DNA from: Methanosarcina sp.
GTDB taxonomy: Archaea > Halobacteriota > Methanosarcinia > Methanosarcinales > Methanosarcinaceae
Assembly: GCF_028693135.1 (NCBI RefSeq)
Contig: NZ_JAQUVZ010000002.1
Location: forward strand, 124,001 to 188,000
Reading direction: 5' to 3'
Length of the DNA: 64,000 nt
Shown: positions 1-64,000 of the stretch, in pieces
How positions within the stretch are numbered: the first letter of the stretch is position 1
Layout: every line of letters starts with the position of its first letter
Program-made: the position numbers and the translations under genes
The notes under the pieces: model-generated
What the model was told of the DNA's origin: nothing
The model's database searches: none
The model's input: the letters and a program-made list of their open reading frames with translations, nothing else

Positions 1-1213
1 AGGTCAGGACCAGGAACTCGGCAATAAAACCTGTCAACCCCGGAAGGCCAAGAGATGCCATAAACCCGACCATCATAACCACAGTGAGCATTGGCATCTT
101 CTTTGCAAGCCCACCGAGATTGTTAATGATTCTGGTGCCTGTGCCGGTCTGGATTGCGCCGGCGGACATGAACAGGATGCTCATGATAAGCCCGTGGGAA
201 AACTGCTGGAACATTGCGCCTGCAACCGAAAGGGTAACAAGGCCGGCTGCCCCCAGGGTAACATATCCCATATGGCTCAAACTGGAGTAAGCGATCATGC
301 GCTTGAGGTCTTTTTGCCGCAGAGCCAGAAGAGCCCCATAAAGTATGCTGACAGAGCCAAGCAGGCCCAGCATCATGATCATCAGATGGGGGTTCCCGGT
401 GTTAGGGAGCATCGGGAGTGAGATCCTGAAAAGCCCGTACCCTCCGATTTTGAGCAGGATAAAGAGTACACTGCCTGCAGTAGGAGCCTCGGAATATGCA
501 TCCGGAAGCCACGAGTGGAAGGGGAAAGTCGGCATCTTTGCCAGGAACCCGAAGAGGATTGCAAGGAATATTCCATCTTTCATCAGGCCGGATTCGAAGA
601 ACTGGAACTGTGTGACCAGTTCTCTGATGTCAAATGTAGCAACGCCGGTCTGATTCAGGGCTGCGTAGAAGAGCCCGAAGATCCCGAGCAGCATCACGAG
701 AGATGCAACATGCGTGTAGATAAAGAACTTGTAGGACGCATGAGCCCGCTTTTCTCCACCCCAGATATTTACGATGAAGAAGAGAGGGACAAGAGTCAGC
801 TCCCAGAATATATAGAAGACAACAAAGTCAAGGGATACAAAAACCCCTATGACTGCGGCCTGCATGGTAAGGATCAGCCCGTAAAACCTGTTTGGGGCTT
901 CCCTGTCCTCTTTCCAGCTGAAGAGGATCAGAAGTGGGATAACAATCGTATTCAGGAGGATAAGGGGCATGGAAATGCCGTCAATTCCAACTGAATAGTT
1001 GACCCCGAGGAAGGGGATCCACTTCACAGATTCATAGAACTGCATTGCAGCAGTACTGCTATCAAAGTTCAAATAGGCGTAAAGGGTAAGGCCCAGAGTC
1101 ACAAGAGACCCTAGAAAGCCCAATCCTGCAGCCTGGTCTTTTGTTTTTGTGAAAAAGGTCACGACTGCGAAAATCAGCGGCACCAGAATCAACAATGATG
1201 CGACCGGCAGCAT
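1..1213 (-). CDS. fpoM: F420H2 dehydrogenase subunit FpoM (3' part cut by window edge)
   Basis: Antiporter-like membrane subunit of the F420H2:methanophenazine oxidoreductase, homologous to NuoM/ND4; it forms one of the proton channels in the membrane arm. About 404 codons are inside the window, starting at the ATG whose first base is also the last base of the fpoL stop codon. The visible translation is almost all membrane helices. It has the typical NuoM stretches WELTLVPLFF, FPFHSWLPDAYSEAPTAGS and AYSSLSHMGYV, and the window ends just after GLTGFIAEFLVLT. The family is about 500 residues, so roughly 90 residues plus fpoN and fpoO would lie to the left. The several plus-strand open frames across this stretch are shadows of fpoM. 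Confidence 0.95.
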   Translation of the reverse strand, partial: MLPVASLLILVPLIFAVVTFFTKTKDQAAGLGFLGSLVTLGLTLYAYLNFDSSTAAMQFYESVKWIPFLGVNYSVGIDGISMPLILLNTIVIPLLILFSWKEDREAPNRFYGLILTMQAAVIGVFVSLDFVVFYIFWELTLVPLFFIVNIWGGEKRAHASYKFFIYTHVASLVMLLGIFGLFYAALNQTGVATFDIRELVTQFQFFESGLMKDGIFLAILFGFLAKMPTFPFHSWLPDAYSEAPTAGSVLFILLKIGGYGLFRISLPMLPNTGNPHLMIMMLGLLGSVSILYGALLALRQKDLKRMIAYSSLSHMGYVTLGAAGLVTLSVAGAMFQQFSHGLIMSILFMSAGAIQTGTGTRIINNLGGLAKKMPMLTVVMMVGFMASLGLPGLTGFIAEFLVLT

Positions 1214-3231
1214 CAGAGTACCTCCATCATTAATTTAATTAATATAATTAGCAGGCTCACACCTACAATTATGACAGTTGCATAGGTCTGGACAACCCCT
1301 GTCTGGATCTTCCTGAGTTCTTCGCCTGCACCAACTGTGATAATTCCGATTCCTTCCACAATGCTGTCAACGATCACATCAACTACCTGCGTGAGGAAAG
1401 CAATAACTCCGTAAACTATTCCGATAGAGAAAAACTCGGTATAGATTTCGTGCTGGTAGTAACGCTTGTAGAGCAGTTTGTAAATAGGATTCTTCATGGA
1501 AGCAAGCGGCCCGAGTTTCACTGCTCTGAGGTAATAGATCACGAAAGCAATTGCAAAGCCCGCAAGGGCGACTATTAACGGGAGCCATAGAATAAAGAAA
1601 GGCTCGGGACCGGCTGCCTCTACAAGTTCGTTTCCACCTATGTTGGCAAGGCTTCCTATGTCAAGGCTCACGAAACTGTTGGTAAAGGTCTCTTCAAGGA
1701 ATTTCATGAATCCTGTATGGGTCAGCGCTCCGAAAACAAGGGCAAGGAATGCCAGAATGGAGAGGGGTATGGTCATAATTGCAGAGGACTCATGCCCGTG
1801 ATAATCGCTTCTCGGCTTCCCTGTAAAGGTCATGAAGATAAGCCTGAAGATGTAGAGGGATGTCAGGAAGGCGGCTGCAATTGAGAATATGTACGGGATC
1901 CAGTTGTTGCTGTGTTCTCCGAAGAGGTATGCAGCTTCAATAATTGCATCCTTTGAAATGAAGCCGCTTGTCCCTATTGAGGTCCCAGGGATACCGAAAC
2001 CTGCCAGGGCCAGAGCTGCAATAGTCATAGTGGCAGCAGTAATTGGCATTACCTTTCCTACGCCTCCGAGTTCCCTCATATCCTGGGTGCCGACTGCATG
2101 GATTACACTGCCTGCACAGAGGAAAAGGAGAGCCTTGAAGAAAGCATGGTTAATCAGGTGGAAAAGGGAAATCCCAACTGCTTCAAGCCCTATTGCCGAA
2201 CCGAGACCCAGACCCAGCATCATGTATCCGAGCTGGCTGATGGTTGAGAACGCAAGCACACGCTTGAGATCGTTCATTACAATGCCCATTGTGCCTGCAA
2301 AGAGAGCAGTAAAGCCTCCGAAGTAAGCGACTACCATAAGGGAGTCAGGGGCTGCAATAAACATCGGGAAGGTCCTTGCGACCAGGTAAACACCGGCAGT
2401 AACCATTGTTGCTGCATGGATGAGAGCTGAGACGGTTGTTGGACCTTCCATTGCGTCAGGCAGCCACACATGTAGCGGGAACTGCCCGGACTTTCCTACT
2501 GCTCCTCCGAAGAAAAGCAGGGTGATAATAGTAAGGTGGCTTATTTCAAAGCCGAAGACATTTAACTGCAGAGCAGAAAGCTGGGGGATATAACTGAAGA
2601 TTTCGTCAAAACGAAGCAGGTATACTCCTTCCTGGAATCCGCCTGCAACCTTAAGAAGATCGGAAGTGAGCACGATAATTCCTGTAAGGAACATTACGTC
2701 TCCGATCCTGGTTGTGAGGAAAGCTTTCTTGGCTGCGGCTGCAGCTGAGGGTTTTTCGAACCAGAAACCGATCAGGAGATAAGAACAAAGCCCGACAAGT
2801 TCCCAGGAAACAAAGAACTGCAGAATATTGTCCGAGAGGACCAGAGAAAGCATTGCCGCGGTGAAAAGTGCGGTTTCTGCAAAATACCTGGCCTTCCCGG
2901 TATCATGAGACATGTAGCTAACTGCGTAGATGTGGATCAGCAGGCTCACGAAGGAAACCATTGACAGCATGACTGCAGCCAGAGGGTCAATTAACACTCC
3001 GAGATTGAGCACTGCAAACCAGGAATAGGACTGGCTTACGACCTCTTCGGGATTTGCCAGCAGCCCAAGAGTAATCGCAAAAGAGATTACAAAGGAGGCG
3101 GCAATGGCAAGGATGGGGACGATTGCCCCTCCTGATGGCATTTTCCTGCCAAAGAAGAAGGTGATCGCAAAAGCCAGTGCCGGAAGCAGGGGGATCAAAA
3201 ATGCAAATTCTTCCAGAGCCGTTTTTACCAC
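1213..3231 (-). CDS. fpoL: F420H2 dehydrogenase subunit FpoL
   Basis: Membrane subunit of the Fpo complex homologous to NuoL/ND5, the distal proton-pumping antiporter module. The 672-residue product is close to the family length. It contains the ND5 signatures [15 protein letters not shown] and [20 protein letters not shown], followed by [18 protein letters not shown]. The C-terminal third ends in a hydrophobic helix, as expected for the lateral helix and anchor of NuoL. The start overlaps the end of fpoK by 7 bases and the stop overlaps the fpoM start by one base, so it is translated within one long operon. No missing segment or frameshift is seen. Confidence 0.97.
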
Positions 3232-3533
3232 CTCAGGATGTTAAGCTCATCAAGGTTAATTTTGTCGTGCATTCTGTAGATTGCCATGAAAATTGCAAAC
3301 CCGACTGCTGCTTCAGCAGCTGCAAGGGCAATCGAGAAAATGGCAAAAACCTGCCCGTTCAGGGTGTCCGTATAGCTTGAAAAAGCCACAAGGTTCAGGT
3401 TTGCGGAGTTCAGCATGAGCTCGATACACATGATCATCCTGATACCGCTTTTATGGGTCATTACGCCATAAAGCCCGATTGAAAAGAGCAGGGCTGCAAG
3501 GCCGAGATAAAACGTTAATGGAATAGCAGTCAT
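3225..3533 (-). CDS. fpoK: F420H2 dehydrogenase subunit FpoK
   Basis: NuoK/ND4L homologue of the Fpo membrane arm, 102 residues and three predicted membrane helices. Two membrane-buried glutamates expected for proton transfer are present, one in [15 protein letters not shown] (Glu38) and one in [12 protein letters not shown]. The start overlaps the end of the preceding fpoJ fragment by 4 bases (ATGA-type junction) and its end overlaps fpoL, so translational coupling is likely. Length and order match NuoK in complex I operons. Confidence 0.96.
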
Positions 3534-3790
3534 CTGTTGCCCTCTCCTTTTGCCATGTAAATTGCTCCTATAAGGGATGCGAGCAGGACAATTGATAGGA
3601 CCTCGAAAGGCACCACGTACTGGGTGAAGATCAACATACCTATGCCCTCAATATTGCTCGGGTCAGCCAGGTTCTCAGGGAGTTCTGAAACCGTATTCCA
3701 GGAAGTCCCAAAAATCCCTGTAACAACAACAGCAACAAAGAGCAGGGCTACGAGAAGAGCCGGGAGTCTGTTAATTCGCACCGGACCCAC
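3530..3790 (-). CDS. fpoJ: FpoJ, C-terminal half (second fpoJ gene)
   Basis: NuoJ is split into two genes in Methanosarcina fpo operons. This 86-residue protein corresponds to the C-terminal half. It has two strong hydrophobic segments, [20 protein letters not shown] near the N-terminus and [18 protein letters not shown] near the C-terminus, the latter resembling the last helix of NuoJ. It overlaps the first fpoJ gene by 20 bases in another frame, so the split is a real two-gene arrangement or an old frameshift now fixed. The double-J arrangement is established for this genus. Confidence 0.9.
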
Positions 3791-4061
3791 CCCCCAGTTC
3801 GCGCTTTGTCAGCATAACTGCAAAGAGGATCAGTACTCCGATTGCCCCGATATAGACCAGCACCTGGACGACTCCCAGGAACTGAGCGTTTAAGAGGATG
3901 TAGAGAGCTGCAACGCCGAACATGCACATGATCAGGGAAAGCCCGGCTCTTACAACGTCCTTTGCAATAACTACAAAGATTGCAAAGAAGACTGTGACAA
4001 CCGCAAGGAGTCCGAAGACAGCTATTTCCAGAGCTGCTCCAATAGTTTCAATTCCGATCAT
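3771..4061 (-). CDS. fpoJ: FpoJ, N-terminal half (first fpoJ gene)
   Basis: N-terminal half of the NuoJ/ND6-like subunit, 96 residues with three hydrophobic helices. The segment VQVLVYIGAIGVLILFAVML is the conserved NuoJ/ND6 helix 3 with its pi-bulge region, which moves during the coupling cycle in complex I. The start overlaps the fpoI stop by 4 bases. The C-terminus ends in a glycine-rich tail where the second fpoJ begins in a different frame. Confidence 0.93.
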   Translation of the reverse strand: MIGIETIGAALEIAVFGLLAVVTVFFAIFVVIAKDVVRAGLSLIMCMFGVAALYILLNAQFLGVVQVLVYIGAIGVLILFAVMLTKRELGGGSGAN

Positions 4062-4468
4062 TTTTCATCACCTTCATCGATATCTACTTCCCTTGCAAGT
4101 TTGTCAGGAGTCATGAGCATGTCTTTATGAGCCCATTTAACCACGCCTCTGGTGTATTCTTTTCCGCTTGAAAGAGCACCTTTGGGGCACTGGTCAATGC
4201 AGAGCCCGCAGAAGAGGCAGTGGCCTATATCGATTTCTGGGAACCACCTCTGTTTGCTGCTTCCGGGAGCAATCGGGGCTTTAATGATCTTAATCGTGCT
4301 GTTAGGGCAGGTGTTGGCACAGATCCCACAGCCTATGCATTTGCTTTTGTCGAGGATCTGAAGCCCTCTGAACCTGTCGGAAAGCGGGGTTTCCACTTCC
4401 GGGCACAGCCTGGTCACGCGTTTTTTAGGGATGTTTTTAAGCGCATATCTGATGTTTTTAAGAACCAT
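4058..4468 (-). CDS. fpoI: F420H2 dehydrogenase iron-sulfur subunit FpoI
   Basis: Peripheral electron-transfer subunit homologous to NuoI with two 4Fe-4S clusters. The motifs are CIGCGICANTCP and CLFCGLCIDQCP, each providing three Cys to one cluster and one to the other. An upstream in-frame ATG at 4513 exists but would overlap fpoH by 41 bases. The ATG at 4468, four bases after the fpoH stop and beginning MVLKNIRYAL, gives a more usual product of 136 residues, so I chose it. It passes electrons to the N2-type cluster of FpoB. Confidence 0.93.
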   Translation of the reverse strand: MVLKNIRYALKNIPKKRVTRLCPEVETPLSDRFRGLQILDKSKCIGCGICANTCPNSTIKIIKAPIAPGSSKQRWFPEIDIGHCLFCGLCIDQCPKGALSSGKEYTRGVVKWAHKDMLMTPDKLAREVDIDEGDEK

Positions 4469-4472
4469 ACTT

Positions 4473-5519
4473 TTAAGCCCCCAGATAGAGCCCAAGGCCC
4501 ACTGCCCAGACAAGGTTCAAAAGAGATAGGGGCAAAAGTTTCTTCCAGCTCAGGTCTACAACCTGGTCGATCCTGAACCTTGGGACAGCCCATCTCATTC
4601 CGATGATCGTCATCAGCACAAGCACGGTTTTAAGAAGCAAGAAACCTGTGGGGACAATAAAGCCAAGCACCGGGTTGTTTGAGACAAAAACCGGCACGTT
4701 CCAGCCACCAAGGAAAAGGAGTGCAACAAGGAAGGAACCAAGGATCATGTGGATATACTCGGCAAAGAAACCGAGACCGAAACGCATTCCACTGTATTCG
4801 GTAATCCATCCTGCGACCAGTTCTTCTTCAGACTCATTCTGGTCGAAAGGAAGCCTCCCCATATCAGCCATAAGTGCAATAAAGAAGACAATGAATCCAA
4901 TAGGCTGCATGAATATGTTCCAGTGAAGCCCCTGGGCGCTGGCAATTTCCACTATATTCAGGGAACCTGTCATTATGCCAACACTGACAACAGTGATCCC
5001 GAGGGGCACTTCATACCCGACCATCCGGGCAAAGTTCCTGAAAGCTCCAAGAAGAGAATACTTGTTGTTAGAACCGTAGGCAATCATAAAAATTCCGAAA
5101 ATAGTAAGCGCAGACATTGCCTCGATATAAAGAACACTGATATCCATCTCGGTTACAGCCAGAGGGTACTCGACCCCGTTGATGAAGACTGCACCTACAG
5201 GAATTGCGACAAGCATCAGGAAAACCGAGCTCATCATAAAGATCGTAGCGTTGTCAAAGAGCATGCGATCAGCATTCTTCGGCCTCAGGTCTTCTTTCGT
5301 AAAAAGCTTAATAGCGTCAGCCACCAGCTGCAGAAGCCCGAACTTGCCTACCCTTGAAGGCCCGTACCTGAACTGGATGGCGGCTGAGAGTTTACGCTCA
5401 ATCCAGACCGCACCCATTGCTCCAAGGAAGATGACCCCTACAAGAGACAGGCCCACAAGTCCGCGGATCCAGGGGATAAAGGGAATTATTAATTCAGGGA
5501 TTTCTATCATTATACTCAC
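4473..5519 (-). CDS. fpoH: F420H2 dehydrogenase subunit FpoH
   Basis: NuoH/ND1 homologue, 348 residues and about eight membrane helices. It joins the peripheral arm to the membrane arm and forms the lipid-side cavity where methanophenazine is reduced. Family hallmarks are visible: GAVWIERKLSAAIQFRYGPSRVG in the first cytoplasmic loop (reported only by position, residues about 35-57) and DQNESEEELVAGWITEYSG, the acidic E-channel loop. The start overlaps the fpoD stop by 4 bases (ATGA). Length matches the family. Confidence 0.97.
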   Translation of the reverse strand: MSIMIEIPELIIPFIPWIRGLVGLSLVGVIFLGAMGAVWIERKLSAAIQFRYGPSRVGKFGLLQLVADAIKLFTKEDLRPKNADRMLFDNATIFMMSSVFLMLVAIPVGAVFINGVEYPLAVTEMDISVLYIEAMSALTIFGIFMIAYGSNNKYSLLGAFRNFARMVGYEVPLGITVVSVGIMTGSLNIVEIASAQGLHWNIFMQPIGFIVFFIALMADMGRLPFDQNESEEELVAGWITEYSGMRFGLGFFAEYIHMILGSFLVALLFLGGWNVPVFVSNNPVLGFIVPTGFLLLKTVLVLMTIIGMRWAVPRFRIDQVVDLSWKKLLPLSLLNLVWAVGLGLYLGA

Positions 5520-6640
5520 CTGTCCGCTTCACTGGTGCAGCCGTCCATACTGCCTGAAATCGCTGCAACATCTGCAACTGTCGTGCCTATAATGAGAGGG
5601 GGCAGGGCCTGAAGAGTCGGGAAGTAGGGTCCTCTGACTTTTACCCTGTAAGGTTTGTCAGTGCCATCGGAGATCATGTACATTCCCATCTCCCCTCTTG
5701 GGTCTTCGACCCTGTGGAATACCTCACCTGCAGGAACTCTCATTACAGGAGTCCTTCTACCGTAAGGGGTTCCTTCGGGAAATAGAGGTCCGTTCGGGAT
5801 CTGGTCAAAGCACTGTTCGAGGATGTAGATACTTTCCCGCATCTCGTTAAGCCTGACCTGCACCCTCGCAGCACAGTCTCCTGCAGTTTCCGTGCAGACC
5901 TTAAAGTCCAGGTCTTTATACACAAGGTAGGGCTCGTTCTTCCGGATATCGAAGGGAACACCCGTTGCCCGCAGAGCAGGCCCGGAAACCCCGAGGCTCT
6001 TTGCAACGTCTGCAGTCAGGATTCCGACTCCTGCGGTCCGTTCCCTGTAAATTCGGTCCGACTGGAACATTTCCTCGTAATCGCTAATAACTTTCTTGAG
6101 GTTGTTCAGGACCGGGAGAGTTTTTTCCTTAAACCCGGCTGGCAGGTCGTCGCGCACCCCTCCGAACCTCAGGTAGCTGTGGGTAACCCTTGCCCCTGTG
6201 ACCATATCGATAAGGCCGACAATTTCTTCCCTTTCCTTAATAGTATACATGAACATGGACACGAAGCCGATGAACTCCCCGAACTCTCCCAGACCTAGCA
6301 GGTGGCTCTGGAGCCTGGAGAGTTCTTCTAAAATAACCCTGATATACTGAGACCTCGCAGGGGGTTCGATGCCTAACAGCTTTTCGGCGCAGCCAACAAA
6401 ACATTCTTCGTTTGTCAGGGCTACAAGGTAACAGATCCTGTCAACTATCGTGATTCCCTGAAGGTAAGTCTTGTTCTCCAGGATCTTTTCAATGCCTTTG
6501 TGGATATAACCCAGTTCCACTTCAGCATCCATCACAGTTTCCCCTTTCAACCTCAGGTTTAACCTGAAAGGTCCGGGCTGCATGGGATGCTGGGGGCCCA
6601 GGTGTATGATCATTTCATTTGATTCAAGCATTTCTTCCAT
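5516..6640 (-). CDS. fpoD: F420H2 dehydrogenase subunit FpoD
   Basis: NuoD/49-kDa homologue, 374 residues, soluble. It lines the quinone-type binding pocket next to FpoB and descends from the large subunit of NiFe hydrogenases. The N-terminal HLGPQHPMQPGPFRL and the GYIHKGIEKILENKTY segment are diagnostic. The C-terminal region contains DRAGVG-type residues and ends ADVAAISGSMDGCTSEADR, as in complex I where the NiFe Cys pairs are lost. A start 11 bases after the fpoC stop keeps it in the operon. Confidence 0.97.
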   Translation of the reverse strand: MEEMLESNEMIIHLGPQHPMQPGPFRLNLRLKGETVMDAEVELGYIHKGIEKILENKTYLQGITIVDRICYLVALTNEECFVGCAEKLLGIEPPARSQYIRVILEELSRLQSHLLGLGEFGEFIGFVSMFMYTIKEREEIVGLIDMVTGARVTHSYLRFGGVRDDLPAGFKEKTLPVLNNLKKVISDYEEMFQSDRIYRERTAGVGILTADVAKSLGVSGPALRATGVPFDIRKNEPYLVYKDLDFKVCTETAGDCAARVQVRLNEMRESIYILEQCFDQIPNGPLFPEGTPYGRRTPVMRVPAGEVFHRVEDPRGEMGMYMISDGTDKPYRVKVRGPYFPTLQALPPLIIGTTVADVAAISGSMDGCTSEADR

Positions 6641-6650
6641 TTTTCACCCC

Positions 6651-7127
6651 TCACACCAGGTTTCTTGCGGTCTTGTTCGGGAAACCCTCGTAGTCTTTTC
6701 GAAGAGGCCACTCCCCCAGCATTTCTTCAGGAAGCACCAGAGGTTTCAGATTCGGGTGGTTTTTAAACACAATCCCGTAGAGTTCGTAGGTCTCTCTTTC
6801 ATACCAGTTTGCATTCCAGTATACCGGTACAATAGACTCTATTTCCGGAGAATCCCTGGGCAACCTTGCTTTCAGTGTCAGAACTACAGCATGGTCATAT
6901 GAAGCTATATGATACACCGCTTCCAGCTCGTTCCTCTGAGGATAGTCCACTCCGCAAACGGAACAGAGGTGGTCGAACTGAAGGGAGTCTTTAAGGTACT
7001 GGCAGACCTCTTTTGCTTTATCCTTATCCACATATGCCTGGATACGGATCGGGGATTCAATCCCGGCTTCGGAAATTGCCTCCGGAAATTTGCCGGTTAA
7101 TGATTCTATAATTGTTCTGGCATCCAT
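6651..7127 (-). CDS. fpoC: F420H2 dehydrogenase subunit FpoC
   Basis: NuoC/30-kDa homologue, 158 residues. The family signature ERETYELYGIVFKNHPNLKPL followed by PLRKDYEGFP is present near the C-terminus (residues about 110-150). It is a structural peripheral-arm subunit that packs against FpoD. It is separate from fpoD here, not fused as in some bacteria. The gap to fpoB is about 30 bases with an AGGG-type ribosome site upstream of the ATG. Confidence 0.96.
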   Translation of the reverse strand: MDARTIIESLTGKFPEAISEAGIESPIRIQAYVDKDKAKEVCQYLKDSLQFDHLCSVCGVDYPQRNELEAVYHIASYDHAVVLTLKARLPRDSPEIESIVPVYWNANWYERETYELYGIVFKNHPNLKPLVLPEEMLGEWPLRKDYEGFPNKTARNLV

Positions 7128-7157
7128 TGTATTCCCTCAAATAAGCCTGATATCTCC

Positions 7158-7709
7158 TCAGTAGTCCGTTCCCCGGTCTTTTTTGGCTGTTATCTTTTCC
7201 TGCAGTTCCACAAACCCCTGGATCAGGGCTTCGGGCCTGGGGGGACATCCGGGAATGAAGACATCGATAGGAAAGACCTCATCGATATTCTGCACCGTGC
7301 TGTAGGACTCATAGAAGGGACCGCCGCTGATCGAACAGTCTCCCATAGCGAGAACCCATTTCGGAGCAGGCATCTGTTCCCATAGCCTCTTCAGGGCTGG
7401 CAGGTATTTTTTTGTCACATAACCACTGATGATCATGACATCCGCATGCCTTGGGGAGTTTCGGGGAATGATCCCGAAGCGGTCAGTATCATAGTGGGCA
7501 CAGCCCGTAGCGATCATTTCCACGCCGCAGCAGCCCATTGGCTGGGTCATGAACCAGAGCGAGTTTTTCCGCCCCCAGTTGATAAGATCCTGAGCCTTGG
7601 TTTTCTTAAGGAAATTGTGGATTGCACTGGTGGTTGTTGTGATAACGCCGGGGATTTCTTCCGGAGTTTCTGTTGAGTAATTCGTTTTTTTCTCCTTCAC
7701 TTCACCCAT
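7158..7709 (-). CDS. fpoB: F420H2 dehydrogenase subunit FpoB
   Basis: NuoB/PSST homologue, 183 residues, carrying the terminal 4Fe-4S cluster (N2) that reduces methanophenazine. Four cluster cysteines are visible: the adjacent pair Cys60-Cys61 in MGCCGVEM, Cys125 in GDCSISGG and Cys155 in PGCPPRPEA. The start overlaps the end of fpoA by 13 bases. The N-terminal 30 residues are Thr/Glu-rich and poorly conserved in the family. Confidence 0.97.
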   Translation of the reverse strand: MGEVKEKKTNYSTETPEEIPGVITTTTSAIHNFLKKTKAQDLINWGRKNSLWFMTQPMGCCGVEMIATGCAHYDTDRFGIIPRNSPRHADVMIISGYVTKKYLPALKRLWEQMPAPKWVLAMGDCSISGGPFYESYSTVQNIDEVFPIDVFIPGCPPRPEALIQGFVELQEKITAKKDRGTDY

Positions 7710-8071
7710 GTAAGGGCCTCCTTCTTCCAGAGGTAAACATATCCGAAGAGCAGTATGAAGATAAATGCAAACATCTCAATTACTGCAATTGAGGTAATTC
7801 CATGCCCCTTATAGACTGTAGCCCAGGGGTAAAGGAAAAGCACTTCAATATCAAAGAGAACAAAAGCAATCGCATAGAGATAATACTCAACATTGAACTG
7901 GATCCTGGCAGTTCCTATAGGAACAGAACCCGATTCGTATGTCGTGTATTTGCTGGCTGCCTTGCTCCTCGGACTCAGTTGCTTTACGATGAACATTGTC
8001 ATGGGAGGCATAACCAGTCCCACGGCAAGAAATATTGCAACCGGTATATAATTATCAATTATTCCAGACAT
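7697..8071 (-). CDS. fpoA: F420H2 dehydrogenase subunit FpoA, first gene of the operon seen here
   Basis: NuoA/ND3 homologue, 124 residues with three membrane helices. The conserved AFVLFDIEVLFLYPWA segment (residues about 70-85), with its acidic residues in the membrane, identifies it. The start ATG at 8071 has an AGGTGA ribosome-binding site about 5 bases upstream. No further minus-strand gene of plausible quality precedes it, so transcription probably begins in the AT-rich region upstream. An fpoP gene, which some Methanosarcina place first, is not recognisable here. Confidence 0.96.
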   Translation of the reverse strand: MSGIIDNYIPVAIFLAVGLVMPPMTMFIVKQLSPRSKAASKYTTYESGSVPIGTARIQFNVEYYLYAIAFVLFDIEVLFLYPWATVYKGHGITSIAVIEMFAFIFILLFGYVYLWKKEALTWVK

Positions 8072-9249
8072 TGTATCACCTATCAGAGTGCAGCAATCTG
8101 AAACTGCAGCGTCGCATGATCCTGATTTTATGTTTTTTAAGATAAGCAGACAAAAAACTGCATCCGGATTCCCCGGTTCTTTAGAAAAACCACTATGGCC
8201 CGAACACAGGTCCTGTAAAGAATGCCTGTACCCGGGTACCTCTCTTCCTATGAATAGAGCTCTCTGAATACAGACATCTGACTGCCGGGCTCTGAAAAAT
8301 TTACTTTTTCGTTGCCCAGGTTATGCAATAAATTGCCGAAAGTCAGGGAAAAGCCCTTCTTCCGGAGATGTGGATTCAATTACTGTGAAAGTAGTATAAT
8401 TAATAATTAAGATTCCAGGTAGCTATGCTAGTTCTGCAAATGAATCAGGGGTTATTTATAGCTATTTGCTAGATAATTAATATTATATAAATATTAAGTC
8501 TAAATAATTAAAGGTCTGTTTTTAGAATATATATATGTTGAAATAAATTATGGGAAAAGCCTTGACCTGCTTACGAAATTATATATACACCATAAATATG
8601 TTATTATCTTTGAACAGCCAAAAAATCCTGGAAATTGATTTTCTACGATCATAAAGTTTTCTCCGGGAATGGCAAGGAATTATATATATCAATTAATTAT
8701 TTTAGTTCCCATAAAAAACCTTTGAATACAACATAATTAATAATGATGAATCTGAGGGGCAAAGAGCTCTTGAGGCAACCTTTAAAATAAAAATAATAAG
8801 GAACTGAAAGTGCTGAAAATTTCCTGCGTAAGCGCGGAAACGGCAGCACCTCATTTCATTCAAATATGCGGTAAGGGGTATCACATAAAGAATGACTATC
8901 AGATACCTGGCTATAAGAAATATAATTGCTATCAGAAATACATGTGGCAGATCAAAAATATCATAGTAGCTTATAGGCAATGGTGTACTGTTGAAGTTTT
9001 CAGAGAACCCTTGATAATCTATATATTCATGAGGAAACCGGGTATTCCTGTCCATTTGACAGCTTTCTTTGAAGCCATATTATATTCAGAGAGGAATATA
9101 TCAATCATATGCTACCCATTATATATTAAAACCGATGCATTATCATCAGGGAATCCCGTTTTCCCATTGACCTGAGAAAATAATATGAGCGACATGCTAT
9201 ACCAACACATTATAATAAGTCCTTTCACGATAGAAAAGCGGTGGATCGC
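8072..9249. promoter_or_regulatory. Long AT-rich divergent control region between fpoA and the ferredoxin gene
   Basis: About 1.18 kb with no supported gene. The left part (8100-8400) has moderate GC content and may belong to an fpo leader. The middle (8400-8720) is very AT-rich with several TATA-like runs on both strands, such as ATTATATATAC near 8577-8587. The plus-strand ferredoxin has a TATA-like CATTATAATAAG near 9208 and a GGTGGATC ribosome site. Two overlapping open frames of 117 and 121 codons on opposite strands (8702-9175) have no family resemblance. The length suggests a long fpo leader, which cannot be proved from sequence. Confidence 0.5.
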
Positions 9250-9411
9250 ATGAAGATAAACGATAACTGTGTAGGATGCGGCCAGTGCGCTTCTTTTTGC
9301 AAAAAGGGAGCAATAGAAGTAAGGGGAAGAGCGCGGGCTACCGATGCCTGCGTGGAATGTGGGATGTGCGCCCCTTACTGCCCTGTAAAAGCCATCGAGG
9401 TATCAGCATGA
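9250..9411 (+). CDS. Small 2x[4Fe-4S] ferredoxin paired with FAD oxidoreductase
   Basis: A 53-residue ferredoxin too short for ordinary gene finding. It carries CVGCGQCASFCKKGA and CVECGMCAPYCPVKA, two complete four-cysteine motifs, with almost nothing outside them. A GGTG ribosome site precedes the ATG. Its TGA overlaps the ATG of the following FAD enzyme by 4 bases (ATGA), so the two are co-translated and probably work together, the ferredoxin delivering electrons. The layout copies the ferredoxin-GGR pair at 16353-17749. Confidence 0.93.
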   Translation: MKINDNCVGCGQCASFCKKGAIEVRGRARATDACVECGMCAPYCPVKAIEVSA

Positions 9412-10685
9412 AAACGATTGTAATCGGTGCAGGCCTTGGAGGGCTCTTAAGCGCTGCCAGGCTCTCGAAAGCAGGGCATGAGGTTGAAGTTTTCGAAAGG
9501 CTTCCTATTACAGGAGGCAGGTTTACAAATCTCAACTATAAAGGGTTCCAGCTCTCGAGCGGAGCTTTCCACATGCTGCCTCACGGACCTGGAGGCCCAC
9601 TTGCCCGGCTTCTCGGAGAGATCGGAGCTGAAGTGAGGATCGTACGGTCAGAACAGACCATTATACGCGTGCCTCTGATAAAAGGAAACCCCGATTATGC
9701 TAAAGGCTTCAAAGATATCCCTTTTATCGAATTTCCATCATTACTTTCGCATATGGACCGCCTTAAAATTGCTTTTTTGATCGTGAGCACAAGGAAAAAT
9801 CACCCTTCAGGGGTTACTCTTGAGGCCTGGATAAAAGCTCAGGTTAAGGACGAATGGCTGGTAAGGTTTGCCGACTCTTTCTGCGGCTGGGCGCTCAGCC
9901 TGAAAAGTGATGAAGTCCCGGTAGAAGAGGTTTTTGAGATAATTGAAAACATGTACCGGTTCGGAGGCACAGGCATCCCGATCGGAGGATGTAAAGGAGT
10001 TATTGACGCCCTTGAAGCCGTGATTCGGAAAAACGGGGGGAAAATATATACCGGAAAGGAAGTTTCAAAAATCCTGGTTGAAAATGGAAAAGCTGCAGGG
10101 GTAATTGTTGAAAGCGAGAAACATGAAGCTGACATTGTTATCAGCAATCTCGGGCATGCTGCAACTGCTTTGCTCTGCAGTGAAGCCCTCTCAGGAGAAG
10201 GGCATGCAGGTTACCTTAAAATGCTTGAGACCCTTCAGCCGTCTGCAGGCATAAAGATTTGCCTTGCTGCAGATGAGCCTCTGGTAGGGCACTCAGGAGT
10301 CCTGCTAACCCCCTATACCAGGCGCATAAATGGGGTCAACGAGGTAACTCAGGTTGACCCGAAACTGGCACCTCCGGGGAAGCATCTTACCATGTGCCAC
10401 CAGTATGTGTCCCCTGAGAACGTAAAGAACCTCGAATCTGAAATTGAGATGGGCCTTGCAGACCTCAAAGAGGTTTTTCCTGGAAAAAAATATGAAGTTC
10501 TTCTTATCCAGTCCTACCACGACGACTGGCCCGTAAACAGGGCAGCCTCAGGTATGGATCCTGGCAACGAGACCCCGATCCCAGGGCTCTACGTCGTAGG
10601 GGACGGAGCCAAGGGAAAAGGAGGCGTAGAAGTAGAAGGAGTAGCCCTCGGTGTGGCTGCAACCATGAAAAAAATCCTCGGCTAA
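9408..10685 (+). CDS. FAD-dependent oxidoreductase, phytoene desaturase/CrtI-like
   Basis: A 425-residue flavoprotein. The N-terminus has the dinucleotide-binding motif IGAGLGGLLSAARLSKAG followed by EVFERLPITGGRF, typical of amine oxidase/CrtI-type enzymes. The C-terminus has GLYVVGDGAKGKGGVEVEG, the second FAD contact. Longer in-frame extension upstream to 9276 reads through the ferredoxin in the wrong frame, so I place the start at 9408, overlapping the ferredoxin stop. The dedicated ferredoxin suggests a reduction reaction on an isoprenoid instead of a desaturation. The neighbours (fpo and F420 genes) suggest methanophenazine as a possible substrate; that is inference. A carotenoid role is less likely because no phytoene synthase is nearby. 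Confidence 0.85.
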   Translation: MKTIVIGAGLGGLLSAARLSKAGHEVEVFERLPITGGRFTNLNYKGFQLSSGAFHMLPHGPGGPLARLLGEIGAEVRIVRSEQTIIRVPLIKGNPDYAKGFKDIPFIEFPSLLSHMDRLKIAFLIVSTRKNHPSGVTLEAWIKAQVKDEWLVRFADSFCGWALSLKSDEVPVEEVFEIIENMYRFGGTGIPIGGCKGVIDALEAVIRKNGGKIYTGKEVSKILVENGKAAGVIVESEKHEADIVISNLGHAATALLCSEALSGEGHAGYLKMLETLQPSAGIKICLAADEPLVGHSGVLLTPYTRRINGVNEVTQVDPKLAPPGKHLTMCHQYVSPENVKNLESEIEMGLADLKEVFPGKKYEVLLIQSYHDDWPVNRAASGMDPGNETPIPGLYVVGDGAKGKGGVEVEGVALGVAATMKKILG

Positions 10686-10724
10686 ACCCGGGAGAAAAAA
10701 ACAAAACTCAGCAGGTGTTTTACC

Positions 10725-11726
10725 ATTCCACAGGAAAACCCTTCTTTCGTAACCTACTCGAAAAACGTCTTCATCCCGGTAACCAATATATGCAGGAACC
10801 ACTGCGGCTACTGCGGTTTCAAACGGGAGCCCGGACAACCCGGAGCCCGGCTAATGAAGCCCGAAGAAGTAGTTTATATCCTTGAAAAAGGAGCAAGGGC
10901 AGGGTGCACTGAAGCCCTCTTCACCTTTGGGGAGTATGCAGAAGAGGTACCGGAGTACAGGGAATGGCTTAAAGAGCTTGGATATTCTTCAACCCTGGAA
11001 TACCTTATTTTTCTATGTGAAACCGCAATCGACATAGGGATTCTCCCTCACACGAACGCGGGGATTATGACACGTTCCGAATTGAAAGTCCTCAAACCCT
11101 TAAACGCGAGCATGGGGCTGATGCTTGAGACCACAGCGATTCTGGAAGCCCATAAAGACTGCCCCGGCAAAGTTCCGGAACGCAGGCTTGAGACTATCCG
11201 GGAAGCCGGGAAACTTGAGATTCCCTATACAACCGGTATCCTTGTAGGGATCGGAGAGAGCCTGGAGGACAGGGGGGAGTCCCTTGAAGCCATTGCAGGC
11301 CTGCACAGGGAGTACGGGCACATTCAGGAAGTCATTATCCAGAACTTTTCCCCAAAAGCCGGGACCCCAATGGAAAAATTCCCTGAACCTTCAGTAGAAG
11401 AGATGATGGATACCGTAGCCCTTGCCAGGCAGGTCCTGCCGCATGATGTGGCAATACAGGTTGCTCCAAACCTCATTGATCCAAAAGCCTTGATAGTAAA
11501 AGGGGTAACGGACCTGGGAGGAATATCCCCCCTGACCATTGACTGGATCAACCCTGAAGCCGAATGGCCGGACGTAAAGGACCTGCAGGAAAAGCTCGGG
11601 GCAGTCCCGCTCAGAGAACGCCTTCCAATCTACCCGCAGTACGTGAAAAAAAGGTGGTACTCGGACAGGATAGGAGAGCTTATAGAGCAGCTCTCTGAAG
11701 GAGAAGGTTACAGGAAACTACCCTAA
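10725..11726 (+). CDS. cofG: 7,8-didemethyl-8-hydroxy-5-deazariboflavin synthase subunit CofG
   Basis: Radical SAM enzyme that, with CofH, makes the Fo chromophore of coenzyme F420. The cluster motif CRNHCGYCGF (CX3CX2C) lies before the first ATG of the frame (10854), so the gene must begin further upstream. The frame is open only back to the stop of the preceding gene at 10683-10685, and between there and the cysteines there is no ATG, GTG or TTG. AGGTG at 10713-10717 sits seven bases before an ATT at 10725, giving IPQENPSFVTYSKNVFIPVTN after the initiator and 333 residues. Function is secure; the start codon is unusual or the sequence has a local error. Confidence 0.9.
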   Translation: MPQENPSFVTYSKNVFIPVTNICRNHCGYCGFKREPGQPGARLMKPEEVVYILEKGARAGCTEALFTFGEYAEEVPEYREWLKELGYSSTLEYLIFLCETAIDIGILPHTNAGIMTRSELKVLKPLNASMGLMLETTAILEAHKDCPGKVPERRLETIREAGKLEIPYTTGILVGIGESLEDRGESLEAIAGLHREYGHIQEVIIQNFSPKAGTPMEKFPEPSVEEMMDTVALARQVLPHDVAIQVAPNLIDPKALIVKGVTDLGGISPLTIDWINPEAEWPDVKDLQEKLGAVPLRERLPIYPQYVKKRWYSDRIGELIEQLSEGEGYRKLP

Positions 11727-11752
11727 ACAGAGCACGCGAAGGAGTCTGAAAA

Positions 11753-12883
11753 ATGAACAGTAAAATTCCCAAAGACCTCATAGAACGCGCATACCAGGGG
11801 AAGAGTACAAAAGAAGATGCTCTCCTGCTCCTGGAGATACCCCCTTTCGAACTCTTCAAGTTTGCGGACGAACTCCGCTCTCTTGCCGTAGGGGACACAG
11901 TAACTTACGTCGTGAACAGGAACATAAATTTCACAAGCCGCTGTGTTGGTACCTGTGGATTTTGTGCATTTCGGACTAACAACGGCAAAGTCCTGAGCAT
12001 CGAAGAAATTATGGAAAAGGTAAGAGAGGCAGAAAAGGCCAATGCCACTGAAGTTTGCATCCAGGGAGGACTGCTTCCCGATGTGGGCCTGGAATTTTAC
12101 CAGGGGATTGTCGAAGCCATAAAAGCCGAATTTCCGGAAATGCATATTCACTCTTTTTCGCCAATGGAAGTCTACCATGCCGCCCACATCAGCGGAATTC
12201 CGGTAAGTGAAGCCTTAAGAAGGCTCAAAAGGAGCGGGCTTGACACCATGCCGGGGACTGCAGCCGAAATCCTCTCTGACAGGGTGAGAGAAATAATCTG
12301 CCCCTTAAAAATCAAGACTGGAGAATGGATAGAAGTTGTCAGGCAGGCGCATGCAGCGGGAATCCCAACCACTGCAACCATGATGTACGGACACGTTGAA
12401 ACTCCGGAGGAAAGGATAGATCACATGCTGATCATAAGGGATATCCAGAAAGAAACCGGAGGGATTACCGAATTTGTGCCCCTGCCTTTTATGCCCTACA
12501 ACAACCCTGTAGGGGAAAAAATGATCAAAGAAGGCAGATATGCCACTCCGGGTCTGGAAGACCTGAAAATCTATGCAATCTCACGCATCCTCTTCCACGG
12601 GCACGTGGACAATATCCAGGCAAGCTGGGTGAAACTCGGGAAAAAACTTGCCCAGTTTGCCCTCCACTGCGGAGTCAATGACCTTGGCGGAACCCTTATG
12701 GAAGAAAGCATCTCCAGATCGGCAGGAGCCTGTCACGGGGAAATGATCACGGCCGAAGAACTGGAATGGATGATTCACGGAGCCGGCAGGGTCCCTAAAG
12801 AGAGGACTACCCTGTACAGGGGAGCGAATGGGCTGGCTTCCGGAAACTCCCGAAGAATGTCCGGGTGCGGAGTTTCCGAATAA
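11753..12883 (+). CDS. cofH1: 5-amino-6-(D-ribitylamino)uracil-tyrosine transferase CofH, copy 1
   Basis: Radical SAM partner of CofG that joins a tyrosine-derived group to the ribityl pyrimidine in Fo synthesis. The 376-residue protein has CVGTCGFCAF (Cys64, Cys68, Cys71) and the CofH/MqnC-type segments VCIQGGLLPD, HSFSPMEV, and the C-terminal AQFALHCGVNDLGGT. It starts 26 bases after cofG. A second copy follows directly. Both copies keep all three cluster cysteines, so both may be active. Confidence 0.95.
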   Translation: MNSKIPKDLIERAYQGKSTKEDALLLLEIPPFELFKFADELRSLAVGDTVTYVVNRNINFTSRCVGTCGFCAFRTNNGKVLSIEEIMEKVREAEKANATEVCIQGGLLPDVGLEFYQGIVEAIKAEFPEMHIHSFSPMEVYHAAHISGIPVSEALRRLKRSGLDTMPGTAAEILSDRVREIICPLKIKTGEWIEVVRQAHAAGIPTTATMMYGHVETPEERIDHMLIIRDIQKETGGITEFVPLPFMPYNNPVGEKMIKEGRYATPGLEDLKIYAISRILFHGHVDNIQASWVKLGKKLAQFALHCGVNDLGGTLMEESISRSAGACHGEMITAEELEWMIHGAGRVPKERTTLYRGANGLASGNSRRMSGCGVSE

Positions 12884-12941
12884 ACCGAGCCAGTAAGGGA
12901 ATAGGCAAAAAAATGTGTGAAAATTAAAAGGAATGATTGGG

Positions 12942-14096
12942 ATGTACACGAAAAAACCGGCAATCTCCGACGCTGTCATTGAGAGAGCACATCAGGGAAA
13001 ATGCACTAAAGAAGACGCCATTCTCCTGCTTGATGGAAACCCGTTTGAGCTTTTTGAGCTTGCAAATGAACTTCGAGCCAATGCTGTAGGTGACATTGTA
13101 AGTTACGTTGTAAACAGGAATATCTACATCACAAACAAATGCATCGGAAACTGTGGGTTCTGCGCCTACAAAACCGATACCGGGTATATACTGAGTGTGG
13201 AAGAAATCCTGAAAAAAACAGAAGATGCAAGAGAAGCCGGAGCCGTGGAGGTCTGCGTCCAGGGAGGGTACACCCCGGAAGCTGATATGGAGTTCTACCT
13301 GGAAATTATAGAGTCCATAAAATCCAGTTTCCCCGATATCTGCATCCACGCCCTGTCCCCGATGGAAGTAAACTACGCAGCAGGAATTTCCGGCATGTCC
13401 GTAGAAGAAGCAATGCGCAAACTTAAAAAAAGCGGGCTTGATTCTCTTACCGGGACCTCGGCTGAAATTCTTTCCGACAGGGTAAGAAAAATTATCTGCC
13501 CTAGAAAAATCAATACACAGCAGTGGATCGATATAGTAACTGCGGCACACAGGGCAGGGATTTCTACCAATGCAACCATCATGTACGGACATGTGGAAAC
13601 TCTGGAAGAGCGCCTTGACCATGTCTTTACCATTCGCAAAATCCAGCAGGAAACCGGCGGGTTTTCGGAACTCATCCCAATGTCATTTTTGCCCTACAAC
13701 AACCCTGTAGGGGAAAAGATGCTCGCATCTGGAAAATTCTCAAGTACAGGGCTTGAAGACCTGCAATTGATTGCAATTTCTCGCGTGATCCTGCACACCC
13801 ATGTAAACAACATCCAGTCCACCTGGGTAAAGCTTGGGAAAAAACTTGCCCAATTTGCCCTGCAGTGCGGTGCAAACGACCTTGGAGGCACACTTATGGA
13901 AGACCAGATCTCAACAGCTTCAGGGGGCAACTATGGAGAATACGTATCTCCTGCGGAGTTTGAATGGATGATAAAAGGTGCCGGAAGAATCCCCATGCAG
14001 AGGGACACCCTGTACCGGAAGGCAGAACCCAGGTTTCCTGACCGGGAAGGCTCACTGCCGAATTGCAGAAGAACTCGAATAGGCAGCAAGGAATAA
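12942..14096 (+). CDS. cofH2: CofH paralogue, copy 2
   Basis: Second CofH, 384 residues, with intact CIGNCGFCAY (Cys67, Cys71, Cys74) and VCVQGGYTPE, HALSPMEV and AQFALQCGANDLGGT. It aligns with copy 1 along its length at clearly less than full identity, so the duplication is not recent. I prefer the ATG at 12942 over 12933 because AAGGA then has normal spacing. Two adjacent cofH genes are established in Methanosarcina. Whether they differ in substrate or work as a heteromer is not known to me. Confidence 0.93.
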   Translation: MYTKKPAISDAVIERAHQGKCTKEDAILLLDGNPFELFELANELRANAVGDIVSYVVNRNIYITNKCIGNCGFCAYKTDTGYILSVEEILKKTEDAREAGAVEVCVQGGYTPEADMEFYLEIIESIKSSFPDICIHALSPMEVNYAAGISGMSVEEAMRKLKKSGLDSLTGTSAEILSDRVRKIICPRKINTQQWIDIVTAAHRAGISTNATIMYGHVETLEERLDHVFTIRKIQQETGGFSELIPMSFLPYNNPVGEKMLASGKFSSTGLEDLQLIAISRVILHTHVNNIQSTWVKLGKKLAQFALQCGANDLGGTLMEDQISTASGGNYGEYVSPAEFEWMIKGAGRIPMQRDTLYRKAEPRFPDREGSLPNCRRTRIGSKE

Positions 14097-14150
14097 GGAA
14101 AAAAGAGTTTCAGGAAAAAAATAAAAAGAGTACTATTTTCAGGAGTCCAG

Positions 14151-14777
14151 ATGAGAGCCGTCATCCCCTACAAGAAAACCGGTGCAAAATCCCGATTATC
14201 CCCTGTCCTGAGCCTGGAAGAAAGGGAAGAGTTTGTAGAACTGATGTTAAACCAGGTAATCGAGTCCCTTGAGGAAGCCGGAATTGAAAAAATCGACATT
14301 CTCAGCCCTTCGGGCTACGGGCTTGAGGGCATGACAAAAGCGAGAGTTCTGCTGGACGAAAAAGACCTGAATGAAGCCCTTAACAGGTACCTCGAAGAGG
14401 CAGAAGAGCCTGTCCTGATTGTTATGGCTGACCTGCCTTTACTCTCCCCGGACCATATAAAAGGGATAACTTCAACTAAAAAGGATATATGCATCGTCCC
14501 CGGGAAAGGCGGGGGTACGAATGCCCTTTTTATAAAGAACCCTTCCAGCTACAGGGTAAGATATTACGGATCAAGTTTTCTAACCCACTGTTCGATTGCA
14601 ACAGATGCGGGACAGACTTTTGAAATCTATGACTCCTTCTTTGCAGGCACGGATATAGATGAACCCGAAGACCTGGTGGAACTTCTTATCCATGGGAAAG
14701 GAACTGCAAGAGATTACATTAAACAAAAATTCAGGCTGGGAGTCAGCAGAGGAAGGGTTGGACTGGTCCCTCTTTGA
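14151..14777 (+). CDS. cofC: 2-phospho-L-lactate guanylyltransferase CofC
   Basis: Activates 2-phospholactate (or the phosphoenolpyruvate-type substrate used by some organisms) with GTP in F420 assembly. The 208-residue protein has the nucleotidyltransferase start VIPYKKTGAKSRLSPVLS, the metal-binding MADLPLLSPDHI and the late PGKGGGTNALFI loop. It lies 54 bases after cofH2 and completes a cofG-cofH-cofH-cofC group, so the cluster covers both the chromophore and the side chain entry step. Confidence 0.93.
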   Translation: MRAVIPYKKTGAKSRLSPVLSLEEREEFVELMLNQVIESLEEAGIEKIDILSPSGYGLEGMTKARVLLDEKDLNEALNRYLEEAEEPVLIVMADLPLLSPDHIKGITSTKKDICIVPGKGGGTNALFIKNPSSYRVRYYGSSFLTHCSIATDAGQTFEIYDSFFAGTDIDEPEDLVELLIHGKGTARDYIKQKFRLGVSRGRVGLVPL

Positions 14778-14838
14778 AGCCCTGTAAGGTTAAATGGAAG
14801 GACAGGGAAAAGTTGTGCATCTGTCTCTAACTCCAGTT

Positions 14839-14926
14839 CTTCCTTGTTTTCTCTTTCATTCTTCCTTGTTTTCTCTTTCATTCTTCCTTGTTTTCTCTTT
14901 CATTCTTCCTTGTTTTCTCTTTCTTT
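14839..14926. repeat. Tandem repeat, 22-base unit, about four copies
   Basis: The pyrimidine-rich unit CTTCCTTGTTTTCTCTTTCATT is repeated nearly perfectly four times after cofC, with a decayed partial copy following to about 14950. An 84-codon frame over it simply reads the repeat and is not a gene. The T-rich plus strand could serve as a transcription terminator for the cof genes. From here to 15157 nothing else is seen apart from the TetR leader. Confidence 0.9.
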
Positions 14927-15157
14927 CGTCCTCGTTTTCTCATTCATTGTTCACCTCTTCGTTCGGAATTTGTGAAGGAATTTTTAGACATGACTGCGTA
15001 ATATCCAAAAATTATAAATATGTGGAGTATACATTTAGCTATGAATAAAAAACCGAATTATTCATTGAGATTTTCATTTTTGGTCCTTGAACAGATAAGC
15101 TCAAGTTTGTATAAAGTCTACAAAATTCGGAAAGAGCATTTCCAAAAGAGGTAAGCT

Positions 15158-15769
15158 GTGAGGTCTTTTACAGATGAAGAAAGAGAGGTCATAAAACGAA
15201 AAATAATTGACCGAGGAAAGGAGTGTTTTGCCAGATATGGGATTAAGAAAACCGGTATTGAGGACCTTACCGAGGATCTGGGAATTGCAAAGAGTTCTTT
15301 TTATTCCTTTTTTAACAGCAAAGAAGATCTCTTTCTGCAGATCTTTAAGGAAGAGAAGGAAGCTCTAAAGAACAGCATACTTGAAAATTCCTTCCTGAAG
15401 TATAGAACAGAACCCGATAAAGCTATCAAGGCTTATCTCAGGCATGTATTGAAGATAGTAGATAACAACCCGATCTGGAGAAAATTTGTCATTGAAAACG
15501 AGAGCCTTGAACTGACAATTTCCCGGTTCTCCGAGGAAGAAATAAAAAATATTCATGAAGATTCCGTGGCAATAATTCTGCCTTTTTTTGAAGAGTGGTC
15601 GAAAAAGGGGCTTCTTATCGATAAACCTGCTAAAATTCTTGCAGAAACTACCCAGGCTGTCATTTTCCTGATACACTTCAAAGACAAAATTGTAGATGAT
15701 GATTTTTCAGAGATTATGAATATCTTAATTGACATGCTGGCAAACAACATCGTAAAAAAAAAGATATGA
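15158..15769 (+). CDS. TetR/AcrR family transcriptional regulator
   Basis: A 203-residue regulator. The N-terminal helix-turn-helix is seen at residues about 27-53 (TGIEDLTEDLGIAKSSFYSF), preceded by the usual first helix; the remainder is an all-helical ligand domain with no close family I can name. The start is GTG at 15158 with AGAGGT five bases upstream. It precedes the ferredoxin-GGR operon by about 580 bases in the same orientation, and a large dyad lies at that operon's promoter. It may control lipid saturation, but this is inference. Confidence 0.88.
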   Translation: MRSFTDEEREVIKRKIIDRGKECFARYGIKKTGIEDLTEDLGIAKSSFYSFFNSKEDLFLQIFKEEKEALKNSILENSFLKYRTEPDKAIKAYLRHVLKIVDNNPIWRKFVIENESLELTISRFSEEEIKNIHEDSVAIILPFFEEWSKKGLLIDKPAKILAETTQAVIFLIHFKDKIVDDDFSEIMNILIDMLANNIVKKKI

Positions 15770-16239
15770 TATCCCAGGCAGGAGTTTGATGGGATAAAAG
15801 GCTCCGATTTAAAAGTAAATTAATAAAAATTTTTGTGAAAGGCCAAAAACCAAATGTGTGGATATTCTCTAAATAATTTTATACTAGAACGATCACATCA
15901 AATGGTACTTTCTGGAAAGAGTTCACATACTAAGAAGTGTACCATAAGCAATATAAGAAAAACACCTGAAAAAGGGCCTGTAATAAAATTCATACTGATT
16001 AAATAGGCATGGTAGCCAATAACTTTAAAGTAGATAAATACAATTATGTGGAAACTGATTAGAAAAATTATATTAAACGGATAAATCTGAATTTGAACAT
16101 TACCTTTCTCAAAAAGAAACTCAAATAATAAAATATAGACCTTAAGAGCCGAAAAAGATTCATTAACAGAATATAATTTCCGAAAACATTGTCATCAAAA
16201 AAGAGACGTGTCAGGAAATTATATAAAAGTCATTGGATT
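15770..16239. other. AT-rich intergenic region without a gene
   Basis: About 470 bases between the TetR gene and the dyad. It is strongly AT-rich and has no open frame with ribosome site or family resemblance. I see no convincing repeat or RNA in it. Confidence 0.6.
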
Positions 16240-16290
16240 AAATAATATGGCATTACATTGGCGAGCCTTTATATTCATGCCATATTATTT
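16240..16290 (+). promoter_or_regulatory. 14-bp perfect dyad surrounding a TATA-like box
   Basis: AAATAATATGGCAT (16240-16253) and its exact reverse complement ATGCCATATTATTT (16277-16290) are separated by 23 bases. Those bases contain CTTTATATTC, a TATA-like box. Transcription would start near 16295, leaving a leader of about 60 bases before the ferredoxin GTG. The geometry suits an operator that covers the promoter; a stem-loop in an upstream-initiated RNA is the alternative. Confidence 0.6.
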
Positions 16291-16352
16291 GCAAAAGACT
16301 ATCTCTGCTGGTTAAAGATCATGATTTACCTTTAAAACTGACAGGTGAGCTG

Positions 16353-16529
16353 GTGAGCATCAACATAAATAGATACAAATGTGGATACTGTGGTGCCTGT
16401 GTGGGAGTCTGCCCTAAGGGAGCACTCGAACTTGTGGAAACCTGGATTGAAGTAGATGAAAGTATGTGCATACAATGCGGGATATGTGATCGCATCTGCC
16501 CTGTGGGAGCAATTGAGGTAATGAAATGA
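16353..16529 (+). CDS. Ferredoxin, 2x[4Fe-4S], partner of geranylgeranyl reductase
   Basis: A 58-residue ferredoxin with [15 protein letters not shown] and [15 protein letters not shown]. It starts at GTG (16353) with AGGTG five bases upstream, and its TGA overlaps the GGR start by 4 bases. In Methanosarcina acetivorans a ferredoxin encoded beside GGR has been reported to be needed for full reduction of archaeal membrane lipid in a heterologous host; this gene has the same position and design. It is short enough to be missed by gene finders. Confidence 0.93.
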
Positions 16530-17749
16530 AGGATATGTATGATGTTCTGGTGATAGGAGCAGGGCCCGGAGGTTCCATTGCAGCAAAAACAGCAGCTGAA
16601 AAGGGACTTGATGTGCTTTTAATTGAAAAGCGCCAGGAAATAGGGGATCCTGTACGCTGCGCCGAAGGTGTGAATAAAGAATATCTTAAAAAACACATTG
16701 AAATTGACAACAGCTGGATCTGCGCCGACCTTAAAGGTTCCCGTATTTTCTCCCCTAATGGCACGAAGATCGAAATGGCACAGGAAATCTCCGGTGGAGA
16801 GGTTGGGTATGTCCTTGAAAGAAAAATATTTGACCGCGCTCTCGCTGAACATGCTGCAAAAGCCGGAGCAGAGGTCAGGGTAAAGACAAGGGCAACAGGC
16901 CTGATCATTGAAGATGACTTTGTGAAGGGAGCCAGGCTAATGCACCTGGGAAAAGAGTATGAGGTACGGGCCAAAATAGTCATAGGTGCAGACGGAGTCG
17001 AGTCCAAGGTAGGCAGGTGGGCAGGGATAGATACCGCCCTGAAACCTGTAGATATTGAAACCTGCGCCCAGTACCTGATATCAGGCGTGGACATAGACCA
17101 GGAATACTGTGAATTTTATATAGGAAGTGAGCTAGCTCCTGGAGGCTACATCTGGATCTTCCCGAAGGGCGAAGGCAAAGCCAACGTAGGAGTCGGACTT
17201 CTCGGAAGCAAGACAGGAAAATTCAAGCCCAGACCTATCGATTACCTCAATAGATTTATGGAGAAAAACTTCCCCAACGCCAGTATCGTAGAAATGGTAT
17301 TCGGAGGAGTCCCGGTCTCGGGAAGCATTGAAAAAACCTCTACAAACGGGTTAATGCTTGTTGGAGATGCTGCACGTCAGTCCGACCCGATCACAGGTGG
17401 CGGGATCCTTAATGCGATGGATGCAGGAAAGCTTGCCGGAGAGGCTGCTTACGAAGCTATATCCGCAGAGGACGTATCTTTTGGAAAGCTTGAAGAAGTC
17501 TATGAAAAACGCTGGAGAGAAACCACAGGTTATGCCATAGACATGAGCCTCATAGTAAAGAACTGTTTTATCAACCTGGGGGACGAGGACCTGGACGCCC
17601 TTGCCTATTCCCTCAAGGAAGTAAAGTTTGAGAGAATGAGACTTTTTGACCTCCTGCAGGCACTCTTCAAAGCCAATAAAAAACTGCTCTGGGACCTTCG
17701 CATACTTTTCAAGGACGCAGCAAAAGAAGTGGTAAAGAACAGAACATAA
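16526..17749 (+). CDS. Digeranylgeranylglycerophospholipid reductase (GGR)
   Basis: FAD enzyme that saturates the C20 isoprenoid chains of archaeal lipids. The 407-residue protein has the FAD motif [19 protein letters not shown] at the N-terminus, [13 protein letters not shown] (with the conserved GGR cysteine), [18 protein letters not shown], and [19 protein letters not shown] for the second FAD contact. The 4-base overlap with the ferredoxin gene supports electron supply from it. ATG 16526 and ATG 16535 are both possible starts; the overlap favours the first. Confidence 0.95.
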
Positions 17750-17765
17750 TGCCTGAAAAACAGGT

Positions 17766-17791
17766 CTTTTTCTTTTTATTGTTCTTTTTTT
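17766..17791 (+). terminator. Poly-T tract after GGR
   Basis: Two runs rich in T, TTTTTCTTTTTATT and TTCTTTTTTT, begin 17 bases after the GGR stop. Archaeal RNA polymerase terminates on such T-runs without a hairpin. No experimental signal is visible. Confidence 0.45.
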
Positions 17792-17801
17792 AGACTTTTT
17801 G

Positions 17802-17904
17802 CCCGAGTTGCGATTCGGGATCTCAGGAAATCGGAGATTTTCTGGGAGTTGCACTGCAAGTGCAACAGCCCGCGGTCCTTTTCGCTGCGCTCAAGAGGAC
17901 TACT
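17802..17904 (-). repeat. Dispersed intergenic repeat, copy at 17.8 kb (reverse orientation)
   Basis: Bases 17871-17904 are the exact reverse complement of 60251-60284 (34 of 34). A second shared module lies at 17802-17819 (CCCGAGTTGCGATTCGGG) and resembles CCCGAGGCGCAATTCGGG at 60289. Between them, 17848-17866 form a perfect 8-bp hairpin, GTTGCACT-GCA-AGTGCAAC, that the 60-kb copy lacks. No gene covers it. Confidence 0.85.
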
Positions 17905-18144
17905 GAGAAATATTTATGACCAGTACAACCTCATTCACTTTATCGTGTCGTTTTTGTCACACTCGACGCAGGAGAGCGGTATTACGAAGGACAAAATAAC
18001 CGAAAATAAAAGCCATAAAGTAAAAGTGACATAAACAGAGCAAATACTAAAAAAGATAGAAAAACCGGTACTAATGAGAACAAAATAGAATTAAATGGAT
18101 ATTTAACTCATTCTTTTTCAAGTCTCTTTTTCACTTCTTTTTTT

Positions 18145-18240
18145 GCCGGGCCGCGAGATAAGCTGGCGGAAGCGCCTGTATTACCTGTGAATTAAAAACC
18201 AACCCCGAGGTAAAGGAAAGTGCTCTCTCGGCCCGTGGGC
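18145..18240 (+). ncRNA. Candidate structured RNA, three-stem junction
   Basis: In an otherwise AT-rich gap, GGGCCG-C-GAGA (18148-18158) can pair with TCTC-T-CGGCCC (18224-18234) with one mismatch. Inside are a GGCG/CGCC hairpin (18165-18176) and a TTACCT/AGGTAA stem (18181-18214). The pairing closes a three-way junction, followed by a GC-rich 3' end. The strand is chosen arbitrarily since the structure also folds in reverse, in which case it would lie 3' of trkH. It is not a tRNA, and I could not match it to SRP RNA, RNase P RNA or a known riboswitch. Confidence 0.4.
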
Positions 18241-18442
18241 ATTTCTTCAGCTTATTGTCTCTCTTAATGAGATGTCGTTTTGTTGGTCGCTTTTTATCTG
18301 GTTGGTGGCTGGTCCAGGCCCATTGGCAGCGCAGGGAGTGAAAAATGAAAGATCCTCTCCCCCGGGGCTCTGGAATAGATCAACAGTTAATCAGACCCCA
18401 CCCATGTTTTGCTTAAAGCTGAAAAGGATGGTACTCAAAAAA
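18241..18442. other. Intergenic region between the RNA candidate and trkH
   Basis: About 200 bases between convergent genes, moderately GC-rich with CCCCCGGGG near 18358. An 81-codon frame overlaps trkH in antisense and has no ribosome site, so I do not accept it. The region may continue the structured RNA on either side. Confidence 0.4.
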
Positions 18443-19873
18443 TCACTTGTTCCAGAACTCCGGCGTAAAGAGCACGATAACGGTGTAGACTTCAAGCCTT
18501 CCAATCCACATATTTGAAATCATTATTAATTTTCCGAGAGGAGGGATGGGGTCAAAAGTACCCATAGGGCCTACCACATTCAGGCCTGGACCTATGTTCC
18601 CGAGAGTGGCTATGGAAGCAGTAATTGAAGTTATGATGTCCATACCCAATACCGAGAGGAGAAGGGCGCTTGAGATAAAAATAAGGAGATAGATCACTAC
18701 AAAAGAGAAAATAGAGTTTATAACCTCATCTGGCACGGTTTTATTGTTGAATTTTACACTTCTTATGGCTCTCGGATGAAGGGACTTGAAAAGTTCTACT
18801 CTTCCGTGCCTGAGGAGCATAAGGATGCGCACAACCTTAATGCCTCCACCTGTAGAACCGGCACACCCGCCAATAAACATAACGAGAAGAAGAACCATCT
18901 TTCCCGATTCGGACCAGAGGTTAAAGTCCGTTGTGGCAAACCCCGTCGTGGTCATGATGGAAACTACCTGAAAGATGGAAAGCCTGAAAGAATCAAAAAG
19001 ACCTGTACCAAGGTCGCGATAGAGCAGAAGGGTCAAAAGTCCGGTTGCTGCTAGGGTGAGGGCTGTATAGAAGCGGAATTCATCGTCTTTTAGAAGGAAG
19101 TCCTTGTCAACATAAATCGCTCTGTAATGAAGGGCAAAGTTTGCGCCTGCGACGAACATAAAGAAAGTTATTATGAATTCGACCAGAGGGCTGTGAAAAG
19201 CTTCAATGCTCGCCCCATAAGGCGAGAAACCTCCACAGGCCATTGTGGTAAAAGTATGAGTGATTGCATCATATAGCGAAAGACCTGCAAGCATGAGAGC
19301 GACAACCTGCGCAAATGAGATGACAAAATAGACCATCCACAGGATCTTTGCAGTTTCCCTTATTCTTGGTTTTAGCTTATCTTCCGTGGGCCCCGGGGCT
19401 TCAGCCCGGAAAAGCTGGCGGCCGGCAACTCCGAGTTTTGGCAGGATAGCAATGAAGAGCACAATAATGCCCATACCGCCCAGCCACTGCATCATACACC
19501 GCCAGAAGAGAATGCCTTTAGGATGGCTTCCGATATCAGTAAGGATTGTCGAACCTGTGGTGGTAAAGGCCGACATGGATTCAAAAAGAGAATTGAGGGG
19601 AGAAATCCCGTCCAGCATGAAAGGAATTGCCCCGAAAACAGCAGCAGCAAGCCAACCCAGAGCAACGATTGCAAAGCCTTCTTTGCGCATCCAGTCTTCA
19701 TCGGTTTTGTAGGAAAGCAGGATTAAGCCGGTAAGGACGGTTATTACTATAGAAACAAGAAAAGGCGTCAGGCTTTCTCCGTAATAGTAAGCGACTCCAA
19801 GAGGAATAACCATAAGCATTCCAAGAAGCCTGAGTAAACCGCCAAGCACATAAAAAACAATCTTAAAATTCAT
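18443..19873 (-). CDS. trkH: Potassium uptake protein TrkH (membrane subunit)
   Basis: Ion-conducting subunit of a Trk-type K+ uptake system, 476 residues with about ten membrane helices. The four selectivity-filter loops of the family are visible: TTTGSTIL, TMACGGFSPYG, TTTGFATTD and TLGNIGPGLN. A charged loop with LFRAEAPGPTEDKLKPRIRE (residues about 155-175) is the cytosolic TrkA-contacting segment in relatives. It lies downstream of two trkA genes in the same direction, 80 bases after the nearer one. Confidence 0.96.
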   Translation of the reverse strand: MNFKIVFYVLGGLLRLLGMLMVIPLGVAYYYGESLTPFLVSIVITVLTGLILLSYKTDEDWMRKEGFAIVALGWLAAAVFGAIPFMLDGISPLNSLFESMSAFTTTGSTILTDIGSHPKGILFWRCMMQWLGGMGIIVLFIAILPKLGVAGRQLFRAEAPGPTEDKLKPRIRETAKILWMVYFVISFAQVVALMLAGLSLYDAITHTFTTMACGGFSPYGASIEAFHSPLVEFIITFFMFVAGANFALHYRAIYVDKDFLLKDDEFRFYTALTLAATGLLTLLLYRDLGTGLFDSFRLSIFQVVSIMTTTGFATTDFNLWSESGKMVLLLVMFIGGCAGSTGGGIKVVRILMLLRHGRVELFKSLHPRAIRSVKFNNKTVPDEVINSIFSFVVIYLLIFISSALLLSVLGMDIITSITASIATLGNIGPGLNVVGPMGTFDPIPPLGKLIMISNMWIGRLEVYTVIVLFTPEFWNK

Positions 19874-19891
19874 GCATATCCTCTGTTTTTG

Positions 19892-19942
19892 CAGCTTATG
19901 ATCCTTTTAATGTATTCAGCTTATGATCCATTTAAAGTATTC
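19892..19942. repeat. 25-base direct repeat in the trkA-trkH gap
   Basis: CAGCTTATGATCC followed by TTTTAA or TTTAAA and GTATT occurs twice, starting at 19892 and 19917, immediately upstream of trkH. It could be a pair of binding sites or a simple duplication. Confidence 0.6.
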
Positions 19943-19953
19943 ATATTTATTGC

Positions 19954-21300
19954 TTACCTGAACAATTTATCAACATGTGGGACAGCGGAAGAAAGAGCAA
20001 AAACGATGACTTTGTCTCCTTCCCGGATGATAAACTCCCCTCTGGGAACAACAACATCACCATTATGAACCACCATGGTAATGATTGCACCTTTTGGAAA
20101 TTTGACCTTGTTGAGCGGTTTTCCTACGATTTTTGACTGCAATGATGCCGTATATTCGATAATTTCTGCTTTTTCACCCTCAAGAGTTGCAAGAGTTTCT
20201 ATGCCTTTCCCCATAGTAAGTTTGAGGACTTCGTTTACGGTTGCTGCTCTCGGGCTTACTGCAATATCGATTCCCACCATCTCGAAAAGAGGCACATAGT
20301 CCGAGCGGTCAGCTCTTGCAATCACTTTTTTGGCGCCCATTTGCTTTGCAAGCAGGGCACAGAGAAGGTTCTTTTCGTCGCTGTCCGTAACTGCAATAAC
20401 AACATCCATGTCCTCGATATTTTCTTCCCTGAGAAGGCTGACATCAGTGCCGTCCCCATTGAGTATAAGAGCATTTTCCAGCACCTCGGCCACTTCTATG
20501 CAGCGGCTTTTCCGGTACTCAATAATTTTGAGGTCGGCGTTCTCATCCTTATCGATAATTTTGGCAAGGTAAAAACCCACAATTCCGCAGCCAATAAGGA
20601 GAATTCTGTTTCTGTGGGATTCTTCGTCTCCGAAAATGCTCTTGAGACCTTCCATGGACCTGGGCTTGCCAATGATCACCATGTGATCATTTTTTTTGAT
20701 TATATCGTCCCCACGAGGGATGAGTATTTCGTTTTCCCGAAAGATAGCACTGACAATACAGCAGTCTTCAAGCTTGAGGTCCTGCAAATGCTTCCCTACA
20801 TACCTGTTGTTAGGGCGGATGGCAAATTCCATCATCTGAACTTTACCCCCGGCAAACATTTCCGCATCTATTGCAGAAGGGTTTGAAAGCACCTCGGCAA
20901 CCTCTGAAGCGAGCGCGAGTTCAGGGCAGATCATAACGTCTACCCCCACCTGTGCTCTGGAAGTAACGGGTACATCTATATAATCAGGATTGCTCACCCG
21001 GGCAATGGTTTTTGTTTCTCCCCAGCCGACATGAGATTTTATGATCAGCTTTGCGGTCATACAGGCAACGATATTAACTTCATCGACCCCGGTAACAGCA
21101 ACGAGAATATCCGCATCAGGAAGAATGCTTGCAAGAACATCGGCGTTTGCGCCGTTCCCTTCCACAACCTGAACATCCAGTTCATCGGCCCGTCTAAGAG
21201 CGTCCTCATCGTTATCGATAACAACCACATCGTGTGTGAGGGAAAGAAACTTTGCGATATGATATCCAACTTCGCCTGCTCCGATAACCACTGCTTTCAT
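19954..21300 (-). CDS. trkA: Trk system regulatory protein TrkA, copy 1
   Basis: Cytoplasmic gating subunit of the K+ transporter, 448 residues built of two RCK halves. Each half has a nucleotide-binding Rossmann start, VIGAGEVGYHIAKFLS at residue 4 and LLIGCGIVGFYLAKIIDK near residue 230, followed by an RCK_C ligand domain, the last ending near VIVFALSSAVPHVDKLFR. It is strongly similar to the second copy over its full length. Next to trkH it is the likely direct partner. Confidence 0.95.
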   Translation of the reverse strand: MKAVVIGAGEVGYHIAKFLSLTHDVVVIDNDEDALRRADELDVQVVEGNGANADVLASILPDADILVAVTGVDEVNIVACMTAKLIIKSHVGWGETKTIARVSNPDYIDVPVTSRAQVGVDVMICPELALASEVAEVLSNPSAIDAEMFAGGKVQMMEFAIRPNNRYVGKHLQDLKLEDCCIVSAIFRENEILIPRGDDIIKKNDHMVIIGKPRSMEGLKSIFGDEESHRNRILLIGCGIVGFYLAKIIDKDENADLKIIEYRKSRCIEVAEVLENALILNGDGTDVSLLREENIEDMDVVIAVTDSDEKNLLCALLAKQMGAKKVIARADRSDYVPLFEMVGIDIAVSPRAATVNEVLKLTMGKGIETLATLEGEKAEIIEYTASLQSKIVGKPLNKVKFPKGAIITMVVHNGDVVVPRGEFIIREGDKVIVFALSSAVPHVDKLFR

Positions 21301-21654
21301 AAGATTCCCTCAAAGAAAAGACTGTTTCCAAATAGATTATCCTGCTTGCTTAAGTAGTCTTTGGAAATAAGAAAACGTAAACGGGCAGATATTTAAGAAA
21401 TATACTCTCCACCTTATGAAATTTGGAATTTATTGGCTCAAAATTCACTGAGATAACTGAAAATAATATATAAAACAAAATGAAGACAAAGATATCAAAG
21501 ACACATATGTAGATCAAATCAAAAAAAGAGATATTCCTGCAAAAAAGAATCCTGGTGGTGCATTTAAGCACCAGTTATGTGTATGAAAACAAAATAATGA
21601 ATGAATTAAAAGATGTTTTATTATTCAGAGGAAAAACATCTTAGCTCGTAAAAC
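21301..21654. other. AT-rich gap between the trkA copies
   Basis: About 350 bases without a supported gene. A 73-codon minus-strand frame (21350-21571) is hydrophobic but lacks a ribosome site and reads low-complexity AT-rich DNA. It probably carries the promoter of trkA copy 1. Confidence 0.55.
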
Positions 21655-23001
21655 TTACCTGAAAATTTTTTCCACTTCAGAAACAGCAGAAGCCATGGAA
21701 AAAATAACTACACGGTCCCCTTTGTTGATTACGAAATCCCCTCTTGGAATTATAGTATCTTTTCCGCGTACTACCATGTTGATAAGGGCTCCTTTAGGGA
21801 ACTTTACTTTGTTTAAAGGCTTGCCGACAATCCTGCACTTCTCAGAAGCCGTATATTCTATGATTTCAGCTTTTTCACCTTCGATAGTCGTGAGCGTCTG
21901 TATTCCTTTGCCCATGGTAAGTTTTAGGACCTCATTTACGGTTGCTTCCCTGGGACTTACTGCCATGTCTATTCCGACCATCTCAAAAAGAGGCAGGTAG
22001 TCCGAGCGGTCAGCTCTTGCAATTACCTTCTTTGCCCCGAGCTGCTTTGCGAGCAGGGCACAGAGAAGGTTCTTTTCATCACTGTTCGTAACCGCAACAA
22101 CAACATCCATATCCTCAATATTCTCTTCCCTGAGAAGGCTAACATCAGTCCCGTCCCCGTTGAGCACAAGGGCGTTTTCAAGCATCTCAACCACTTCTAT
22201 GCAACGGCTCTTCCTATTCTCAATAATCTTCAGGTCAACGTTTTCTTCTTTGTCTATCAGTTTTGCCAGATAGATACCTACAATTCCGCAGCCAATAAGG
22301 AGAATTCTGGTTCTGTGAGGCACCTGACTTCCGAAAACAGCTTCAAGGTTTTCCATAGCTTCTGGCTTTCCCACAACTACCATGTGGTCGTTTACCTTGA
22401 TTAAATCGTCTCCGTGAGGAATTATTATTTCGTTTTCCCGGAAAACCGCACTGACGATGCAGCAGTCAGCAAGCTGAAGGTCCTGTATCTTCTTTCCCAC
22501 AAGTCTGCTTTCCGAACTTATTGCAAACTCAGTCATCTTTACTTTCCCCTCGGCAAACATCTCCGCATCTATGGCAGAAGGGCTTGAGAGTACATCAGCA
22601 ATTTCCGATGCGAGAGCAAGTTCAGGGCAGATCATAAGGTCAACGCCAACCTGAGCCCTTGAAGTAACTGGAGAATCTATGTAATCGGGATTGCTAACCC
22701 TTGCTATGGTCTTTGTGGCCTTCCAGCCGGGTTTGCTCTTTGTAATCAGCTTGGTGGTCATGCAGGCAACGATGTTGATTTCATCAACGCCTGTAACAGC
22801 CACGAGAAGGTCAGCATTCTGCAAGACTTTTGAAAGAATATCCGCGTTTGCGCCGTTTCCTTCAATTACGAGCACATCAAGTTCATCTACTCTTCTTGCT
22901 GCTTCCTCGTCTTTCTCTATAATTACCACATCATTTTTAGGAGAGAGGGCTTTTGCAATATGATAGCCTACTTCCCCTGCACCAATAATTACAGCCTTCA
23001 T
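21655..23001 (-). CDS. trkA: Trk system regulatory protein TrkA, copy 2
   Basis: Second TrkA of exactly the same length (448 residues) with VIGAGEVGYHIAKALS at the N-terminus and LLIGCGIVGIYLAKLIDK at the start of the second half. Conserved stretches such as SPVTSRAQVGVDLMICPELA are almost identical to copy 1, indicating tandem duplication. Differences concentrate in the second ligand domain of the first half and near the C-terminus. No second trkH is adjacent, so the copies may form mixed rings or bind different nucleotides. Confidence 0.95.
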   Translation of the reverse strand: MKAVIIGAGEVGYHIAKALSPKNDVVIIEKDEEAARRVDELDVLVIEGNGANADILSKVLQNADLLVAVTGVDEINIVACMTTKLITKSKPGWKATKTIARVSNPDYIDSPVTSRAQVGVDLMICPELALASEIADVLSSPSAIDAEMFAEGKVKMTEFAISSESRLVGKKIQDLQLADCCIVSAVFRENEIIIPHGDDLIKVNDHMVVVGKPEAMENLEAVFGSQVPHRTRILLIGCGIVGIYLAKLIDKEENVDLKIIENRKSRCIEVVEMLENALVLNGDGTDVSLLREENIEDMDVVVAVTNSDEKNLLCALLAKQLGAKKVIARADRSDYLPLFEMVGIDMAVSPREATVNEVLKLTMGKGIQTLTTIEGEKAEIIEYTASEKCRIVGKPLNKVKFPKGALINMVVRGKDTIIPRGDFVINKGDRVVIFSMASAVSEVEKIFR

Positions 23002-23084
23002 AGAACACCTTCAAAATAAACTGTTTTTAATGAATCTACCACTTCAGGAATTATTGAACCAGATGCAATGAGCATAGGGCGGAT

Positions 23085-23178
23085 TAAAATAAAAGTAATT
23101 AAAGCGAAAATAATCAAAGTAAAAATAACCAAAGTTAAAGTAGTCAAAGTAAAAGGGATCAAAGCTAAAATAAACATA
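23085..23178. repeat. Imperfect short tandem repeat
   Basis: Units of roughly 12-15 bases of the form AATCAAAGTAAAAAT recur about seven times with substitutions. The minus-strand frame across it (88 codons) reads a Leu/Ile/Thr-rich repeat and is not a convincing protein. The remaining gap from 23002 to 23514 is AT-rich with nothing further recognised. Confidence 0.65.
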
Positions 23179-23514
23179 AAAAAGATACCAGGCATAATGT
23201 TGAAGCGTAAAAGGCTGCTCGATACATGATCAGTTGTAGTAAAATAAATCAGCGTGTTTACCATCTCTGGAAATTAAACGTTTTGCAAACCAGAATTTCT
23301 CAAACCTATACTTTTGCGGATTAAATATGATTCCTAGCCATAGAATTAAACAGGTATATATAAATGTTTTCAAGCTTCCTGTATAGAAAAGATCTAAATA
23401 AAAAAAGAATTATATAAAGAAAATTATTAATTAAAATAGAGATAAAAAGGAAAAGAAAAAGGAAATTAGAAAAATACTTGAAAAAAAGTGAAAATTGAGC
23501 CAGAAACTCTATTT

Positions 23515-24684
23515 TCAACCCTCTAAGGCATCTTTTACCTTGTCAAAAAATCCCTTACTCTTGCTGGACTTATCACCTTTTTGCTTTTCAGCGTTACTCT
23601 TTCCCCCTCCTTCGGGCTTCTTTCCATTACTCAGGTATTCGAACTGGCGAAGAAGTTCTTTCTGTTCCTGAGTAAGTTTTGTGGGAGTCTTGATTATTAA
23701 TCTTATGAGCTGGTCTCCTTTGCCGTGACTTTGCAGGTGCTGTATGCCCTTGTCCTTGAGCCTGAAGACGGAATGGGTCTGGGTCCCAGCCGGGATGTTC
23801 ATTTTGACCTTGCCGTAGAGGGTATCAACCATAACGTCTGCTCCGAGTGCAGCCTGGGTGAAAGGTATTGACAGTTCGGAGATTACATCGTAATCGACCC
23901 TCTTGAAATGCTTGTGTTCCATCACATGGGTGATTATATAAAGGTCTCCGGAAGGCGCTCCCGGTTCTCCTGCATCTCCTTCTCCACTGAGCCTGAGGGT
24001 CATGCCTGAGTCTGCCCCTGCAGGTACGTTGACTGATATTGTTTTTCTGCTCCGGACTCTACCTGCGCCGCCGCAGACCTGACATGGTGACTCAATTATC
24101 TGGCCTCTGCCGTGACAGGTACTGCAGGAAGTGGTGCTCACGAACTGCATCCCTAAAGTTGAACGAGTGGTACGGACCTGCCCTGTGCCGCCACAGGTAG
24201 GGCAGCGCTTTGGGCTTGTGCCCACTTTTGCTCCTGTTCCCGAGCAGGCAGAACACCTTTCTGTCCTTGGAATATCAATGTCTTTACGGACTCCAAAAGC
24301 AGCTTCCTCGAAGGTTATATAGAGGTCGTACTGGAGGTCTCCACCTCTCCTTGGTCCCATAGGGCCACCTCTTCTGCCACCCCCGAAAAACATTTCAAAA
24401 ATGTCTCCGAACCCGCTGAAGTCCGCGCCCCGGAAGATGTCCTCTGCACTGTACTGCCCATCAATTCCGGCATGCCCAAAGCGGTCGTACTGAGCTCGTT
24501 TTTCAGTGTCTGAAAGAATAGCGTAAGCCTCAGAGATCTCCTTGAACTTTTCCTCAGCCCCTGCTTCCTTGTTCTTGTCAGGATGGTATTGCAGTGCAAG
24601 CTTTCGATACGTCTTCTTTATATCTTCGACTGAGGCGTCTTTAGATACTCCGAGAATTTCGTAATAATCACGTGTTGTAGCCAT
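23515..24684 (-). CDS. dnaJ: Chaperone DnaJ (Hsp40)
   Basis: Co-chaperone that stimulates DnaK ATPase, 389 residues. The J domain with [10 protein letters not shown] (HPD at about residues 34-36) is followed by a Gly/Phe-rich stretch ([15 protein letters not shown]). Next come four zinc-binding repeats, [24 protein letters not shown] and CQVCGGAG, and the C-terminal substrate domain. It is a full type I DnaJ. The Lys/Ser-rich C-terminus ending [12 protein letters not shown] is typical of relatives. It is last in a grpE-dnaK-dnaJ set, a bacterial-type chaperone machine that Methanosarcina is thought to have acquired from bacteria. Confidence 0.97.
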
Positions 24685-24796
24685 CAGGATTCCCTGTTAT
24701 TTTAAAAAAGGATAAAAATCCGGAACCTGCAGACAGGTTACCGGTCATGCCTGCAAATTATCAGGCGCCTGTTGTTAGATATTAATTCTTCTTTAA

Positions 24797-26647
24797 TTAC
24801 TTACGCTTTTCGTCGTCAACTACCTCGTAGTCTGCATCAACGACCGTTTCATCAGGGTCTCTGGCATCCGTGCTTCCTTCTCCGCCTGCAGCCTGCTGTG
24901 CCTCCTGAGCTTTCTGATACATGGCTGTCGATATCGGATATACGGCTTCCTGAAGAGCCTCTGTCTTTGCCTTGACGTCTTCAATGTCCTTGCCTTCAAG
25001 GGCTTTCTTCAGGTCTTCGATTGCAGCATTGACCTTTGACTTCTGGTCTTCGGTTGCTACATCTCCAGCTTCCTTGATAGTCTTTTCTGAGGCATTGATT
25101 AGGGCTTCGGCGTTATTTCTTGTCTCGACTTCTTCCTTGCGCTTCTTGTCCTCTTCAGCATGAAGTTCCGCATCCTTTACCATGCGCTCGATTTCGTCGT
25201 CAGAAAGTCCGCCAGGTTTCTGGATGGAAATGGACTGCTTCTTGCCTGTCCCCAGGTCCTTTGCACTGACGTGCAGAATCCCGTTTGCATCAATGTCAAA
25301 GGTAACCTCAATCTGAGGGATGCCTCTCGGAGCCGGAGGTATACCGTCAAGGGTGAATCTCCCAAGGGTCTTGTTTTCGGAAGCTATCCCGCGCTCTCCC
25401 TGCAGGACATGGATCTCGACTGAGGGCTGGTTATTAGCAGCAGTTGAGAAGATCTGGCTCTTTTTAGTAGGAATGGTGGTGTTCCTCTGGATGAGCGGGG
25501 TTGCAATGCCTCCAAGGGTCTCGATACCCAGGGTAAGGGGGTTAACGTCGAGCAGAAGGATATCTTTTACCTCTCCGCCCAGGACTCCTGCCTGGATAGC
25601 TGCACCGATTGCAACTGCCTCATCAGGGTTGATGTTCTTGTAGGGCTTCTTGCCGGTGAAATTTTCCACAAGTTCAACCACGGCAGGCATCCTTGTTGCG
25701 CCTCCGACAAGGATCACTTTTTCAAGGTCCTTTGATGTAAGCTTTGAATCGCTGAGTGCACGGCGCATGGATACAAGAGTCTTTTCCAGGAGGTCTTCAG
25801 TCATCTTCTGGAACTGGGCTCTGGTCAGGTCAACATCCATGTGCTTTGGTTCCCCATCAGAACTGACTGTCAGGAAGGGAAGGTTGACGTTGGTGCTGGC
25901 AACTCCTGAAAGCTCTATCTTGGCTTTTTCAGCAGCATCTTTCAGGCGCTGGAGTACGGCCCTGTCTTTGGAAAGGTCAATTCCTTCTGTTTTCTTAAAT
26001 TCTGCGAGCAGGTAATCGATAATGCGCTGGTCGAAGTCGTCGCCTCCAAGGTGAGTGTCTCCACTTGTGGACTTTACCTCAAAGACTCCGCCTCCAAGTT
26101 CCAGAATGGATACGTCAAAGGTTCCGCCTCCAAGGTCGTAGACAAGGATCTTGTGCTCTACATCCCCTTTGTCAAGCCCGTAAGCCAGGGATGCAGCAGT
26201 CGGCTCGTTGATAATCCTCAGGACTTCAAGCCCTGCAACTGAACCTGCATCTTTTGTAGCCTGCCTCTGTGAATCGTTGAAATAAGCGGGAACTGTGATA
26301 ACCGCCTGCGTTATTGACTCTCCAAGATAAGCCTCTGCATCGGATTTGAGCTTCTGGAGAATCATTGCAGAAATTTCCTGCGGAGCGTATGCCTTCCCAT
26401 TAAGTGTGACTTTGTAGCTGGCTTCTCCCATGTGTCTTTTAATGGAGTATACGGTGTTATCCGGGTTTGAAATGGCCTGCCGCTTTGCGACCTGACCCAC
26501 AAGTTTCTCCCCTTTCTTAGAGAATCCAACGACTGAAGGAGTTGTTCTAGCACCTTCTGCATTCGGGATCACGACAGCTTCCCCGCCTTCCATCACTGCC
26601 ATACATGAGTTAGTAGTACCAAGGTCAATACCCAGTATTTTTGCCAT
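24797..26647 (-). CDS. dnaK: Chaperone DnaK (Hsp70)
   Basis: ATP-dependent chaperone, 616 residues. The nucleotide-binding domain begins [13 protein letters not shown] and includes [15 protein letters not shown] and [15 protein letters not shown]. The linker/substrate domain contains [19 protein letters not shown]. The lid ends with an Ala/Gln/Gly-rich tail and [14 protein letters not shown] start at 26647 gives the expected N-terminus [12 protein letters not shown]. It is separated from grpE by about 400 AT-rich bases, so it may have its own promoter in addition to read-through. Confidence 0.98.
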
Positions 26648-27052
26648 GTTATATCCTCACAGTAAATTATCAATTAAATTATTTAGTTAGATTAACTGGT
26701 TAAGTTGTTTGTTAGATTAGTCAGTTAAATTCCTGGTTAAGTTACCTGGAAGATACTTAACAAGCTTATTCAATCTGACCAATCGGCTCTATTATTTAGT
26801 TAAATTCTATTATTTAGTGAAATTACTTAGTCAAAGGGTTAGTCAAGTTACTTATCAATTAAGCCTACTTAGACAAGTTATTTAATAAAGTTGTCATGTT
26901 ACTGACAGGATTTCAATATTTTTGATTCACGTTTAGTAAATTGACATATTTTGAATTTAATATTTAGGTAGTTATTTAATATTGATTTATTCAATATTGA
27001 TTTAAACGTAAATTCAGTTTAAACATAAGTTTGATTTTGAATTATTCAGTCT
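26648..27052. promoter_or_regulatory. AT-rich, imperfectly repetitive leader of dnaK
   Basis: Roughly 405 bases in which short related units such as TTAAATTATTTAGTTAG, TTAGTTAAATT and CTTAGTCAAG recur many times on the plus strand. No gene is present. The position suggests the dnaK promoter, and the density of related units suggests binding sites or slippage-driven expansion. No specific heat-shock element can be named with confidence. Confidence 0.5.
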
Positions 27053-27646
27053 TTATTTCTTTATCTCTTCAGGGGTTTTAGACACCGAAACCATGGCAGG
27101 CCTGACAACTTTTTCTTTCAAAACATATCCATGTTTGTAAACCTCAACTATGGAATTATCCGGAACTTCGGAGGTTTCGATATGCTGGACAGCCTCATGC
27201 CTGTGAGGGTCAAACTCGCCTGCCTTTTCGCATTTAATCCTTTCAAGCCCGTACTTTTCCAGGATGGAAAAAAACTGCTTTGAAAGCTGCTCAATTCCAC
27301 TTACAATCGACCCCATATCTTCTGCAGTTCTTGCAGATTTTATGGCACGATCGAAGTTATCTGTCACTTCAACAAAGTCCAGAAGCACTTGCTCAAGCAC
27401 AGCTGTTCGATTTTCTTCCATCTGACGAGAGGTCCGTTTCCTGAAATTATCAAAATCAGCTGCAAGCCGGAAAAGCTGGTCCTTAAGAAGTTTGTTTTCC
27501 TCCCTGCAGGTAACTTCCTGACTTTTTTCATCTTTGGAACTTACAGGTTCATTTTCAGGACTTAATGTTGTTTCCTCGGAATTTTCAGCCTGTTCCTGGC
27601 TATCTTCGTTAGAGTGCATGTTTTCCTTTTTACTGGACTTCTTCAT
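27053..27646 (-). CDS. grpE: Nucleotide exchange factor GrpE
   Basis: Releases ADP from DnaK, 197 residues. The N-terminal 50 residues are acidic and disordered, then a long coiled coil (ENKLLKDQLFRLAADFDNFRKRT) leads to the beta-domain with FDPHRHEAVQHIE and VYKHGYVLKEKVVRPAMVSVSK, the family signature. A TATA-like CTATTTATAG lies near 27712-27721 on the minus strand, placing a start about 45 bases before the ATG. Confidence 0.96.
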   Translation of the reverse strand: MKKSSKKENMHSNEDSQEQAENSEETTLSPENEPVSSKDEKSQEVTCREENKLLKDQLFRLAADFDNFRKRTSRQMEENRTAVLEQVLLDFVEVTDNFDRAIKSARTAEDMGSIVSGIEQLSKQFFSILEKYGLERIKCEKAGEFDPHRHEAVQHIETSEVPDNSIVEVYKHGYVLKEKVVRPAMVSVSKTPEEIKK

Positions 27647-27772
27647 TTATCGATCCCCATTAGATTATTGCAACTGTTACACTCATATTGATCTGTGATT
27701 GTTTGTAATTCTATAAATAGTTTTCGGAGATGTATATGGCATATATTCCTGCAAAAGTAAAAAAAAGAAAAA

Positions 27773-28222
27773 TCAGTAAAAGTGGTTCTGAAGTTTATAA
27801 GATAGTGCTTTGAGCATTACAACACCTGCAATCATGCAAGCCGCAACTGCTGAAATTACCTGTTCCCATCCAAGGACGGAAATTCCCCCTCCTAACGCAA
27901 ACTGCACGCCTCCTACAAGAGAAACAAATACGAAGGAAAGCCCAAAACCTGCAAGTGTTCCTCCCATAAGGGAACTCATAGTGTCCAGACCCTGTTTCTC
28001 GTAGAAGACCATTCCCCCGATAAACATCACTGCAAAGATCATGAATACAAATGCAGAAGGCAAAGGACTTGATTTAGAAGAAAATATCTCAAATAGCCCG
28101 AGCCCCATATCAACCAGGAATATACCCATGAGAACCGAAATAGAGAGGGTTTTGACAAAAGGATTTTCAAACAAAGACTGAGAATTTGGGTTTTTGCTGT
28201 TGATTTTACCAGCCACCATCAA
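27773..28222 (-). CDS. Small integral membrane protein of unknown function
   Basis: A 149-residue protein with a polar N-terminal 25 residues and four hydrophobic segments: TLSISVLMGIFLVDMGLGLF, AFVFMIFAVMFIGGMVFY, GGTLAGFGLSFVFVSLVGG and QVISAVAACMIAGVVML. I do not recognise the family. It lies upstream of grpE in the same direction, 126 bases away, so co-transcription is possible. Codon use and length look like a real gene. Confidence 0.7.
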   Translation of the reverse strand: MMVAGKINSKNPNSQSLFENPFVKTLSISVLMGIFLVDMGLGLFEIFSSKSSPLPSAFVFMIFAVMFIGGMVFYEKQGLDTMSSLMGGTLAGFGLSFVFVSLVGGVQFALGGGISVLGWEQVISAVAACMIAGVVMLKALSYKLQNHFY

Positions 28223-28631
28223 GTATTATAATATTTACCATAATGCTTACCTTTTAATCTATAAACTATATAAATTATATAAATCTTTACTTACGTAATC
28301 GGATTAATTTCCTACTTTCCATTTTTCCTTCAGATTTCTTTATTAACTTATTGACAGTGTGCCAATTTTTCTGTAAAACTACATATTTTAAAAAGTTATC
28401 GAATCGGAAACTCGATATTAGTAGACCAGTTTCATGTACCGTCTACAAAAACTTGACTCCGAATTTACAGCAGATTCGGGAAACTGCCAACTTATTTACC
28501 TAACTTTAGAACCCTATTTTCCCGCTGACTGTTCAGAAACAGTGGAAAATGAGGAACGGCATTTTTCAGGGATATTTGTCATTCCGTGCAAGACAAAAAG
28601 TAATATAAAATGACCGGGTTTTTCTTCTCCG
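28223..28631. other. Divergent intergenic region with the mfnD promoter
   Basis: About 410 bases between divergent genes. On the plus strand TAATATAAAA at 28601-28610 lies about 27 bases before the mfnD ATG, and no ribosome site is visible between them, which indicates a leaderless transcript. The rest is AT-rich with no gene. Confidence 0.55.
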
Positions 28632-29624
28632 ATGAAAATCCTGGTTGCAGAATTCGCTGTCGGCACGGATATTGAAAAGTCCCTGATCCCGGAAGGGGCA
28701 GCTATGTTAAAAACACTCGCAGAAAGCTTTATCCGGGTGGGGCATGAGGTGTACTACCCGGCTGCAAGTACAGAAATAGGTGCAGGTACACCATTGGAAT
28801 CCACGGCTGAAAGCTTCAGGCAGGTAGTTGAAAAGGAGGCAAAGAAGTGTGATGCCGGACTGCTTATTGCTCCAGACGGAATGCTTCCCGAACTGAACCG
28901 GATCCTTGAAGAAAACACCGTAAACCTGGGGTGTTCACCGGAATCGGCAGCCTGCTGTGCGGATAAAGTCCTGTGCACAGAAGTCCTGAAAAAAGCCGGA
29001 ATTAAGGCTCCTGAGATTGCGGAAAGAGCTGAAAAGGGCAAAAGGTATGTTATAAAACCAAGATTCGGATGTGGGGCAGAGGCAACATCTCTTGTTACGG
29101 AATTCAAAAAGACAGAAGATTTCATTGCAAGGGAGTACATCGCAAGTGAATATATTGAAGGAAAACATTTGAGCGTAAGCCTTATTGCAGGAAAAAAACC
29201 GCTACCACTGACGGTAAACCGCCAGTTCATCGAGTTTGAAGAAAACAAGGACAGGGAAGGAGAAACCTCTCCGAAAACCGGAGTTTCGGGCATAAAATAT
29301 AACGGCAGCCTTACTCCTTACCAGACTCCCAGAGAAGAGGAACTCTATGAGACTGCGATCTCTGCAGTAAAATGTCTGGGTTGTTTTGGGTATGTGGGTG
29401 TGGATATCGTACTATCGGATTTTCCTTATGTCGTGGATGTAAATCCAAGACCTACAGCCTCATTATTCGGGATTAGCAGAGTCATGAAGGAGGAAATAGG
29501 CGAACTTCTTCTCAAAAATAGATTCGGAGAACTCCCTGATTCAGTGCGAATCGAAGGGGAATATCACTTCTCAAAAGATATGCTTGGCGAGCTTTTCGGA
29601 AGGAAGTCAACTACCTGCCACTGA
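28632..29624 (+). CDS. mfnD: Tyramine-L-glutamate ligase MfnD (ATP-grasp)
   Basis: Adds the first glutamate to tyramine in methanofuran biosynthesis. The 330-residue protein shows an ATP-grasp fold: N-terminal substrate domain, KRYVIKPRFGCGAEAT (ATP lysine and glycine loop) near residue 140, YIEGKHLSVSLIAG, and the metal-binding GYVGVDIVLSDFPYVVDVNPRPTAS near the C-terminus, including the Asp and Asn expected to hold magnesium. It is followed by two other methanofuran genes. The ATG has no ribosome site and sits at the expected transcription start. Confidence 0.9.
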   Translation: MKILVAEFAVGTDIEKSLIPEGAAMLKTLAESFIRVGHEVYYPAASTEIGAGTPLESTAESFRQVVEKEAKKCDAGLLIAPDGMLPELNRILEENTVNLGCSPESAACCADKVLCTEVLKKAGIKAPEIAERAEKGKRYVIKPRFGCGAEATSLVTEFKKTEDFIAREYIASEYIEGKHLSVSLIAGKKPLPLTVNRQFIEFEENKDREGETSPKTGVSGIKYNGSLTPYQTPREEELYETAISAVKCLGCFGYVGVDIVLSDFPYVVDVNPRPTASLFGISRVMKEEIGELLLKNRFGELPDSVRIEGEYHFSKDMLGELFGRKSTTCH

Positions 29625-29718
29625 AGTGACGGGAATCCTGCTTAATGTCTTGAAACCAAAGAAAATGTGAATAAATGTGAATAATTACAGACCTGGAAAA
29701 ACACGGAAAGGAATCGAA

Positions 29719-30699
29719 ATGTATTCAAAAATTATAGGGCTTGACATTGGAGGAGCAAACACAAAGCTTGCTTCCTCGGACGGGACTCTTGTGGAACTTC
29801 ACTACCTGCCTCTCTGGAAAAACACAAGGCTTCCGGAAATATTAAAAGAGATTGCGCAAAGGCTAAACCCTGAAAGAGTTGCTGTTGTGATGACCGGAGA
29901 GCTTGCGGACTGTTTTGAAGACAAAGAGCAGGGCATCCGGTTCATAAAAGAAACAGTTGATTCTGCTTTCGGCTCTGAAAGAGTTTCGTATATAAACAGC
30001 CAGGGAAGGTTCCAGAGTGAAGCTAATTCCCTGAGGGAGCTTGCTGCAGCAAACTGGGCAGCTTCCGCCAGGCTGATAGGAGAAGAGGTAGGAGACTGCA
30101 TTTTTGTTGATGTTGGCAGTACCACAAGTGATATTATTCCGATCATATCAGGGGAGCACAGGGCAGGACTTACAGACTTTGAACGTCTGCTCAGGAGCGA
30201 ACTTGTATACGCAGGCACCCTAAGAACAAACCTCGCCGTACTTCTTGAAAAGGTAAAGCTTGAGAAAGGCATGTGCAGGACATCCTCGGAACTCTTTGCA
30301 ACGACAGCAGATGCGTATCTTATACTGGGGAAAATCGATGAAGATGCGTACACATGTGAGACTGCCGACGGAGCAGGCAGGAGCAAAATAGATGCCATGC
30401 GCAGAATTGCAAGGCTTGTCTGTGCAGACCTTTCAGAGGTGGAGGATAGGGAAATATACGAGATCACAGAGCAGGTGAAAGAAAAACAGATCTCTGTCCT
30501 GGCTGAAGCGATCTTCGAAGTTGCGGAAAGAAATGGACTTAAGAAGATTGCATCAGCGGGCCTGGGAGAATTTATGATTAAGGAAGCTGCAGAAAGGCTC
30601 GGATTTGAATGCATTTCTGTATCAGGGCGATGGGGAGAAGAGATCTCAAAGGTCTTTCCGGCATATGCTGCCGCCCGCTTGCTGGACACCGAAAAATAA
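29719..30699 (+). CDS. mfnF: Methanofuran condensing enzyme MfnF (hydantoinase/oxoprolinase-like)
   Basis: Joins the aminomethylfuran unit to gamma-glutamyltyramine to form the methanofuran core. The 326-residue protein belongs to the ASKHA fold: MYSKIIGLDIGGANTKLAS at the N-terminus, VFVDVGSTTSDIIPI-like phosphate loop at about residues 128-142 and a second ASAGLGEF segment near the end. An upstream ATG at 29677 is possible, but AAAGGA has correct spacing for 29719. It lies between mfnD and mfnE. Confidence 0.88.
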   Translation: MYSKIIGLDIGGANTKLASSDGTLVELHYLPLWKNTRLPEILKEIAQRLNPERVAVVMTGELADCFEDKEQGIRFIKETVDSAFGSERVSYINSQGRFQSEANSLRELAAANWAASARLIGEEVGDCIFVDVGSTTSDIIPIISGEHRAGLTDFERLLRSELVYAGTLRTNLAVLLEKVKLEKGMCRTSSELFATTADAYLILGKIDEDAYTCETADGAGRSKIDAMRRIARLVCADLSEVEDREIYEITEQVKEKQISVLAEAIFEVAERNGLKKIASAGLGEFMIKEAAERLGFECISVSGRWGEEISKVFPAYAAARLLDTEK

Positions 30700-30793
30700 G
30701 GAAACTAAAACTCCAAAAGATCTGTTTCCCTGAAGAAAAACAGCAACTGAAAAACCATTAATTGAGAAAAACCTTAACTGATGAGATATATCA

Positions 30794-31471
30794 ATGAAAA
30801 CCATGCGGGTAGTTATTAAAGTAGGAGGAAGCCTTATCAGCGAAGCTCCGGAACTTATTGACAGGCTCGTAAAAGAATTTGGCTCAGGACATTCGGGGGC
30901 TGATTCTGATAAGCAGGTTCCCGAAAAAAGTCTTTATTCCATCCTTATCGTGTCCGGGGGAGGAGTATTTGCAGATGCCGTAAGGAGAGCTGACGAGAGG
31001 TTCGGAATTGGAGATGATGCAGCTCACTGGATGGCTGTACTTGGTATGGAGCAGTACGCCTGTTACCTTCAGGACAAAAGCGATGCAATGGGCACGGATT
31101 CAATAACAGAACTGCCTCCAGGCGTTTCGATTCTTTTTCCCTACAGGCTGCTGAAGGCAGAAGATCCTCTACCCCATTCCTGGAACGTAACTTCGGACAC
31201 GATCGCTGCCTGGGTTGCGAAGCAGACTGGAGCCCTGTTCATTAAGGCTACGGATGTTGACGGGATTTTCAGGGAAGGAAAACTGGTCAGGGAAATTTTT
31301 ACCTCCGACTTTTCAGAAAACTTTGAAAGCTGTATCGACCCTTTCCTGCCCGGATTCCTTCAAAGAAACAGAATGGGATGCAGAATTATAAATGGGAAAT
31401 ATCCGGAAAGAGTGATTCAGGCAGTGTACGGAAAGCCTGTGCCCTGTACGGCGGTAAAGGGGAATATTTAA
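30794..31471 (+). CDS. mfnE: [5-(aminomethyl)furan-3-yl]methyl phosphate kinase MfnE
   Basis: Phosphorylates the furan alcohol phosphate to a diphosphate before MfnF acts. This 225-residue member of the amino acid kinase family has VVIKVGGSLIS at the N-terminus, IVSGGGVFADAVR, HSWNVTSDTIAAWVA and KATDVDGIF. These match the lysine, glycine loop and nucleotide regions of the family. The position directly after mfnF makes the assignment strong. The C-terminal end RNRMGCRIINGKYPERV is also typical of small archaeal kinases of this group. Confidence 0.88.
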   Translation: MKTMRVVIKVGGSLISEAPELIDRLVKEFGSGHSGADSDKQVPEKSLYSILIVSGGGVFADAVRRADERFGIGDDAAHWMAVLGMEQYACYLQDKSDAMGTDSITELPPGVSILFPYRLLKAEDPLPHSWNVTSDTIAAWVAKQTGALFIKATDVDGIFREGKLVREIFTSDFSENFESCIDPFLPGFLQRNRMGCRIINGKYPERVIQAVYGKPVPCTAVKGNI

Positions 31472-31629
31472 ATTGTATATCGTATATGACTAGGGAGAGA
31501 AGCAAACCGTGTCCAAAAAGCATCATTATATTCAGTTCATCAGACTTGTTGATGTTAATACAGGTGCAGAAAAAAGCAGGATACTGAAGCTTAAGGAAAG
31601 TGCCTGATTCACCGGTTAATTCATTGTAA

Positions 31630-31848
<219 letters not shown>

Positions 31849-31941
31849 TTTTTGGGCAAAGTTCCGAAAGATCCAGAAGAGTATTATGAAAACAGCTTGA
31901 AATTAGTCAATAGAATCATATAAATTACAAGAGAGATTGAA

Positions 31942-32211
31942 ATGGGTGATGTTGCAGCAAAAATAAAAATAATGCCAGAAAGCGTTGAAACCGACCTTTT
32001 AGGGCTGAAAGAGAAGCTCATAACCGTAATTCCGGCAGGAGCCCAGCTTCACGGGGACATAGTGGAAGAGCCAATAGCCTTTGGATTAAAGGCCCTGATT
32101 GTTACGCTGATCGTTAATGACGAAGAAGGCGGAACTGAACCTGCAGAAGAAGCCTTTGCAAAAGTTTCCGGCGTCGAGAATGTTCAGGTTCTGGAAGCCT
32201 ACCGTATCTGA
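31942..32211 (+). CDS. ef1b: Elongation factor 1-beta (aEF-1beta)
   Basis: Nucleotide exchange factor for aEF-1alpha, 89 residues. The alpha-beta sandwich is recognised from VAAKIKIMPESVETDL at the N-terminus, the centre DIVEEPIAFGLKALIVTLIV, and the C-terminal VSGVENVQVLEAYRI. It follows the zinc-ribbon gene by 93 bases. Family length is about 88-90, so it is complete. Confidence 0.95.
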   Translation: MGDVAAKIKIMPESVETDLLGLKEKLITVIPAGAQLHGDIVEEPIAFGLKALIVTLIVNDEEGGTEPAEEAFAKVSGVENVQVLEAYRI

Positions 32212-32277
32212 GAAGGAAAAAAGAACCGGACACATGTGTTCGGAAAATCTTTTTTCACTATTCTCTTTTTCGTAAAA

Positions 32278-32349
32278 GGGCTCGTAGATCAGGGGTAGAT
32301 CGTTACGTTCGCAACGTAAAGGCCGCGGGTTCAAATCCCGCCGAGTCCA
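32278..32349 (+). tRNA. tRNA-Ala (anticodon CGC)
   Basis: The acceptor stem GGGCTCG/CGAGTCC has one G-T pair, and the D-stem GATC/GATC closes. The anticodon stem TTACG/CGTAA holds loop TTCGCAA with anticodon CGC, and the T-arm GCGGG-TTCAAAT-CCCGC is perfect. The discriminator is A, and CCA is not encoded. There is no intron. CGC reads the alanine codon GCG. Confidence 0.95.
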
Positions 32350-32689
32350 CTAAAATCTTTAAAAATACCCGCACTTTTTGATTCTGCCTTTCAAGAAGGG
32401 AATTTATTTTTAATTTTCTTTTATAAGTATATTGATTATAATTATATTGATCCCTTAAGAGATATGATCGATATTTCACCTTGTTTGCTATTCACTGTGG
32501 GCTCAAATTGATAAAAATGGTAATTAATATAACCCGATTACATTACTAATTATTTTAGGTAAATGATAAAATAGTCCTCCGATTATGAAGAAACAATGAC
32601 CCTTTATATTGCCGAAAATGACAACGATACACCGGATGACAGTATAAAAAATGCAAAGAATTAAATACAAATAACTCTTTTTAAATATT
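32350..32689. other. AT-rich intergenic region without a gene
   Basis: About 340 bases after the tRNA. Only short open frames of up to about 22 codons occur. A run ACTCTTTTTAAATATTC at its end could be a promoter element for the hairpin pair that follows. Confidence 0.55.
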
Positions 32690-32756
32690 CGTGGGGTAAT
32701 CCCACGCTAGAATAACCCCCTCAGATGGCCGGGGGAAGTTAAAACTCTCCTGGCCA
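32690..32756 (+). ncRNA. Candidate small RNA with two strong hairpins
   Basis: CGTGGG-GTAAT-CCCACG (32690-32706) is a perfect 6-bp hairpin. TGGCCGGGGGA (32726-32736) and TCTCCTGGCCA (32746-32756) form an 11-bp stem with two G-T pairs and a 9-base loop. An alternative pairing of CCCCC (32716-32720) with GGGGG (32731-32735) competes with the second hairpin. The region is GC-rich in AT-rich surroundings and has no open frame. The strand is uncertain. Confidence 0.4.
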
Positions 32757-32840
32757 ACTATAAAATACAAAATTTATTTAAAGGGAGAATCTCTTAGTTA
32801 AACTTCTTTTTTGATGTAGTATTTTACACCTATGTTTATT

Positions 32841-32920
32841 TCCTACTATTTCCTGTGCTCTCCTACTATTTCCTGTGCTCTCCTACTATTTCCTGTGCTC
32901 TCCTACTATTTCCTGTGCTT
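32841..32920. repeat. Tandem repeat, 20-base unit, four copies
   Basis: TCCTACTATTTCCTGTGCTC occurs four times head to tail, with only the last base of the last copy changed. The near-perfect identity points to recent slippage or expansion. The 71-codon frame over and after it is not a gene. From 32921 to 33299 nothing else is recognised except the leader of the kinase gene. Confidence 0.95.
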
Positions 32921-33299
32921 TTGCTTTCCTGAAGTTTACCTTTAGCAGAAGAAGTGACATACGGAAAATCAATAATTCTCCGAAAAGTTCGTTGAAGTTT
33001 TGCCTGGAAAACGATGTCTACAAAGCATCTGGTTTCATAAGATCCCGATCTAACTTCATAAAATCCGGGAACATATCATATACTTTTTAAATAATGGATA
33101 CCTAACAGCCACGTATATTTTTTACAATAAAACCCCGATACGTCGGATTAAAGGGGACAAATAGCGGAAAAATGGGGAAATCCGCAAAAGGCTATTTTTA
33201 ACCCTGTTTTTAAGCGAAAATACGATTATAGCTACGAGATTAAAGAGACTAAGGCAAAAAGTAAAAAATGGGGGACTGGAAGTTATTAAAAGTAACACC

Positions 33300-36200
33300 T
33301 TGCCCGAGAAAAAAGAAGAGGCTGGGGAATTAGACCTTGAAAACTCAATAGAATTGCGCGAAAAAATAATAGAGCCTTTTCCTTCGGAGAACCCTAACCC
33401 GGTTCTCAGAGTAGAAAAGAATGGAAAGGTTCTTTATGCCAACAGAGCAGCCTGCTGTCTTCTTGAACACTGGGGTATAAAAGAAGGAGAAGAGCTTCCT
33501 CAATCACTGAGGCACAGTATAATAAGGATATTTTCACATAAAACACCCGAGACCCTTGAAATCAACATAGGGAATGCTACGTATGCCCTCAAACTTTGTC
33601 CTCATTCGAAAGATGAGTGCACAGACATCTATGGGTTTGACATAAGTTACAGAGTACGGGCTGAAGAGAAATTCAGGTCAAGTCATGAGAGACTGGAAAA
33701 ACTTGTTGAGCTAAAGACCTTTGAGTATATGGAAGCAAACAAAAAACTTGATCAGGAAGCAACCAAGAGAACAAGGATTGAAAAAACCCTTCAGAACAAT
33801 GTACAGTTTCTTGAGACCCTTCTTGACAGCATTCCAAGCCCTGTATTCCAGAGAGACCTGAATGAAACTTATGCGAACTGTAACGAGAGTTTTGCCCGGC
33901 AAATCATGGGGCTTCCAAAAGAGATGGTTATAGGGGAATCATTCTCTGAGTTTCAGAAGAGAATTCCAAAAGAACTGGTTGAGATATATTACAATCATGA
34001 CAGGAAGCTTCTCAATAAAGGGGGAAACCATTACTACGAAACCAGGGTTATCTGTGCTGATGGTGTAATTAGAGACTTCCTGTTCCATAAAGCCATTTAT
34101 GCAGATAGTTCCGGAGAAGTTGCCGGAATTGTGGGTGTAATGCTGGATATTACCTCGCGCAAAGAAGCTGAAAAAATTTTCAGAAAAAGTAAGGAGAGAT
34201 ACAGGATTGCTGTCGAGCAGACAGGGCAGTTAATTTATGATTATGAGATAGGATCAAAACAAACTGACTGGGCTGGAGCAATCCCACAGCTTACAGGCTA
34301 CAGCCCTGAAGAATTCAGGCAGGTAAACCTGGAAGGCTGGAGGAAACATATACATCCCGAAGACAGCAAAAAGGCCTGGGAAACACATAAAAAGGGTATG
34401 AAAAACGGAGGGAAATACCTTGAAGAATACAGGTTCAGAAGGAAAAACGGAAGCTACTTCCATGTAGAAGATAGCGGCGTGTACCTTAAGGACGACCTTT
34501 CCCAGGTTTACCGGATTGTCGGAGTAATAAAGGATATTACAGAAAGAAAACTTGCTCGGGAAATCCTTGAAAGAAGCGAGGAAAGGTTCCGCATAATAGC
34601 CGAACAGACCGGGCAACTCGTTTATGATTATGACATTAAAAATAATCACAGTTACTGGGCAGGAGCAGTTGAAGAACTTACAGGATATAGCTTTGAAAAG
34701 TTTCAGGGCTTCACTCCCGAAGTGTGGGCTCAGCACGTCCATCCGGAAGACCGCGAAAAAGCGGTAAAAGCCCATGAAAAGTGCATAAAAAATGGGGGGA
34801 AATACTCTGAAGAGTACAGGTTCAGAAGAAAAGATGGAAGCTACATCTTCGTTGAAGACGGAGGTGTTTACCTGCAAGCCGAAAACAGAGATATATGCAG
34901 GGTTCTTGGGGTAATAAAAGATATCACTGATCGAAAACTTGCCCACGAGGAACTGGCAGAGAGTGAGAGACGCTATCGTATGATCGCAGAAAAAACTAAA
35001 ATGCTTTTATATTACGATAATTTTACAGAAGGCAAAATTGACTGGGCAGGAGCAATTCCTCAGATTACAGGGTATAGTTATGAGGAGTTCCAGAAAATTA
35101 GGGTTAATGAATGGATTAACCTGATCCACCCGGAAGATCTCCAGAAGGTAAGGTATGCTCATGAATATTGTTTGCATCAGGGGGGGGATTTCCATCAGAA
35201 CTACAGGCTCAGGAGAAAGGACGGAAGTTACTTCTATGTAGAGGATGAGGGAGTTTACCTGAAAGATGAAAAAGGCTGTGTGTATATGGCAGTCGGAGTA
35301 GTAAAAGATATCACAGAGAAGAGATCTGCCCAGGAAAAATTCCTTGAAAATGAAGAGAGGTTCAGAATAGCTGCCGAACAGACAGGACAGATAGTGTTTG
35401 AACATGACATCAGAGAGAATATTGTCAATTGGGCAGGAGCTATTCAGGATGTCACGGGATATACAGTAGAAGAATTTAACAAATTCGAGAATGTTTTATG
35501 GACAAACCATATTCATCCTGAAGATAGGAAAAGAGCCCTGGAAAAACTCAGGACATTTCAAGAAAAGGAAAATAAGTTCCATGTTGAGTACAGGTTCAGG
35601 AAGAAGGATGGAAATTATATTTATCTGGAAGACAGTGGAGTCTATCTGAAAGATGAAAACGGGAACATTCGAAAAGCTTTCGGGGTAATGAAAGATATAA
35701 CAGGTATTAAACTGGCTTCGGAAAAACTGCAAGAAAGCGAAGCGCGCTACAGGTCCTTCATGAAAAACTTCAGAGGAATTGCTTTTCAGATGGGACTTGA
35801 CTTCACCCTGATTCTCATAGACGGTAATATAGAAGAAACTACAGGATACAGAAAAGAGGACTTCATCTCCGGAAAAGTTGACTGGTATCAGCTTGTTTAT
35901 CCTGCAGACAGGGAAAAGCTTTTTGAGAATAGGGAGAGGTTGGCAAACGACCCCTTACTCTTTATAGAACACGAGTACCGGATAAGGCACAGGGATGAAA
36001 AACTAAGGTGGGTCCGTGAGATTCTCCAGAATGTTTCTGATCCTGCGAACAAAAAGAGAATTATGCAGGGGACAGTCTATGATATTAGCAAACAAAAAGA
36101 AGCTGAAGAATCTCTTGCAAAAGTGGAAGAAATCCGTAAAAAGGAAATACATCACCGGATAAAGAATAACCTGCAGGTAATCTCAAGCCTCCTTGAACTT

Positions 36201-36803
36201 CAGGCAGAGAAATTTAGCGACATGGAAGTTCTCGAAGCTTTCCGTGAGAGTCAGAACCGTGTTGCTACAATGGCAATAATTCATGAGGAGCTTTACAGGT
36301 CAAAAAATAACGAGACCATGGATTTTTCAGCTTACCTTCAAAAACTGACAACGGACCTGTTCCACTCATACACTGTAAGAAAAGGAGATGTCAATATGCA
36401 GCTTGACATCGAAGAGGTTTTTCTGGGAATGGATACTGCAATTCCTCTCGGGATAATTATCAATGAGCTTGTATCCAATTCTCTAAAACACGCATTTCCA
36501 TCAGGCTGGAAAGGTGAAGTTTGCATCAAACTCTGCAGAACAGAAGGAAATAATGAGAATAAAAGTATAAGTAATATCATTAGTAATAGTAGTTCTAAGA
36601 GTTCAGTTGATAAAAATATCCAGTACACACTGGTAGTTTCGGACAATGGATTGGGTTTTCCGGAAAATGTTGATTTCAGGAACACGAGCTCTCTGGGTCT
36701 ACAGCTGGTAAATATACTTGTAGAGCAACTGGACGGCACGATTGAACTTGAGAAAAGTTCGGGGACTAAGTTCAAGATCTGGTTTAAGGAGTCCTGCCAG
36801 TAA
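33300..36803 (+). CDS. Soluble multi-PAS sensor histidine kinase
   Basis: A 1167-residue cytoplasmic sensor without membrane helices. The start is TTG (33300). It has a degenerate N-terminal PAS-like region, a coiled coil (about 115-165), a PAS domain (about 170-290), then four closely related PAS/PAC units of exactly about 129 residues beginning near 299, 428, 557 and 686, and a further PAS near 816-935. The kinase part is of the HisKA_2 type: EIHHRIKNNLQVISS near 949 with the phosphorylatable His, the N-box INELVSNSLKHAF near 1053, and DNGLGF near 1115. The signal is unknown. It is followed by a receiver gene 35 bases later, its likely partner. Confidence 0.93.
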   Translation: MPEKKEEAGELDLENSIELREKIIEPFPSENPNPVLRVEKNGKVLYANRAACCLLEHWGIKEGEELPQSLRHSIIRIFSHKTPETLEINIGNATYALKLCPHSKDECTDIYGFDISYRVRAEEKFRSSHERLEKLVELKTFEYMEANKKLDQEATKRTRIEKTLQNNVQFLETLLDSIPSPVFQRDLNETYANCNESFARQIMGLPKEMVIGESFSEFQKRIPKELVEIYYNHDRKLLNKGGNHYYETRVICADGVIRDFLFHKAIYADSSGEVAGIVGVMLDITSRKEAEKIFRKSKERYRIAVEQTGQLIYDYEIGSKQTDWAGAIPQLTGYSPEEFRQVNLEGWRKHIHPEDSKKAWETHKKGMKNGGKYLEEYRFRRKNGSYFHVEDSGVYLKDDLSQVYRIVGVIKDITERKLAREILERSEERFRIIAEQTGQLVYDYDIKNNHSYWAGAVEELTGYSFEKFQGFTPEVWAQHVHPEDREKAVKAHEKCIKNGGKYSEEYRFRRKDGSYIFVEDGGVYLQAENRDICRVLGVIKDITDRKLAHEELAESERRYRMIAEKTKMLLYYDNFTEGKIDWAGAIPQITGYSYEEFQKIRVNEWINLIHPEDLQKVRYAHEYCLHQGGDFHQNYRLRRKDGSYFYVEDEGVYLKDEKGCVYMAVGVVKDITEKRSAQEKFLENEERFRIAAEQTGQIVFEHDIRENIVNWAGAIQDVTGYTVEEFNKFENVLWTNHIHPEDRKRALEKLRTFQEKENKFHVEYRFRKKDGNYIYLEDSGVYLKDENGNIRKAFGVMKDITGIKLASEKLQESEARYRSFMKNFRGIAFQMGLDFTLILIDGNIEETTGYRKEDFISGKVDWYQLVYPADREKLFENRERLANDPLLFIEHEYRIRHRDEKLRWVREILQNVSDPANKKRIMQGTVYDISKQKEAEESLAKVEEIRKKEIHHRIKNNLQVISSLLELQAEKFSDMEVLEAFRESQNRVATMAIIHEELYRSKNNETMDFSAYLQKLTTDLFHSYTVRKGDVNMQLDIEEVFLGMDTAIPLGIIINELVSNSLKHAFPSGWKGEVCIKLCRTEGNNENKSISNIISNSSSKSSVDKNIQYTLVVSDNGLGFPENVDFRNTSSLGLQLVNILVEQLDGTIELEKSSGTKFKIWFKESCQ

Positions 36804-36838
36804 TCTGAAAAAGTATCCAGTATCAAAGGGGAGATACA

Positions 36839-37252
36839 ATGAAAAAGGCAAAAATTCTGGTTGTTGAAGACCAGAACATCGTCGCTCTAAACATAAGAAA
36901 CAAGCTCAAAAACCTGGGTTATACTGTACCAGGTACTGCGTCCACAGGAGAGGAAGCAATAAGAAAAGCAGAGCTGACGAATGCGGATCTTGTTTTGATG
37001 GATATCATGTTGAAAGGGGATATGGATGGAATTGAAGCTGCCCGTGAAATAAAAACTCGCCTTCGAATTCCTGTACTATACCTGACAGCTTATACTGACG
37101 ATGAAACCCTTGAAAGGGCTAAAATGACAGAACCAGCAGGATATATTTCTAAGCCTTTCAAAGAAGAAGACTTGCACAGCAATATTGAGATGGCACTCCA
37201 TAAACACAGAGCCAAAAAAAAAGAGATTGAAAGTTCCGGTAATGACGAATAA
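36839..37252 (+). CDS. Single-domain response regulator (receiver only)
   Basis: A 137-residue CheY-like protein. Acidic pocket Glu10-Asp11, phosphorylation site Asp55 in LVLMDIML, Thr83 and Lys105 in SKPFKEED are all present. There is no output domain; after residue 120 only a charged Lys/Glu tail follows. It presumably receives phosphate from the kinase encoded 35 bases upstream and acts by protein contact or as a phosphate relay. Confidence 0.95.
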   Translation: MKKAKILVVEDQNIVALNIRNKLKNLGYTVPGTASTGEEAIRKAELTNADLVLMDIMLKGDMDGIEAAREIKTRLRIPVLYLTAYTDDETLERAKMTEPAGYISKPFKEEDLHSNIEMALHKHRAKKKEIESSGNDE

Positions 37253-37648
37253 AATTCGTCAATCCATCTTAAATAATGCCTGTATCCGGGGAACTCCAGC
37301 TCCCTGAATTCTTCGCCTTAAGGTCAGTTTAGAGGAAAGAAACTTCCCTCCTTATTGTTAAAACGGATACATTTTCCCCATAAATGGGATCGGCTTTCTT
37401 AGAAGTTATACGATTCGTTTTTTAACTGGATTTTTCTGCTCTTATACCTTCAGGGCTGAGAATTTTTCACGAATAGTTGTTCAGGAAATACAGGTTGGAC
37501 ATATTTTCAGGCAACCCTGAATATTATACAACCTGCGCATGATCTAAGAAACATTTTCCCCTTCTCCGGAAACCGCTTTTCAACCTAACAAATAAGGTGG
37601 CTCTGCCAACTTACCTGGAGCAACCTGTTTAAATAGTTCTAGAGATTT
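37253..37648. other. Intergenic region without a gene
   Basis: About 400 bases between convergent genes. No open frame above noise, no repeat and no clear hairpin are seen. Confidence 0.5.
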
Positions 37649-37882
37649 CTAGCGCCTGGAGTTAAGGATAGTAACTACATTAAAAAGGATCCAGATTCCG
37701 CAGAAAAACCAGAATACAGGCCCTGCGGTGTTTACGAGAAACTCACCTGTTTCCGGATTATCAGGGTACATATCGATATACAGCGAACCTACAGTCAGAA
37801 GTAGGAAACTTGTGATAGTAAATAAAAGTAAGATGGCTCTTATTATGGGGGGTTTTGGATCAGAGCGAGAAAAACCGTTCAT
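37649..37882 (-). CDS. Small membrane protein, two helices, unknown function
   Basis: A 77-residue product starting at MNGFSRSDPK with two hydrophobic segments, AILLLFTITSFLLLTVGSLY and GPVFWFFCGIWILFNVVTIL, joined by a loop with DMYPDNPETGEFL. A longer frame from 37969 adds a third hydrophobic stretch of low complexity, which I consider upstream DNA. I do not recognise the family. Confidence 0.55.
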   Translation of the reverse strand: MNGFSRSDPKPPIIRAILLLFTITSFLLLTVGSLYIDMYPDNPETGEFLVNTAGPVFWFFCGIWILFNVVTILNSRR

Positions 37883-38318
37883 ATAATAGATTAGCAGGAG
37901 AAGAAATAAATAATTTTTTAAATTAGTTCGTTTTAGAAGAAGTCCCGCTTCTGTATACAAAATATACACATGTATGGTTTGAATAATGATTTAAATAATG
38001 CCTGGATGAAGAAAAGGGAATTAACTAAATCATAAAAATTGTGACTGTGGATTGGGGCGTTAACTGCATTATAAAAGCTGTGATTTTAGATTGAACCTGT
38101 GGATTGAACTGGAGGTTGGATTATGAACTCCATTAGAAGTATAACGCCCGGAATATTAAAAGTAAGAAATCTTATATAAACCATTTCAATTTTATATAAT
38201 TTTCAAAGTATATATCGAAATAATATATTATTTGTAAGATAACTGACTTAAAAATAGAGAGGAGAATTAAAGCTATGCTCAATGCCAAAATTCTCGATTC
38301 TAAATACTGGGGCTCTAA
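37883..38318. other. AT-rich intergenic region without a gene
   Basis: Between the small membrane protein and thiI. It contains several TATA-like stretches (for example TTATATAAACC near 38172) but no supported gene on either strand. Confidence 0.5.
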
Positions 38319-39635
38319 TCAGAGCTTGAGGACCTTTACAGCTTTTAACGCATCGTTAACCATAGTCTCAATACCAAGCTTTTTTTCCTCAAGAACTATG
38401 AGGTCATAGTTTGCCTTGACTTCGGGACGCTCCGGAACTGCAGTACAACCTCCGGCAGGCCTTATAGAGATATCATAAGTTCCAATTCTGCGGGCAAGAT
38501 CCACGATCTCGCTTTTGTCAAAGGCAATTAAAGGATGATAAATCGGGATAGCAAGCTGGTAGATTTCGGCATGCATGTTGGCAGCAGTCTGGGAGGCTAC
38601 CTGCCCGAGAGAAGAGCCAGTAATAATCCCACTTGCACCTTCTTTTTTCATAACTTCGTAGGCTTCCCTGTACATCATGCGTTTGCAGAGGAGGCATGTG
38701 TTTTTTCGGTCGCAAGTTTCGATAAAAGCCTGTAGATTTAGACCATGAGGGAGCTCATAAGTTGTGAACTGATACCCTGGAGCCCAGGCCTGGAGCTGGC
38801 GGATGCAGTCAAAAGCACGTTCCTTTGCAGTATCCCCTGCGTAAGGAGAGGTATTGCAATAAACAGGGATAATCATTACACCACGCTTCATCATTAGCCA
38901 TGCCGCAACAGGAGAATCGATGCCTCCTGACATCAGCACTACCATACTGCCCTGTGTACCGAGAGGAAGCCCCCCCACCCCTTTAACCGTCTCCAGATAA
39001 ACATAAGCCAGATTCTGCCGCATCTCAACAAAAATTTCCTTATCAGGAGAACTCAGGTCAACCTTTGGATTTATTCCTTCTTTTTCAAGTGCATTCCAGA
39101 CAGCATCTCCGCAGTTTCGCCCTAAATCCGCTGAAGTGAAAGAATGATTTCCACTTCTTCTGGCCCGGATAGCAAAAGACTCCCCTTCCCGAATGAGGCG
39201 TGTTCCAAGAAGAGCACAGGTCCTGGCTGCACTCTCAAGGTCCGGTTCTGTTATTAATGCAGACGAGGTTGAGACAACCCCAAAAACGTCTGCTGCCGCT
39301 CCAGCCGCACGCGAGTCTGTTGTCTCAATAAATATCCTGCCCCATTCTCTCCGTATAAGGGAATATGGAATGCTCCTTGAGTCCAGCATTGCGGCAATGT
39401 TCTTCATGAGAATTTTCTCATACCAGTTCCGAACGCCTGTGCTTTTAAGAGCAAGCTCCCCATATCTAACTATAACAACGTTTGCCTGGCTTTCAAAGCC
39501 CTGGTGAGAAGGAACAGAGTCCTGGTTATCCATATTATTGGTAAAAGTATCTGGCATGGTCTTGATGTCTCTTTTAGTCTTTCTATCAATATCAGATGCA
39601 TTTTTTGCTTCGATCTCATCAGAATTGCCTGTCAT
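38319..39635 (-). CDS. thiI: tRNA 4-thiouridine synthetase ThiI
   Basis: Adenylates U8 of tRNA for sulfur insertion. The 438-residue product has the ferredoxin-like/THUMP N-terminal region and the PP-loop VLMSGGIDSPVAAWLMMKRG. It also has TCLLCKRMMYREAYEV and GSSLGQVASQT further on. The C-terminal rhodanese domain of E. coli ThiI is missing, as in most archaea. The first 50 residues are polar and unlike the family, whose members start near VVIVRYGELALKS, so a start at ATG 39533 is equally possible. Neither start has a clear ribosome site. Confidence 0.93.
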   Translation of the reverse strand: MTGNSDEIEAKNASDIDRKTKRDIKTMPDTFTNNMDNQDSVPSHQGFESQANVVIVRYGELALKSTGVRNWYEKILMKNIAAMLDSRSIPYSLIRREWGRIFIETTDSRAAGAAADVFGVVSTSSALITEPDLESAARTCALLGTRLIREGESFAIRARRSGNHSFTSADLGRNCGDAVWNALEKEGINPKVDLSSPDKEIFVEMRQNLAYVYLETVKGVGGLPLGTQGSMVVLMSGGIDSPVAAWLMMKRGVMIIPVYCNTSPYAGDTAKERAFDCIRQLQAWAPGYQFTTYELPHGLNLQAFIETCDRKNTCLLCKRMMYREAYEVMKKEGASGIITGSSLGQVASQTAANMHAEIYQLAIPIYHPLIAFDKSEIVDLARRIGTYDISIRPAGGCTAVPERPEVKANYDLIVLEEKKLGIETMVNDALKAVKVLKL

Positions 39636-40050
39636 GTGTACTTAACGGTTAGGGCGACATGGCGTTTAAAGTTTTCAGGAAAAAGAATTTTTTTCAGGAA
39701 AAAAGGAACCTTTGCAACAACTTATTGGAGATCAATGAAAGTCCTTTAAATATACTATGTTTTGCTTATATAGTAATTGCAGAGAGATATATGAAAGAAT
39801 ATTAAAAAACATGAAAAATTGTCCCGTTAGTCTATCATTATTAATAAGCAGAAATATATACATACAGTAATATTATTTTTGGAAAATCTATATAAATCAG
39901 GAATTGTATATTATTATATGCTATTGTGTACTATGCACAATATAGAAGACATTGGGTAAGACTGGATAAAAATAATACTGGATAAAAATTACCCATCTAT
40001 CGAAACGAAAAAAACAAAAAAAAGACAACCACGCCAGGGGTGGATTACCA
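39636..40050. other. Divergent AT-rich control region
   Basis: About 415 bases between thiI and a small membrane protein gene. TATA-like runs such as TTATATAGTAATT (39767) and AATATATACATAC (39850) occur. A 135-codon minus-strand frame (39921-40328) crosses the small gene in antisense and is rejected. Confidence 0.5.
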
Positions 40051-40230
40051 ATGGATGCTCTGAAAAAGCTTGTAGGAAAATCAATAGTAACAGCAATTGC
40101 TGCATATAGCCTTCTGCTTCTGCTATTTCCTGTAGGTTGGATCGTTTTGCTCGGGACCACAATAGGTAAACCGAACGCTGAGAAGGGATCTGTAGAAGCG
40201 AGAATCCTTGGGGCAGACCTCGAAGTCTGA
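40051..40230 (+). CDS. Small hydrophobic protein, 59 residues, unknown function
   Basis: AGGGGTGG lies about eight bases before an ATG, and the product MDALKKLVGKSIVTAIAAYS continues into a hydrophobic segment (LLLLLFPVGWIVLLGTTIG) and a short polar tail ending GADLEV. The amphipathic start plus one long membrane helix looks like a small membrane protein. Family unknown. Support is the ribosome site, clear hydrophobic pattern and GC-rich codon use compared with the surroundings. Confidence 0.55.
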   Translation: MDALKKLVGKSIVTAIAAYSLLLLLFPVGWIVLLGTTIGKPNAEKGSVEARILGADLEV

Positions 40231-40250
40231 AACCCCGAGAAAGAAGGCAT

Positions 40251-40532
40251 GGGTGTCAGAAACAAACAAGGAAGCCCACCAGGGGTTTCTGGAGAACATT
40301 CTAGCCGCCCAACAAGGTGTCGAAACAAACAAGGGAGCTCTCAAGGCTTCTTGCCAACATTCGCACCACCCTCTTGCAATCTGAAAACTGGTTTCAAGCG
40401 GGTGTCGGAAACAAACAAAGAACTAGCAGTTTCAGGAAAGCTCTCCGGCTACATTTCAGATCGAGAGGCGGATCTGTAAGAAACCGGAAGGTTAAGAGGA
40501 AACAGCAGTTTCTGGCAACATTCAGGCAACCC
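40251..40532 (+). repeat. Degenerate long repeats with a GGTGTC-GAAACAAACAA core
   Basis: GGTGTCAGAAACAAACAAGG (40252), GGTGTCGAAACAAACAAGG (40316) and GGTGTCGGAAACAAACAAAG (40401) are variants of one core. Each is followed some 25-60 bases later by a variant of TTTCTGGCAACATTC, near 40287, 40350 and 40509. The units are about 65-90 bases. Two overlapping plus-strand frames of 76 and 85 codons only read the repeat. To 40740 the rest is AT-rich with a short direct repeat TTTTATTAGTTTTCAGGAG (40565 and 40585). Confidence 0.6.
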
Positions 40533-40740
40533 ACTTTTTTTTATTACACTATTGTTTTGTTCTGTTTTTATTAGTTTTCAGGAGTTTTTATTAGTTTTCA
40601 GGAGTTTTAATCAGTTATTAGTATTTATTATAGACGTCTAATAGATTCATTACAAATATATATTCGTGGTTATGGGCATTAGAGACTATATCGTTTTTAA
40701 GGATTAGAAATATAAATTGAAGAGGGATAATTTCGTTTAT

Positions 40741-41211
40741 TTATGCCTTTATCCCGAAATCAAACGTTCTTCCCTCTCCATAAATGATGGTCTTTTTTCC
40801 ATCCACATAGATGTATCTTATTGAGATATTCCCGTCCTCCCCGTACTTTGTCCAGATGGTGGTGTTTTTGTCCTGTGACCACATGTACTCGTATCTGGTG
40901 GTGTTCTCTTCGGTCCCGGTTTCGATCATGGCTCTGCAAAGAGTTTTGTTTTCGAACTCTTCGGTGCCGGTAATTTTCATATTAAGGGTTTTTCCGGTGG
41001 TGGGGGTTTTAACCTGGGCCTGAGAACCTACAGGGCACCAGTTGCCTTCGGATTGCTCAGGGAGGCTGATATTTATTTCGGTATCATTGCCTGAAATTGA
41101 TAGTTTTGTTCCGTCTTCACCCATACAGCCTGAAGCAAGAAGGGCGGCTGTGAGAAGTAATAGTATCAGTACCTGTTTTTTTGACAAATTATACCACCTG
41201 AATTTTATCAA
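40741..41211 (-). CDS. Lipoprotein of unknown function
   Basis: A 156-residue secreted protein. Positively charged N-terminus, hydrophobic LILLLLTAALLASGC and the lipobox cysteine near residue 29 predict a lipid-anchored exoprotein. The mature part is Thr/Asn-rich with several N-glycosylation sequons (NDTEINISL, NKT, NTT) and has the recurring form YEYMWSQDKNTTIWTKYG. I cannot name a family. It is a plausible cell-surface protein. Confidence 0.75.
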   Translation of the reverse strand: MIKFRWYNLSKKQVLILLLLTAALLASGCMGEDGTKLSISGNDTEINISLPEQSEGNWCPVGSQAQVKTPTTGKTLNMKITGTEEFENKTLCRAMIETGTEENTTRYEYMWSQDKNTTIWTKYGEDGNISIRYIYVDGKKTIIYGEGRTFDFGIKA

Positions 41212-41611
41212 AATCTTATTTTTATCAAAACTTTTCTAAGAATTCTAAACAATAAAGGACTCTAAAATATAAGACTTTTAAATGTGGTGAAATTTTAAAT
41301 TAGAATAGAGTTTTCGTTTTCTATAAGAGTTTTATCTCGCAAGTTTTCATTTCCAAGTTAATATTAGATGCGACCCATAAAAATTATTCTATTATCCATT
41401 TAATATCAGGCTATTTGCAGGGAAAAGAGAAATTCTCAGCAATTAACCTGTAAATTCAGGGACAAAATCAGGAAAACAACCAGAAATGATTCTCACCCCT
41501 GGATTATTTCCTTTTTACTAACCTGTTCCATTCAGGTCACTTCCATTCAAGATGAAATTTTAATAGTATACCTGCATACTTTAGATTATAATATTAAAGG
41601 GGGCAAATTAA
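41212..41611. other. Divergent intergenic region with usp promoter
   Basis: AT-rich, 400 bases. For the plus-strand stress-protein gene, TTTTAATAGTATACC near 41556-41570 is a TATA-like element and AAAGGGGG precedes the ATG by about nine bases. No gene is seen. Confidence 0.5.
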
Positions 41612-42052
41612 ATGAATGAAAATCTTTTCAAAAAAATCTTGATCCCAACGGATGGTTCAGAAAACGCCAAAAAAGCAGTTGCTTATGGAATAAACATTGC
41701 TAGGGCAACAGGAGCTGAAGTATGTGCCCTGTATGTTGTTTCTACCGAGAACGCCGGAACCGCACGAACAGTTATGGGCTGGGCCGGGGCATTTGAAGAA
41801 TATCTTGCAAATCAGGGAGGAGTTGCAACTGCCTATGTAGAAAAGCTTGGAAAAGAAGCCGGAGTTAAAGTGGAGCCTATGTATCTGAAAGGCAGCCCGG
41901 CTGAAAAAATCCTTGAATATGCAGAGGAAAGCAATATTGACCTGATAGTAATGGGTACACAGGGTCTAACAGGAATCCAGAGATTCCTTATCGGCAGTGT
42001 GGCAGAAAATGTGCTCAGGCACTCAAAAATCCCTGTAATGATTATCAGGTAA
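41612..42052 (+). CDS. Universal stress protein (UspA family)
   Basis: A 146-residue single Usp domain. The N-terminal KKILIPTDGSENAKKAVAYG and the C-terminal nucleotide-binding loop GTQGLTGIQRFLIGSVAENV (G-2X-G-9X-G-S) indicate an ATP-binding type. Role in this organism is unknown. It stands alone, followed by a hairpin that can serve as terminator. Confidence 0.95.
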   Translation: MNENLFKKILIPTDGSENAKKAVAYGINIARATGAEVCALYVVSTENAGTARTVMGWAGAFEEYLANQGGVATAYVEKLGKEAGVKVEPMYLKGSPAEKILEYAEESNIDLIVMGTQGLTGIQRFLIGSVAENVLRHSKIPVMIIR

Positions 42053-42180
42053 TACAGGTCCAAAAAAATTGCCAGTTACCTTTTGCCATTCGGATTACTA
42101 ATTTTCCAGAGCAGAATCCAGCATTATCTGAAAACTGCTCATTGTATCCAGTCAACTACTTTTTTGAAGGGGCAGGGATG

Positions 42181-42207
42181 GGGTACCTCAGGTAAAGAAA
42201 GGTACCC
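42181..42207. terminator. Inverted repeat between convergent genes
   Basis: GGGTACCT (42181-42188) and AGGTACCC (42200-42207) are perfect complements with an 11-base loop, between the ends of the usp and pspAA genes. The position suits a bidirectional terminator. Confidence 0.5.
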
Positions 42208-42272
42208 GACCAAAATCAGGTTTTTGATTGAACAGAGACTCCAGATCCATTTTTTAATGGAAAATCGAAGCC

Positions 42273-42551
42273 TTAATCCTCAAAAATCCCTTCCCCTGTA
42301 AATATGGCTTTTGCTTCCTCAAAGCTCAGATCTTCCGGGGGTACAATGATGTCGGATTCCAGAAATTCCTCCGCGCCAAGTGCTTCCCCTTTTCCCTTAA
42401 TATCGGAAATCAGCTTCATAAATTCGGTTCTGAATTCCCTGGTTTTTCCTTCCGCAACAAGGGTTACAATTCTGTTATCTATCCTGTTTAATTCATCGCA
42501 GAGGGCTTCAGGCACCCGGTACTGGCCCTCTCCCATGATCCTGATTATCAT
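42273..42551 (-). CDS. PspA-associated small protein (PspAA-like)
   Basis: A 92-residue protein that follows pspA by 2 bases. The N-terminal MIIRIMGEGQYRVPEALCDELNRIDNRI stretch is typical of the small domain found next to or fused with PspA in archaea and actinobacteria. The C-terminal half is acidic and helical. Likely a partner in membrane-stress response; the exact action is unknown. Confidence 0.8.
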   Translation of the reverse strand: MIIRIMGEGQYRVPEALCDELNRIDNRIVTLVAEGKTREFRTEFMKLISDIKGKGEALGAEEFLESDIIVPPEDLSFEEAKAIFTGEGIFED

Positions 42552-42553
42552 TT

Positions 42554-43312
42554 TCAGACCTCCTTTCTTTCATCCGGACCTTTGCTTTCTCCCCCTGTTT
42601 TCACTTGTTCAGGCCCCTTTCCAGCTTCGGCTTTAAGCTTTGCAAGTTCGGATTCGACACTGCTCTGGGTACTAATTTTTGCAAGTTCACGCTCTATGTC
42701 GTCCCTGCTACCTGTGAGGTCGTCGAGTGCGCCGACTTCCATAAGCTCGTCAATTGCCTCGGCGCGGGCTTTCATTTCGTCGGTTTTATTTTCAGCCCTC
42801 TCAAGTGCAAGCCCCACATCTGCCATTTCTTCACTGATCCCGGTAACGGACTCGTTTATCTTAACCTGAGCTTCAGCTGCGGAGTACTGGGCTTTAATGG
42901 ATTCTTTCTTTGTCCTGAAGATCTCGACCTTTGTAGAAAGTCGCTTTTCCGAGGCAATGAGCTTTTCTTCCTGTTTTTCAAGCTCCAAAATTTCCCTGTC
43001 AATACCATCTACCTGCTGCTGGATGGCGGCTTTTCTCTCAAGAGCCATCCTTGCGAGGTCTTCCCGATCAGCGGCAACTGCCTCTTTTGCCTGCTGACCA
43101 AGCTTCTCATTACTCTGAGTCAGTTTTGCCCGCTGGAGCTGAAGACGTTTTTTAGAGGTTGTCACTTCTGCAACGCCCCTCTTTACGTTCTGCAGCAGTT
43201 CCAGCTGCTTTTCATAGGAATAATCAAGCGTTTCTCTGGGGTCTTCCATTCTGTTAAGCACTTTGCTCATCTTTGATTTGAATACTGTTTCCATCCTTGC
43301 GAATAATCCCAT
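42554..43312 (-). CDS. pspA: PspA/IM30 (Vipp1-like) membrane-associated protein
   Basis: A 252-residue coiled-coil protein of the ESCRT-III-like PspA family that protects membranes. It starts MGLFARMETVFKSKMSKVLNRMEDP, the amphipathic membrane-binding helix, followed by DYSYEKQLELLQNVKRGVAEV and long Ala/Glu/Lys helices. I prefer ATG 43312 to the in-frame 43336 because it gives the family N-terminus. The C-terminus is extended by a Lys/Gly/Glu-rich tail. Confidence 0.93.
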   Translation of the reverse strand: MGLFARMETVFKSKMSKVLNRMEDPRETLDYSYEKQLELLQNVKRGVAEVTTSKKRLQLQRAKLTQSNEKLGQQAKEAVAADREDLARMALERKAAIQQQVDGIDREILELEKQEEKLIASEKRLSTKVEIFRTKKESIKAQYSAAEAQVKINESVTGISEEMADVGLALERAENKTDEMKARAEAIDELMEVGALDDLTGSRDDIERELAKISTQSSVESELAKLKAEAGKGPEQVKTGGESKGPDERKEV

Positions 43313-43609
43313 GTGTTTTCCCCGTTGCTTTTTCAAAAATTGTTCTGTAAACAGGCTGGCATTTTTTGCCTTATTTTTCTGGAGTACTGTTTTTTGGAAA
43401 ATCCTGGCACTTTTTTCGCAGTGCCCTTTTTTTCCTATGTCTTTTGGCGGGAGTTATATTTTTAGTTTTACTTTGCCTTACTCTTCTTCTGTCTTTACGT
43501 TCTTTATTCTTTATAATATATTATATATGCATTTTTATATATAAAGTTTAATTATTCGTAGTCTCGCGAACGTTTTATATATTCAAAATACAACTTACCT
43601 AAAGATATT

Positions 43610-44350
43610 ATGGCAAAACCTGAGACTAAAACTGAATTTTTTTATACTGAACGAGGGCTCATAACCGTAGACAGCCCTGTTAAACTCCAGATCTTGAATT
43701 TACTCAGGGAAGGCCCAAAATCGTTTGACGAAATCGTAAAATATACGGCAAAAGCCAAATCAACCATTTCAGTCCATCTTAATAACCTTAGATCATGCGA
43801 GCTTGTTGAAGAAAATTCTGACCCTCAAGACCGGCGCAAGAAGATTTATTCCCTGACCTCTCATTACATGGGTTGCTCTCAGGAGCCATTTATCGGCCAT
43901 TACAGTAGCCTGCTGGAAACAGTCGCTGCAAATGGAAATGACAGGTTCCACTTTATGGAAGCCCTTTTTCATGTGATGCGATTTGGTTTTGAAGCATACG
44001 GGCTTGATAATGCCCCAGTTGTAAGGATGATTGGAATCGACATTGGGAAACATCTCTCGGCTAATTTTGTATCAATTGCTCCTGAAGACCTGTTTAATGA
44101 GATTGCAGATTTTATGGAATTTCATGGAGATTGCCGGGTCTCAGTATTCATGGGAAGTTCTCCTGCTCTTCAGATCGAAGATGACTTCAAGGCCAGGGTC
44201 ATACCGGCAATAGGAAAACCCTTCTGTGCCCTCAGAGAAGGCATCCTTGAAGGAATCCTTAAAGAAAAACTGGGAAAAGAGTGCGGCGTCCTGGAAACCG
44301 AATGTTATGGGACCGGACACACACGCTGTATTTTTGAGATTACAATTTGA
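43610..44350 (+). CDS. HTH-V4R transcriptional regulator
   Basis: A 246-residue two-domain protein. Residues about 15-95 form an ArsR-like winged helix (SPVKLQILNLLREGPKSFDEIV, then TISVHLNNLRSCELVEE). The C-terminal 130 residues resemble V4R (4-vinyl reductase) domains, small-molecule-binding modules. They contain IGIDIGKHL, PFCALREGILEGIL and a terminal ECYGTGHTRCIFEI with conserved Cys. TATA-like GTTTTATATATTC lies about 30 bases before the ATG, so the leader is very short. The ligand is unknown. Confidence 0.85.
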   Translation: MAKPETKTEFFYTERGLITVDSPVKLQILNLLREGPKSFDEIVKYTAKAKSTISVHLNNLRSCELVEENSDPQDRRKKIYSLTSHYMGCSQEPFIGHYSSLLETVAANGNDRFHFMEALFHVMRFGFEAYGLDNAPVVRMIGIDIGKHLSANFVSIAPEDLFNEIADFMEFHGDCRVSVFMGSSPALQIEDDFKARVIPAIGKPFCALREGILEGILKEKLGKECGVLETECYGTGHTRCIFEITI

Positions 44351-44423
44351 TTTATTTATTTATTTATTTATTTATTTAATTATTTAATTATTTAATTATT
44401 TAATTATTTAATTATTTATTTAC
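44350..44423. repeat. ATTT/AATT microsatellite
   Basis: Seven or so tandem ATTT units change into five or more TTAATTATT units between the 3' ends of two convergent genes; it overlaps the last codons of the DUF2110-like gene by a few bases. A typical slippage-prone tract. Confidence 0.95.
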
Positions 44424-45114
44424 CGGAATCTCCTATTACGACCCCGATTTCGGATTTAAGTCGAGGTCCTATTGCTGCCACGATTCCGGGTCCGTCTGTT
44501 TTTTCGCGGCACACAACTGCATGCTCAAGCAGCCCCAGGCGCTCGATTTCGTAAATATCCCTGCCGTGCCCTGTCCTTTTTATTGCGCTTTTTATTTCCG
44601 AACGGGTAGCACCATTAATGACAACTCTGTCAGTACTTGCTTTTTTCCAGCCCCACCAGATGTCAAGCTGTTTTTTGGTGAAGCGGGCTTTTGCTTTTTT
44701 GTTCCCCTCAAATACCTCAACTTCAACCGGCATGTGAGGGACCAGGCCGAATCTCGATGCAAGCTGTTTAGGCTTTCCACTGCCCAGTGCTTTGAGTTCC
44801 TCAGCTTCAACGCGCAAAGGGACACCTATGTTAACCACAAAAGCGTCTTCCGGAAAAGCCTGAAGGAAACCCAGGTACACCTTTCCAGTTTCGGCTTTTG
44901 TTGCAGGACTTCCGTACCTGGATGTCAGAAGATTTGCTGACACGATGTCATCTTCGCCCTCAAGGGAGAACTCTGCCCAGTTTTCCGGGGTAATAGAAAC
45001 CTCAACCTTTACCTCGAGGTCTTTCAATTCATTCTCAACCAGGTTTTTCAGGAGTTCAGCCATTCTTTCCCGGTTTTTTCCATAAATATGCTGGAGGGTT
45101 ACAACTTTTTTCAT
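44416..45114 (-). CDS. DUF2110-like archaeal protein
   Basis: A 232-residue protein found, as far as I recall, only in archaea and annotated as DUF2110. Visible are an N-terminal alpha-beta domain (KKVVTLQHIYGKNRERMAELL), a central SRYGSPA segment, FTKKQLDIWWGWKKASTDRVVINGATRSEIKSAIKRTGHGRDIYEIERLG with KH-like pattern and C-terminal GIVAAIGPRLKSEIG. The last part could be an OB-like or KOW-like fold. Its function is unknown; neighbours include Trm1, so an RNA role is conceivable. Confidence 0.7.
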   Translation of the reverse strand: MKKVVTLQHIYGKNRERMAELLKNLVENELKDLEVKVEVSITPENWAEFSLEGEDDIVSANLLTSRYGSPATKAETGKVYLGFLQAFPEDAFVVNIGVPLRVEAEELKALGSGKPKQLASRFGLVPHMPVEVEVFEGNKKAKARFTKKQLDIWWGWKKASTDRVVINGATRSEIKSAIKRTGHGRDIYEIERLGLLEHAVVCREKTDGPGIVAAIGPRLKSEIGVVIGDSGK

Positions 45115-45158
45115 ATTTTTCCTGCCACTTTATTTTTTATCTCCCTGTGTCTACCGTA

Positions 45159-45830
45159 TTAAGTATTTTCCGGTATAGAGCTCTTCAGGTAAGATTCAAG
45201 GAGCCTTTCAGTCTCTTCCAGGGTTGAATCTACTGTTTCATCAACAGGTGTTTCCGCCGTTTCAATCTGGCTATGCAGTTTTTTGACGTCCCGGCTGTAA
45301 GGGCCAAGTTTTCTTGAAACCATTTCCTTACTCTGCCCTTTCTCAACTGCTTCCCTGTGGATGCTCTCTATTTTAGTTCTGAGGTTCCTTACTTTTCCAA
45401 GGATTTCAACACTTAGAGGATCAAGCTCTTTTTCGAGCTCAATTTCGGTTTCTTCATCCCATTCATCTATCTCTTTACCTTTCGTTTCTTCGCCTTGTCG
45501 GCCTTTTCCCTCGGGCCCCTGTCCCCCTGCATTCAGGCTTTCTTCTCTTGAAGGATAGCCCTCTGCAATTATATTCCGGAACTCTTTAAGGGCAATTTCG
45601 ACTTTCTTTCCGTACTCCGTAAGTTCGACAAACTTTATCCGTCCTTCAAATGTGAATCTTATAAGTCCGGAATGTTCCATTTTCGAAAGGATTCTCGTAG
45701 TATGGGCAAATGTCGAATCTATCTCCTTTGAAATAACTGAGGCATAAGTTTTCCCCATAGAACCTATAAACAGCATTGCAAGCGTGGGTTTTTCCTGCAA
45801 AAACAACTTTTCTGCGTCTTCGTCGGACAT
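45159..45830 (-). CDS. Winged-helix protein with charged coiled-coil extension
   Basis: A 223-residue protein. Residues about 12-75 are a MarR-like winged helix (TYASVISKEIDSTFAHTTRILSKMEHSGLIRF, then KFVELTEYGKKVEIAL). A Gly/Lys/Glu-rich linker (about 95-120) leads to two long helices with heptad pattern. No ligand or family function can be named. It may repress its own operon. It lies 45 bases upstream of the DUF2110-like gene. Confidence 0.8.
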   Translation of the reverse strand: MSDEDAEKLFLQEKPTLAMLFIGSMGKTYASVISKEIDSTFAHTTRILSKMEHSGLIRFTFEGRIKFVELTEYGKKVEIALKEFRNIIAEGYPSREESLNAGGQGPEGKGRQGEETKGKEIDEWDEETEIELEKELDPLSVEILGKVRNLRTKIESIHREAVEKGQSKEMVSRKLGPYSRDVKKLHSQIETAETPVDETVDSTLEETERLLESYLKSSIPENT

Positions 45831-45952
45831 GATATCACATTGAGTTTTTTAGCGGATTATTTCCGGGTCTGAGCTCAGGCGTTTATTGTTCTTTAATAGT
45901 TTATATAATAATTGAACATTTTTCTACCTCTGGTTTTCAAAGGAATGTTCTT

Positions 45953-47119
45953 TCATCCTGAAAGTGCCAGGATTATTTTCTTTATTTCAGCTATGGGAGC
46001 ATCTGTTCTGAAAGAGGTCCCGCTGAAATGAGTCCTTGAGCCTTCAAACCCGCTGGCTTTAAGGGCCTCTACCAGAATCTCGATCCCTGTTGCAGAAACT
46101 CCAAGTTCCTTGCAGATCACGTGCTGATCATAGAACATGGGAATGTCGAGTTCGTCCCTGCAGAATGTAATTATTTTTTTTGCTTTATCTTTCGTGTTAA
46201 GAGGGTGAGCTTCAAGCTCAGAAATCACTTCATTGCAGAACTCCGGCTCTTTGAAGGGTCCAAGCCACAGAGGTCCTGCAATCTTTGTCAGTGCCCCGCA
46301 AGCAGGGCATCCCCGGTCAATATGAACGGCAAGCCCATAGACAGACCCTCTGAACCCACATTTAGGGCAATGAATACTGAATCCCACGGACTTCAGAGTC
46401 CTGTCAACCTTTTTAGTCCCGTGGAGCACCTCAAGGTAACCACGGACATAATGGCGAGTGACATGGGAAAGTAAGGGCTGCATCCCTTTTTCGTGTTTTG
46501 CAAGCTCTCTGGCACAGGCTCCGAGCAGGACCCTTAAGCCCATCTCGCTATGATATTCCGTGTTCAGAGGTACGGCTGCATACTTTCGGATCCCAGAGTT
46601 CAGGTGGGCTCCACAGAGAGGAGCAGTATCTGTTGCAGTAACTGAGAGCATACTCTGTGCCGACGTTGCGGCTGCATCAAGGTAAGGCGCAGGAGACCCA
46701 AACGGGTCAACATCCACGATATGGAATTTCTGTTCATGAAGCAGAACATTTGCATTCTTACGTGTAACCTGAGTTTTTTCCTCAAGCCCATTAATTTTTA
46801 TATTTTCCTTTATCAGTTCAAAGGCTTCAGGGCTCCAGTCATTCATAGTCGCATGTATTCCGACTTCCCCTGCGATCCTGAGCCCCCGGATTCCCGATGC
46901 TGAAAAGGCATCAACGTAGCGGATCTCCTCTCTCTGTATGTCTTTTCTTGAGAGAAGCCTCTCCACAAATGCTGCAGTTGCTGCAACATTGATATCACGG
47001 TTAAGTTCCATCTCCGGGTTATAGAACACCGGCGCTGCCGAGGGAGGGAAATTTGCGTCCGGAGGCGGAACCGGAACCGAAATTTTTGTTGTCCCTTCCA
47101 CTATAGTTCTACATATCAT
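45953..47119 (-). CDS. trm1: tRNA (guanine(26)-N2)-dimethyltransferase Trm1
   Basis: Methylates G26 of tRNA, 388 residues. N-terminal [33 protein letters not shown] (positions about 9-41) is the family signature; the SAM site [16 protein letters not shown] and catalytic [15 protein letters not shown] follow. A zinc finger CPKC...CPAC lies at about residues 245-270, then the C-terminal winged-helix-like domain with [19 protein letters not shown]. It is complete compared with archaeal relatives. Confidence 0.96.
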
Positions 47120-47144
47120 CTTAAAGCTGCTATACTTTGGGATA

Positions 47145-47783
47145 TTATTTTACAGTGATGGTCATCTGCATGTTCGAATACCCACGTACATTGAAATTGT
47201 AGCTTCCGGTTTCGCTGAATGTATAGTTCAGGGTGTTTCCGTACCCAAGCCTTTGATCCTCAAAAAGCCCTTCCTCGCTGCTCAGAGTAAAAACACTGGA
47301 TTCTTCAAAATTTCTCCACACAACTATATCCCCTGTATTGACCTCCAGCTCGGAGGGAATAAATAGATAATTCCTTAGCCTTACGAGGTACGTTTCTGGC
47401 TCGGTTCCAGCAGGCTGCACAGTCCCGGCTTCTTCTTCATCGGTCACATTTTCGGTTTGCTCTTCTTCAATTTCATCCCCCATACCCGGAGTTAACGTTT
47501 CTAGAGGTGTTTCTCCCTCTACGGCTGTTTCTGTTTCTTGCGGCGTCCCCGCTTCCTCAAATGGTTCCGTTTCCACCGGCGTTTCCATATCTTCTGACGT
47601 TATTGCCTCTTCTGGGGTCTGCACTTCTTCAGGTATCTGCGTCCCTCCTGAACCACCTGAACCACCTGAACTGCCGGAATCCCTCAGGCCGTCCTCTTCT
47701 TGCCCCTGATCCCCTCCCCAATTCAGGAAACCAAACACTAACACTGCCAGGACTACGAGGAGCAGAATGAGCTTTTTTATCAC
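47145..47783 (-). CDS. Membrane-anchored cupredoxin-like protein (no copper ligands), single domain
   Basis: A 212-residue exported protein. An N-terminal uncleaved anchor ([18 protein letters not shown]) is followed by a Ser/Gly linker and about 75 residues rich in Thr, Pro and Glu, then a cupredoxin-type beta-sandwich (about 128-212). The domain has [18 protein letters not shown] and [13 protein letters not shown], the two conserved strands of the family. The copper ligands are absent: the histidine after WxN is replaced and the C-x-x-H/M loop is missing. One of three such proteins here. Confidence 0.75.
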
Positions 47784-48182
47784 TATTACTTCCCCCTGCG
47801 AAACTTTACTTTTTTACTCCCAATTCAATATAAGCCATATTAAATAATAACACTTTATTATAATAAGCTTTATTTTAAAAAATAGTTTGTTTGTAATCGA
47901 TTTTACTGTTTTTTCCCTAAAAAACGAATTTCCGGAAGTACGGCTAATTGGCATTATGAATTGGATTTTGGCATTATTAATTGGGTTTTTGCCTCTAAGC
48001 CCTGTTTATTCAGGATACGGGTGTAGAAAGTTATCAGAAATAGACACGAGTGGCAAAGATTTAGAATCCAAAAAAAGTAAGTTTACTGGAAAGTTTTGCC
48101 ACCTTTCCAGATGAAGCCTTTGTAAGCTTTTTGAGGTATTTTATCCATGAGTACCTTCAAAAAACTTATTAAGGAAACTTAT
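47784..48182. other. Intergenic region without a supported gene
   Basis: About 400 bases. A 75-codon plus-strand frame (47887-48114) has a hydrophobic stretch, MNWILALLIGFLPLSP, but no ribosome site and internal ATGAATTGGATTTTGG-type repeats, so I do not call it a gene. Confidence 0.4.
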
Positions 48183-48710
48183 TCAGGGCTTGTTAACAGT
48201 TATATTGACATTCATTCTGGGCTGCCCGATGATGGTGAAGTTGTAAGCCCCGGTTTCATTGAATGTATAGGCAAAGGAACGCCTGTACACAAGACCCTGA
48301 TCCTCAAAGAGGTCTTCTTCACTTGTAAGGGTAAAGACTCTCCTCGGACTGTCCTGATAGTTTATCCAGGCAACTGTTTCTCCTTGTTTGATATCAAGGC
48401 TTGAAGGATACGCTCTATAGTTGTCCAGTCTTATAGTATAGGGAGTTTTCCTTATACTGGAGGTATTAACTACTGGTCCTTCTTCGGTTTCATTTTCTTC
48501 CGGAGTTACATCTTCTTCCTCTGTCTCCGTTACTACAGGGGTTTCAGTCTCTGCCAGGGTTTCCGTTTCTTCCGGAGTTGCAATTTCCTCTGGAGTTACT
48601 GTTTCTCCAGGTGTCATGTTTTCTTCCGGGGAGGGCTGTTCATTTTCAGTGCATCCCGAGAACAAAACTACGCCTAAGACTAGAAGTAGAACAATGATTT
48701 TTGTTTTCAT
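48183..48710 (-). CDS. Cupredoxin-like lipoprotein (no copper ligands), single domain
   Basis: A 175-residue lipoprotein starting MKTKIIVLLLVLGVVLFSGC, with the lipobox cysteine at about residue 20. It has an acidic Thr/Pro/Glu spacer of about 70 residues and a C-terminal domain with YPSSLDIKQGETVAWINYQ and YTFNETGAYNFTII. It resembles the neighbours at 47145 and 49308. A GTG at 48722 is a possible longer start, but ATG 48710 has GGGG six bases before it. The domain has no Cys or His at the metal positions. Confidence 0.75.
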   Translation of the reverse strand: MKTKIIVLLLVLGVVLFSGCTENEQPSPEENMTPGETVTPEEIATPEETETLAETETPVVTETEEEDVTPEENETEEGPVVNTSSIRKTPYTIRLDNYRAYPSSLDIKQGETVAWINYQDSPRRVFTLTSEEDLFEDQGLVYRRSFAYTFNETGAYNFTIIGQPRMNVNITVNKP

Positions 48711-49307
48711 CTTATTCCCCACAATATCTTTTGGTTATGAAATTAGGAAATCTGCGAAAATAATTCTAATTTAGATCGAGTTTTATTTTTGATGCTGTGG
48801 TCGTAAAATAACCAAATGTTTGGAATATTAGTTAGATATTCTTGTTTATGTAATAACTAATTTTATTTAATCTTAATCGATTGCTTTAATAGAAATTTCT
48901 CTTTTTTCAAACTTTTAGCTTTTTATGTACCATTTAAGTACATATAAATATATTTTTGCAATATTCTTTTTATATCTATCTATTTTTCAAAGCAAACTTC
49001 TTAATGAACTTAAGTGCTTTGCTTGCATATAAAGATATTTTAGATTTCTGCAAACACACTTTCAGCTAGAATAAAAAAATTCCTACCTTAAAATCTTCCT
49101 TATGGCTCTAAACAACCCGCACAATACCTTTGAGAGATATTTTTTGAATGCAGATTAATGAAAAAAAGTAAAATTATCAAAAAATGGTTCCCTTCTGGAA
49201 AGGCTGATCTCCATTTTTACCTGAATTAGCTTCAGTTTGAGCTAGCTTACCAGTCAGGGATCCATATTTGCTATTCGTTCTTCTCTTACTTCACAGAACG
49301 ATTTATC
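48711..49307. other. AT-rich intergenic region without a gene
   Basis: About 600 bases between two cupredoxin-like genes. No convincing open frame, repeat or RNA is seen; the region near 48950-49080 is almost pure AT. Confidence 0.5.
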
Positions 49308-50468
49308 TTATTTCACTGTTAGAATGAACTCTGAGTCAGGAATCTCCTCCAGCTTAAAGGTATATTCTCCGGATTCATTAAAGGTATATGTAAAGATTCT
49401 TCCATAGCCAACGGCCTGGTTCTCGAAAAGACCCTCTTCACTTATTAGCGTGAATGTGCGTTTGGGCCTGTTCAGGTTATTCCAGACTACGGCTTCCCCC
49501 GTGTTGAGCTCAAGAGTCTCCGGGTAAAAGACAGATCCACGTATCAATACTGTGGAACTCTGTATATCTTCTACCCTTTGCGCAGGAGTTACTCCCTCAG
49601 TAGGTGTGGGAGTCGCCCCTTCTTCCTCCTGTTGTATAGTTTCTCTTTCCGATAGCGGAGTTTCTCCTGCAGTTACCCTGGATTTAACTAGAACGGTACC
49701 TTCCAGGCCTCTTTCACCTTTAATGCTAAAGTCAAAGGTTCCGGTTTCATTAAAGGTATACTTATAAGATCGGCCATAACCAAGGCTAAAATCTTCCCAG
49801 AGCCTGTCCTTGCTTACCAGGACAAAGGTCCTTTTTGGCTTGTTAAGGTTGCGCCATACAACTGTATCATACTGGTGTATTTCGGTAATATCAGGACTGA
49901 AGGCATTATTGATTAAGACAAAAGTATGTGTCTGAGAAACAGACTTGTTTTCTTCAGAGGTGTTGCCCGGATCCATTTCACTGGTTTCGGTAGTTTCCTC
50001 TTGCTGTATCTGACTAGTTTCTCTTTCCGATAATGGAGCTCCGGTAGTTTCCCCGGATTCACTCACCACAACTGAACCTTGCAGGCCTTTTTCACCTTTA
50101 ATACTGAAGTCAAAGGTTCCGGTTTCATTAAAGGTATACTTAAAAGATCGGCCATAACCAAGGCTAAAATCTTCCCAGAGATCGTCCTCTCCTACAAGAA
50201 CAAAGGTCCTTTTTGGCTTGTTAAGGTTACGCCATACAACAGTATCATACTGGTTTATTTCTGTTATTTCAGGACTGAAGGAATTATTGATTAAGACAAT
50301 AGTATGCGTCTGAGAAACATATTTATTTTCGTCAGAGTTGCTGATCTGATTCATTTCACTGGTTTCGGTAGTTTCCCCTTGAGATAGGGCCACAGCTGTC
50401 GAGCCCGTAAGCAGGATCAAAACAAAAACTGCCAGTACCCTGAGTGTAAAACATTTATAGGCTACCAT
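49308..50468 (-). CDS. Secreted triple-domain cupredoxin-like protein (no copper ligands)
   Basis: A 386-residue exported protein: signal peptide (VLAVFVLILLTGSTAVALS), then three cupredoxin-like domains at about 53-137, 183-262 and 300-386, separated by Thr/Ser/Glu linkers. Each has ITEINQYDTVVWRNLNKPKR-type and LGYGRSFKYTFNETGTFDF-type strands. Domains one and two are almost identical, also in DNA, so they come from a recent internal duplication; the third is more distant. None has the His/Cys/Met ligands. GGAGG lies six bases before the ATG. N-glycosylation sites (FNETG) occur in all domains. Confidence 0.8.
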   Translation of the reverse strand: MVAYKCFTLRVLAVFVLILLTGSTAVALSQGETTETSEMNQISNSDENKYVSQTHTIVLINNSFSPEITEINQYDTVVWRNLNKPKRTFVLVGEDDLWEDFSLGYGRSFKYTFNETGTFDFSIKGEKGLQGSVVVSESGETTGAPLSERETSQIQQEETTETSEMDPGNTSEENKSVSQTHTFVLINNAFSPDITEIHQYDTVVWRNLNKPKRTFVLVSKDRLWEDFSLGYGRSYKYTFNETGTFDFSIKGERGLEGTVLVKSRVTAGETPLSERETIQQEEEGATPTPTEGVTPAQRVEDIQSSTVLIRGSVFYPETLELNTGEAVVWNNLNRPKRTFTLISEEGLFENQAVGYGRIFTYTFNESGEYTFKLEEIPDSEFILTVK

Positions 50469-50499
50469 CTCTCCCCTCCAAATCTTTCATGAAAAAATA

Positions 50500-50890
50500 A
50501 GCAGGATACCCGTTGCTTTAGCTGCGGGAGGAATGCGTAATCTTCCCCATCCTGCTCTGTTGAATTCATTTTTTATTAATGTAATGGGAGTGAGAAAAAC
50601 ACTCCCCACCTACATACGTAGGGTAATGCGTATCCGAATTGTGGAGTCAATTCCGGAATCCGACCTCCTCTCGATCTGATATGGAAAGGTTTAACGATGC
50701 AAGCACTGTCCCTACCTCTCAGGACTGTTTAACCGGCATCCTTAGAGCCTTAAACTGAGGCGGCATTCAAGGGTAACTATTTCTTTCCTATCGTTTACCG
50801 ATTTTGTTAACTCCAATCGGTGATCTGGTCAACCAGGGCACATTACATGCCTGCCACTTTAGTGGCGGGTAGTTGACACTAACGGATAGA
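50500..50890 (-). mobile_element. Probable IS200/IS605-type remnant or MITE without transposase
   Basis: Both ends carry the hairpins typical of single-strand-transposing IS200/IS605 elements: CCCGTTGC-TTTA-GCTGCGGG (50509-50528) at one end and CCTGCCAC-TTTA-GTGGCGGG (50850-50869) followed by TAGTTGAC at the other. In between are compact hairpins (GGGAGTG/CACTCCC at 50586-50606; CTAC/GTAG just after) and a GC-rich structured stretch (50710-50780) that resembles the guide-RNA scaffold next to tnpB genes. There is no tnpA or tnpB. Family assignment is from pattern memory. It lies directly upstream of the triple cupredoxin gene. Confidence 0.5.
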
Positions 50891-51044
50891 TATCCGTTTA
50901 AAGATTAATATGGGTAGCTGTTTATAAATATCCTATTACTGGATACTCTTTCTTTTACAAAGAGACAACATCAGATCCGTATATTATATGACTGTGCTAT
51001 GACTGTGCTTTCATGCCCGAGGAATTCCCCCATATTGCTTTGTC

Positions 51045-52286
51045 TCACATGATGTTCCATAAAAGCAAAGCCACGGACCCTGCGACTGCAATGATCCCGA
51101 ATGTGTTTTTAGCAAGGGGAAAAAGACTTGCAGAACCTGAAATCTTTGAAAGCAGAATTTTATTTACAGTACTTACAAGGCTTGCAAGCACTGCAGTATT
51201 TGCTGCGACTTCATAAGAGATATTTCCGCTTACGGCAAGGAGGGTTACAGAGACTATCACTCCGGAGCTGCTAACAAGAGCCCCCAGGGCTGTTATGTAT
51301 ATTCCGGCAGTCCCTGCAATGTCATAGGCAAAGTTTCCTATGACGAGAATCAGGGTAAAAGCAATGCCAAATTTAAATGCCTGACTGAGCGAGAAAGGAG
51401 ACTGAATCTTAAGCTCGCCCCCGCTTATCGAGCAGAATTTCTTACTATGCCTGATAACTATTACTATGGAAACGGTAATAAGTACAAGCTGAGAAGGAAG
51501 CATAAACAGAGTTGTCTGGCCTGTCGGATCAACTATAAAGGCTAATACAAGGTTTCGAATGAGCATGGAAATATTGCAGAGCAGAATTCCTGAAAGTACG
51601 GGATCTTCCATCGCCTCTGCTTTTTTTGAGAGCCCTGCAAGTGCTCCTGTGGTAGCTTCACTGTTTATAAAGCCTCCAAGAAAGCCTGAATAGCACACGC
51701 CGCGTTTTGTCCCGAACTTTCTCAGGAGAACATAGCTTAAAAAACTGATAAGGGAAACCAGGATAACAATAAGAATTGCCGACCTGAGGTTTACAAGCCC
51801 GAAGAACTGTTTTTCCGGCATCACCGGATAAAGTATGAAAGCAACAGCCAGAAACTGTATGGCATTATAAAGCTCTTCTTTTGTCAGGTTTCCTGCAAAC
51901 TGGTGAAGGGGCTGCTTCTGAATAAGGAGGAAAGATACAACTATTGAAGAAACAATAGCAAACAGGCCGTAGTCATAGCCAACAAGGACACCCATCACGA
52001 AAATAAAGAAGAGAGTAATAGGACTTGTAATTCCTATCCGCTTGAAGAGAAATATTTTGGAATAGGTAATTATGGAGCATATAGCTGCGAAAAAAAGCGT
52101 GGCTACGTAAACGAAGCCTGTTCCCGCGGATTCGCTCACAAGAGCAACGAGCATGCCTGTTATACAGGTTATGCTGTAACTCCTGACACCCGCAAAGATC
52201 TCATGCTCAAGGCCTCTGTGTTCCCTTTCCACCCCTACCATGATCCCTATCAAAAAGGCAATGGCAAGTTTTGTCAGGAAATCCAC
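51045..52286 (-). CDS. MgtC/SapB-DUF4010 membrane protein
   Basis: A 413-residue polytopic protein. The first 130 residues form an MgtC-like domain (AFLIGIMVGVEREHRGLE, then GVRSYSITCITGMLVALV). The remainder is a DUF4010-type region with about eight helices and the conserved GFLGGFINSEATTGALAGLSKK. Relatives are proposed transporters or stress-related, but their substrate is not known. The gene lies after the IS-like remnant in the same direction. Confidence 0.9.
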   Translation of the reverse strand: MDFLTKLAIAFLIGIMVGVEREHRGLEHEIFAGVRSYSITCITGMLVALVSESAGTGFVYVATLFFAAICSIITYSKIFLFKRIGITSPITLFFIFVMGVLVGYDYGLFAIVSSIVVSFLLIQKQPLHQFAGNLTKEELYNAIQFLAVAFILYPVMPEKQFFGLVNLRSAILIVILVSLISFLSYVLLRKFGTKRGVCYSGFLGGFINSEATTGALAGLSKKAEAMEDPVLSGILLCNISMLIRNLVLAFIVDPTGQTTLFMLPSQLVLITVSIVIVIRHSKKFCSISGGELKIQSPFSLSQAFKFGIAFTLILVIGNFAYDIAGTAGIYITALGALVSSSGVIVSVTLLAVSGNISYEVAANTAVLASLVSTVNKILLSKISGSASLFPLAKNTFGIIAVAGSVALLLWNIM

Positions 52287-52621
52287 AAAAACCGGATCGA
52301 AACCGAAATCGCTAATTATGTCCGTAGCTTAACCTCTCAGATTTTTCGGGCTGTAATTCCATACACAAGTAAAATCATACTCTTAAAGAAATTTATATAA
52401 CATATAAGAAACGACATAAATAAAATGGGGTAAAACAAAATATTATTCTATAGTTAGGGATGTTCTTGCTAATGAATATAGCCCCTGGAAGGAGAAAAAG
52501 GTTCAGATTATGGAGGACCTGTAATTATTTTTACAGGCGGCTCTGGAAACCTGATAAAAACCAGATATAAAAAATCAGACTGATTAAATTCTGGCTGATT
52601 AAAATCTGGCGAAAACTTGCT
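52287..52621. other. AT-rich intergenic region without a gene
   Basis: About 335 bases. Weak direct repeats around CTGATTAAAATCTGG near 52580 are visible; nothing else is supported. Confidence 0.5.
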
Positions 52622-53278
52622 TCACACTTCCACGAATTCAACCTCAATGGGTTTGTTTTCGGTTTCTTCAATAGTTATAAGAGCGCAGGAACCCTTGCAG
52701 GCTTCTCCGGGATTTACAATAATTGTTTTTCCGACCTTTTCAGTGCCTTTTGCTTCATGGATATGCCCGCAGACAATCAGGTCAACCCTGTCCAGGAACT
52801 TCTGGATGGCTTTACTGCCCACATGTCCGAAGGGTAGCTCGTCCCTTGCTCCGTGGGGAGGAGCGTGAGTCAGGAGCACTATTGTCCCGCATTCGCCTGA
52901 ATTTTCGGCTGAGCAGACCATTCCTTCAAGGGCATTTTCGATTTCTTCTTCGGAAAGCTCAAAAGGGGTGTTAAATGGAGTGGGGTTTGAGCCTCCAAGC
53001 CCGATAAACCGGATTTTCCCTATCTGCTCGGCTTTTCCATGAAGGTTTACTGCTTTTGAATTATCAAGGGCTTTGAGGATACTCCTCTGGTCGCAGTTCC
53101 CGGGAATTGCAAGCACGGGCTTATCAAACATTTCGGTCAGCTCTTCAACTTTTTCATCAGGTCCGAAATTTGTAATATCTCCGGCTACCACAACAAGATC
53201 GAAGTCCCCAGCCCTTTCTATGATCTTTTTAATCTTCGAATAGTCCCCATGGGGGTCGGAAATAGCGAGTATCTTCAT
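52622..53278 (-). CDS. Calcineurin-like metallophosphoesterase
   Basis: A 218-residue single-domain phosphoesterase. All metal-binding blocks are visible: SDPHGD at the start, VAGDITNFG, GNCDQ, LTHAPPHG and CGHIHEAKG. It resembles archaeal YfcE/MJ0936-type small enzymes. The ending TIEETENKPIEVEFVEV is typical. Substrate unknown, possibly phosphodiesters or nucleotides. Confidence 0.92.
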   Translation of the reverse strand: MKILAISDPHGDYSKIKKIIERAGDFDLVVVAGDITNFGPDEKVEELTEMFDKPVLAIPGNCDQRSILKALDNSKAVNLHGKAEQIGKIRFIGLGGSNPTPFNTPFELSEEEIENALEGMVCSAENSGECGTIVLLTHAPPHGARDELPFGHVGSKAIQKFLDRVDLIVCGHIHEAKGTEKVGKTIIVNPGEACKGSCALITIEETENKPIEVEFVEV

Positions 53279-53297
53279 CTGTATCCCGTCCTTATCA

Positions 53298-53384
53298 TGA
53301 CATGTTAATTATGATTTTTAATTCTATGACATGTTAATTATGATTTTTAATTCTATGACATGTTAATTATGATTTTTATTTCTA
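53298..53384. repeat. Tandem repeat, 29-base unit, three copies
   Basis: Units beginning ATGACATGTTAATTATGATT start at 53298, 53327 and 53356 and are nearly identical. They lie between the divergent phosphoesterase and trmY genes and may belong to the promoter region. Confidence 0.93.
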
Positions 53385-53486
53385 GTTTGAATTATTATAT
53401 ACAATCTCTTTTACACTTTACTTTACTTTATTTTACGTTATTTTACACTTTACGTTATGTGGTTTTCTGTGAACATGCACACATCT

Positions 53487-53516
53487 TTTATATCCCTTAT
53501 GTAATATACTGCCCCA
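53487..53516 (+). promoter_or_regulatory. TATA box placing trmY on a leaderless transcript
   Basis: TTTATATC at 53487-53494 lies about 25 bases before the trmY ATG, and no ribosome site precedes the ATG. This spacing puts transcription start at or next to the A of the ATG. Confidence 0.55.
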
Positions 53517-54151
53517 TGCGTGATATCATTATCATAGGGCATAAAGCAATGACGAGCGGCGATTTTTCTTTAAACGACCTTCCCGGGTCTGCAGGAAGAA
53601 TGGATATACTCTGCCGCTGCGTAAGCTCTGCCCTTTTTCTCTCTTTCGGAATGCGCAGGGATGTGAATGTTCACCTGCTTCTTCTGGGGGAGCCTGAGCC
53701 CGGAAAAATTATCAGGTTTGAAGGACTCCACCTGAGATACCTGAACCCGGACGAAAGAAGCAGTGGTTCGCTTATCAGTAAAGCCCTCCTGAAAAATGCA
53801 ACCGAGCTGGATACCCGGTCCACGCCTGGCGTCTGGATTCGTAATGGAGACTTAAAGTCCCTGCTGGCTTCTTTTGAAGGTAGAAACTTGTTCTATCTTA
53901 GAGAAGACGGCAAGGATATCCGAGAACTTGCCGGTGAAATCCAGGACCCTGTTTTTATTCTGGGAGACCATACCGGTGTTACCGAAGAAGAGGAAAAACA
54001 GCTTTTTGACGCAGGAGCACAGATTATCTCGGTTGGTCCCATTTCCCTTCACTCTAACCACTGCATAACCCTTATCCACAACGAACTGGATAGAGTTGAA
54101 GCGGAAAGAGGAGAAATTCCAGGAGGAGCAAACTCCGGGGCAGATAATTGA
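53516..54151 (+). CDS. trmY: tRNA (pseudouridine(54)-N1)-methyltransferase TrmY
   Basis: SPOUT-type enzyme that methylates pseudouridine 54 in archaeal tRNA to m1-pseudouridine. The 211-residue protein starts MRDIIIIGHKAMTSGDFSLN, has LPGSAGRMDILCRC and the C-terminal knot region FILGDHTGVTEEEEKQL and ISVGPISLHSNHCITLIHNELD. A much longer frame from 53360 is low-complexity upstream DNA. Its neighbour pus10 makes the pseudouridine it methylates. Confidence 0.94.
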   Translation: MRDIIIIGHKAMTSGDFSLNDLPGSAGRMDILCRCVSSALFLSFGMRRDVNVHLLLLGEPEPGKIIRFEGLHLRYLNPDERSSGSLISKALLKNATELDTRSTPGVWIRNGDLKSLLASFEGRNLFYLREDGKDIRELAGEIQDPVFILGDHTGVTEEEEKQLFDAGAQIISVGPISLHSNHCITLIHNELDRVEAERGEIPGGANSGADN

Positions 54152-54397
54152 GTTGCGGTTTTTGTATCAGGTTTTTATCCAAAAAGTTATATCACATTTC
54201 CCTGTATCAGAATAGAAACTTATCCGGATGCACCTTCTCGGGAACATGCATTAAATTTGCGCCTCATCTTCATTGCGCATCACCTTCAATATCATATCTC
54301 AATCTCATCTGTCAATAATATCTTTCAATATAATCTTTTAATTATCCACTCCTCATGTCTATTTCCCGAACAAAGAGCTTAGAGAAAGTGAAACAAA

Positions 54398-55693
54398 ATG
54401 GATGTACTTGAAATTTCAAAAAAGATTCTGCACGAAGGTCCTATCTGTGACCACTGCATGGGCCGCCAGTTTGCAAAATTATCAACAGGCCTCAGCAACA
54501 GAGAGCGCGGAGAGGCAATGAAACTCGCCCTCGTTCTTGAAGGGGACCGCATTTACAAAAATGAAAATGATGATTCTCTCTTAAAGGAACTTGTTCCCTG
54601 CAGTGCCCGTGCAAGGAAAACTCTCAAAATTGAGGGAGAAGATGAGCAGTGCTGGGTCTGCCTTGACCAGTTCAAAAAACTGGATGAGTGGGCAGACAAA
54701 GCTGTAAAGGCTCTCGAAGGTCTTGAGTACTCTACTTTCCTCGTGGGGACAAAGGTCAGCGGGCTTCTCAGTGAAAACGAAGAGATCCTATGGGCTGAGG
54801 CAGGGACTGCCTATGCAGAGCAGTTGAAATCCGAGCTTAACCGGGAAGTAGGCAAGCGGATTGCAGAACTGGTTGAAAAAGAAGTGGATTTTGAGAACCC
54901 GGATATTGTGATCACCCTTGACCTTGCAACAACCAGCTTCGAGCTTCAGGTCCGTTCAGTATATATATACGGGCGTTACCTCAAAAAAGTCCGTGGAATC
55001 CCACAGACCCGCTGGCCCTGCAGGGCATGTAAGGGCAGAGGCTGCGAAAGGTGCGGGTTTACCGGCAAACAATATCCAGAGTCCGTAGACGAGCTTATCA
55101 AGGGCCCTGTTGTCGAAGCATTTGAGGCTGTTGATACGGCTTTTCATGGTTCTGGCAGGGAAGACATAGATGCCCTGATGCTCGGAAGCGGCAGGCCTTT
55201 TGTGGTGGAAGCAAAGTCTCCTGTAAGGCGCATGACCGACCTTGAAGCGCTTACTGCCAGAATTAACGAGAATGCTGCAGGAAAAGTTGAAGTGAGGGAT
55301 CTTCGTTTTGTCGAAAAAAGTATGATTGAGATCCTGAAGAGCTCAAAGGCGGATAAAACTTATAAGCTTAAAGTTACATTTAAAGAGCCTGTTTCAGAGG
55401 AAAAGCTTAAATCCTGCCTTGAGTCTTTGAATGGCACAGAGATTGCCCAGCAAACTCCAATGCGGGTGGTTCACAGACGGGCAGATCTTGTCCGGAAAAG
55501 GTACGTGCACAGCATCACGCTTGACGAGCTAACAGATGACGGTCGTGCTAGCATAACCGTAAACTGTGAAGGCGGGCTGTACGTCAAAGAACTCGTTTCC
55601 GGGGATGAGGGCAGGACAAACCCGAGCCTGACAGGGCTGTTGGGATTCCAAGCGCTTGTGGAAGATCTTGATGTAGTTAACGTCGAAATTTAA
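54398..55693 (+). CDS. pus10: tRNA pseudouridine synthase Pus10
   Basis: Makes pseudouridine 54 and 55 in archaeal tRNA. The 431-residue protein has an N-terminal THUMP-containing accessory part with zinc-binding Cys (CDHCMGRQF, CSARARK, CWVC). The catalytic region carries GSGREDIDALMLGSGRPFVVEA with the catalytic Asp at about residue 256. The C-terminus has YVKELVSGDEGRTNPSLTGLLG. An additional CRACKGRGCERCG knuckle lies near residue 205. It is complete. Confidence 0.96.
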   Translation: MDVLEISKKILHEGPICDHCMGRQFAKLSTGLSNRERGEAMKLALVLEGDRIYKNENDDSLLKELVPCSARARKTLKIEGEDEQCWVCLDQFKKLDEWADKAVKALEGLEYSTFLVGTKVSGLLSENEEILWAEAGTAYAEQLKSELNREVGKRIAELVEKEVDFENPDIVITLDLATTSFELQVRSVYIYGRYLKKVRGIPQTRWPCRACKGRGCERCGFTGKQYPESVDELIKGPVVEAFEAVDTAFHGSGREDIDALMLGSGRPFVVEAKSPVRRMTDLEALTARINENAAGKVEVRDLRFVEKSMIEILKSSKADKTYKLKVTFKEPVSEEKLKSCLESLNGTEIAQQTPMRVVHRRADLVRKRYVHSITLDELTDDGRASITVNCEGGLYVKELVSGDEGRTNPSLTGLLGFQALVEDLDVVNVEI

Positions 55694-55961
55694 GCCCCAG
55701 GCATCTGAATCTGCTTTAAATAATTTGAATTAATCGAAACAATTTGAATCAAGCTAATCTAAACCAATCTGGATTTCGATCTGAATCAGTTTCATTAGCC
55801 AGTCGGGCCAAAGGGAAAGAGTGGCTTAGTCAACTACTCGTTAAATTTAAAGATATAACGGGTTTTCTGCTGAGATTTTATGAACGGTTCATTTAAATAA
55901 TATCCATATTATTTAGAGGAAAATCAATTATTAGACAGAAACTTTATTAAATAAAATCTAA

Positions 55962-56282
<321 letters not shown>

Positions 56283-56510
56283 TTCCGGGCAAGGCAGTTA
56301 GGTTTTTACAACCTAATCTCCCCTTTAGTCCGGAATTTAAGGTATGCAAGCCTCCAACCGGAGGTTTGAAATCCTGCCCGAAATTTTGGCAAATAACAGC
56401 TTGAGTAACGGCCTGCTAAAGGATTGAATATAACGTAGCTAATGCCCCTTCAAAACCTGCTAAAAGGGCACGCTTAGAGGGGATCTGGAATAACTGCTTT
56501 TTAAAAATTA
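56283..56510 (+). ncRNA. Candidate structured leader or small RNA between rpl21e and rpo4
   Basis: Right after the L21e stop a compact fold is possible. The outer stem CGGGCA-A-GG (56287-56295) pairs with CCTGCCCG near 56373-56380. Inside are TTAGGTT-TTTAC-AACCTAA (perfect 7 bp, near 56299-56317) and CAAGCCTCC-AACC-GGAGGTTTG (9 bp, near 56348-56369). A second domain has TGCCC(C)TT/AAGGGCA (near 56443-56472). A T-loop-like GGTTTGAAATCC occurs but no cloverleaf closes, so it is not a tRNA. It may be a processed 3' UTR RNA or a regulatory leader for rpo4. Confidence 0.4.
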
Positions 56511-56745
56511 ATTTCTTATCCTGGCAAAAGAACATCTATAATTATATATCATTTGTATAACATATAGCTGAGATAGTTCAGGATAACGTTATTCAATAAC
56601 AGTTCCGGCTTATCGGGCGCATGCCGGATACTGAAAGGCATAAAATGCCAGCAGCAGGAATCAGAGCTCACAATAAAGCAGTAGAAAAGATTGCTCTGTA
56701 AGAAGTACAACTACCTGAAATTTTAATTCAAAAGAGTGTATTCCA

Positions 56746-57099
56746 ATGATAGTTAAGGAAGTCATCAACGAAGAGTTATTGACATTGGCCGAGGTCAAGG
56801 ATATACTTTCCGGGATCGCTGACGAGCGTAGAGAACAGGGGCTTGAGGTTGCATACAGTTTCAGAAAAGCTCTGCATCATGCGGAACAGTTCTCTAAAAC
56901 TAGCGGAGAGAAGGCAAGAGAACTTGTTAATAAGTTACTTGAGCTTGAAAAAATGAAGCCCGTTATAGCGATCAGGATAGCGGACATCCTGCCTCAATCC
57001 AGAGACGAACTCAGGTCAATCTATGCGAAAGAAAAGTACACCCTGAGCAATGAAGAGCTGGATCAAATTCTGGACTATGTCTTCACGGCTATGGAATAA
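56746..57099 (+). CDS. rpo4: DNA-directed RNA polymerase subunit Rpo4 (RpoF)
   Basis: Stalk subunit of archaeal RNA polymerase that binds Rpo7, 117 residues. The sequence MIVKEVINEELLTLAEVKDIL, RKALHHAEQFSKTSGEKARELV and ADILPQSRDELRSIYAKE identifies it as the RPB4/RpoF family with HRDC-like domain. A TATA-like ATTATATATCATTTG near 56541 suggests its own promoter. Follows the structured region after rpl21e. Confidence 0.95.
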   Translation: MIVKEVINEELLTLAEVKDILSGIADERREQGLEVAYSFRKALHHAEQFSKTSGEKARELVNKLLELEKMKPVIAIRIADILPQSRDELRSIYAKEKYTLSNEELDQILDYVFTAME

Positions 57100-57453
57100 T
57101 TAAAAAGTAAAGAGAATAAGCTATATAGCAGTTTATCTTGTTATTCATGAAGGAAGTATCCGAAATCTGGTTAAAGTACTTTAAAGTATAGGGAGTGCCT
57201 TGACCTGAAGAATTTAGCAGCAGAGGATCCTCCGGTTCTCTAGATCGCCGAACCTGAGAATGCTGAGATACGGGTCAACATCCAGTATCTGGAAGCTGGT
57301 GTTAGGGGAACGGTTCAAAAGGTCTGGTAGCTGGGTAAGATCCTGAACCAGATATAAAGAGTTAAAAGAAGCTGGGAAGATTCAGGATGAACATACCCTG
57401 GACATAGATCAGATCTTAATGGGGTTTCATATTTATCGATAGGATGGGTGCTG
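57100..57453. other. GC-richer intergenic region, possibly decayed coding DNA
   Basis: About 350 bases between rpo4 and the DUF655 gene. From about 57205 to 57420 base composition and codon pattern look coding-like, but every frame is interrupted, for example at TAG in the 57240 and 57330 areas. I cannot recognise a protein. It may be a degraded gene or a leader. Confidence 0.35.
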
Positions 57454-58191
57454 ATGGTAGTAGAAAAGTCGCAATCAGGTAGACCGTACACTGGCAGAGC
57501 ATCTGCCGAAAGACCTTCTTCCGGCGGCAGGAGGCCGGCAGGCAAACCGCAATCAGAAAGGCAGTCAGAAAGAGCTCCGCGCTCATCCGGGAAGGCCATG
57601 GAGAGTTCACAGGACAGAGAGGAATATGTATGGGTTCTCGATTATCTTCCCTATGGAAAATCTGTTGACGGCACGTCAACGTTCCAGAAAAAACCTCTTG
57701 TGCAGGCTGTAGGGGATAAAAAGTTCACTCTTATGGAACTGGTTCCTAAAGCCGGTGTAGTTCCTGAAATCCAGTCAAGAGTCTATATAGGGCCTGGAGA
57801 CCGGAATGAAATAGATCACGTAAAGCAAAGGATAGGATATGAAGACCTTACTAACGGAGCAAACCTGGAATTGCCCTTTATCCTTGAAGCCTGCGTCAGG
57901 CACAAAGAAGAAAGGTTCGTAAAGTTCTTCAACGATGCCCATTCCATCACAACCCGCCTGCATATGCTTGAACTCCTTCCCGGGATAGGGAAAAAACTCA
58001 TGTGGTCTATTATTGATGAACACAAGAAAGGGGACTTTAAGAGCTTTCAGGATATCCGCGAGAGAATCCCGAGCCTTCATGATCCTGCTAAAGTGATTTC
58101 CCACAGGATTACGGAAGAACTCAAGGATGATTTCATCAAGTACAGGCTGTTCACAGCCCCTCCTCGCCACCAGGGTCCGAATGATAGGTGA
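57454..58191 (+). CDS. DUF655 family protein with Arg/Ser-rich N-terminus
   Basis: A protein of about 245 residues. The conserved part starts near EEYVWVLDYLPYGKSVDG and has RVYIGPGDRNEIDHVKQRIGYEDL and the helix-hairpin-helix ELLPGIGKKLMWSIIDEHKKG, a nucleic-acid-binding motif. In front lie about 50 residues rich in Ser, Arg, Gly and Pro, unlike most relatives. GTG 57448, ATG 57454 and ATG 57598 are all possible starts; the last would remove the extension. The constant archaeal neighbourhood (rpo4, ksgA) supports an RNA role. Exact function unknown. Confidence 0.85.
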   Translation: MVVEKSQSGRPYTGRASAERPSSGGRRPAGKPQSERQSERAPRSSGKAMESSQDREEYVWVLDYLPYGKSVDGTSTFQKKPLVQAVGDKKFTLMELVPKAGVVPEIQSRVYIGPGDRNEIDHVKQRIGYEDLTNGANLELPFILEACVRHKEERFVKFFNDAHSITTRLHMLELLPGIGKKLMWSIIDEHKKGDFKSFQDIRERIPSLHDPAKVISHRITEELKDDFIKYRLFTAPPRHQGPNDR

Positions 58192-58388
58192 ATCTTTTCC
58201 TTCTATTTTTTTTCAATAAGGGTTCTGCCCACCTGGCTTCTACACATTCGGTTTTTGAAATTAATCTACAGGGTTCTATTAACGGTTTACTAGCTTTAAC
58301 TAAATCGATTTATTAACTTTAACTCGTCTGCTTTAATTTACTTCAAAATAAACAATTACGAAAGAGTTACGAAGTATTTTCCAAAATA

Positions 58389-58445
58389 CTACAAACAATA
58401 CAAAATGCTACAAACAATACAAAATACTACAAACAATACAAAATA
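58389..58445. repeat. Tandem repeat, 19-base unit, three copies
   Basis: CTACAAACAATACAAAATA starts at 58389, 58408 and 58427 with one substitution in the first unit. It lies in the gap before ksgA. No other feature is recognised in the 58192-58460 gap. Confidence 0.93.
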
Positions 58446-58481
58446 CTTCCAAATGCTTAATATATTCAGGAGGTTTCAGCC

Positions 58482-59291
58482 CTGGTTCGTTCTATTCTTA
58501 AAAAGTACAATATAAAGGGAGGCATCTTTGATCAGCACTTCCTCATTGATACAGGCTATCTGGACCGGATAGTTGCTGCTGCTGAACTAAGTCCGCAGGA
58601 CACGGTTCTTGAGATTGGTGCAGGAATCGGAAACCTTACCGAAAGGCTTGCAAGGAAAGCAAAAAAGGTAATTGCAGTCGAACTTGACCATGCCCTTGTT
58701 TCAGTCCTGCACGACCGCTTCGATACTGTAGAAAATGTAGAGATTATTGCAGGCGACGCCCTTAAAATCGAGTTCCCCGAGTTTGACAAAGTTGTTTCAA
58801 ACCTCCCCTATTCCATCTCCTCGGAAATCACCTTCAAACTCCTGCGCTATAAATTCAAACTTGGAATTCTGATGTACCAGTACGAGTTTGCAGTCCGCAT
58901 GGTCTCTCCCCCTGACTGCAAGGACTACTCCCGCCTTACGGTCGATACATATTACTTTGCCGATGCATCCATCCTCATGAAAGTCCCAAAAGACGTCTTC
59001 CAGCCAGCCCCTGAAGTCGATTCTGCTGTGGTCAAACTAATTCCCCGCCCAGCCCCATTCGAGGTCCGCGACGAAGCCTTCTTTCTCGAATTTGTTACTG
59101 CAGTCTTCGGCCAGCGCCGAAAAAAGTTGAGAAATTCGATCCTGAACACAAATCATATTCTCAAAATCCCGGAAATCAAAGAGGTCGTAAACCAGCTCCC
59201 TGAAGATCTCATGAACAAAAGAGCTGAGAACCTGACTCCAGAAGAGCTTGCCCTCGTTGCAAACATGATTTTTGACCTCAAATCCCGATAA
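58482..59291 (+). CDS. rsmA: rRNA adenine N6-dimethyltransferase (KsgA/Dim1)
   Basis: Dimethylates two adenines near the 3' end of 16S rRNA. The SAM site VLEIGAGIGNLTERLA, the catalytic NLPYSIS and the C-terminal QRRKKLRN are all present. The first ATG of the frame (58872) would delete the whole SAM-binding half. The frame is open back to the stop at 58458 and has no ATG, GTG or TTG before the conserved FDQHFLID. A textbook AGGAGG (58468-58473) lies eight bases before CTG at 58482, giving VRSILKKYNIKGG after the initiator and 269 residues, normal for the family. Confidence 0.93.
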   Translation: MVRSILKKYNIKGGIFDQHFLIDTGYLDRIVAAAELSPQDTVLEIGAGIGNLTERLARKAKKVIAVELDHALVSVLHDRFDTVENVEIIAGDALKIEFPEFDKVVSNLPYSISSEITFKLLRYKFKLGILMYQYEFAVRMVSPPDCKDYSRLTVDTYYFADASILMKVPKDVFQPAPEVDSAVVKLIPRPAPFEVRDEAFFLEFVTAVFGQRRKKLRNSILNTNHILKIPEIKEVVNQLPEDLMNKRAENLTPEELALVANMIFDLKSR

Positions 59292-59294
59292 TAC

Positions 59295-59903
59295 ATGGTT
59301 GAAATAGAATACAAAAACACCCGGATCAAACTCGGAGCCTCAGACCTTGTCTACGAGCCTGCAGAAGACTCCTTTTTGCTTGCCGACGCAGCCCTTGAAG
59401 AAGCAGAACCAGGCATGCATATCCTTGAAATAGGGGCAGGCTCGGGTTTTGTATCTACAGTGCTCAAGGCAAATGTTAAGGGCATCCGGGTGCTTGCAAC
59501 AGAAATCAATCCGCATGCTGCCCGCTGTGCAAAAGCAAACGGGGTTGAGGTAATCCGCACAGACCTTTTCAGGGGTCTGAAGCCGGAAAAACAGAAAGCC
59601 TTTTTTGACCTGATACTCTTCAACCCCCCCTACCTCCCTACTTCCGAAGAAGAAAAAGTCCCAGGCTGGTTAAATTATGCTTTTGACGGCGGAGCCAGCG
59701 GCCGGGAAACCCTTGACCGGTTTTTAAGTGAAGTCAGGAACTACCTGAAACCCGGAGGAAAAATTCTGGTGCTGATCTCTTCGATTACCGGGCTGGAAGC
59801 TGTAACGGCAAAAATGGAGAAACTGGGATTTGAAGTCGATGTTGTGGGGAGAAAAAAAGTTTCTTTTGAGGAGTTAATGGTGGTAAGGGGAAAACTCCTG
59901 TAA
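59295..59903 (+). CDS. HemK/PrmC-like methyltransferase (archaeal Mtq2 type)
   Basis: A 202-residue class I methyltransferase starting 3 bases after ksgA. Signature: YEPAEDSFLLADAALEE, HILEIGAGSGFVST and the catalytic LFNPPYLPT of glutamine/adenine N-methyltransferases. The short length without an N-terminal helical domain fits the archaeal/eukaryotic Mtq2 type that methylates the GGQ motif of release factor 1. That substrate is by homology and context. Confidence 0.9.
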   Translation: MVEIEYKNTRIKLGASDLVYEPAEDSFLLADAALEEAEPGMHILEIGAGSGFVSTVLKANVKGIRVLATEINPHAARCAKANGVEVIRTDLFRGLKPEKQKAFFDLILFNPPYLPTSEEEKVPGWLNYAFDGGASGRETLDRFLSEVRNYLKPGGKILVLISSITGLEAVTAKMEKLGFEVDVVGRKKVSFEELMVVRGKLL

Positions 59904-60160
59904 CACTTCCCCCCCCAACATCTTAAACTTTTTTACACATAGTATTGATGGAATATCTCCGTAACCTGTCTGGCGGCTTATTGAAAGTATAAGATAAGAA
60001 GAATAAAAAAGGGGAGTTTTTACTTGTTGTTTTTTGGTTTCTTACTTACAAGCGTCCTCAGCATCTTTCACTTTTTTATCTGAAAAGCCTCTCTCCTGCG
60101 CCTAACGTGATAGTAACGATAAGGCATAGTGAATATAGTTTTACGAATCAAAGATTGTAA

Positions 60161-60310
60161 TTGAGTCCTCCTGAGCAAAGCTCACTACTAAAAACTAAAA
60201 AGTAGTCCTCCTAAGCGCAGCGAAAAGGATCACGTACTCAAAAACCAAAAAGTAGTCCTCTTGAGCGCAGCGAAAAGGACCGCGTACTCCCGAGGCGCAA
60301 TTCGGGTGGC
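60161..60310 (+). repeat. Dispersed intergenic repeat, three tandem copies with 50-base period
   Basis: Copies start at about 60164 (truncated), 60201 and 60251. The unit contains AGTAGTCCTC followed by TTGAGCGCAGCGAAAAGGAC and a short AAAAACCAAAA spacer. The last copy matches 17871-17904 exactly in reverse. CCCGAGGCGCAATTCGGG (60289) adds a hairpin-like end. The surrounding gap 59904-60359 has no gene; a 68-codon minus-strand frame only reads the repeat. Confidence 0.88.
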
Positions 60311-60359
60311 GAAACTCGGGTGATACTCCTGTAATCATATATAGAACAAAATCCAATAG

Positions 60360-61226
60360 ATGAGCATTATGACCCCCATAGACAGGGAAAATCCCACGCA
60401 TCCTAAATTCATCATAGGCATAGAACCGCCAGCCGGAAGGACCGAAAAGGCTCTATGGTTCATATTCCGGGGCCGTGATATTCTTCTCAAAGTCAGGAAA
60501 AACCCCGGAGCTATTCCGAAGTTTCAGGACTTTGGGGATTTCGGGCTTCCTGCGGTAAGGGAACAGTACCTTGGTATGCTTGAGGGGACACACTGCTACT
60601 CTGTGGAGCTTCCTGCAGATACGAAGGCTCCGGAGGGGATGGAGTTTATGGATCTCAGGCAGGCGCATTCGGAAATCAGTGAGGGATGCTTTGAGCTTGT
60701 AAATAAGGCAGTGCAGGTAATGGAGTGGGACAGGACAAACCAGTTCTGCAGCAGGTGCGGAACAAAGACCCTGCAAAAGCCAGGCGAAAGGGGAAAAGAG
60801 TGCCCTGCCTGCGGGGAACTTTTTTATCCAAGAATCTCGCCTGCTGTCATCGTGCTTATAAAAAAAGGACATGAGATTTTGCTTGCAAGGTCCCCAAATT
60901 TTCCTCCAGGCATGTACAGTCTGGTAGCCGGTTTTGTCGAACCCGGGGAATCGGCGGAGGCGGCGGTTGCCAGAGAGGTCTGGGAGGAAGTAGGGATCAA
61001 AATAAAGAATATCAGATATTTCGGAACACAGGCCTGGCCCTTTCCAAACTCCCTCATGATCGGCTTTACCGCAGAATATGATTCAGAAGACATTCGACCT
61101 GACGGGTTTGAAATCGAGGATGCAAAATGGTTTTCGGTAGAAGAGTTACCTGCCCTGCCCGGAAAGATCAGCATTTCAAGGAAACTGATTGACCATTTCC
61201 TTAAAGAAAAAGGGCTGGAAGTTTAA
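60360..61226 (+). CDS. nudC: NudC-type Nudix hydrolase (NADH pyrophosphatase/deNADding type)
   Basis: Hydrolyses NAD(H)-like dinucleotides, 288 residues. The zinc ribbon CSRCGTKT...CPACGELFYPR lies in the middle, then the complete Nudix box GFVEPGESAEAAVAREVWEE. It has the NudC-specific TQAWPFPNSLMIGF, a variant of the canonical SQPWPFPxS. The N-terminal domain is as in bacterial relatives. The first ATG (60360) is followed by another at 60369. Confidence 0.93.
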   Translation: MSIMTPIDRENPTHPKFIIGIEPPAGRTEKALWFIFRGRDILLKVRKNPGAIPKFQDFGDFGLPAVREQYLGMLEGTHCYSVELPADTKAPEGMEFMDLRQAHSEISEGCFELVNKAVQVMEWDRTNQFCSRCGTKTLQKPGERGKECPACGELFYPRISPAVIVLIKKGHEILLARSPNFPPGMYSLVAGFVEPGESAEAAVAREVWEEVGIKIKNIRYFGTQAWPFPNSLMIGFTAEYDSEDIRPDGFEIEDAKWFSVEELPALPGKISISRKLIDHFLKEKGLEV

Positions 61227-61326
61227 GAGCCCGAGTTGGAAAGTGTCTGATCAAGAAAGTTTCGGATCCGGAGTGAGTCTGGTTTGAGAAGTATTTGATT
61301 TGAATCAGATTTGTGCCGATATAACC

Positions 61327-61380
61327 TTTTTTCATTCACTTTTTTCATTCACTTTTTTCATTCACTTTTTTCATTCACTT
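61327..61380. repeat. Tandem repeat, 13-base unit, four copies
   Basis: TTTTTTCATTCAC occurs four times in the gap 61227-61573 after the Nudix gene. The T-rich plus strand may act as a terminator. Nothing else is recognised in this gap. Confidence 0.93.
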
Positions 61381-61573
61381 TATTTTTCCCGGAAGCTACA
61401 CACCGGACGAACCTGCACAACCGGCCTTTTCCAAAAATAAAATGAGTGATAGATGAGTAATAGTATAATATCCGGACTAAAAGCAGCAGCCTAAATAAAT
61501 TCCCTGAGATTTCCCTGTCAAGGAAACTGTATCAAAAAATTCATGTGCAATAAAGTACTTCATTATAAATTAT

Positions 61574-63037
61574 ATGAATTATTCAGCGGGAATAAGGGTA
61601 TTTTTGGCAGTGGGCCTGTTTTTCTGTCTTCTTTCAGGAGCAGAAGCTGCAGATCCTCTTGATCAGGATGGCGGAGATGTGAACCTTTCGGAAGTCAAGG
61701 CTTTTGACCTGTTGTGCAGATGTGAAACCGGGTGCATAGTAAATGCCGTATCAATATCTTCAACCGGGGACTATCTTGCAGCCGGAGGGTTTGATCAAAA
61801 CGTTTCTTTTTTTAATTCCAAAGGGACACAACTTTGGAATTATAAGACTGGAGATATTGTTTATACAGTATCGATTTCTTCAGATGGGTCTAGAGTTGCG
61901 GCAGGAAGCAACGATAAAAAAGTTTACCTTTTTAACCGGGAAGGAGACCTGTTATGGAGCCGAAGAACCGGAGGCAATATCAACAGTGTAGCGGTTTCTT
62001 CCGACGGTATGTACATTGCGGCAGGCAGCGAAGACGGTAAGATTTATTTCTTAAACAGGGAAGGAAAACTTTTATGGAGTTTTGATTCCGAGGGCGCTAT
62101 CCGCAGTGTTGCCATTTCCAAAGATGGGGGCTACGTAGCTGCCGGAAATGCAAACAATTACGTCTGCCTCATGGACGGGGAGGGAAAAACAATATGGAGA
62201 CGAAAAACCGGAAGTTTGATCAATAGCGTAAGCATGACTCCGTATGCTCACTATGTGGCTGCCGGGGGATCTAATTATAATGTTTATCTTTTTGACCGTA
62301 AAGGGGAGTTTTCATGGATAAAAAACCCGGGTTACTGGGTCAGCAGTGTCTCTTTAACGACAAATGGCTCGCATCTTGCAGCAGGAAGTTTTGACAACAA
62401 GATTTACCTGTTTAACCTCACTGGGGCAAAACTATGGGATTACCAGGTAAAAGACGACGTCTATACTGTAGAGATATCCCCAGACTCGTCATTCATTGCA
62501 GCCGGAAGCTGGGACGATAACCTCTATGTCCTTAATATGGCAGGGGAAGAACTATGGAACTACAACTGCGGGGGAAATATCAATAGCCTGGATGTTTCTC
62601 GCGACAGCTCAACCATTGCTGTCGGAAGTGATGCAGGAGCAGTATATCTTTTTGAACGAAATTCCACTGCCTTTGCAATACTGCTAGGGGACGAAAGCTT
62701 CCTGCCAAAAGAAACTACCCGGGAGACAGATACCGCTACTGCAGTAAAAGTCATCCTGCCCATAGAAGATACTGCCGTTACGGGGGGAGTTGAAAATCGG
62801 GTGGAAGACGCCCCAGCTACCTCAAGCAGCGTGGATGGGAATACAAAAACCGGAGAAAAATCTTCAAAGCTTTTGGAAATTTTTGATTCGGTAAAGTTTC
62901 CTATGGCTCTTCTAATTGGAGCTCTGGCATGTACAGTCTTCTTCTTGAGAAGGAGAATCCTCAAACAAAAGGAAATGAATGAGATCCTTGAGGAATTTGA
63001 AAACCTTGAAGAAAACGATACATCAGGGAATAATTGA
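61574..63037 (+). CDS. Membrane-anchored beta-propeller protein (WD40/PQQ-like)
   Basis: A 487-residue surface protein. A signal peptide (VFLAVGLFFCLLSGAEA) is followed by about eight repeats of roughly 41 residues of the form VYTVSISSDGSRVAAGSNDK-KVYLFN-REGDLLW, a beta-propeller. A Thr/Glu-rich spacer (about 370-430) leads to a membrane helix ALLIGALACTVFFL near 448 and a charged cytosolic tail. So the propeller is outside and anchored at the C-terminus. Function is unknown, possibly adhesion or binding. No neighbour explains it. Confidence 0.85.
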   Translation: MNYSAGIRVFLAVGLFFCLLSGAEAADPLDQDGGDVNLSEVKAFDLLCRCETGCIVNAVSISSTGDYLAAGGFDQNVSFFNSKGTQLWNYKTGDIVYTVSISSDGSRVAAGSNDKKVYLFNREGDLLWSRRTGGNINSVAVSSDGMYIAAGSEDGKIYFLNREGKLLWSFDSEGAIRSVAISKDGGYVAAGNANNYVCLMDGEGKTIWRRKTGSLINSVSMTPYAHYVAAGGSNYNVYLFDRKGEFSWIKNPGYWVSSVSLTTNGSHLAAGSFDNKIYLFNLTGAKLWDYQVKDDVYTVEISPDSSFIAAGSWDDNLYVLNMAGEELWNYNCGGNINSLDVSRDSSTIAVGSDAGAVYLFERNSTAFAILLGDESFLPKETTRETDTATAVKVILPIEDTAVTGGVENRVEDAPATSSSVDGNTKTGEKSSKLLEIFDSVKFPMALLIGALACTVFFLRRRILKQKEMNEILEEFENLEENDTSGNN

Positions 63038-63183
63038 GTAAATCCGTAACCAGGGGATAACTCCGGAAAGAGGAGTTTCCCCAAAAACAGAATCTATCCG
63101 GAGATAAAGATGACTGAAAAAATAGACTGGGCAAATACAATTCTTATGATAAAGAACAGGATTTTCTTCCGGACTTATTAATT

Positions 63184-63804
63184 TTAGTCCCCTATTTCTT
63201 TACTTGCAGCCTCGGACAGTGTCCTGAGATGGAATTCCGAACCAAGTTCCTCTGAAAGCTTTCTGCATTTTTCCACATCTATCTCAGGTATCTTAACCAC
63301 TGTAACCCTGGTAGAGATTCCGGCTTCTTTTGCTCCCTTTACAAAATCGAGCATCGATCTGTAAGCGTTTTTGTGGGTAGGCCTGCAGAGTTTGTTATAT
63401 TTATCTTCGGATTCTGCGTTCAGGCTGACTGAAACAGAATCCATGCCTGCCTTTTTCAATTCAGAAACTACGTCCATTTCAGGATTAATCAATGCGGCAT
63501 GCCCATTGGTATCAAGCCTTACCCTGATACCCCGGTTTTTAAGCCAGCGTGTGACTGCCAGCACGACATCGAACCTGAGGGTTGGCTCTCCAAGACCTGT
63601 AAACACAATTTCCCTGTAGTTTGAAAGGTCCAGCCCTTCAAGGGCTTCGATTAGCTCTTCTGTTGAGGGTTCTTTTGAAAGTCTCAGGTCGTACCCATAA
63701 ACACCGTCTGCAAAGTTACGGATACAGAAGACGCAGTCCGCACTGCATCGGTTTGTAAGGTTAAGGTAAAGATTATTATGGGCTTCATAGTAAATTGTGT
63801 TCAT
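63184..63804 (-). CDS. Small radical SAM protein, TatD-associated type
   Basis: A 206-residue radical SAM protein starting MNTIYYEAHNNLYLNLTNRC with the cluster motif CSADCVFC (CX3CX2C). GLGEPTL and LDTNGHA are SAM-binding segments. It resembles the family often found fused to or next to TatD nuclease genes. No TatD gene is in the window; it may be further on. ATG 63804 is preceded by AAGGA; the earlier in-frame 63837 has no ribosome site. Reaction unknown. Confidence 0.85.
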   Translation of the reverse strand: MNTIYYEAHNNLYLNLTNRCSADCVFCIRNFADGVYGYDLRLSKEPSTEELIEALEGLDLSNYREIVFTGLGEPTLRFDVVLAVTRWLKNRGIRVRLDTNGHAALINPEMDVVSELKKAGMDSVSVSLNAESEDKYNKLCRPTHKNAYRSMLDFVKGAKEAGISTRVTVVKIPEIDVEKCRKLSEELGSEFHLRTLSEAASKEIGD

Positions 63805-63837
63805 ACGAATCAAAGTCCTTACATTGCTTATAACCAT

Positions 63838-64000
63838 GACGCATTTGTTAATTTTCGACTTATGGGTTGAGGCTTTCCTTATATATTTCGTTTTTTGTTG
63901 ATTTATCCCTGTACCTGTTTATTGCCTCCTTATCAAGCAGAAAGTTTATAGGTGATTATGTACTTGTAAGGTTCGATCTGCAGCATTTAGCTAGCAGTAT
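63838..64000. other. Right-edge intergenic DNA
   Basis: The last 160 bases hold the leader of the radical SAM gene. No gene beginning or ending here can be supported. Confidence 0.5.

Follow-up and report, generated by a model that had tools for sequence, protein, structure and literature searches.

Three adjacent minus-strand genes in the 64,000-nucleotide stretch of Methanosarcina sp. DNA analysed here (hereafter the window) encode proteins, designated p1, p2 and p3, that we read, with a probability of about two in three, as rigid, copper-free modules of cupredoxin fold displayed at the cell surface on acidic, Thr/Glu-rich stalks, where they would have a structural or recognition role. The gene arrangement given in a preliminary description of this locus, namely three neighbouring genes with five domains, was confirmed at the level of the open reading frames and their domain content (Table 1). 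Domains 1 and 2 of p3 share 84% identity in their alignment rows. From sequence reading, the window also contains genes for subunits of the F420H2 dehydrogenase Fpo and cofG/cofH-like genes, and its closest relatives with a name are Methanosarcina.

Table 1. Features of the p3-p2-p1 locus; positions are those of the window, and site residues are given in the order first His, Cys, second His, axial Met of a full cupredoxin site.
Feature	Position	Strand	Description
p1	47145..47783	-	ORF, 212 aa; N-terminal membrane segment, then acidic Gly/Thr/Glu spacer (~104 residues), then one ligand-less cupredoxin domain
p1 cupredoxin-like domain	47148..47399	-	Site residues F-V-Y-M
p2	48183..48722	-	Lipoprotein, 179 aa; Thr/Glu/Pro stalk, one ligand-less cupredoxin domain
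p2 cupredoxin-like domain	48186..48449	-	Site residues F-I-Q-M; AlphaFold2 model
p3	49308..50468	-	386 aa; three ligand-less cupredoxin domains behind a signal peptide
p3 domain 1	50058..50315	-	Site residues F-I-E-L
p3 domain 2	49680..49937	-	Site residues F-I-E-L
p3 domain 3	49311..49565	-	Site residues F-L-I-S
trm1	45953..47119	-	tRNA N2,N2-dimethylguanosine methyltransferase; 25 bp downstream of p1
MgtC/DUF4010 membrane protein	51045..52286	-	Upstream of the p3-p2-p1 cluster

The kinship of the five domains with the cupredoxin fold is well supported. p3 matches the Pfam family Cupredoxin_1 (PF13473; E-value 3.1e-9, 37.2 bits) above its curated cut-off of 27 bits, whereas p1, at 15.4 bits, falls short of it and Pfam gives no cupredoxin match for p2, so that for these two the name derives from profile and structure work. 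The cupredoxin matches in an NCBIfam search (amicyanin, plastocyanin and halocyanin) were all sub-threshold. Predicted by AlphaFold2 from an alignment of 99 sequences, the model of this domain in p2 has a pLDDT of 96.9 and a pTM of 0.86 and superposes on plastocyanin 1bxu with a Z-score of 12.3 (1.7 A over 82 residues), which bears out the fold proposed in the preliminary description. Plastocyanins and amicyanins make up the structural company of this model (Foldseek, VIA-align) and are the best matches of the family in both structure and sequence, sharing with it the fold, the strand order and the V-x-W-x-N and F-x-x-x-G-x-Y motifs. Moreover, a control profile made of 28 domains without Cys in the site still matched 1bxu at 9.7e-11, so the fold match is independent of copper-binding rows. 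The model of whole p3 shows three beta domains, preceded by a low-confidence helix at the N-terminus and joined by linkers with pLDDT below 50; as it derives from a shallow alignment (9 rows) and has a pTM of 0.34, the relative placement of its domains is left uninterpreted.

In these domains the copper site has lost its Cys and His ligands. Its columns were read from the five p1-p3 rows of an alignment of 100 domains, anchored on a full-site cupredoxin of the same genome. According to both the alignment and residue counts, the copper-ligand Cys and the two His are missing in all five domains: p1 has neither Cys nor His in its entire length, p2 has no His and a sole Cys, Cys24 of the lipobox, and p3 has one Cys, Cys6 of its signal sequence, along with three isolated, unclustered His (positions 55, 181 and 198). 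The residue opposite the first His varies with the alignment (Phe in two of them, Arg and Lys otherwise) and is never His. The axial position, held by Met (or Gln) in type 1 copper cupredoxins, is Leu, Leu and Ser in domains 1, 2 and 3 of p3, and Met in p1 (M205) and p2 (M170); since Met is thus kept in two of the five domains, the earlier statement that no copy retains any ligand was too strong, while it holds for the Cys and both His. The loss of the Cys/His copper site in all five domains is well supported. A cupredoxin without the Cys and the His cannot hold type 1 copper, and we infer that these domains are unable to form such a site and do not transport electrons.

The p1-p3 domains differ from plastocyanin and amicyanin in lacking the Cys and both His, with Met present in p1 and p2 only. 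Because the ligand feature was looked for and is absent, the p1-p3 relatives would be filed as copper-free cupredoxin-fold proteins rather than as functional cupredoxins. An internal comparison is offered by the genome's own full-site cupredoxin (G000:C16, L044:5918-6370): it is likewise a lipoprotein with a cupredoxin domain and is matched by a profile of the five p1-p3 domains at an E-value of 1.5e-11, as a distant relative, but it has kept H-C-H-M and lies on a separate branch of the tree. With the copper-binding residues lost, p1-p3 are probably building or binding modules of the surface rather than electron carriers. The derivation of such domains suggested in the preliminary description thus stands as far as fold kinship and Cys/His loss are concerned, a structural or ligand-binding role being the most likely function class judging from sequence.

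Sequence reading identified a lipobox (LFSGC) in p2, an N-terminal hydrophobic segment in p1 and a signal peptide in p3, and the spacers of the three proteins consist of 44-64% Thr/Pro/Glu with a net charge of -6 to -31. These are the anchors and spacers that had been described for the cluster, and they support a predicted location of the domains outside the membrane. Export and anchoring in the membrane or by lipid would bring the domains near the S-layer, and the acidic Thr/Glu-rich spacers would hold them off the membrane. The old copper pocket would now be mainly hydrophobic core with the Met often kept (F/L - V/I/L - Q/Y/E - M), and the domain would act as a rigid beta-sandwich binding a putative protein or glycan partner. 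DUF1608, the domain of the major Methanosarcina S-layer protein, was absent from the Pfam matches of p1-p3 at E-values up to 1.

The nearest known mode of working may be that of the early nodulin-like proteins (ENODLs) of plants, which are anchored at the plant cell surface; we propose this as an analogy and make no claim of homology. In ENODLs, a cupredoxin domain unable to bind copper is combined with a glycoprotein-like region, as described in PMC4499708, and the likeness lies in a ligand-less cupredoxin domain provided with a spacer and an anchor, features that in p1-p3 are predicted. The two systems differ in that phytocyanins have two conserved disulfide-bridged Cys (PMC4499708), whereas the p1-p3 domains have no Cys, and in the archaeal lipid or membrane anchors and the up to three domains per chain of the proteins studied here.

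An N-x-S/T motif lies inside an F-N-x-S/T-G turn in four of the five p1-p3 domains; the equivalent turn of plastocyanin is at the pole opposite the copper. The motif occurs in this turn in 70 of the 100 domains of the named set, a count biased by the collection of that set with a pattern containing the motif. Among loci chosen by similarity it was found in 42/82 Cys-free versus 1/15 Cys-containing domains, counts that include two full-site genes twice and are not independent by descent; they suggest a weak association of the motif with Cys-free domains. A search of the open-access literature for locus tags returned, for Methanosarcina, PMC4350412 alone, in which MM2531 is listed as a M. mazei hypothetical protein of the concanavalin A eluate. 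MM2531 was considered as an orthologue of p1 and rejected, its gene spacing from dnaK (MM2505) placing it, by estimate, nearer to 55 kb in the window than to 47 kb.

The family is widespread. With p3 as query, matches were obtained in 53 of 59 genomes, its own included, and a ten-row domain profile matched 203 of the 237 genomes of the class (again including its own), in 33 of 39 genera. This profile also matches full-site cupredoxins (6.6e-9 to 3.9e-8), and the best E-value is weaker than 1e-10 in 26 of the 203 matching genomes, 14 of them in family f7; as these 26 may owe their match to ordinary full-site cupredoxins, 177/237 is the safer figure, which still counts members with Cys plus Met, a profile match alone being no proof of a ligand-less site. 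Judged by title and abstract, searches of the open-access literature listed no earlier account of ligand-less cupredoxins in these archaea.

Fifteen comparisons, one of them between two p3 domains, gave dN/dS values of 0.11-0.48, lowest for p1 and p2 and highest for domain 3 of p3, indicating purifying selection and arguing against decay. The idea that the genes are decaying remnants of former copper proteins can draw on a p3 broken by stops in G013 and a p1 reduced to a fragment in G002; the dN/dS values already contradict it for p1 and p2, and with the presence of the family in most of the class, its conserved synteny and its high-confidence fold, we regard it as very improbable.

The relatives differ in what occupies the former site. 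In the Cys column of the 100 domains, V is found 36 times, L 24, I 23, C 14 and A 3, and the Met column of the named set holds Met in 69 of 100 domains, so that some soft-metal contact may persist. In 66 loci chosen by profile or protein similarity, including six from a PF13473 search of genomes G013 and G028, Cys is missing in 82/97 domains and Met is present in 62; these figures are no census, because they include two full-site genes twice, a fragment among the Cys-free rows, and several loci retrieved for the full-site cupredoxins that they contain. In the ANME-2-like family f2, the site residues are mainly basic (R-L-R-K or R-L-R-I), and a related clade (f3 and related named loci) has kept Cys and Met, with one member that also has a His (L110).

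Metal might still be bound in a sensor or chaperone through other groups: the kept Met, residues contributed by a partner protein, or carboxylates in the S-E-D/E-x-L-F/W-E loop. The axial Met of 69/100 domains is consistent with this, as are further structural matches to cupredoxin-like metal proteins with other sites, namely EfeO and Bacillus Cupredoxin_1 with zinc or copper, and FtrB. However, p1 has no His or Cys, p2 has no His and a Cys only in its lipobox, and in p3 the Met is gone too; in addition, an S-x-D-G-L-F loop is also present in full-site bacterial relatives (L121, L123) and hence need not be a new metal site. We consider metal binding of this kind unlikely.

In a tree of 100 rows, computed from 82 columns after removal of the ligand columns and with an unreliable root, 79 rows of the p1-p3 family group together (98/89), including a single clade (100/99) of the six rows with Cys plus Met. 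Eight full-site rows fall in another set of 12 rows (99/94), and nine Cys-free rows, mainly of Methanoperedens type, lie outside both sets. The presence of Cys requires at least three changes on this tree, which, together with the nine outlying Cys-free rows, suggests that the loss may comprise multiple events; given the number of columns, the root and these changes, we do not infer the order and number of losses.

The position of these genes beside trm1 is conserved. A family member lies upstream of a same-strand trm1, at up to 1.2 kb, in 51 of the 78 named loci. The distance is no more than 400 bp in 44 of the 51, including one (L083) with only a partial trm1 match, and 600-1,110 bp in the other seven. 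In the available stretch of the other 27 loci, several of which are short contigs, paralogues or distant bacterial matches, trm1 was not found. Among the first 20 larger loci, p2 and/or p1 adjoin trm1 in 12 from Methanosarcina, a single-domain gene does so in G034 and in G051, which belongs to another family, and the other six either reach the contig end before trm1 or represent paralogues elsewhere. The gene for the MgtC/DUF4010 protein is also a neighbour in other Methanosarcina loci. Directly upstream of trm1 are found genes with Cys and Met (L109, L115) as well as genes with R-L-R-K or R-L-R-T (L108, L112-L114, L117); as ligand-less, basic and Cys-plus-Met genes all adjoin trm1, this is seemingly one orthologous locus with three kinds of site. 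A functional tie to tRNA modification through trm1 was considered and rejected: the synteny is real, and no mechanism for such a tie was found.

A different neighbour accompanies the multi-domain relatives. In all 11 two- or three-domain loci read outside the trm1 region (G002, G012, G013, G015, G019, G025, G027, G028, G033, G154 and L105, which leave out other multi-domain matches such as G010:C13), a divergent FilR1-family gene lies upstream, assigned by Pfam in two cases (L040, L037) and by similarity to those two in the remainder. The loci come from Methanosarcina and from a second group, g5. In Methanosaeta harundinacea, FilR1 acts as a DNA-binding regulator, and PMC3991700 reports that it binds promoters of methanogenesis genes. 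Control of the multi-domain form away from trm1 probably lies with the FilR1-family regulator encoded next to it. The multi-domain form and the regulator might even make up an envelope-response unit, with the former as the sensory or effector half, which would report the substrate or contact state or adapt the cell surface to it. Besides the binding of methanogenesis promoters by the M. harundinacea protein, the rarity of FilR1-family genes speaks for such a unit: there are only 19-27 matches per genome in four genomes, some genes matching twice, so that chance adjacency at one locus should be rare. Against it, the 11 loci are homologous and not independent events, the match in G025 lies some 1.1 kb off and is truncated by the locus end, and at the window locus no FilR1 gene adjoins p3, p2 or p1; as an explanation of the family it is rather unlikely, and surface modules of structural or recognition type remain our preferred reading.

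This reading bears on the practice of taking cupredoxin annotations as redox proteins. Table 5 of PMC6315138 gives two M. barkeri cupredoxin genes a potential role in electron uptake during direct interspecies electron transfer (DIET): Ga0072459_111371, which has a lipobox and is 7.3-fold up, and Ga0072459_113267, 2.9-fold up in electron-consuming growth. The proposal is repeated in PMC6864099. In genome G028, which from its gene order we infer to be M. barkeri MS, only two places exceed the PF13473 cut-off: a lipoprotein gene at 1.653 Mb with H-C-E-M, in which Glu replaces the second His, and a two-domain gene at 3.865 Mb with the Cys/His/Met set in neither domain. The gene numbers that PMC6315138 gives for fpoD, echE, frhA and vhtA match the order, position and strand of these genes in G028, and by coordinate four of the five UbiA numbers also fit; no UbiA match is present in G028 near number 1453, and two of its UbiA matches have no number in the table of that paper. 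Interpolated gene numbers are 3271 for the 3.865 Mb gene against 3267 in the paper (off by 4), and 1403 for the 1.653 Mb gene against 1371 (32 off, about 26 with a UbiA point added). Given the incomplete UbiA fit and these offsets, G028 stands as the presumed genome of that strain.

Ga0072459_113267 is therefore presumed to be a two-domain, ligand-less member of the family and, if the mapping is right, is ruled out as a carrier of type 1 copper. p1 and p2 themselves were rejected as the listed M. barkeri genes, their G028 copies being at 2.44 Mb (about number 2057), far from 1371 and 3267. That members of the family are active carriers in extracellular electron transfer, as proposed for the M. 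barkeri cupredoxins in DIET, would accord with the 7.3-fold and 2.9-fold induction in PMC6315138 and with the fact that the only G028 places over the PF13473 cut-off are the H-C-E-M lipoprotein and the ligand-less two-domain protein. Yet the gene that fits Ga0072459_113267 lacks the Cys/His/Met set in both domains, and type 1 copper is impossible without Cys and His, which makes this explanation scarcely credible. If the mapping holds, Ga0072459_113267 should be struck from the list of electron carriers, and the family would become a testable surface module, present class-wide, with trm1-linked and FilR1-linked loci. More speculatively, and with little probability, a class of methanogenic and methane-oxidising archaea may have turned a copper carrier into a copper-free recognition module, the FilR1-linked form being induced under DIET for contact or aggregation and not for electron transport. 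The 2.9-fold rise of a presumed family member in electron-consuming growth, as tabulated in PMC6315138, could also suggest a redox role.

The orthologue of p3, the three-domain gene, is interrupted by several stop codons in genome G013 (G013:C1:1719626-1720433, overlapping the loci L008 and L034); p2 and p1, the single-domain genes, are open frames there. Only a short fragment of p1 is left between p2 and trm1 in G002 (L048:5731-5922).

The gap separating p3 from the MgtC/DUF4010 gene holds a HEARO RNA (see table). The ORF listing of the window gives no ORF of at least 80 aa in this interval, and an IsrB/HNH gene therefore does not lie directly beside the RNA.

Additional features of the window
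Feature	Window position	Strand	Match
HEARO RNA	50659-50877	-	RF02033, 118.5 bits, E 7.3e-24
WD40/PQQ-like beta-propeller protein	61574-63037	+	

In one cupredoxin lipoprotein (L165, G028:C2:1653521) the second His ligand is replaced by Glu (H-C-E-M); this protein may bind copper in an unusual manner, or not at all. ANME-2-like relatives (L108, L111-L114, L200, L204, L206, L207, L211, L215 and L236) carry Arg, Arg and Lys at three of the four positions that correspond to the old ligands, where these residues may form an anion site.

As read from its sequence, the beta-propeller protein has what looks like a signal peptide, together with a membrane segment at its C-terminus. An additional ligand-less lipoprotein is encoded elsewhere in the same genome (L043:4156-7116, contig G000:C58), by a gene convergent with two tandem FilR1-like genes. 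Finally, two PKD-like repeats appear to be fused to the family domain in a protein of G035 (L045:4640-5587), which also has a C-terminal membrane segment resembling a putative archaeosortase-type signal.
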